Positions 1 to 21,157 of a stretch of 21,157 nucleotides of DNA are shown here, in pieces (within the stretch, counting starts at the first letter, position 1; every line of letters starts with the position of its first letter). The notes under the pieces are model-generated. The model did no database searches and had not been told where the DNA came from. It was given only the letters and a program-made list of their open reading frames with translations. Source of the stretch: a virus; IMG/VR virus record IMGVR_UViG_3300005663_000220, positions 1-21,157 of that record. The stretch is one strand, 5' to 3'. Position numbers and translations under genes: made by a program.

Positions 1-275
1 CCATCTCTTGTAATTATCTTATCGACCAGTTTATCTATCTTGGTTTCCATCCTGTCTTGTTGGACAACCATCCTGTCCTGACGCTTGTTAATATCATCCT
101 TCATCTCTTTGATTCTGTCTTTTATATCTGTTTTATGTTCAGTAAATTCTTTTGCCTCAACAAAATCCACCGGAAGATCCCTGATCTCCACAAACGCCCA
201 ACCTGCCACTGACATGGCGGCTATTATAAAAGTCGCGATCATTGTTCGCCAGATTAAAGTATAATGTTTCTTCAT
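1..275 (-). CDS. Membrane-anchored coiled-coil protein, C-terminus cut by window edge
   Basis: The gene starts at ATG 275-273, with GGAG five bases upstream, and runs off the left edge, leaving 91 visible residues. A short basic N-terminus (MKKHYTLIWR) leads into one hydrophobic segment at about residues 11-31. After a Pro-containing linker comes a long charged helix rich in K, D, E, Q and R, with QDRM occurring twice, which suggests a coiled coil outside the membrane. The signature is an N-terminal anchor plus coiled coil. In phages this is seen in inner-membrane spanin-like or lysis-accessory proteins, but nothing here proves a lysis role and the C-terminus is unseen. It lies 9 bases after the stop of the preceding structural gene, so it probably shares its transcript. 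Confidence 0.75.
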   Translation of the reverse strand, partial: MKKHYTLIWRTMIATFIIAAMSVAGWAFVEIRDLPVDFVEAKEFTEHKTDIKDRIKEMKDDINKRQDRMVVQQDRMETKIDKLVDKIITRD

Positions 276-284
276 TTTATCTCC

Positions 285-668
285 TTAATCGGCTATCCAT
301 AGTGGAGTAGCTCCTGACCAGACTGACCAACCATCTGCGGAATCATTGAGCAGTTGCACCTTGTTTTCCAAAGAGCCTCTTGACTTGATTCTTTCACCAT
401 CAGATAAAGTTGTTCCATCTAAAACGAATTTGTCATTGGCGTCTGGATCAACGTAAATAGTGGCTCCGCTTGTGGTGTATACTATAATATTCCAACCGTT
501 AGCCCCTGTCACCCCTGGCAGACTTACGCCACCGGCAGCCGTCATATTGACATATTGATTGAACATCTGCTTAGTGGTCAGGGTAATGGTGGTATCTGAT
601 TCTACTATCTGGGCGGAATTGAGTTCTTCCCTCAGCCTTTTTACTTTATCCCATGATATTTTTGCCAT
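285..668 (-). CDS. Putative virion structural protein, beta-rich (127 aa)
   Basis: The protein has a short helical N-terminus (about residues 1-20, KVKRLREEL) followed by beta-rich, Gly/Thr/Asn-rich sequence. The segment DGTTLSDGERIKS, then VQLLNDSADGWSVWSG near the C-terminus, resembles small repeated domains at the ends of phage tail-fibre and surface proteins, where a GWxxxGxxGxW-like ending is common. No signal peptide or enzyme motif is visible. The start ATG at 668 follows AAAAGGAAAATGG at normal spacing. It sits in a run of similar beta-rich genes downstream of the capsid gene, which supports a virion surface or fibre role. The specific function is not established. Confidence 0.7.
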   Translation of the reverse strand: MAKISWDKVKRLREELNSAQIVESDTTITLTTKQMFNQYVNMTAAGGVSLPGVTGANGWNIIVYTTSGATIYVDPDANDKFVLDGTTLSDGERIKSRGSLENKVQLLNDSADGWSVWSGATPLWIAD

Positions 669-682
669 AATCCATTTTCCTT

Positions 683-1042
683 TTAATCCACCATTAACGA
701 TGTTGATATAGTGGCTGTGGTTCCTTCAGCCGCTGCGCCTATGCGGATGAACGGAAACGCCTCCGGATCGAATCCCGCAAAATCCCTGCCTGTCTGGTCT
801 GGGCCGCTACCTGAAGTTGCTCCTGATTTTATCAGCGGACTTCCGGTCGTCTGCGTTCCAGCCACGGTGCTTGAGCCGCTCCATGCAAATCTTACCGTGG
901 TGCCGGAGGTCGCTATGTCCCATTCAAGGTTGAAAAACCCGTTCTTGGCATGTCTACTAATATCAAAAACAGGTGACCAACCATATGCCACTCCATCGCC
1001 GCCGGAGACTGCGCTTGTTAATACTTGTGCAAAAACTTTCAT
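683..1042 (-). CDS. Putative virion structural protein, beta-rich (119 aa)
   Basis: This is a beta-rich protein with Gly, Ser and Thr throughout. It shows an alternating pattern around VFDISRHAKNGFFNLEWDI (residues about 25-43) and a C-terminal ATISTSLMVD strand. Such small sandwich-like proteins are common in phage structural modules downstream of capsid genes, but I recognise no specific family. AAAGGAATAAGAA precedes the ATG at 1042. The stop is 14 bases from the next gene start at 668. A decoration, collar or fibre-associated role is inferred from position only. Confidence 0.68.
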   Translation of the reverse strand: MKVFAQVLTSAVSGGDGVAYGWSPVFDISRHAKNGFFNLEWDIATSGTTVRFAWSGSSTVAGTQTTGSPLIKSGATSGSGPDQTGRDFAGFDPEAFPFIRIGAAAEGTTATISTSLMVD

Positions 1043-1053
1043 TTCTTATTCCT

Positions 1054-1257
1054 TTAAATAGCCAAACTTATCAAATACAAAGTTGAAATTATAAAATAAA
1101 ATCCTAATTCCTTGTCGGAAAAAAGATTGTTTATTTCCCTTAAACTTTTGTAAAATCTATTATATTTCTTCTCTTTTGTTAACCATTTTCTTGATAGTAA
1201 AAGAAAAGAAGAAAACAAAAAAAAGAAAACTATTATCGCTAAATTAAAATTATTCAT
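1054..1257 (-). CDS. Small two-helix membrane protein (67 aa)
   Basis: The visible features are two hydrophobic segments, at about residues 4-20 and 50-66, flanking a basic middle (RKWLTKEKKYNRFYKSLREI). That is a helical-hairpin membrane protein in outline. I chose ATG 1257-1255 rather than a TTG four codons upstream because the ATG overlaps the stop of the preceding gene (TATGAATAA, 8-base overlap), an arrangement that favours translational coupling; no strong separate ribosome site is seen. It is markedly AT-rich compared with the structural genes around it. Holins can have this size and topology, but so can many phage membrane proteins, so I leave the function open. Confidence 0.62.
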   Translation of the reverse strand: MNNFNLAIIVFFFLFSSFLLLSRKWLTKEKKYNRFYKSLREINNLFSDKELGFYFIISTLYLISLAI

Positions 1258-2101
1258 ACCACAAATCAAACCCCGCGCTCACTATGCCGCCCGCCCCAAC
1301 AGCAGATGCCCTTATTGTAATGTCTGATTTGGCAGTTGCTGGAAGTGGAAAATCGTAAGGGTGCTCTGATCTTCCTTGGTTTATGCTTATCGGGGCCTTC
1401 ACGTTAAACACCCCGCCAAAGGGTCTGACAAACAAGCGTACGTCTGTTATCTTGTTAGAAGATGTCGAAGCATAAAAGCGGGTGACATAGGCCGTGAATC
1501 CCCCCGGAACAGTGAATAACGACATAAAGGTTTGTTCATTCCCGACCAAAATCTTTGCTTGAATATCGTCTGTATTGTCCGGTATTCCATTGGCTCCACC
1601 AGAAGTATCAGTATTATCCTTTGAAATATAAATATTTCCTAACGACACAACGGCTGATTTGTTTAACGCTCTGAAAACTCTCCACCACTTATTATCGGTA
1701 GCGCCTGATGTTAAGGCAACAAAAGCAAACCCATTGGTTATTACCTCAACCGTTGAATAGTTATAATCGCTGTCGATTCCCTGGACTTCCCATATATCTC
1801 CGGCGTCACCGTTGTTGTCAGAACTAATATACATCGTGGCAAAAGTATCGTCTGCCAAATACTCATAAACTGCCGAACCATCCCAAACATCTTCGAGTGT
1901 AGCGGGAACGGCCAAGTTTTGACCAAATTTATTATACGACACATGATCGGCAACATTACCTTTGGCTATCTCAACAAAGTATGGCGTATTGATCACTCTT
2001 GGTTTGCTATCAATTTGTTTGATGCCGTATTCGGTATCGTCAATATCAATAAACCTTACTGACCCTCTTGTTAACCCTCTACCTTTACCACTTCCTGCCA
2101 T
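1250..2101 (-). CDS. Putative virion structural protein (283 aa)
   Basis: The start is taken at ATG 2101-2099 (MAGSGKGRG); an upstream in-frame start would place its site inside a terminator hairpin. Residues about 35-60 (TPYFVEIAKGNVADHVSYNK) followed by GQNLAVPATLEDVWDG match a pattern I have seen in structural proteins of environmental tailed phages, where an EIAKGxVxGH...KFGxN...EDVW block opens a beta-rich protein. The remainder is beta-rich (IYISKDNTDTSGG, VRLFVRPFGG) without enzyme motifs. This fits a tail, fibre or neck-associated protein, but the exact part is unknown. A terminator-like hairpin precedes it, so it may start a separate transcript or be read at reduced level. Confidence 0.72.
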   Translation of the reverse strand: MAGSGKGRGLTRGSVRFIDIDDTEYGIKQIDSKPRVINTPYFVEIAKGNVADHVSYNKFGQNLAVPATLEDVWDGSAVYEYLADDTFATMYISSDNNGDAGDIWEVQGIDSDYNYSTVEVITNGFAFVALTSGATDNKWWRVFRALNKSAVVSLGNIYISKDNTDTSGGANGIPDNTDDIQAKILVGNEQTFMSLFTVPGGFTAYVTRFYASTSSNKITDVRLFVRPFGGVFNVKAPISINQGRSEHPYDFPLPATAKSDITIRASAVGAGGIVSAGFDLWYE

Positions 2102-2118
2102 TATTATCTTTTCCAAAT

Positions 2119-2168
2119 AAAAAAGGAGAACCAATTAGGAAGCTATATTGGTTCCTTGCTGATTCTCC
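2119..2168 (-). terminator. Rho-independent terminator-like hairpin with alternative pairings
   Basis: Read on the minus strand, GGAACCAAT (2155-2147) pairs with ATTGGTT..CC (2135-2125, with a 2-base bulge) around an 11-base loop. TTTTTT (2124-2119) and a further AT-rich run follow directly. An outer segment GGAGAA (2168-2163) can instead pair with TTCTCC (2130-2125), so two mutually exclusive folds share one arm. It fills most of the 92-base gap between two structural genes. This may be a terminator or attenuator that lowers expression of the genes beyond it. Confidence 0.6.
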
Positions 2169-2193
2169 CTTACAGATTAAAAATTTAAACTTT

Positions 2194-2658
2194 TTAACTA
2201 CCGAATGCGATCCATTGCAAACTTCCGCCTGATGGCACAACCGATATGGCTGAAGCACCGTCGCCGGCCATCAATGCAGCAGTAACTATGCCTGCTCCCA
2301 GACCCGTGTTATGAACCCACTCTAAATCGCTTGCTGAAGCTCCGGAAACATCTCCATGCCCACCGACTAATGCTAAAATGGTAGTCATTCCGGTATCAAT
2401 ACTAACAGATGCTCCGGCCCAAACAACACTCCCACCAGAAACCAATCTGCCGGCTGTGCTGTTAGATTCGGACAGGACTGCTCCACCTGCCCCGTCAAGA
2501 TAACCTAATTCCGTCGGGGTGATTGCAGTGTTCCCGCTGTACTCTATTCCTTTTTCGACAATCGTCACTCCAGAAGCTATTGTAGCGAACGTAGTTGCCG
2601 AATACTGTTGATATGTACTTGAGCCGTGTCTTACTCCGGCTTTTTTCTTTCTTGGCAT
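2194..2658 (-). CDS. Putative tail-fibre or surface structural protein (154 aa)
   Basis: The protein has a basic N-terminus (MPRKKKAGVRHG), then low-complexity beta-rich sequence full of Gly, Ala, Ser and Thr. Residues about 47-58 (TPTELGYLDGAG) match the TELGYLDG motif often repeated in phage tail-fibre and side-tail proteins. The C-terminus (VVPSGGSLQWIAFGS) is hydrophobic, as in fibre or decoration tips. A strong site, AAGGAGGAACTGATAA, precedes ATG 2658. It is the first protein gene after the tRNA. The link to fibres rests on the one motif and composition. Confidence 0.7.
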   Translation of the reverse strand: MPRKKKAGVRHGSSTYQQYSATTFATIASGVTIVEKGIEYSGNTAITPTELGYLDGAGGAVLSESNSTAGRLVSGGSVVWAGASVSIDTGMTTILALVGGHGDVSGASASDLEWVHNTGLGAGIVTAALMAGDGASAISVVPSGGSLQWIAFGS

Positions 2659-2745
2659 TTATCAGTTCCTCCTTGAATATTTTATTTGTTTACGGCGAGT
2701 GAAACTGAATGTGAACCCATCGCCTGTTCTTTCTCTTTTTTGTTT

Positions 2746-2815
2746 TGGCAGAGTGGCAAGGAATCGAACCTCACTAAGTGGTTTTGGAGACCTCTTTTGT
2801 CCCAGAGCCCACTCC
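2746..2815 (-). tRNA. tRNA-Trp (anticodon CCA), CCA end encoded
   Basis: On the minus strand the 70 bases begin GGAGTGG, which pairs with CCACTCT near the 3' end (seven pairs, one G-U). A discriminator G and an encoded CCA follow. The anticodon loop CTCCAAA, flanked by GGT and ACC, is the conserved core of bacterial tRNA-Trp and carries anticodon CCA. The T arm has TTCGATT between TGAGG and CCTTG. The D arm is short: CTCT can pair with AGAG but then competes with the lower anticodon stem, and one anticodon-stem pair is A-A. It may be a working but reduced phage tRNA or a decaying one. Confidence 0.75.
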
Positions 2816-2820
2816 GCATA

Positions 2821-2850
2821 AGCGAAGGAGAAACATTTAACTACTTCGCT
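2821..2850. other. Stem-loop between endonuclease gene and tRNA
   Basis: AGCGAAG (2821-2827) and CTTCGCT (2844-2850) form a perfect 7-bp stem with a 16-base loop. On the minus strand it lies between the endonuclease stop codon and the 5' end of the tRNA, so it could guide RNA processing there. On the plus strand it is followed by TTTTAATT and would look like a weak terminator, but no plus-strand gene is present. Confidence 0.5.
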
Positions 2851-2852
2851 TT

Positions 2853-3881
2853 TTAATTATGAAATCTTATTACTTTATCTTTGGTTTCCATAAGATTATT
2901 TTGATATTCTGATTCCCAAATAACCAAACAGTCAAAGCCATACTTCTTGAAATGATCTATCCTGTCTTGAGGATCATCATTCCTGTGCCAGTAATCTCCG
3001 TACACTTCGATCAATTTCTTCTGTCCGTTCACATTCATGAAATCTGGACATTTGCCACCAATAAAAGTGTCGAAATCACCAACATATTTATACTCGTTTG
3101 GAAACAACTCGTTTAAAAAATCCTCGAACTTTAATTCAAGTTTGTTAGGCTTTAAGCCTCTGATCCTGCCGAACTCTTTGGTAAACACTGGATCGTTCTT
3201 GAACTTTGCTGTCATGGCAATCGAAACTTTATCTCCGAGAAGCTTTAATCTATGGTCAGTTTCTTTAGTAAGTCCTTTACTCCAAGGATTCCAATTGCCG
3301 TTCGGTCTTTTTTGTCCTTTGGTCTTTTTAACAACCTTTTCATAAATTTCTGGAGTTCGTTCTACAAGCTTCAGATTATGATGTATAATAAACTCTCTGC
3401 CTGGATTGGTCATCCCTCCGCATTTGCACTTGCATAGTTGGGGTGGAGATAATTCCTCTTTTGGCCATATCTCAGCTTTGGTAGCAGATTGTTTTTTGCC
3501 GCCATCAGCCAATGATTTACTGGTTTCTTTTGTTAGACCTTTATTCCAAGCAGTATGACCAGATTTAAATGGGCCAGGATTATGTCCTCGAATATACAAA
3601 TTTTTTATATTCTTTACCCGTTCACCACATTTACATTTACATAAAGGAAATTCAACGTCTTCCTTTTTGACAAACTTTCCGTTTACGAGCATTGTTCCCT
3701 TTTTAGAATGAGAATTAGTCTTATAATACTTTTTATTTGACTCTACTCTTTTTTCTGTTGTTTCTTTGGAAACTTTTACCCCTCTGCGATGATGGCCGTG
3801 AATGAATCTATTACCTGGTTTTGTAACGAATCCACCACAACCACATTCACAAAGTTTGTTTTTAGGGTTAATGTTTTGCAT
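2853..3881 (-). CDS. Free-standing Vsr-like (EDxHD-type) homing endonuclease with zinc-finger-like repeats
   Basis: The C-terminal ~100 residues look like the Vsr/EDxHD nuclease fold: E249 in NKLELKFEDFL, then D280 (KCPDF), E292 and H299 in IEVYGDYWH, and a closing LVIWESEY strand. The N-terminus has three CxCxCG...GH/HH units starting at C11, C81 and C150 (with H30, H100 and H167 as likely partners), which suggests metal-binding DNA-contact modules. Two AWNKGLTKET / WSKGLTKETD stretches resemble NUMOD-type DNA-binding segments. The family (I-Bth0305I is the type example) cuts DNA at phage genes to spread its own gene. It is AT-rich and sits 13 bases after the capsid gene with no good ribosome site, as expected for an inserted selfish gene. 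The exact family call is by eye. Confidence 0.8.
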   Translation of the reverse strand: MQNINPKNKLCECGCGGFVTKPGNRFIHGHHRRGVKVSKETTEKRVESNKKYYKTNSHSKKGTMLVNGKFVKKEDVEFPLCKCKCGERVKNIKNLYIRGHNPGPFKSGHTAWNKGLTKETSKSLADGGKKQSATKAEIWPKEELSPPQLCKCKCGGMTNPGREFIIHHNLKLVERTPEIYEKVVKKTKGQKRPNGNWNPWSKGLTKETDHRLKLLGDKVSIAMTAKFKNDPVFTKEFGRIRGLKPNKLELKFEDFLNELFPNEYKYVGDFDTFIGGKCPDFMNVNGQKKLIEVYGDYWHRNDDPQDRIDHFKKYGFDCLVIWESEYQNNLMETKDKVIRFHN

Positions 3882-3894
3882 TAACTAATTAGTT

Positions 3895-4986
3895 CTAAGC
3901 TGTTGATTTATAACTATGTTTTACGTCGACCGACATAATGCCGCCAAACATACGTGTTTTGAATCTCGCTTTCACATCCGCTTTGAACGCGTCGTCGTGA
4001 TTGGCTGGCTGCGTAAACGTTTGCAGCGGCCATACTTCCGTCCACCAAAAGTCCTCTTTGAAATCTCCATAATACCAAGTAGTCGGTGACTGTTGGGTAA
4101 TATACGGAGAAGAAAGAACTTTGAACTTACCTTTGAACGTATTGACTGCATTATCATTAGACTCTGGCACCAAAGTGCTGTTAGCTAATTGAGAAGCCTC
4201 AACATCCAAATCCTGCGGAATCAGAACCGTCGGGTTCATAATAGCTACGCCGATATAATCATTGGAGTCTAACCCTAAAGAATCATCCTTCTGATAATGA
4301 ACCAACTTCAGGATGGCTTCCATTCCGGCCTCGCCAAAAAGGTTAGTAGCCTGAAGATTGCCATTAGTGGTGGAATAAAAAGCCGTAGGCACGTTGCTCG
4401 GACGATATACCGTAGTATTGATATCCTGAACGCCCTGAACGATTAACCTTTCTTTCCACTGGGCCAGCTTCATACCAATTCTTTGAGCCCTTGCCAACAC
4501 CTGACCGGTTTTATCAAACGTGATCATCTCTTCAGATACGGAAAGCATTTTCCCATACTTGATGCTCTGACCAGTCACGTACTTCTCGGTCATCGTACCG
4601 TCTTTGTACTCATGCAGCTCCGGTATTTCATCCGGGGTTTCTACATCAGTAAATCCTGCAACGGTCTCTCTTTCCACATTACTCTGAACCGTAGTTACCA
4701 GTTGATCACCAATGGTGGGCACTGCATCATAGGCAGAAATTATCCTGCTGTTGATCAGTTCACCGGTAATCTTTGGAAAAGAACTGGAGGCGATTGCTTC
4801 AGTCGCCGGTACAACTTTACCAAACTCATGAAACGTGCACTGCTCCCATATCTCCCTTAAAGAAAAATCAGTTGGCTGAATCTTACCTGTTTCCAGAAGA
4901 TCCCGAACTACTCTTGTAGCTCCATCAGGCCCTTGACTCTCTAAGAGATTATGTAACGCGGTTCCCATTTTATTTCGAAAAGACAT
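3895..4986 (-). CDS. Major capsid protein, HK97 fold (363 aa)
   Basis: Size, position after protease and decoration genes, and sequence features fit an HK97-fold major head protein. An N-terminal helical region (residues about 1-50) is followed by an E-loop-like stretch with VERETVAGFTDVETPDEIPE. The helix MLSVSEEMITFDKTGQVLARA leads a spine-helix-like segment, and the mixed alpha/beta remainder has IGVAIMNPTVLIP (a typical A-domain strand-turn) and a C-terminal DVKARFKTRMFGGIMSVDVKHSY. No long scaffolding delta domain is present, consistent with the scaffold being encoded separately with the protease. GGAGGACACAAAG gives a strong ribosome site before ATG 4986. Hundreds of copies build the icosahedral shell around the DNA. 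Confidence 0.85.
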   Translation of the reverse strand: MSFRNKMGTALHNLLESQGPDGATRVVRDLLETGKIQPTDFSLREIWEQCTFHEFGKVVPATEAIASSSFPKITGELINSRIISAYDAVPTIGDQLVTTVQSNVERETVAGFTDVETPDEIPELHEYKDGTMTEKYVTGQSIKYGKMLSVSEEMITFDKTGQVLARAQRIGMKLAQWKERLIVQGVQDINTTVYRPSNVPTAFYSTTNGNLQATNLFGEAGMEAILKLVHYQKDDSLGLDSNDYIGVAIMNPTVLIPQDLDVEASQLANSTLVPESNDNAVNTFKGKFKVLSSPYITQQSPTTWYYGDFKEDFWWTEVWPLQTFTQPANHDDAFKADVKARFKTRMFGGIMSVDVKHSYKSTA

Positions 4987-5013
4987 CTTTGTGTCCTCCT
5001 TTACTCTACTATA

Positions 5014-5526
5014 TTATATTTTATTTGGTTCCCCGATAATGGATGTTATAATAACATCCGCTGTGAGGGCATGGACTTTTGCCTCTGCAAAATATCCAAG
5101 TGCTAATGAAGTGTCCGTGACCTTCATTACTTTCTGGTTGAGCAAATCCGAAGCGGTAGTTGTACCCGATGCTCCGAACATCTGCCCTGTCCTAATCGTC
5201 TTGGCCGGCTTCATATCTAAATTATACTTGCCGGTCGTTCCGATTGAGACTTTTTGAATTATTGTGTTGTTCACTCCATCCACATCATCCAGGGAAACGC
5301 CCAGGAAATAATCCTTCACACTTGCCTTGTTCAATGTCAGGGATGAACCCGATATCCTGTGGTACTCGAAGGGATATGCATAATTGTCAGCGGTAGAAGA
5401 TCCATCGTTTCTGAGGTTATCGTCTTTATCAAGGAACATCATGTCCCCCTGCTCTACCGTAACCCCGGATGCCACCCCCACTATGATGGGTATGGCTTCA
5501 TGGTCTACGTACCGATTAACATTCAT
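5014..5526 (-). CDS. Putative head decoration-type protein, diverged third relative (170 aa)
   Basis: This gene lies between the two similar decoration-type genes and the capsid gene and has the same length as they do. The order of motifs is comparable: VASGVTVEQGDMMFLD matches KVVIEAGDFCYAH, and DYFLGVSLDDVDG matches NNFMGIAKMGSPSG; then VSIGTTGKYNLDM and a C-terminal LGYFAEAKVHALTADVIITSI follow. This suggests an older third copy of the same fold, comparable to phage head decoration (DUF2190-like) proteins. The start at 5526 is 8 bases beyond the preceding stop, with AAGAAG upstream. Small beta-barrel proteins at this place usually bind the outside of the capsid lattice and stabilise it; that role is inferred here. 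Confidence 0.68.
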   Translation of the reverse strand: MNVNRYVDHEAIPIIVGVASGVTVEQGDMMFLDKDDNLRNDGSSTADNYAYPFEYHRISGSSLTLNKASVKDYFLGVSLDDVDGVNNTIIQKVSIGTTGKYNLDMKPAKTIRTGQMFGASGTTTASDLLNQKVMKVTDTSLALGYFAEAKVHALTADVIITSIIGEPNKI

Positions 5527-5534
5527 ATCACTTC

Positions 5535-6050
5535 TTAGGTTCCGTCGTAAGTCAGGTTGGTAGCTCCAGAGAATCGAGTCCTCAAAGAGAAATCAACAAA
5601 GCTGACTGCGGAAGTTTCTGTTTTGACTATTGTTCCTAAATAAACAGTGGTTCCAAAACCAAAGGTGTCTATCACTTGTGCTTCAACAAACTGATTAGAA
5701 ACGCCAGCACCGGAAGGATGAGGCGAAACTGCGCTAACCGCAGCGCCAACCGTAACGGCCTGATTATGGCCTAAAGGCATTCTGAAAATGCCGGCGGTCA
5801 TCACTGTTACGTTCTCGGTTACTCCAGATGGAGAACCCATCTTGGCAATACCCATGAAGTTATTGATGATGTCCAAAAAACCAGCGTCAGTAGATCCACC
5901 AGTACTTTGATAGGCACTAAAAGGCATCAGATAATCGCTGTCGCCCGGATGAGCGTAACAAAAATCTCCGGCCTCTATAACTACTTTACCGCGCACGGGA
6001 ACTATAATATCATTGGTCTTCCCGAATAAATATCTGCTATGTCCAGCCAT
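5535..6050 (-). CDS. Putative head decoration-type protein, tandem copy A (171 aa)
   Basis: This protein is close to the product of the gene just upstream along almost its whole length: same MAG.(S/N)R(Y/H)L start, IEAGDFC.(A/T)HP.DS.YL, an identical MGIAKMGSPSG region, an identical TSAVSFVDFSLRTRFSG region and the YDGT ending. The middle (residues about 45-60) and the stretch around IDTFGFGTTVYLG differ. The fold is probably a small beta barrel of the capsid-decoration kind, given its place between protease/scaffold and capsid genes. A strong site, AAAGGAGGAAAACTAATAT, precedes ATG 6050 and is itself duplicated. One residue longer than its sister. Confidence 0.72.
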   Translation of the reverse strand: MAGHSRYLFGKTNDIIVPVRGKVVIEAGDFCYAHPGDSDYLMPFSAYQSTGGSTDAGFLDIINNFMGIAKMGSPSGVTENVTVMTAGIFRMPLGHNQAVTVGAAVSAVSPHPSGAGVSNQFVEAQVIDTFGFGTTVYLGTIVKTETSAVSFVDFSLRTRFSGATNLTYDGT

Positions 6051-6088
6051 ATATTAGTTTTCCTCCTTTCATAGATTTTTAATTATTT

Positions 6089-6601
6089 TTAAGTTCCGTC
6101 GTAAACTATGTTAGTCGATCCACTAAATCTCGTTCTTAGTGAGAAATCAACAAAGCTGACTGCGGAAGTTTCTGTTTTGACTATTGTTCCTAAATATACC
6201 GTAGTCCCTATCGTCAGATCGCCAACTACTTGAGCTTCAACGAATTGGTTGCTTGCGCCTGAGCCAACGGCATGAGGCGAAACACCACTAACGGCTGCCC
6301 CGACCGTGACTGCTTGAGGATGTCCCAAAGGGAACCTAAAAACTCCCTTGGTCATCACTGTTACGTTCTCGGTTACTCCAGATGGAGAACCCATCTTGGC
6401 AATACCCATGAAGTTCTCGACCACATCAGACATGCCCGCTCCGGTAGTGGAACTATCCGTAAACAGATTGAATGGGAGCAAGTAATTGCTATCGTTTGGA
6501 TGAGTCCAGCAAAAATCCCCAGCTTCTATAACGGTCTTGCCGCGGGTGGGAATCAAAACATCGCCGGAGTCACCAGATAAATGTCTATTCTGTCCAGCCA
6601 T
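6089..6601 (-). CDS. Putative head decoration-type protein, tandem copy B (170 aa)
   Basis: First of the two sister decoration-type genes in transcription order. It shares the start, the VTENVTVMT.G(V/I)FR.PLGH..AVTVGAAVS.VSPH core (residues about 72-110) and the C-terminal third with copy A. Its variable segment reads NLFTDSSTTGAGMSDVVENF. The same ribosome site as copy A stands before ATG 6601. Two simultaneous versions may both be built into the shell, or one may be free to change. The protein has two Trp/Cys positions (FCW near residue 33) but no enzyme motif. The decoration assignment rests on position and length, not on a structural match. Confidence 0.72.
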   Translation of the reverse strand: MAGQNRHLSGDSGDVLIPTRGKTVIEAGDFCWTHPNDSNYLLPFNLFTDSSTTGAGMSDVVENFMGIAKMGSPSGVTENVTVMTKGVFRFPLGHPQAVTVGAAVSGVSPHAVGSGASNQFVEAQVVGDLTIGTTVYLGTIVKTETSAVSFVDFSLRTRFSGSTNIVYDGT

Positions 6602-6629
6602 ATATTAGTTTTCCTCCTTTCATAGATTT

Positions 6630-7211
6630 TTAGTACTGTGAATCCGCTAAGAAATCTTTACCAGCATCCTCAGTAGATTTTTTGTTCTTATTTCCTTCTT
6701 CAAGATCCTGTTTGAACTCTTCGCCTGAACCTTTTATTTCACCAGATTTCTTATTGATAAGGGTTATCCGGTCAGTGATCCTTTCCTTTACCTGACCCTC
6801 AACTGTCGCCCCTTCTTCAATGTCTTCCAATTTCATCAGATCATTCACCCAGACATCAGTAATGGCGTCCTTGGGCAACTTGCTCTCAGAAATCTGCTTG
6901 TTGATCTTGGCTTTCTTATCGGCAAAAGCCTCAGCCACTTTGATCTCGTCCAGCTCTTTCTCAATCTCCGAATTCTTATCCTTGGCTTCGGTCAGTTCTT
7001 TCCCCAGATCTTCGATTTTCTTGTTCAGATCTTTAGCCTGATCTTTATTAGTTTGAGTTAACTTGTCAACTTTGTCACTGGCCTCTTGCAGATCCGTTTT
7101 GAACTTGTCCAAATCGGCTTCCAACTTTACAACATTGTCTGCTTTCTGAGCTTCCTTTAAAATAACTTTTACCAATTCAGGATGCTCTGTCTTCAGGGTT
7201 TGTAAATCCAT
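6630..7211 (-). CDS. Scaffold protein from internal in-frame start (193 aa)
   Basis: Within the protease-scaffold gene, codon 286 is an ATG (7211-7209, MDLQTLKTEH) with AAGGAG nine bases upstream, as good as the sites of independent genes in this window. Translation from it gives only the coiled-coil scaffold and C-terminal tail in the same frame. Lambda (C/Nu3) and several other phages use exactly this nested plan to make more scaffold than protease. That the site is used here is inference, but both the start position at the domain border and the ribosome site support it. Confidence 0.7.
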   Translation of the reverse strand: MDLQTLKTEHPELVKVILKEAQKADNVVKLEADLDKFKTDLQEASDKVDKLTQTNKDQAKDLNKKIEDLGKELTEAKDKNSEIEKELDEIKVAEAFADKKAKINKQISESKLPKDAITDVWVNDLMKLEDIEEGATVEGQVKERITDRITLINKKSGEIKGSGEEFKQDLEEGNKNKKSTEDAGKDFLADSQY

Positions 7212-8066
7212 TTGTTTATTCTCCTTACTTTCATTTAATGATTCTTTGATACCCGACAACCTTTTTCTGATCTCGCTTTCCAGATCGTCAAAGATTTCGA
7301 TTATCTTCGATTTCTTATCCGTTATATTCAAATCACTGTCGTGAATTGTTTTATCAAGAAGACGGTTCGCTATCCAAGTCACGTCCCGGATCTCGTCTTG
7401 AATTTTCTCGTTGTCCAACTGATCCTGTATGATTCCCTCTTCGACCATAAGGATCTTGAACTTGTCCTTTACCCTTGACTCTGTGGTTTCGAGTAATATG
7501 TCAAGCTCTTCGTTTTTGTTTTCTTCTTTTACTGCTTCAAATAATGAGATTGTGGTTGCGGCCGAGCTAACAATATCAACGCTGCGGAGAGAATTTACGT
7601 CTACAACGCTTTCCATTCCCTTTTCATTCTGGAAAACCTCGACTCTTGCATTGATACTATTTCCAACATCCGCCGGCTGCATCAAAGCAATGTCTTTCAT
7701 CATATCAAAATAAGATTCCCGACATTCTAAATCGGCGAATACTTTTTCACCATCTCTTCGAGCGTTTCTATAAACGCCCACCCAATCCTGAATCTTTCTA
7801 ACTCCATCAGATTCCTTTATTTCTGTTTTCGATGGATGGTTGGCGAAGCATTTAACGCCTTCTGACAGCCTTGCAATTGACTCTATTGCCTTGTCTTGAT
7901 AAATCCTGTTATTTATTGATTCTGCCCTTCCGAACAAACAACAACCTTGTATCGTATTATTATCGGTATCTATATTTGCTTCCGTAATATTCTCAAATGG
8001 GTTTTGAGCTGTTTCTATTAAATCTTTTTGTTTTATCACATGCATCGACTTAATTTTTTTAGCCAT
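6630..8066 (-). CDS. Prohead serine protease fused to capsid scaffold (478 aa)
   Basis: Residues about 40-180 have the marks of phage prohead maturation proteases. SINNRIYQDKAIES leads to ANHPS with a likely catalytic H77. GNSINARVEVF gives a likely nucleophile S137. SVDIVSSAATTISLFEA (D164) is the family's usual closing motif. A long charged helical part follows (about 180-285). From residue 286 onward comes a scaffold-like coiled coil (about 295-385: K, E, D, L-rich) and an acidic C-terminus. The protein makes the prohead scaffold and then digests it, and usually itself, before DNA packaging. AAGGATATAAC precedes ATG 8066. A separate scaffold can be made from an internal start (see 6630-7211). 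The triad is assigned by motif, not by structure. Confidence 0.82.
   Translation of the reverse strand: MAKKIKSMHVIKQKDLIETAQNPFENITEANIDTDNNTIQGCCLFGRAESINNRIYQDKAIESIARLSEGVKCFANHPSKTEIKESDGVRKIQDWVGVYRNARRDGEKVFADLECRESYFDMMKDIALMQPADVGNSINARVEVFQNEKGMESVVDVNSLRSVDIVSSAATTISLFEAVKEENKNEELDILLETTESRVKDKFKILMVEEGIIQDQLDNEKIQDEIRDVTWIANRLLDKTIHDSDLNITDKKSKIIEIFDDLESEIRKRLSGIKESLNESKENKQMDLQTLKTEHPELVKVILKEAQKADNVVKLEADLDKFKTDLQEASDKVDKLTQTNKDQAKDLNKKIEDLGKELTEAKDKNSEIEKELDEIKVAEAFADKKAKINKQISESKLPKDAITDVWVNDLMKLEDIEEGATVEGQVKERITDRITLINKKSGEIKGSGEEFKQDLEEGNKNKKSTEDAGKDFLADSQY
7221..7226 (-). promoter_or_regulatory. Internal ribosome binding site for scaffold
   Basis: AAGGAG on the minus strand, nine bases before the internal ATG at 7211, inside the protease-scaffold reading frame. 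Confidence 0.65.
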
Positions 8067-8079
8067 GTTATATCCTTGA

Positions 8080-8274
8080 TTAAGGTTTAATATCTATAAT
8101 GAATTGTTCTTTGGCTTTCTGCTGACCGATCTTGATTGCCGCGCCCTGGGCGTTGGCCTTGTTTCTCGCTTGATTTCTGGATGTTGGATTGCCTATGGTA
8201 TATGTGAAACATTTGCCTTGGCTTCCGAACTTGAAGCCGGGCTTGTTATTTTCCCTGCATGGTTGCGTGGGCAT
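8080..8274 (-). CDS. Small conserved phage protein, basic (64 aa)
   Basis: The sequence reads MPTQPCRENNKPGFKFG...GKCFTYTIGN, then a basic helix with RNQARNKANAQGAAIK. I recognise the pattern (K-PG-W/F-x-G-x-x-GKC-Y-T-Y, then R/K/A-rich helix with AQGxA) from small proteins often encoded between the portal/MuF gene and the prohead protease in tailed phages; no function is known to me. The start ATG at 8274 has only a weak AGGAA site, rather far upstream. It ends 13 bases before the protease start, so the two are likely co-translated. Confidence 0.72.
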   Translation of the reverse strand: MPTQPCRENNKPGFKFGSQGKCFTYTIGNPTSRNQARNKANAQGAAIKIGQQKAKEQFIIDIKP

Positions 8275-8337
8275 AAGTATAAAATTCCTATTAAATATAT
8301 AAAAAGGATTGTCAGTTATTGTAAAATTATATTACTT

Positions 8338-8412
8338 TTATCTTTTTGCTTTTGCCTTTTCGAACACTATATCGTTGTCCTTTAAATCTATTTATTCCTT
8401 TAATTTTACCAT
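8338..8412 (-). pseudogene. Decayed copy of the 3' end of the neighbouring Cys/His mini-gene
   Basis: On the minus strand one frame reads MVKLKE, stop (8394-8392), then IDLKDNDIVFEKAKAKR, stop (8340-8338). The DNDIVFEKAKAK ending closely parallels the KNDIVFEKIEKK ending of the intact gene at 8415-8585, directly upstream. The rest of the gene, including the Cys/His part, is missing here. It looks like the leftover 3' end of a second copy. The other frames contain a short basic stretch without an ATG. Confidence 0.5.
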
Positions 8413-8414
8413 TT

Positions 8415-8585
8415 TTATTTTTTCTCTATTTTTTCAAATACAATATCATTTTTTTGATTTGATAAGGGCTTATCATGTCCCATTTCTCCAAGAAGTATCT
8501 TTTCAGGAATGCCTTCTAAAAAAGCATCACAAGTATTTAAAAATTTATAATGTTTACATAAACTACATAAAATTGAGAATGACAT
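8415..8585 (-). CDS. Cys/His mini-protein, probable zinc-binding (56 aa)
   Basis: The N-terminus has C7xxC10xH12...C19, a compact metal-site pattern. AFLEGIPEKILLGEMGHDKP (residues 21-40) and NDIVFEKI follow. The pattern CxxCxH...C.AF..GIP..I..G...H..P...D.GI.FE is one I know from small uncharacterised proteins in phages and bacteria. AAGGATATAGAAAA precedes ATG 8585, and the start lies 14 bases after the MuF gene stop, so they are co-transcribed. The base composition is very AT-rich, like the 3' part of the MuF gene. It could be a partner of the MuF C-terminal domain, but there is no direct evidence. Confidence 0.72.
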   Translation of the reverse strand: MSFSILCSLCKHYKFLNTCDAFLEGIPEKILLGEMGHDKPLSNQKNDIVFEKIEKK

Positions 8586-8599
8586 TTTTCTATATCCTT

Positions 8600-10453
8600 T
8601 TATTTAAAGTAAAAATCAAACCAATCATCGAATATAAATAAAAGATTTTTGGGAATTGATTTTCGACCTTTATGAATTATTAGAGTTACAGTTTCTGCTA
8701 ACAACTCATTATGTTTTACTAACGAATATCCTGAAACACTAATAATATCTTTTTGTGTTAAAGTTCCTTTTTTCAAAGCTTTTATAATTCGGCCTCTAAA
8801 TCCACTTTCTGATTTTGTTTTTTTAACAATAGCATGAGTTGTTTCATGTATAGCATTAAGAACATCTCCAGCTTTTGGAAAACCAGATGCAACACCATAT
8901 CGTTTAGTGGCTTTTAATTCACTTAAAACAACTCTCATTTTCTTTATAGTATCTTTATCTTTTCCAACTTTTATTGCTTCTTTGAGTTGTTTTTCAAAAA
9001 AGGTTATTGTTTCTTTACGTTTTGTTATATAATTATTATTTGAAATTATTAAATCATTTATAAATTTTCTTGAATCTTTATAATTATTTTTATTTAATAT
9101 AATAATTGATTTTTTACCAATTAATCCGCCCTGGGACAAAAGATTTTTTTCTAACTTTTTAGAAACAATAAGGTCGTCAATAGGTTCGGTATATTTAAAA
9201 AACTTTTGGGTCGCATTAATTCCTTCATTTGTTGCATTAGCTAAATCAATATGAGCACCAGCATATTTTGGATTTGCTATTATATTATTATCAATAGCCA
9301 CTTTTTCTACTCCTTTAGTAGTAGATGCAAACGGTATCTTTACTTTCTTTCCTAACTCTCTTTCCGCTATCGCTTCCAACTGCTCGATAGTAAGGATTCG
9401 TTTGGATGTTGCCATCTGGTTCAGTTTTATTTGGCCGCTGCTCCATAATCTTTGTCTTGCCAGACCTAATATCTCAACCTGTTCCGCAGTCGATAAGGTT
9501 TTCAACCATGCGTCATAGGTGATGGTCTTCGTAACAGCCCCATCGAAGAAGGCCTTTTGTCTTTTGTCGAATGGGACGTTATTCCTCTTGGCTAATTCTT
9601 GCCAACTATAAGATTGTGGGATATATAAACATCTGCACATGGGATGGATGGGAATCAGAGGCCCGTTATGGGCTCCAGTTTTTGGGTCTAATCTATAAAC
9701 TCCACCATCCAGAGCCATGCATTGCTTGCACGTTCTCGAATCCAAAGTTGCGGTGAAAACCACCGACTTCAACACATCATTATTTTCTTGCGTTATCTGC
9801 CTTGATACCTGGGCAGCAACGTTCTGTATTTCCGACCGCGCTATTACTTCCGTTCTTCTTGCTAATTGTTTTGCGGTCAGTCCAGTAAATCTTCCGACTG
9901 TTCCGGTCAACCTCTTGGCAGCCTGGGCCATGTCCTCGCCCAAAATAATCGACTGAGTTAGCTCGCCCCTTATCCGGGCCATAGCCTTGTCAACATTCTC
10001 CAGCATAACATCCGCAATGCCTATGCCCCTTCTCTGCCAGATCAATGGCTCCTGCAATATGGAATCTATCTGACGGAACGGCAATTGCATGAAATCAATG
10101 CCTACCTTACCAAATTGCTGAGCATACATTCCGGCTATTGCTTGATTTTCTGCATGGGCAAAGTCAGCCAGGGCCTGGGTAAGGTGATTAGATGAGTTTA
10201 TGGCCGCAGTGTTCATTATACCCTGCATATCGGCCAACTGTGCCCTCATGCGCTGTATCCTGAACTGTTGCGTGAACCCCGTTCCAGGTGCAGGAATGAC
10301 GTTCTGAAGATTCAACATCCTGGCCTGCAATTCGGGATAGGCTTGGCGAAATGAAAGGGCCATATCCCTCAAAACACCGTTCTCATACCTCTGTATGAAA
10401 TGTTGCCTTCTTAGAAAGAAATCCCTGAATGTTTCGTTTGCTGTTTTAGGCAT
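8600..10453 (-). CDS. MuF-type head morphogenesis protein with C-terminal HExxH metallopeptidase-like domain (617 aa)
   Basis: Residues 1-300 fit the Mu F / SPP1 gp7 head morphogenesis family: helical N-terminus, then RTEVIARSEIQNVA (200-213), TLDSRTC242KQC245 and IPIH270PMC273RC275, the family's Cys/His core. Such proteins associate with the portal and enter the prohead. A helical linker runs to about 370. From there the DNA becomes much more AT-rich and the protein Lys/Ile/Asn-rich. This extension contains H536ETTH540 (HExxH zinc site and catalytic Glu) and a downstream NELLAE in which E587 is a plausible third zinc ligand, as in gluzincin peptidases. MuF proteins with C-terminal toxin domains are known in temperate phages, so this looks like a carried effector. 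It is longer than a plain MuF protein. No strong ribosome site is seen; the start follows the previous stop by 7 bases. Confidence 0.82.
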   Translation of the reverse strand: MPKTANETFRDFFLRRQHFIQRYENGVLRDMALSFRQAYPELQARMLNLQNVIPAPGTGFTQQFRIQRMRAQLADMQGIMNTAAINSSNHLTQALADFAHAENQAIAGMYAQQFGKVGIDFMQLPFRQIDSILQEPLIWQRRGIGIADVMLENVDKAMARIRGELTQSIILGEDMAQAAKRLTGTVGRFTGLTAKQLARRTEVIARSEIQNVAAQVSRQITQENNDVLKSVVFTATLDSRTCKQCMALDGGVYRLDPKTGAHNGPLIPIHPMCRCLYIPQSYSWQELAKRNNVPFDKRQKAFFDGAVTKTITYDAWLKTLSTAEQVEILGLARQRLWSSGQIKLNQMATSKRILTIEQLEAIAERELGKKVKIPFASTTKGVEKVAIDNNIIANPKYAGAHIDLANATNEGINATQKFFKYTEPIDDLIVSKKLEKNLLSQGGLIGKKSIIILNKNNYKDSRKFINDLIISNNNYITKRKETITFFEKQLKEAIKVGKDKDTIKKMRVVLSELKATKRYGVASGFPKAGDVLNAIHETTHAIVKKTKSESGFRGRIIKALKKGTLTQKDIISVSGYSLVKHNELLAETVTLIIHKGRKSIPKNLLFIFDDWFDFYFK

Positions 10454-10460
10454 TTATACT

Positions 10461-10652
10461 TTATCCATCTGGCTGCGAAAATGAAGCGAAATCATATCTT
10501 CCGCTCGAATGGGATAAAAGTTCCTTTTGCTCATATTTACAAATTTCACATATATAAAGTTGTTCAACCCCATAGCTCAAGCCTCCACTTTTATTATAAA
10601 GTGATTTGCTACTTACATATTCAGCATCTCCACCACACTTGTTACACTTCAT
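10461..10652 (-). CDS. Zinc-ribbon mini-protein (63 aa)
   Basis: MKCNKCGGDAEYV at the N-terminus and LYICEICKYEQKE in the middle make two CxxC knuckles about 30 residues apart, a typical zinc ribbon. The C-terminus is Ser/Asp-rich without further motifs. I chose ATG 10652 over a TTG five codons upstream because GGGGGA lies seven bases before the ATG, and the stop of the preceding mini-gene overlaps it (TAATG). Function unknown. It ends 7 bases before the MuF start and may couple its translation. Confidence 0.72.
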   Translation of the reverse strand: MKCNKCGGDAEYVSSKSLYNKSGGLSYGVEQLYICEICKYEQKELLSHSSGRYDFASFSQPDG

Positions 10653-10783
10653 TAATATATCCCCCAATATTTGTGGCTTGTCTTTTCTGTTCTAATTATT
10701 CCATGAACGAAATGAAATAATGACAAAACAGCGAGTTTGATTCCTACTTTCCAATTTTCTTTTACATGCTCAAAGTAATTCAC
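10652..10783 (-). CDS. Small phage membrane-associated protein, GTG start (43 aa)
   Basis: The reading frame runs from GTG 10783-10781 (AGGGGAAAATAAAAA upstream) to a TAA that overlaps the next ATG. The protein begins VNYFEHVKENWKVGIKLA, continues with a hydrophobic stretch LSLFHFVHGII (about 20-30) and ends RTEKTSHKYWGIY. The Tyr/His/Trp head followed by FVHG-I is reminiscent of short DUF6356-like proteins found in many phage and bacterial genomes; that match is by eye. It may lie at the membrane. Function unknown. Confidence 0.65.
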   Translation of the reverse strand: MNYFEHVKENWKVGIKLAVLSLFHFVHGIIRTEKTSHKYWGIY

Positions 10784-10805
10784 TTTTTATTTTCCCCTTT
10801 TTAAA

Positions 10806-10985
10806 TTATTTATTTTGGTTTACTTTACCTGCTGGCCAATTACTAAATTTTGCTATTAATAATCCAATAAATATAAACCCAAATCCTGATAAATTATATA
10901 AAACCATTTCTGGTCTAAATGCTGGAGAAATTAATAATCCTATTCCAGTTCCAAAACACGTTGTCATTAAAATAGTATAAATCAT
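10806..10985 (-). CDS. Small two-helix membrane protein (59 aa)
   Basis: Translation from ATG 10985-10983 gives two hydrophobic helices (about residues 2-20 and 30-46) around the short polar turn PAFRPEMV, then a polar tail ending VNQNK. Two helices in under 60 residues is a holin-like shape, but the place between portal and MuF genes does not argue for lysis. AAGGAAT lies 11 bases upstream of the ATG, a wide but possible spacing. Very AT-rich. Starts 17 bases after the portal stop codon. Function unknown. Confidence 0.6.
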   Translation of the reverse strand: MIYTILMTTCFGTGIGLLISPAFRPEMVLYNLSGFGFIFIGLLIAKFSNWPAGKVNQNK

Positions 10986-11002
10986 TCAATTTTAATTCCT
11001 TT

Positions 11003-12532
11003 TTATTCATTATCTTCTGTAAAGTATTCTGGGTATTCCTCTTCCATTTCTTCCACTGTTTCTTGTATTCTATCCCAGTCCTGTTCTTTTAAAGCTGTCA
11101 GTAGATCCGCTCCGAATTGATTTCTTGGTGCCAGAGGCATCCGAAATGGCGAAGCCCCTCCAGGAGTTCCAGGAGGTCCGAAAACATCGTCGCTGTCATC
11201 CGCATCCATGTTGTTCTTTTCAATATCATGATCCAAGCCCATCTTACCTTGCCAAGTCTTTTTGCTAACCGCCTTATACTTAAATAATATCTCGAACGCC
11301 TTTGCTATTTTCTCTAAATCGGCCAGGATCATCGGCGGAAATTCAACCCGCGACTTCGTGCTGGTGCCTTTTGGCAGTTCGCCCGAATCAATCGAAGCCT
11401 GAACAACAACGGCAAAAAGATTCCTGTAAAATGTCGAAAAGAAATCCTGCCAGTCTTCTATCTCTCTCACGAACGGATTCTGGGCTATCAAACTGCTTGA
11501 GTAGTTGGCATTTGAGTAGTCCGCAGTCAAGATCATCTCCGGGAAGCCTACTGCGGCTGCAATCGCAAGCAATATGGCTCTACCATCCGCCTCAACATCA
11601 GAAGCATTAATATTAGGAGTCAACAACTCGTACTCCACGCCCTTGCTCGAATGAATCACTGTTCCGGCACTAAAAGCCTGCTGTCGTTTCTTGGTAGCAG
11701 ATAATTGATCGCTCATATTCTCATCTCTTATCTGTTTCAACTTCTGACTCGAAGTATCATACTTCTTAATCAAAGCTATTGCAGTACGAATCTTGTTCAA
11801 GACAATTCTGTCTTCCAACCATCCCTCATATTGCTTCAACCTTCTGGCGATTACCCTCAATTGGGAAATGCCCCGCTTTTCGTCCGAATCAGCAAATATC
11901 TTTATGTGTATTATCTCTTCGGCCTTAAATGCTTCGCTAAAGGTGCCGTCAGCCTTGGTCTTGTAATACAACAGTGGAGTTTCTATATCGTCCACCTTGG
12001 TCATGATTCCGTGGGTCACGTTTTCCGGCAATTTCTTGTCATTCGGATTCCGTATCATGCCCGCCCTGATAAACCTTATCTTCACTGTTCCATCATTCTT
12101 GTTTATGAACAATCTCAGGAATACTTCGCCGTCCCTGAACGTCCTCCGGGCTATTTCCTTTTCACGAATGTTGAAATTGTTCTCTTCTTTGAAATCATCC
12201 CATATTTCCTTCACCTTTTCGTTTTCGGCTTCGGGTATCACCAACGGCCCTTTACCCAAGGTGAATTTTACCAGGTTCCTGATGACAGCTCGCGCATGCG
12301 GGTTGGTGTGGTAGAAATTATAAGCCGATTCCAACATACTCCTATGGTCTTCTTCTGTTACCCCACCATCCAAACCCAAAGGAATCCAGCCGGACAATGC
12401 ATCCTGGTCTACGACTACATTACGGGCTTCCAATGCCTTGTCAATGGTCTGTATTGCCGCATCATATTGAGAAGCTACTAATTCTGCCTCTTTTATCCTC
12501 AACTTTCTTTTTGCTCTGTATAATTTAAACAT
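11003..12532 (-). CDS. Portal protein (509 aa)
   Basis: The length, place next to the terminase and MuF genes, and sequence fit a phage portal of the lambda gpB / SPP1-like class. Residues about 68-100 (SAYNFYHTNPHARAVIRNL...) form the usual N-terminal helical start. REKEIARRTFRDGEVFLRLFIN is the conserved wing strand. IIHIKIFADSDEKRGISQLR holds the family's G-x-S/P-x-L segment. A long helix with RLKQYEGWLEDRI and then the PNINASDVEADGRAILLAIAAAVGFPEM region form stem and crown. The C-terminus is acidic (EEMEEEYPEYFTEDNE). Twelve copies form the ring through which DNA enters. AGGAGATATT precedes ATG 12532. Confidence 0.88.
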   Translation of the reverse strand: MFKLYRAKRKLRIKEAELVASQYDAAIQTIDKALEARNVVVDQDALSGWIPLGLDGGVTEEDHRSMLESAYNFYHTNPHARAVIRNLVKFTLGKGPLVIPEAENEKVKEIWDDFKEENNFNIREKEIARRTFRDGEVFLRLFINKNDGTVKIRFIRAGMIRNPNDKKLPENVTHGIMTKVDDIETPLLYYKTKADGTFSEAFKAEEIIHIKIFADSDEKRGISQLRVIARRLKQYEGWLEDRIVLNKIRTAIALIKKYDTSSQKLKQIRDENMSDQLSATKKRQQAFSAGTVIHSSKGVEYELLTPNINASDVEADGRAILLAIAAAVGFPEMILTADYSNANYSSSLIAQNPFVREIEDWQDFFSTFYRNLFAVVVQASIDSGELPKGTSTKSRVEFPPMILADLEKIAKAFEILFKYKAVSKKTWQGKMGLDHDIEKNNMDADDSDDVFGPPGTPGGASPFRMPLAPRNQFGADLLTALKEQDWDRIQETVEEMEEEYPEYFTEDNE

Positions 12533-12540
12533 AATATCTC

Positions 12541-13140
12541 CTAATTCTCAAAATAAAATCTGATAATACTTTTAAATGTTTTCTTTAAATTAAAATACGT
12601 TTGTTGGGTTAATCCATGATCTTTAGTATGTCTGCCACTTTTAGGTTGAGGATGCATGGACAATAAAGCATCGTCCCAAACTATTCTATGCTCTTCTGGT
12701 AAAATATTTCTTATCTTTTCTAAATCTATCCAAGCGATATATTCATTTTCTGGATTATAACAATATATGATAGATTTTTCTGGTGGAACAAATATATTTT
12801 GTTGCGACAATTCGTTTACTTGTTTAATATTATAATTTTTCTTACTTTTATGAATTCTTTGGTGACAAGACCAACAAAGTATTATAACATCTTTTCCAAT
12901 AACCTCTTTCCCTAAGTTTTCATAATTAATATGATGTAATTGCAGTCGATATTTCTTATCACAAATATAACATTCGTAATTATAAAATACTAAAGCCTTA
13001 CTTCTTAAATTACTCCAATGTTTAGTCTTTTGGTAATGTTTATAATACCAATCTCTTCGATTATTATATTCTTTCCTATAATCCTGGAATACTATTTTAT
13101 TATTTATTTCAAAAGGAACTATATATTTCATTTTACCCAT
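12541..13140 (-). CDS. Free-standing HNH homing endonuclease with sigma-like C-terminal domain (199 aa)
   Basis: The core is a zinc-HNH nuclease: C57xxC60, LQLHH (H69, H70), then LC89WSC92HQRIH97. It makes DNA breaks that favour spread of its own gene. The last 60 residues (139-199: L..IRNILPEEHRIVWDDAL...GLTQQTYFNLKK..SII) align with the last 60 of the sigma-like neighbour (131-190), sharing P-E-x-H-x-x-V-W-D-D-A, a later H-x-K, G, Y and I-I. This could serve as the DNA-binding part. The gene is AT-rich, has only a weak ribosome site (ATG 13140 or the ATG three codons later), is preceded by a perfect palindrome, and lies 8 bases before the portal start, as expected for an insertion. Confidence 0.85.
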   Translation of the reverse strand: MGKMKYIVPFEINNKIVFQDYRKEYNNRRDWYYKHYQKTKHWSNLRSKALVFYNYECYICDKKYRLQLHHINYENLGKEVIGKDVIILCWSCHQRIHKSKKNYNIKQVNELSQQNIFVPPEKSIIYCYNPENEYIAWIDLEKIRNILPEEHRIVWDDALLSMHPQPKSGRHTKDHGLTQQTYFNLKKTFKSIIRFYFEN

Positions 13141-13147
13141 TTAATTT

Positions 13148-13165
13148 TATATTATGTATAATATA
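13148..13165. repeat. Perfect AT palindrome upstream of HNH gene
   Basis: TATATTAT, a 2-base centre, then ATAATATA: an 8+2+8 inverted repeat 8 bases before the HNH start codon. It contains TATTAT/TATAAT-like hexamers on both strands, so it could be a private promoter or operator of the inserted gene. It could also be an AT hairpin lowering its translation. Confidence 0.45.
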
Positions 13166-13191
13166 AAAACAAAACACCTATATTCTAAAAT

Positions 13192-13764
13192 TTATCTACC
13201 AAGTATTAACTTTATTATTGGTATATAGCCGGCCTTAACCTTATTGTAAGCATTGTCGCTCATGCCTACGTTTTTTGATTTATGCCTATACCTATCGGCG
13301 GAACTTAAAGATGATACCGCATCATCCCAAACCATCAAATGGGTTTCAGGCACAACTGCTCTAAACTGTTGCAGGGTTAAGAGCTTCTCGAAGGTTCCAT
13401 CTATCGGACTAACGCCCAAAGACATTATTTCCTTCAACTCATCAATGGGTATCCTGACCTTATCCTTCTTGGCATACCGGTTCATCATGTAATATCTGCT
13501 ATATTTATAGAAATGGGATATTACTGAATAATGTTCCTTATAATTTTCCAAGCAGAACAGGAACACATCAAAGCTTAACGACAACATCTCATCTTGCTCT
13601 TCAAACCTGCTCCATTTCACTACGAATGACCTAATCCACAGGAGCATATCCTCCATCATGAGTTCATATAAATCATTCCTGACCTTTATCCTCCTATGCT
13701 CCTGCTTATAACGGTTAAATTTTAGTATCAACTCTTGACATTTGTCTTCTGTTTCTTTGTTCAC
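13192..13764 (-). CDS. Sigma-factor-like helical DNA-binding protein (190 aa)
   Basis: Residues about 35-100 (EDMLLWIRSFVVKWSRF..QDEMLSLSFDVFLFCLENY, then FYKYSRYYMMNRYAKK) follow the helix pattern of sigma-70 region 2. That means a DEM acidic start, a run of hydrophobic helix positions, and an aromatic/basic helix like the -10 recognition helix. Residues 131-190 (LQQFRAVVPETHLMVWDDAV ... GMSDNAYNKVKAGYIPIIK) sit where region 4 would be, and GMSDNAYNKVKAG resembles a helix-turn-helix GISxxAVxxxxxR. It may direct transcription of late genes; a small-terminase role is also possible, given its place between terminase and portal. The ATG at 13764 is 10 bases past the previous stop. The sigma call is by pattern only. 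Confidence 0.6.
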   Translation of the reverse strand: MNKETEDKCQELILKFNRYKQEHRRIKVRNDLYELMMEDMLLWIRSFVVKWSRFEEQDEMLSLSFDVFLFCLENYKEHYSVISHFYKYSRYYMMNRYAKKDKVRIPIDELKEIMSLGVSPIDGTFEKLLTLQQFRAVVPETHLMVWDDAVSSLSSADRYRHKSKNVGMSDNAYNKVKAGYIPIIKLILGR

Positions 13765-13774
13765 TTTATTTTCC

Positions 13775-13951
13775 TCATTTTATTTCTTTGTATTCCTCCT
13801 GTAATATTTCGCCGATTCTATTTAGAGTACCTGCCACGTTACAGCTTTTACAAACCGTAGGGTCGGCTCCCGTCAGTTGATCATTTGAACATATGCATGG
13901 TTTATTTATCAATTTACTAAATATATTTATTAACTCTTCTGTTGATTTCAT
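13775..13951 (-). CDS. Small Cys-rich protein (57 aa)
   Basis: The start is ATG 13951-13949, which overlaps the terminase stop as ATGA; GGGAGG lies nine bases before it. A longer version from further upstream would run through the terminase 3' end and is unlikely. The protein has an N-terminal helix (MKSTEELINIFSKLI), then KPC-IC...TVCKSCN, two CxC/CxxC knuckles that suggest a small zinc site, and a C-terminal helix (LNRIGEILQEEYKEI). Function unknown. Translational coupling to terminase suggests a packaging or late-gene link. Confidence 0.72.
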   Translation of the reverse strand: MKSTEELINIFSKLINKPCICSNDQLTGADPTVCKSCNVAGTLNRIGEILQEEYKEIK

Positions 13952-16900
13952 GACCAAAATCCTCCCGTGCTTTCTTCCCAAATCGGCTGGAATTCCTCCT
14001 TCAGGTAAGGTATCACCGACGATACGGCGTACCTGTCGCAGTCCATCCCGTGGTCGTCCATCTTCATCGGCTCCTTCTGATTCACCTTTCCATCCTGCGT
14101 CCTCTTGAACTTATACTGAGCAAATTCCACGTCGGAGCCGACCAACTCTATCTCATCGCAGTCCAGGTAATCGTCCATCATGTAAAAATAGGCCTTGTTG
14201 CCCGCAAACTGCAGATGTGCCCTGACCTTGTCTATCCCATCGACCACGGCGTTGTCCGCCTCCAGAGTCGCCACCCCGTAAAGCTCCTCCAGGTCTATCC
14301 GGCTCTGCTTGGCCGAAGGATCTGCAAATATAGGCATATACGGGCTGTAGTTGGGCGAAGCCTTTATCTTTTCCGCATGGGCCTCCATAGTATCCCCGCC
14401 AGACCGGTACTCATAACTGACATAGAAGGTTATCTTCGACCGGATCATCTCGTCATACTCGGATTCTTCGACCTCTTTTTTGAATTTCTCAACATCCAGC
14501 AGATATTCCTTGTACACAAACGGATGCCCAGGACTTGAGCCAAAATCAATAGCCCCTATATAATAAGGATCTTCCACAAAATGTTTGTCAGTCTTTTCTT
14601 CCGTCTTTTGTGGCCTCCTTATCATATGTTTGTCCTTATTCCAGTATTTACCATAAACAAACAGCTCCCTGCTCGGACGCTTGCACTCCCACTGAGCTTC
14701 CCAGGTATCCTTATCTAAAGTAACCACCTTATCAATGAAATCGTCTATCTTGAAATATCCTTCACAGGAATGGGCCCTGCCCTTACACACTTCATATGCA
14801 GCGCATGCGCCCCAATACTCGTCATCTATGCATTCCCGATCACATTTCTCCAACACCTCCCAGATGCACCACTTGTATATCTTATACCCGCCTCTTTTCC
14901 TCTTTTCCTTCGAAGCCATCTCCAATAACCGCTGCATGGTGCCCGCTTCACTTTTTCTTGTCGAATTATGGAGAACAATGCCTCCGGCTACTACAAAATT
15001 ATGATGGTCTTCTACTTCAATATCATAAACGTCTTCTATCCCGGCATATTCGACAGAAACCACTTCATGATTATTGTTATTTATTCCATGATGCCTTATA
15101 TTAGCAGCCTTTCTCATTCTATTGCTTAAATAATCGTCCCTTTCTATAAACTGCCATTGCATCTTGGATTGTTCTGATTTCGTTCTAATTTTTATTCCTA
15201 AAGACTCTAAAGCCCTCTTTATTATTCCATCAGTATAACCAGTAATGTTTACAATCTTTGATAATGATAAACCTTGATTTTCATACATAGAAATAATATC
15301 AAAATTTTCTATAAGATCATTTACTTTGGTTATTCCTCTTAATAAATTATTTTTAATGGTTCCTATTCTTATTTTGTCTATTGCTTTTTTAGTATGTTCA
15401 CCTCCAAGAAATCCTTTTGGATGATCTTCATAAGAAATACCAAACATGGGATTTTTATCTCCGGCTAATTGCCCCTTTAAAGAATTAGATCTTTTTATTC
15501 GGGCTTCTTCAGTATGTCCTTTCTGAGAAGCCAAACACATTTTCTCATAATCATCTATCCATAATTGTTTGCCATTTTCTGAAAGAATTTTCCTTCTTTT
15601 CTCTTGTTCTTTAGGATCTCCCTTTTCCCAAAAATCTTTAACCCATTGACCAAGAATTCTACCATTTTCTTTTAACTGCTTTTTAGTACTTGGACAATTT
15701 GCATGTATTTCCATATGATCATTTATGATTAACTTTTGTAAATTATCAGGAAGGTCATTATATGAATCAAAATCCTTATGATGAATATGTTCTTTTTTAG
15801 AAGGCCAAATTCCTGATGTTTTTCCGTATACATAATAGTATTCTGGAACATATTTACTATGTTTCCCTTTTTCACTCAGATCTATATAATGATAATTGCC
15901 TTTAAGCTTTCTATTAAAACACATTAAGGAATCGTTTTTCTTCAATTCATTAATTTGTTTATATTCCCCATTTTTTAATAGAATCAAATGATCTTCTGTA
16001 GCCTTTAAACTATATTCTATATCTCCATCCTTATAAGTTAATTTATAAACCTTGTCTGTTTTCGTTTTCCAAATATTCTTTATTTTTTTAAGAGTAAATC
16101 TATTTGCCCTATGAGAAAAACAATAAGCATATAATTCTTTTCCATTATCGAATTGTTTTTTAAGCTCCATTAACGGAACACCATCAGGATAATTTCGTTT
16201 ATCTCTTGGGACATCAATCAAAGTATCCCCAGTAATGCAGGATAAGACGTTTTGAGCCATGATATCCTTTTGCGTGACATAGGACTCCGTCGTCATGACC
16301 ATCGAAAGCCCCTCTTGTAAGACATCCCAGGCCATCAACTCTACTTCGTCGATCCTGACCTTGTGCGGATGGGGAGAATTGAATCCCGCTATCGTTCCGG
16401 TGATTACTTCCAGAAAAGCACCGTTGGTATAGAAGGTGTTCTTCATTGTGGGTGGTTTGCGAGGCATTATAAGCTCCGCCAGGTAATCGTTCCTGTTATG
16501 AAACCCTACGAAGTATCTATAACACTTGCTTGCCTGTTCTTTAATAGCCCCAGCCGAGGCTATCTCACATCCAGGCTTAAAGGCCATGTCCAGGTGGTTC
16601 AGTATGGCCATATTGGTGGTCTTACCCCCAATCCTGTTGGCAAACGCTATAGAGTTCCGGGTTTTCTCGAAGAACATATCGCACATGAAGGTAAACGGAC
16701 TGACATGATCCCGGCAGAAGTTCTTTCTGGGTATATAGTGTCCCAGGAACAACCTTATGTAAAAATGTAGGATATCCGGGTACCGTATGCCGTTCTCTAT
16801 AAAGCTGTTGAACAACGCATCGTAATACTGGGCCTGGTCTTCCCTTGATAAGAACTCTTCGACGATGTTATTGATCGTTTCGTTATGCTTCTTGGAATCC

Positions 16901-16989
16901 CTGTTGTAAACGTCCTTCGACATGTTGTTGAATTCCATTATCCCGTTAGCAAGACGTTCCGTGCTTGATTTCTTAATTTTTTTTGACAT
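13948..16989 (-). CDS. terL: Terminase large subunit with in-frame intein (1013 aa precursor, 588 aa after splicing)
   Basis: The packaging motor and nuclease. ATPase domain: R119-IGGKTT (Walker A with GGK123T) and KVRID214E215 (Walker B with catalytic Glu). The coupling motif S250/S676-T is split by the intein. After the ATPase comes a Cys-rich insert (C708, C716, C720, C729, C735, C742), probably a zinc knot. The RNase H-like nuclease has AID815FG, FAD890PSA and a C-terminal DDHGMD983CD985RYAV. It cuts the genome concatemer and drives DNA through the portal using ATP. The start ATG overlaps the previous stop (TAATG) with AGGGA upstream. The host part is less AT-rich than the intein, showing the intein is younger here. 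No clear small-subunit gene is next to it; one may be among the upstream small genes. Confidence 0.9.
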   Translation of the reverse strand: MSKKIKKSSTERLANGIMEFNNMSKDVYNRDSKKHNETINNIVEEFLSREDQAQYYDALFNSFIENGIRYPDILHFYIRLFLGHYIPRKNFCRDHVSPFTFMCDMFFEKTRNSIAFANRIGGKTTNMAILNHLDMAFKPGCEIASAGAIKEQASKCYRYFVGFHNRNDYLAELIMPRKPPTMKNTFYTNGAFLEVITGTIAGFNSPHPHKVRIDEVELMAWDVLQEGLSMVMTTESYVTQKDIMAQNVLSCITGDTLIDVPRDKRNYPDGVPLMELKKQFDNGKELYAYCFSHRANRFTLKKIKNIWKTKTDKVYKLTYKDGDIEYSLKATEDHLILLKNGEYKQINELKKNDSLMCFNRKLKGNYHYIDLSEKGKHSKYVPEYYYVYGKTSGIWPSKKEHIHHKDFDSYNDLPDNLQKLIINDHMEIHANCPSTKKQLKENGRILGQWVKDFWEKGDPKEQEKRRKILSENGKQLWIDDYEKMCLASQKGHTEEARIKRSNSLKGQLAGDKNPMFGISYEDHPKGFLGGEHTKKAIDKIRIGTIKNNLLRGITKVNDLIENFDIISMYENQGLSLSKIVNITGYTDGIIKRALESLGIKIRTKSEQSKMQWQFIERDDYLSNRMRKAANIRHHGINNNNHEVVSVEYAGIEDVYDIEVEDHHNFVVAGGIVLHNSTRKSEAGTMQRLLEMASKEKRKRGGYKIYKWCIWEVLEKCDRECIDDEYWGACAAYEVCKGRAHSCEGYFKIDDFIDKVVTLDKDTWEAQWECKRPSRELFVYGKYWNKDKHMIRRPQKTEEKTDKHFVEDPYYIGAIDFGSSPGHPFVYKEYLLDVEKFKKEVEESEYDEMIRSKITFYVSYEYRSGGDTMEAHAEKIKASPNYSPYMPIFADPSAKQSRIDLEELYGVATLEADNAVVDGIDKVRAHLQFAGNKAYFYMMDDYLDCDEIELVGSDVEFAQYKFKRTQDGKVNQKEPMKMDDHGMDCDRYAVSSVIPYLKEEFQPIWEESTGGFWS
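14965..16239 (-). mobile_element. HNH-bearing intein in the large terminase (425 aa)
   Basis: The intein begins at C1 of CITGDTLIDV and ends VLHN with the +1 residue Ser 676, a complete set of splice residues. Block B is KAT81EDH84. HIHHKD (from residue 151), N166 and H175/H179 in a DLPDNLQKLIINDHMEIH pattern make an HNH nuclease, and GDKNPMFG with HTKKAIDKIRIG looks like NUMOD-type DNA-binding repeats. Block F is YDIEVEDHHNFVVAGGI. It removes itself from the protein and can copy its DNA into intein-free alleles. It interrupts the conserved ATPase coupling motif, a typical essential site for inteins. Confidence 0.92.
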
Positions 16990-17381
16990 TACTCTGATTT
17001 CCCTACGTCTGTCCCTTTGGTGAAGACGTCTATCTTCTTAACTTCTTCATTAGAACCAATCCAGCCCTTGAAATTAAGATACAGCCCGTTCTCATCCTCT
17101 GATATGGTGATGCCTTCTGTTTCAACGATCACTTCCCAGGATTTACCAAAATTTACCTGTCCGTCCCAGACATATTCGACAACACACCATTCTGTTTTCT
17201 CACTTACAAAGAAATCATGCAGATTCTGGGTATAAACGGTATCCCCTAACTTGCATGAGAACGATAAATGGGCATTCTTGTTTATTGGAGCCAGGAAATC
17301 AAAATTATAGAACATGATTTCTACATACTCCCCATTTTTCTTATAGACCCTCAGTTCTCCGTCTTTCGGTAAAAATAACAT
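16989..17381 (-). CDS. Unknown protein upstream of terminase (130 aa)
   Basis: I place the start at ATG 17381 (MLFLPKDGELRVY) because GGAGGAAAAACTA stands exactly before it. The frame stays open 38 codons further to a TTG at 17495, overlapping the preceding gene, and that stretch also reads like protein, so a longer form is possible. The sequence is beta-rich with YVEIMFYNFDFLAPINK and aromatic-rich VEYVWDGQVNFGKSWEVIVETEG, and ends with a short charged tail. No recognised family. Its stop overlaps the terminase start, so the two are co-translated. Confidence 0.65.
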   Translation of the reverse strand: MLFLPKDGELRVYKKNGEYVEIMFYNFDFLAPINKNAHLSFSCKLGDTVYTQNLHDFFVSEKTEWCVVEYVWDGQVNFGKSWEVIVETEGITISEDENGLYLNFKGWIGSNEEVKKIDVFTKGTDVGKSE

Positions 17382-17460
17382 TAGTTTTTCCTCCGGTTTG
17401 GTTTTTGGTCCGAGCGTCCCTTTTCTAATTTGATCTTCAGGTAATGTATGGGAACTTATT

Positions 17461-17778
17461 TTATAAGATTTTTCCGGCAATATATTTATCCACAACCTTT
17501 ATAAAATCTCCAAAAGGTTTTTCCTCAAAAATAAACCCGTTTCCCATAGAATAGTTCAGCATCTCTTCCAATTCACCTACTGGTGGAAAAGACTTGTGGG
17601 TCATCTGAATAATAAACGGGCCATCTTTGATCCTTTGTGCTCCGAACTCTATCTCTGGCAGGATTTCCTTCAGATGGGCCTGGTAGACGTTCTCCATGAC
17701 GAACTCCCTGATGGATTTCATGGAATAGTCATGTAACTTGTCCATCGGGATGTTCAGTACTGCTTTGTATTTAGCCAT
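17461..17778 (-). CDS. Unknown protein, tandem paralogue B (105 aa)
   Basis: It opens MAKYKAVLNIPMDKLHDYS and continues KSIREFVMEN.Y..HLKEILPEIEFG, a stretch repeated almost residue for residue in the next gene upstream. The rest is shorter than the sister's and contains QMTHKSFPP and LNYSMGNGFIFE. GAGGAGGCATAGCAA precedes ATG 17778 and overlaps the sister's stop. I recognise no family. A role in homo- or hetero-oligomers is possible because the conserved half is the N-terminal half in both. Confidence 0.7.
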   Translation of the reverse strand: MAKYKAVLNIPMDKLHDYSMKSIREFVMENVYQAHLKEILPEIEFGAQRIKDGPFIIQMTHKSFPPVGELEEMLNYSMGNGFIFEEKPFGDFIKVVDKYIAGKIL

Positions 17779-17781
17779 TTG

Positions 17782-18177
17782 CTATGCCTCCTCTAAATCT
17801 TTTATAAACCGGTTTTTTGCCTTTCGGATATCTTGTTCTGTGATCTTGAAATACCCGTCTTTCATATCAAAAATTAAATTGGCTTTCATGGGCTTGGGCT
17901 TTATGCCAAAACAATTCTGACCCGTAAATTTGAATCTGTTTTCGATAGAGTATGTCAAGGCCTCTTGTGTACTATCTATGACTGGGAATGAGCAGTGGAG
18001 CATTTGGATTTTAAACAGATCGTCGTCTGTTGTGCATTCCCCAAACTCTATTTCTGGTAATATGTCTTTCAGATGTTTCACATAGTTATTTTCCATGATA
18101 AATTCCCTGATCGCCTTGTACGAATAATCATGAAGTCTGTCCATTGGAATGTTTATTATTGCATAACGCTTGTCCAT
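17782..18177 (-). CDS. Unknown protein, tandem paralogue A (131 aa)
   Basis: The start at ATG 18177 (MDKRYAIINIPMDRLHDYS) is supported by AAGGAGAAACGAAAA and by lining up with the sister's start; upstream in-frame codons belong to the previous gene. Shared with the sister: NIPMD(K/R)LHDYS, IREF(V/I)MEN, HLK(E/D)ILPEIEFG, then IQM.H.SFP and a tyrosine-serine helix. A C-terminal part not seen in the sister (KANLIFDMKDGYFKIT...IRKAKNRFIKDLEEA) ends in a charged helix. Function unknown. Confidence 0.7.
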   Translation of the reverse strand: MDKRYAIINIPMDRLHDYSYKAIREFIMENNYVKHLKDILPEIEFGECTTDDDLFKIQMLHCSFPVIDSTQEALTYSIENRFKFTGQNCFGIKPKPMKANLIFDMKDGYFKITEQDIRKAKNRFIKDLEEA

Positions 18178-18347
18178 TTTTCGTTTCTCCTTTTTGCTTT
18201 GTAGTGTTCGCATGTGTGATATACTATCTCCCAATAGGGATAGTCTCCCAGTTCCTTTGTGACTAAGTCATGGGTGCAGAACCACTCATGCCCTTTGTCG
18301 TGGTCGTATTCGTCGAAATAGTGACAGGTCTTACGGCATTTAGTCAT
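18156..18347 (-). CDS. Small Cys/His protein, probable zinc site (63 aa)
   Basis: The start ATG 18347 (MTKCRKTCHYFDEY) has GAGGAGCGGCAA upstream and overlaps the preceding stop as ATGA. Cysteines come as C4xxxC8, then C24, and YHTC46EHY, with several histidines. The pattern CxxxCxYF...C...CEHY is that of short metal-binding phage proteins of unknown function. Its 3' end overlaps the start of the next gene by 22 bases. Confidence 0.66.
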   Translation of the reverse strand: MTKCRKTCHYFDEYDHDKGHEWFCTHDLVTKELGDYPYWEIVYHTCEHYKAKRRNEKWTSVMQ

Positions 18348-18646
18348 TTGCCGCTCCTCTTTGTTTTGACGTTTCTTTTTATCCATTCAATCGCCTTTTT
18401 ATTCCTAATAATGTCCTTGTTCCAAAACTGCACATATGTTTTGTCTTCCACTCCATGTCCACAACAAGCATTCATCACATTAGAGAGTAAGCCCAAACAG
18501 TAATCATGTCCTTCCTTTGTACGGACCTTTCGACAATGGCCGCAAGGTCTTTCGTTACCGATTGTGGATTCGCCATTATTGGCATAGAGCCATCGGTCAT
18601 TTTTATAAATTATATTGTGACCTCTGTATTTTGAATTTGCGGCCAT
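18344..18646 (-). CDS. Conserved Cys-rich small protein (100 aa)
   Basis: The core reads RPCGHCRKVRTKEGHDYCLGLLSN, then VMNACCGHG and TYVQFW. This CGHC...T.EG.D.CLG.L..VMNACCGHG..E.AYVQF layout is one I know from small proteins scattered through phages and bacteria, with no established function; the cysteines and histidines suggest bound zinc. The N-terminal 30 residues (KYRGHNIIYKNDRWLYANNG) are beta-like and the C-terminus is a basic helix. The stop of the previous gene directly abuts ATG 18646 (TGAATG), so it is coupled. Confidence 0.75.
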   Translation of the reverse strand: MAANSKYRGHNIIYKNDRWLYANNGESTIGNERPCGHCRKVRTKEGHDYCLGLLSNVMNACCGHGVEDKTYVQFWNKDIIRNKKAIEWIKRNVKTKRSGK

Positions 18647-18850
18647 TCAATCGTCCAGTTTAGAAACATCTTCGGACAGGAGCTCTGCCCATTCGCATAT
18701 GTCTTTGTTTTTCCTTGTCGTCATTTGTTCGGCGATCCTTTTGCCCAGTCGGTCTATTATCTTTGAGCGTTTCAGTGATTTGCCGGACGCAAAGTCCTTC
18801 AGCAGTTTCTCTATGGCTTCCTTATTGTATAATTTGTTTTCAAACGGCAT
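18647..18850 (-). CDS. Small helical protein (67 aa)
   Basis: An all-helical charged protein: EAIEKLLKDFASGKSLKRSKIIDRL, then GKRIAEQMTTRKNKDICEWAELLSEDVSKLDD. AAGGAGATCAT gives a strong ribosome site before ATG 18850, and the start overlaps the preceding mini-gene by 11 bases. No recognised family. Confidence 0.68.
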   Translation of the reverse strand: MPFENKLYNKEAIEKLLKDFASGKSLKRSKIIDRLGKRIAEQMTTRKNKDICEWAELLSEDVSKLDD

Positions 18851-18977
18851 ATGATCTCCTTCTTGTAAAGCGGCAAATTATAAATGCCAATAGCGTTGCC
18901 GGTATGAATGGTATGAGCAGCAACTGTATTGGATGCGGATCATCCCTGTATTTGGGTTTATTACATTCTTTACACAT
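18840..18977 (-). CDS. Small membrane protein with N-terminal CxxC (45 aa)
   Basis: The frame runs from ATG 18977-18975, with GGAGGG eight bases upstream, to a TGA inside the next gene. It begins MCKECNKPKYRDDPHP, then a strongly hydrophobic segment (IQLLLIPFIPATLLAFII, about 17-34) and a basic tail (CRFTRRRSYAV): one membrane helix with positive end. The CxxC could bind metal or be a half zinc knuckle. Function unknown. One exact TTTGGGTTT motif (18951-18959, plus strand) lies within it. Confidence 0.66.
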   Translation of the reverse strand: MCKECNKPKYRDDPHPIQLLLIPFIPATLLAFIICRFTRRRSYAV

Positions 18978-18994
18978 TTAATATACCCTCCTTA

Positions 18995-19067
18995 GGTTAA
19001 AAAAATTCTGGGAAAATTTTTGGGTTTTTCGTATTGGGTTAAAAAAATTAGTGGGATATATTTGGGT
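18995..19067. repeat. 31-bp imperfect direct repeat
   Basis: 18995-19025 and 19037-19067 both read GGTTAAAAAAATT, then GGGA and TTTGGGT at matching positions, with a few differences in the middle; the start-to-start distance is 42 bp. Each unit ends in the TTTGGGT motif found through the region. Confidence 0.65.
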
Positions 19068-19195
19068 CAGCCTACCCTATACCATTTATAAAAAATAATG
19101 GTTTTATATTTTGGGCTCCCACCTACATAGGCCCTCCCTTGCCTATCCCTCATGTCTGCTATATGCTGTCTCAATAATGGTTGCTCCTCATCCAC
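19067..19195 (-). CDS. Possible small protein, GTG start (42 aa)
   Basis: From GTG 19195-19193 the frame reads VDEEQPLLRQHIADM, then RDRQGRAYVGGSPKYK, then TIIFYKWYRVG, and stops at 19069-19067. The composition is protein-like (helix, then Gly turn, then aromatic strand). The same frame is open upstream across a single TGA to an ATG at 19234 (MNKNPKPNWMSG). The start lies in the 8-bp repeat, with only a weak GGATGA site. It may be a real mini-gene re-initiated at TGA-GTG, or chance. Confidence 0.38.
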   Translation of the reverse strand: MDEEQPLLRQHIADMRDRQGRAYVGGSPKYKTIIFYKWYRVG

Positions 19196-19210
19196 TCATC
19201 CACTCATCCA
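19187..19210. repeat. Three tandem CTCATCCA units
   Basis: CTCATCCA is repeated three times without interruption (19187, 19195, 19203). The unit is 8 bp, so any change of copy number would shift frames reading through it. Confidence 0.85.
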
Positions 19211-19286
19211 ATTAGGCTTTGGGTTTTTATTCATATGCTATATCTGTTATCCTCTACCTAATAAGATTCTGATTCTTTGTTTGACT

Positions 19287-19346
19287 TCAGCTTTGATCTT
19301 TTGTTTCTGTTGTGTTATTATTTAATTCCATGATATCTGTTCCCAT
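19287..19346 (-). CDS. Possible 19-aa leader peptide or 5' part of a frameshifted mini-gene
   Basis: ATG 19346-19344 has one of the best ribosome sites in the region (AAAGGAGAAGGAAC), but the frame stops at TGA after 19 codons (MGTDIMELNNNTTETKDQS). In the +1 frame the sequence continues as KIKAEVKQRIRILLGRG to a TAA at 19249-19247, which looks like a helical protein end. It may be a short leader, a gene with a +1 shift, or a recently broken gene. Confidence 0.35.
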   Translation of the reverse strand: MGTDIMELNNNTTETKDQS

Positions 19347-19496
19347 GTTCCTTCTCCTTTAGGTTAGTGGATTGTTGGCTGTGAGTAGGTATAAGACTGC
19401 TCCTCGTATCCCGGCTTTTTATATATTCCCTTTTTCTTTTATTCATTCTAACCAATTATCCCATACCTGCTATATATGCTCATTCTGATATTCAAC

Positions 19497-19523
19497 CTTA
19501 TACAATGTAAATGCTAATGTAAA
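19497..19523 (-). promoter_or_regulatory. Weak promoter candidate
   Basis: On the minus strand TTTACA (19523-19518) and TATAAG (19502-19497) each match the sigma-70 boxes at five of six positions, but the spacer is only 15 bases. TTTACATT occurs twice here, 12 bases apart, which could instead be an operator. Confidence 0.25.
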
Positions 19524-19550
19524 GGTTCCTTATTTGTTTTGGGTTTGCCT

Positions 19551-19763
19551 TCACAATACAGCTGCTGTCTCTTTATTCCTATAATGGTCTTCACATCTGA
19601 CACATTCAAACTTCCCCTTAGGTGTTTCCTTTTCCTGTACTAATAACCATTGATCATTTAATAATGTTCCACATACTATCCTTACGTCGCTTACTACTCT
19701 GTGAGCTACTTGCCCATTACCATAATTCCCTATTGCCCAGAGGTTCTTTAATATCCTTTTCAT
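19551..19763 (-). CDS. Small protein with CxxC (70 aa)
   Basis: It begins with a basic amphipathic stretch (MKRILKNLWAIGNYGNGQVAHRV), followed by beta-like VRIVCGTLLNDQWLLVQEKE and then FECVRCEDHYRNKE, a CxxC with nearby His that may join the earlier Cys in a metal site. AGGAATAAACCA precedes ATG 19763. It is the last clear gene before the repeat-rich gap. No recognised family. Confidence 0.62.
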   Translation of the reverse strand: MKRILKNLWAIGNYGNGQVAHRVVSDVRIVCGTLLNDQWLLVQEKETPKGKFECVRCEDHYRNKETAAVL

Positions 19764-19784
19764 TGGTTTATTCCTTATTCCTTA

Positions 19785-20027
19785 TTAATAAACTATCGTT
19801 TCCTTTATTTCTATTACACTCAATCCTTTTACGTAATCCAGATCTGAACCTGTTATTGCTGACACCAATACTGTCAGGTTCTTTTCTTCGGCTTCTTCCA
19901 TTAACTGGTTGAAGTATTTTACTGTATTCCTTATCTCGTCTGATAATGTTATTTTGTGGTTTTCATTTTTCTTTGATAAACCAGAACTGATGACTGTTTC
20001 ATGGCCGAATCCAATTTTTGGTCCCAT
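19785..20027 (-). CDS. Unknown small protein (80 aa)
   Basis: The start ATG 20027 has AAAGGAGATATT upstream. It contains a polar N-terminus (GPKIGFGHETVISSG), a helix TLSDEIRNTVKYFNQLMEEAEEKN and an alternating strand-helix-strand end (LTVLVSAITGSDLDYVKGLSVIEIKETIVY). This could be a small alpha/beta fold. No motif allows a functional call. Only 11 bases separate it from the preceding membrane peptide gene. Confidence 0.66.
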   Translation of the reverse strand: MGPKIGFGHETVISSGLSKKNENHKITLSDEIRNTVKYFNQLMEEAEEKNLTVLVSAITGSDLDYVKGLSVIEIKETIVY

Positions 20028-20038
20028 AATATCTCCTT

Positions 20039-20134
20039 TTATAATCTATCGTCTTTAAACTTTTCTACTACTTTTATTAACGGTAATATTGCTAATAGTA
20101 AGATGCATATCAGCTTTCCTGTTAAATCTTCCAT
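20039..20134 (-). CDS. Membrane mini-protein (31 aa)
   Basis: The frame from ATG 20134 to TAA gives MEDLTGKLICILLLAILPLI and then KVVEKFKDDRL: one hydrophobic helix with a charged C-terminal tail. The ATG directly follows the stop of the preceding gene (TAAATG), and GAGGG lies upstream. Function unknown; single-helix mini-proteins of this size are easily missed. Confidence 0.6.
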   Translation of the reverse strand: MEDLTGKLICILLLAILPLIKVVEKFKDDRL

Positions 20135-20332
20135 TTATTCTTTTACCCTCATTGCGTTGCTGCTTTTAGGGTCTAAATCTCCCGTTCCCTGGCAGAAATA
20201 ACACTTGTTCACACCGTTATGATATTCGTTGGAAGCTATGCCTCCGGTACCGTTGCATGGCCTGCAATTGCTCAGCTTCCTATAAGGCATCTCGATTGTC
20301 AGTTCCTCTGTTATGCTAAGTTTCTTTTTCAT
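20135..20332 (-). CDS. DnaJ-type zinc-finger mini-protein (65 aa)
   Basis: Two CxxCxGTG units are present: C23RPCNGTGG and C44YFCQGTGD. These are the signature of the DnaJ Cys-rich zinc fold, without any J domain. Phages carry many such short proteins; the fold can bind peptides or nucleic acid, and the role here is unknown. AAAGGAGTATTAA precedes ATG 20332. Confidence 0.78.
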   Translation of the reverse strand: MKKKLSITEELTIEMPYRKLSNCRPCNGTGGIASNEYHNGVNKCYFCQGTGDLDPKSSNAMRVKE

Positions 20333-20530
20333 TTAATACTCCTTTAATGCGTTTATCCTATCGACCTTTATTTCTTTCGTCTGGTATTCCGTGCTGACTA
20401 TACTGCTCTTTTCCAAGTTCAGATAAACCCTCAGATAAACCCTCAGATCGTTTTCCATAGCTTCTTTTAGCACTCTGTTTAGTTCACCTACTTTAACCCT
20501 TACCGTATTTGCCAATTCCTTGTTGTCCAT
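20333..20530 (-). CDS. Small helical protein with LRVY duplication (65 aa)
   Basis: An N-terminal helix (KELANTVRVKVGELNRVLKEAMEN) is followed by LRVYLRVYLNLEK and a polar end. The doubled LRVY comes from a 12-bp in-frame repeat in the DNA. AAGGAGAATCATA precedes ATG 20530. No recognised family. Confidence 0.66.
   Translation of the reverse strand: MDNKELANTVRVKVGELNRVLKEAMENDLRVYLRVYLNLEKSSIVSTEYQTKEIKVDRINALKEY
20420..20443. repeat. Two tandem 12-bp units inside a gene
   Basis: CAGATAAACCCT occurs twice in a row (20420-20431, 20432-20443), followed by a partial third CAGAT. It adds four residues (LRVY) without breaking the frame. Confidence 0.85.
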
Positions 20531-20549
20531 TATGATTCTCCTTTATTCT

Positions 20550-20765
20550 TTATTCTTTGCAATCACAGATTTTTCCGCAGTTTATCCAGTCTTTGGATTC
20601 TGTTCCTCCCGTATATTCCTTATATTCTATTGGTAATAGTTCAAGTTGTTTTTCTAATATCTCATTACCCTTTTCGAACGCCACAGCTATCTTTAATAAT
20701 ATCTTGTTGGTTTCCTTCATTTCGTATCTTAGAAATCTTAATTGATCCTGTATAATATCCGCCAT
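20550..20765 (-). CDS. Small coiled-coil protein with C-terminal Cys (71 aa)
   Basis: Residues about 3-45 form one long amphipathic helix (IIQDQLRFLRYEMKETNKIL, then IAVAFEKGNEILEKQLELL). The tail ends DWINCGKICDCKE with three cysteines. AAGGAGAAATGAA precedes ATG 20765. The helix suggests self-association. No recognised family. Confidence 0.66.
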   Translation of the reverse strand: MADIIQDQLRFLRYEMKETNKILLKIAVAFEKGNEILEKQLELLPIEYKEYTGGTESKDWINCGKICDCKE

Positions 20766-20785
20766 TTCATTTCTCCTTATTTATC

Positions 20786-21124
20786 TTATTTTACATATTC
20801 CTTTAATGCCGCCTTGATCGTGCTTTCCGAATATTCTTTATCGCCTATTTCGATCATCTTTTCTGGCTGGACAGCTCCGTCAAATTGAAAAGGATCGTCA
20901 ACAACATCTCTGGGATTGACAGCGATATACCCCTCTTCAACATCTCTATTCAACCGTGCAAATTGGAGGGAATACGTAAGGCGGCCGGCTCCAAAACTGT
21001 TCATATATACTAAAGGCATATCAAGATGCAACACGGTCTTTCCGCCTGTATCAGCCCAACCAAATCCTGCTGTAAACAACGCTTCCTGGACTTCTTTTGA
21101 GTTTAAAGTTACATATTTCCTCAT
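20786..21124 (-). CDS. Unknown protein (112 aa)
   Basis: Of two nearby ATGs (21130 and 21124), the second lies eight bases after AGGAG and is preferred; the first is only two bases from it. The protein has a mixed fold: LNSKEVQEALFTAGFGW, then strands around TVLHLDMPLVYMN and LTYSLQFARLN, then acidic DVVDDPFQFDGAV and a C-terminal helix (SESTIKAALKEYVK). No recognised family or catalytic motif. First complete gene of the window in the direction of transcription. Confidence 0.68.
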   Translation of the reverse strand: MRKYVTLNSKEVQEALFTAGFGWADTGGKTVLHLDMPLVYMNSFGAGRLTYSLQFARLNRDVEEGYIAVNPRDVVDDPFQFDGAVQPEKMIEIGDKEYSESTIKAALKEYVK

Positions 21125-21157
21125 TTTCATTTCTCCTTTATGCTCTTATCGGTTGTG

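Follow-up and report, generated by a model that had tools for sequence, protein, structure and literature searches.

A predicted HNH endonuclease of an uncultivated phage ends in the C-terminal domain of the sigma-like protein family encoded at its insertion site

Introduction

A homing endonuclease has to locate a single site that is conserved among related genomes, and the origins of the DNA-binding parts of such enzymes are mostly unknown. The add-ons known from HNH enzymes are zinc fingers, AP2 domains and NUMOD-type modules, none of which is known to come from the product of a neighbouring gene (PMC2988022, PMC10448857). A nuclease can nevertheless carry a domain related to a protein of its target. 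In Odn (Gp88) of phage ICP1, a RepA_N domain is 42% identical to the RepA of the target (PMC8263062, PMC10448857) and brings the nuclease to the matching origin, making it an origin-directed nuclease (PMC8263062). Additionally, an endonuclease may act on its own gene, as I-TevI does by binding its own late promoter, a measured interaction that results in autorepression of the endonuclease (PMC2988022).

The present analysis deals with a 21,157-base virus fragment from IMG/VR (IMGVR_UViG_3300005663_000220), hereafter the window, in which a predicted HNH endonuclease gene lies beside the gene of a sigma-like protein. The module carried by this nuclease plainly stems from the protein family of the insertion site. 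The preferred reading, given about an even chance of being right, is that of a free-standing homing-type HNH endonuclease whose DNA-binding module came from the sigma-like family of the locus where the gene inserted. The locus also draws notice to that family itself, which is unnamed in Pfam and PHROGs and is encoded between terminase and portal genes in uncultivated phages.

Organization of the locus

The minus strand of the window encodes, in this order, a terminase large subunit with an intein, a small open reading frame, the sigma-like protein, the HNH protein and the portal protein (Table 1). Both reading frames named in the first-pass annotation, those of the HNH protein and its sigma-like neighbour, are present as described there.

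Table 1. Features of the terminase-portal region of the window
Feature	Position	Strand	Description
Portal protein	11003..12532	-	Pfam Phage_portal_2, E 1.3e-28; flanks the insertion site
HNH endonuclease ORF	12541..13140	-	199 aa; N-terminal ~110 aa HNH domain and ~84 aa tail
HNH tail	12544..12795	-	Residues ~116-199, strongest 136-195; homologous to the sigma-like C-terminal domain
Spacer, sigma-like stop to HNH start	13141..13191	-	51 bp, very A+T-rich
Inverted repeat TTTATATTAT-AC-ATAATATAAA	within spacer	-	
Motif GTTTTGTTTTTATATTAT	13158-13175	-	In spacer; common to the sigma-portal gap of relatives
Sigma-like protein	13192..13764	-	190 aa, GTG start; C-terminal domain at residues ~103-190
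Small ORF	13775-13981	-	Between terminase and sigma-like genes
Terminase large subunit with intein	13948..16989	-	Intein splicing domain, E 9.6e-15; upstream flank

Relatives of the locus were found by alignment searches with the portal and sigma-like families; single-sequence scans with the HNH or the sigma-like protein gave no matches. In ten IMG/VR relatives (L003, L004, L005, L006, L020, L027, L028, L029, L033 and L035) the terminase and portal genes directly flank the sigma-like gene, and no HNH gene is present there. The distance from sigma-like gene to portal start is 47-93 bp in these records, with an overlap in L006. The sigma-like C-terminal domain is encoded a single time in nine of the relatives' records and twice only in the window. 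The earlier proposal that the HNH gene is an insert is borne out by these ten HNH-free relatives, in which sigma-like and portal genes stand side by side, and comparison of the records thus places the insertion between these two genes. As is typical of free-standing homing endonucleases, the gene lies between conserved genes here and its site is empty in relatives; such presence and absence among phages suggests that it is mobile.

Other intervening elements were observed in the same region. The terminase intein of the window comprises ~415 aa between NVLS and STRK, contains an HNH-like endonuclease region and, according to the alignment, is not present at the same position in the ten relatives. 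The terminase of L005 (2389-4533) carries a different, short intein at the Walker A motif (NRTGGK / TVDI), and the 891-aa portal protein of L029 (4636-7311) has an apparent large intein (C...SDMKTEVLTEFG to ILVSGN/SNANYS) in the conserved ADYSNANYSS motif. Furthermore, HNH genes with NUMOD3-like repeats follow the portal gene directly in L027 (5525-6271), L007 (9421-10407) and L008 (9259-10347), and the downstream side of the portal gene is thus a second nuclease hot spot in relatives.

The conserved motif in the sigma-portal gap

The gap between sigma-like and portal genes contains a T-rich motif with TATAT, resembling TTTTTCTTTTTATATAAT in the relatives. The motif search scored 83.7, the highest value in eight shuffled sets being 73.5. 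With leave-one-out position weight matrices, the gap site ranked first in five of nine records (L003, scanned over 100 kb; L035, over 52.6 kb; L027; L005; and the window) and was weak or not top-ranked in the other four (L028, L020, L029 and L033). The window motif lies 17-20 bp upstream of the HNH start. The HNH gene is thus placed between motif and portal gene, because the motif precedes its start and its stop codon, as the junction sequence shows, ends 8 bp before the portal start codon. The gap motif may be a promoter, an operator or another kind of site. A multi-copy late promoter was considered and dropped, the motif being essentially single-copy in whole-record scans.

The motif often has inverted-repeat character (L003, L005, L027, L035 and the window). 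A T4-style RNA hairpin in the spacer is not supported, as the inverted repeat folds no better than shuffled sequences (z 0.34).

A nuclease domain with a tail shared with the neighbour

The N-terminal part of the HNH protein belongs to the HNH family, matching Pfam HNH with 22.5 bits (cut-off 21.4; E 1.3e-4) and PHROG HNH families with E values down to 1e-10. The motif is laid out as CxxC, HHINY, CxxCH and H, the catalytic residues (C57, C60, H69, H70, C89, C92, H93 and H97) are intact, and the motif residues are invariant in comparison with HNH proteins of isolate phages.

The remainder of the protein resembles the end of the sigma-like neighbour. A BLASTP comparison of the two gave 17 of 58 identical (29%) and 33 of 58 positive positions (57%) in a gapless alignment, with E 2e-9 for this single comparison. 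Moreover, a hidden Markov model of the C-terminal domain, built from the sigma-like proteins of eight other phages with the window sequences left out to avoid circularity, gave a 60.0-bit match covering residues 136-195 of the HNH protein, equivalent to E ~1e-14 in a database of nominally one million sequences. When the sigma-like protein of the window was added to the model, the score of the real tail was 61.9 bits, whereas none of 5000 shuffled versions exceeded 10.2 bits; the resemblance of the two C-termini is thus not due to chance. Against a profile made from 11 sigma-like proteins, the tail scored 60.0 bits, more than the two distant full-length members L154 and L155 (47.3 and 39.3 bits), these two being long branches and the profile being made from portal-locus members. 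Judged from its sequence, the tail is thus a member of the family formed by the C-terminal domains of these sigma-like proteins, and the HNH protein is a well-supported chimeric phage endonuclease. The profile similarity on which the first-pass annotation had made its claim of a shared C-terminal domain depend is therefore present. The annotation put the shared part at the last ~60 residues; the homology is real, but it covers ~84 residues because it extends upstream into the linker, where HNH residues ~115-135 (NIFVPPEK...NPEN) match V.LP..EL...PEN (permutation p 0.005).

The AlphaFold2 model of the tail has three helices, with pLDDT 79.6 overall and about 90 in the helices, and that of the sigma-like protein (pLDDT 85) has three C-terminal helices at matching positions. 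The tail retains six of eight invariant and four of nine highly conserved columns, and the true member L029 does no better in a leave-one-out comparison. Because conserved columns are kept about as well as in L029, the tail fits a folded domain that is under some constraint and evolving faster.

This bears on the main rival to a targeting role, namely passive capture of a gene end, which is regarded as somewhat unlikely. The nuclease gene would have landed inside a sigma-like gene with its frame reading into the leftover 3' end, giving a tail that plays no part in targeting and DNA that serves at most as a recombination arm. Insertion upstream and read-through predict what is seen at the ends, where the shared piece reaches the last residues of both proteins, and fungal mitochondria offer examples of endonuclease reading frames inserted beside a duplicated 3' end of a gene (PMC3630166). 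The tail is also the longest branch among portal-locus family members in the trees, as after relaxed constraint. However, it retains six of the eight core columns invariant in 11 sigma-like proteins, its three-helix layout and open frame persist despite great divergence, and its DNA identity to sigma-like genes is too low for a good recombination arm here.

Identity of the sigma-like protein

The neighbour is called sigma-like on the ranking of its predicted fold, in which no match is statistically significant. The ten best PDB matches of the model are all sigma factors, with AlgU first (probability 0.87, best E 0.3); sigma factors likewise rank high in a viral structure library, and the isolated region 2 of sigma-E aligns to the model at 3.6 A. 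Profile methods recovered no such relationship. Pfam gave no match for six members of the family, a separate comparison with PF08281 gave none, and PHROGs profiles do not recognise the family either. The protein did not match the sigma region 2 and 4 profiles that mark the sigma-70 family, and hhalign against RpoE and FecI was not significant (probability 0.1), though region 2 was aligned in register.

The shared C-terminal domain is termed region-4-like by its position. In both the tail and the sigma-like models the second helix of the region 4 helix-turn-helix is short or absent, and the tail model alone had no fold match and recovered no sigma factor. As to the earlier assignment to sigma region 4, the full-length model ranks sigma factors first, but Pfam, hhalign and the fold of the tail alone yield no match. 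No relatives of the sigma-like protein were found in isolate phages or, in one scan, in genome contigs. Because the distant members L154 and L155 have no terminase or portal gene nearby, the family is not confined to the terminase-portal locus.

Rarity of the tail among HNH proteins

Among the best 80 of 109 HNH relatives retrieved from IMG/VR (78-295 aa), none has the sigma-like domain on its C-terminus. Many of these 80 bear other, unrelated C-terminal extensions, so that such tails are exchangeable modules. Except at the locus of the window, no extension matched a non-HNH reading frame in the fetched loci of the best 80 of 109. Isolate phages encode HNH relatives of ~100 aa, and the five that were opened all lack this tail. 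An HNH-sigma fusion was not found in the open-access literature either. The fusion in the window is the single case found, and its description as unusual holds within the best 80 of 109 HNH relatives and the open-access literature; the domain is not one that recurs in many unrelated HNH proteins, the finding that the first-pass annotation had set against its own view.

Four of the HNH relatives (L054, L082, L097 and L105) have in common an unnamed C-terminal domain of ~90-125 aa, which ends in a stretch with the look of a helix-turn-helix (RYRVILEYI..GF..SMISKVYKNP).

Composition and origin of the tail

The HNH gene differs markedly in base composition from its surroundings. Third-position GC content (GC3) amounts to 19% in body and tail alike, compared with 48% in the sigma-like gene, 50% in the portal gene and ~61% in the terminase exteins; foreign composition of this kind is frequent in homing endonucleases, though not defining. 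The terminase intein, with GC3 21%, is as low as the HNH gene, so the phage has acquired more than one such element. In the core of the domain, the tail is 26% identical to the sigma-like protein of the window and 23-35% to the other ten. Its best BLAST match is L028 (41% over 56 residues), and its own neighbour stands mid-table (29% over 58). Because the tail is no closer to its neighbour than to other members, and because of its GC3 of 19% against 48%, it is not a recent copy of the sigma-like gene of this phage. Domain trees of 10, 12 and 14 rows do not place the tail, and AU tests reject no placement. AT-rich relatives exist, with sigma-like GC3 of 20-27% in L020, L033, L035 and L005, and the simplest and more likely reading is that a ready-made fusion came from such a relative; long divergence within this phage with drift towards A+T is a less likely origin. 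The suggestion that the nuclease acquired the 3' end of the invaded gene is accordingly upheld as to the family, the tail coming from that of the locus, but not as to a recent copy from this phage.

These values also weigh on other histories. It is improbable that the sigma-like gene received a new C-terminus from the element and that the HNH tail is the displaced native one. The order of parts agrees with that of the atp6 gene of Allomyces and the atp6, atp9, cox2 and nad3 genes of Glomus, in which the 5' part of the gene and a C-terminus are followed by the endonuclease reading frame and then by another C-terminus (PMC3630166). The copy behind the endonuclease should then be the native one and the closest to relatives; here it is the sigma-like copy that is closer to them (26-54%, as against 23-35% for the tail), and the GC3 of the tail is HNH-like, not phage-like.

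Local tandem duplication of the phage's own sigma-like 3' end, followed by insertion of the HNH gene into it, is very improbable. The two copies lie 50 bp apart and have the domain in common, but the tail is no closer to the phage's own gene than to those of other phages, its composition differs, and a clade of tail and own sigma-like protein is unsupported (p-AU 0.08-0.13, which is not a rejection).

Region-4-like domains can bind RNA polymerase, and this counts for a further explanation, a highly improbable one, in which the HNH protein, far from being a selfish element, serves the phage in packaging or regulation and uses the shared domain to contact RNA polymerase or the sigma-like protein. 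HNH proteins beside terminase genes act in packaging in other phages (cited in PMC6316719), but the HNH gene is missing at the locus in all ten relatives and its composition is strongly deviant.

Proposed mechanism

According to the preferred reading of a homing-type endonuclease with a module from the sigma-like family, the AT-rich HNH gene would be a recent arrival, inserted in the leader between the sigma-like and portal genes of a tailed phage. In an earlier, AT-rich relative, a nuclease gene would have joined, in frame, the 3' portion of that phage's sigma-like gene, and the fusion of nuclease and tail would subsequently have moved as a unit. The conserved motif of the sigma-portal gap is probably read by the sigma-like protein, and the tail, as a putative DNA-binding module, would keep the nuclease on or close to it. 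HNH-free relatives would then be cut at the gap, and the gene copied in by repair. The tail may also bind the motif upstream of the HNH gene and damp its own transcription, by analogy with I-TevI.

The first-pass annotation had offered, as one option, a shared DNA-recognition domain that guides the endonuclease to the sites of the sigma-like protein, and the sequence comparisons leave this plausible. A stronger version, in which the HNH enzyme steers itself by a sigma-region-4-like, promoter-reading module that binds the gap motif and cuts rival phages at the switch of their head genes, is considered unlikely.

Comparison with known systems

Several described systems share features with this locus. 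Free-standing HNH genes of T4-like phages likewise occupy an intergenic gap between conserved genes and are missing in relatives, and the T4-like MobA-E and HNH-AP2 enzymes carry their catalytic domain and their add-on at opposite ends (PMC2988022, PMC10448857). As with I-TevI, the endonuclease reading frame is immediately preceded by a promoter-like motif, which the add-on helical domain could bind. The fungal hybrid genes (Allomyces atp6; Glomus atp6, atp9, cox2 and nad3) resemble the window in having the C-terminus twice, the second time behind an endonuclease; the copy in that place is the displaced native one in fungi, whereas in the window it is divergent, AT-rich and in frame with the nuclease (PMC3630166).

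The likeness to Odn lies in the joining of a homing-type endonuclease domain to a DNA-binding domain homologous to a DNA-binding protein of another element. In the window, too, the added and presumably DNA-binding domain is homologous to that of the protein that would own the presumed target site. Odn, however, pairs a GIY-YIG-like (T5orf172) nuclease with RepA_N at the N-terminus, and its action against a satellite has been tested, whereas the arrangement in the window, as read from sequence, combines an HNH domain with a C-terminal sigma-like domain beside the related gene. If the tail binds the gap and the nuclease cuts there, target-directed chimeras like Odn would extend beyond satellite warfare.
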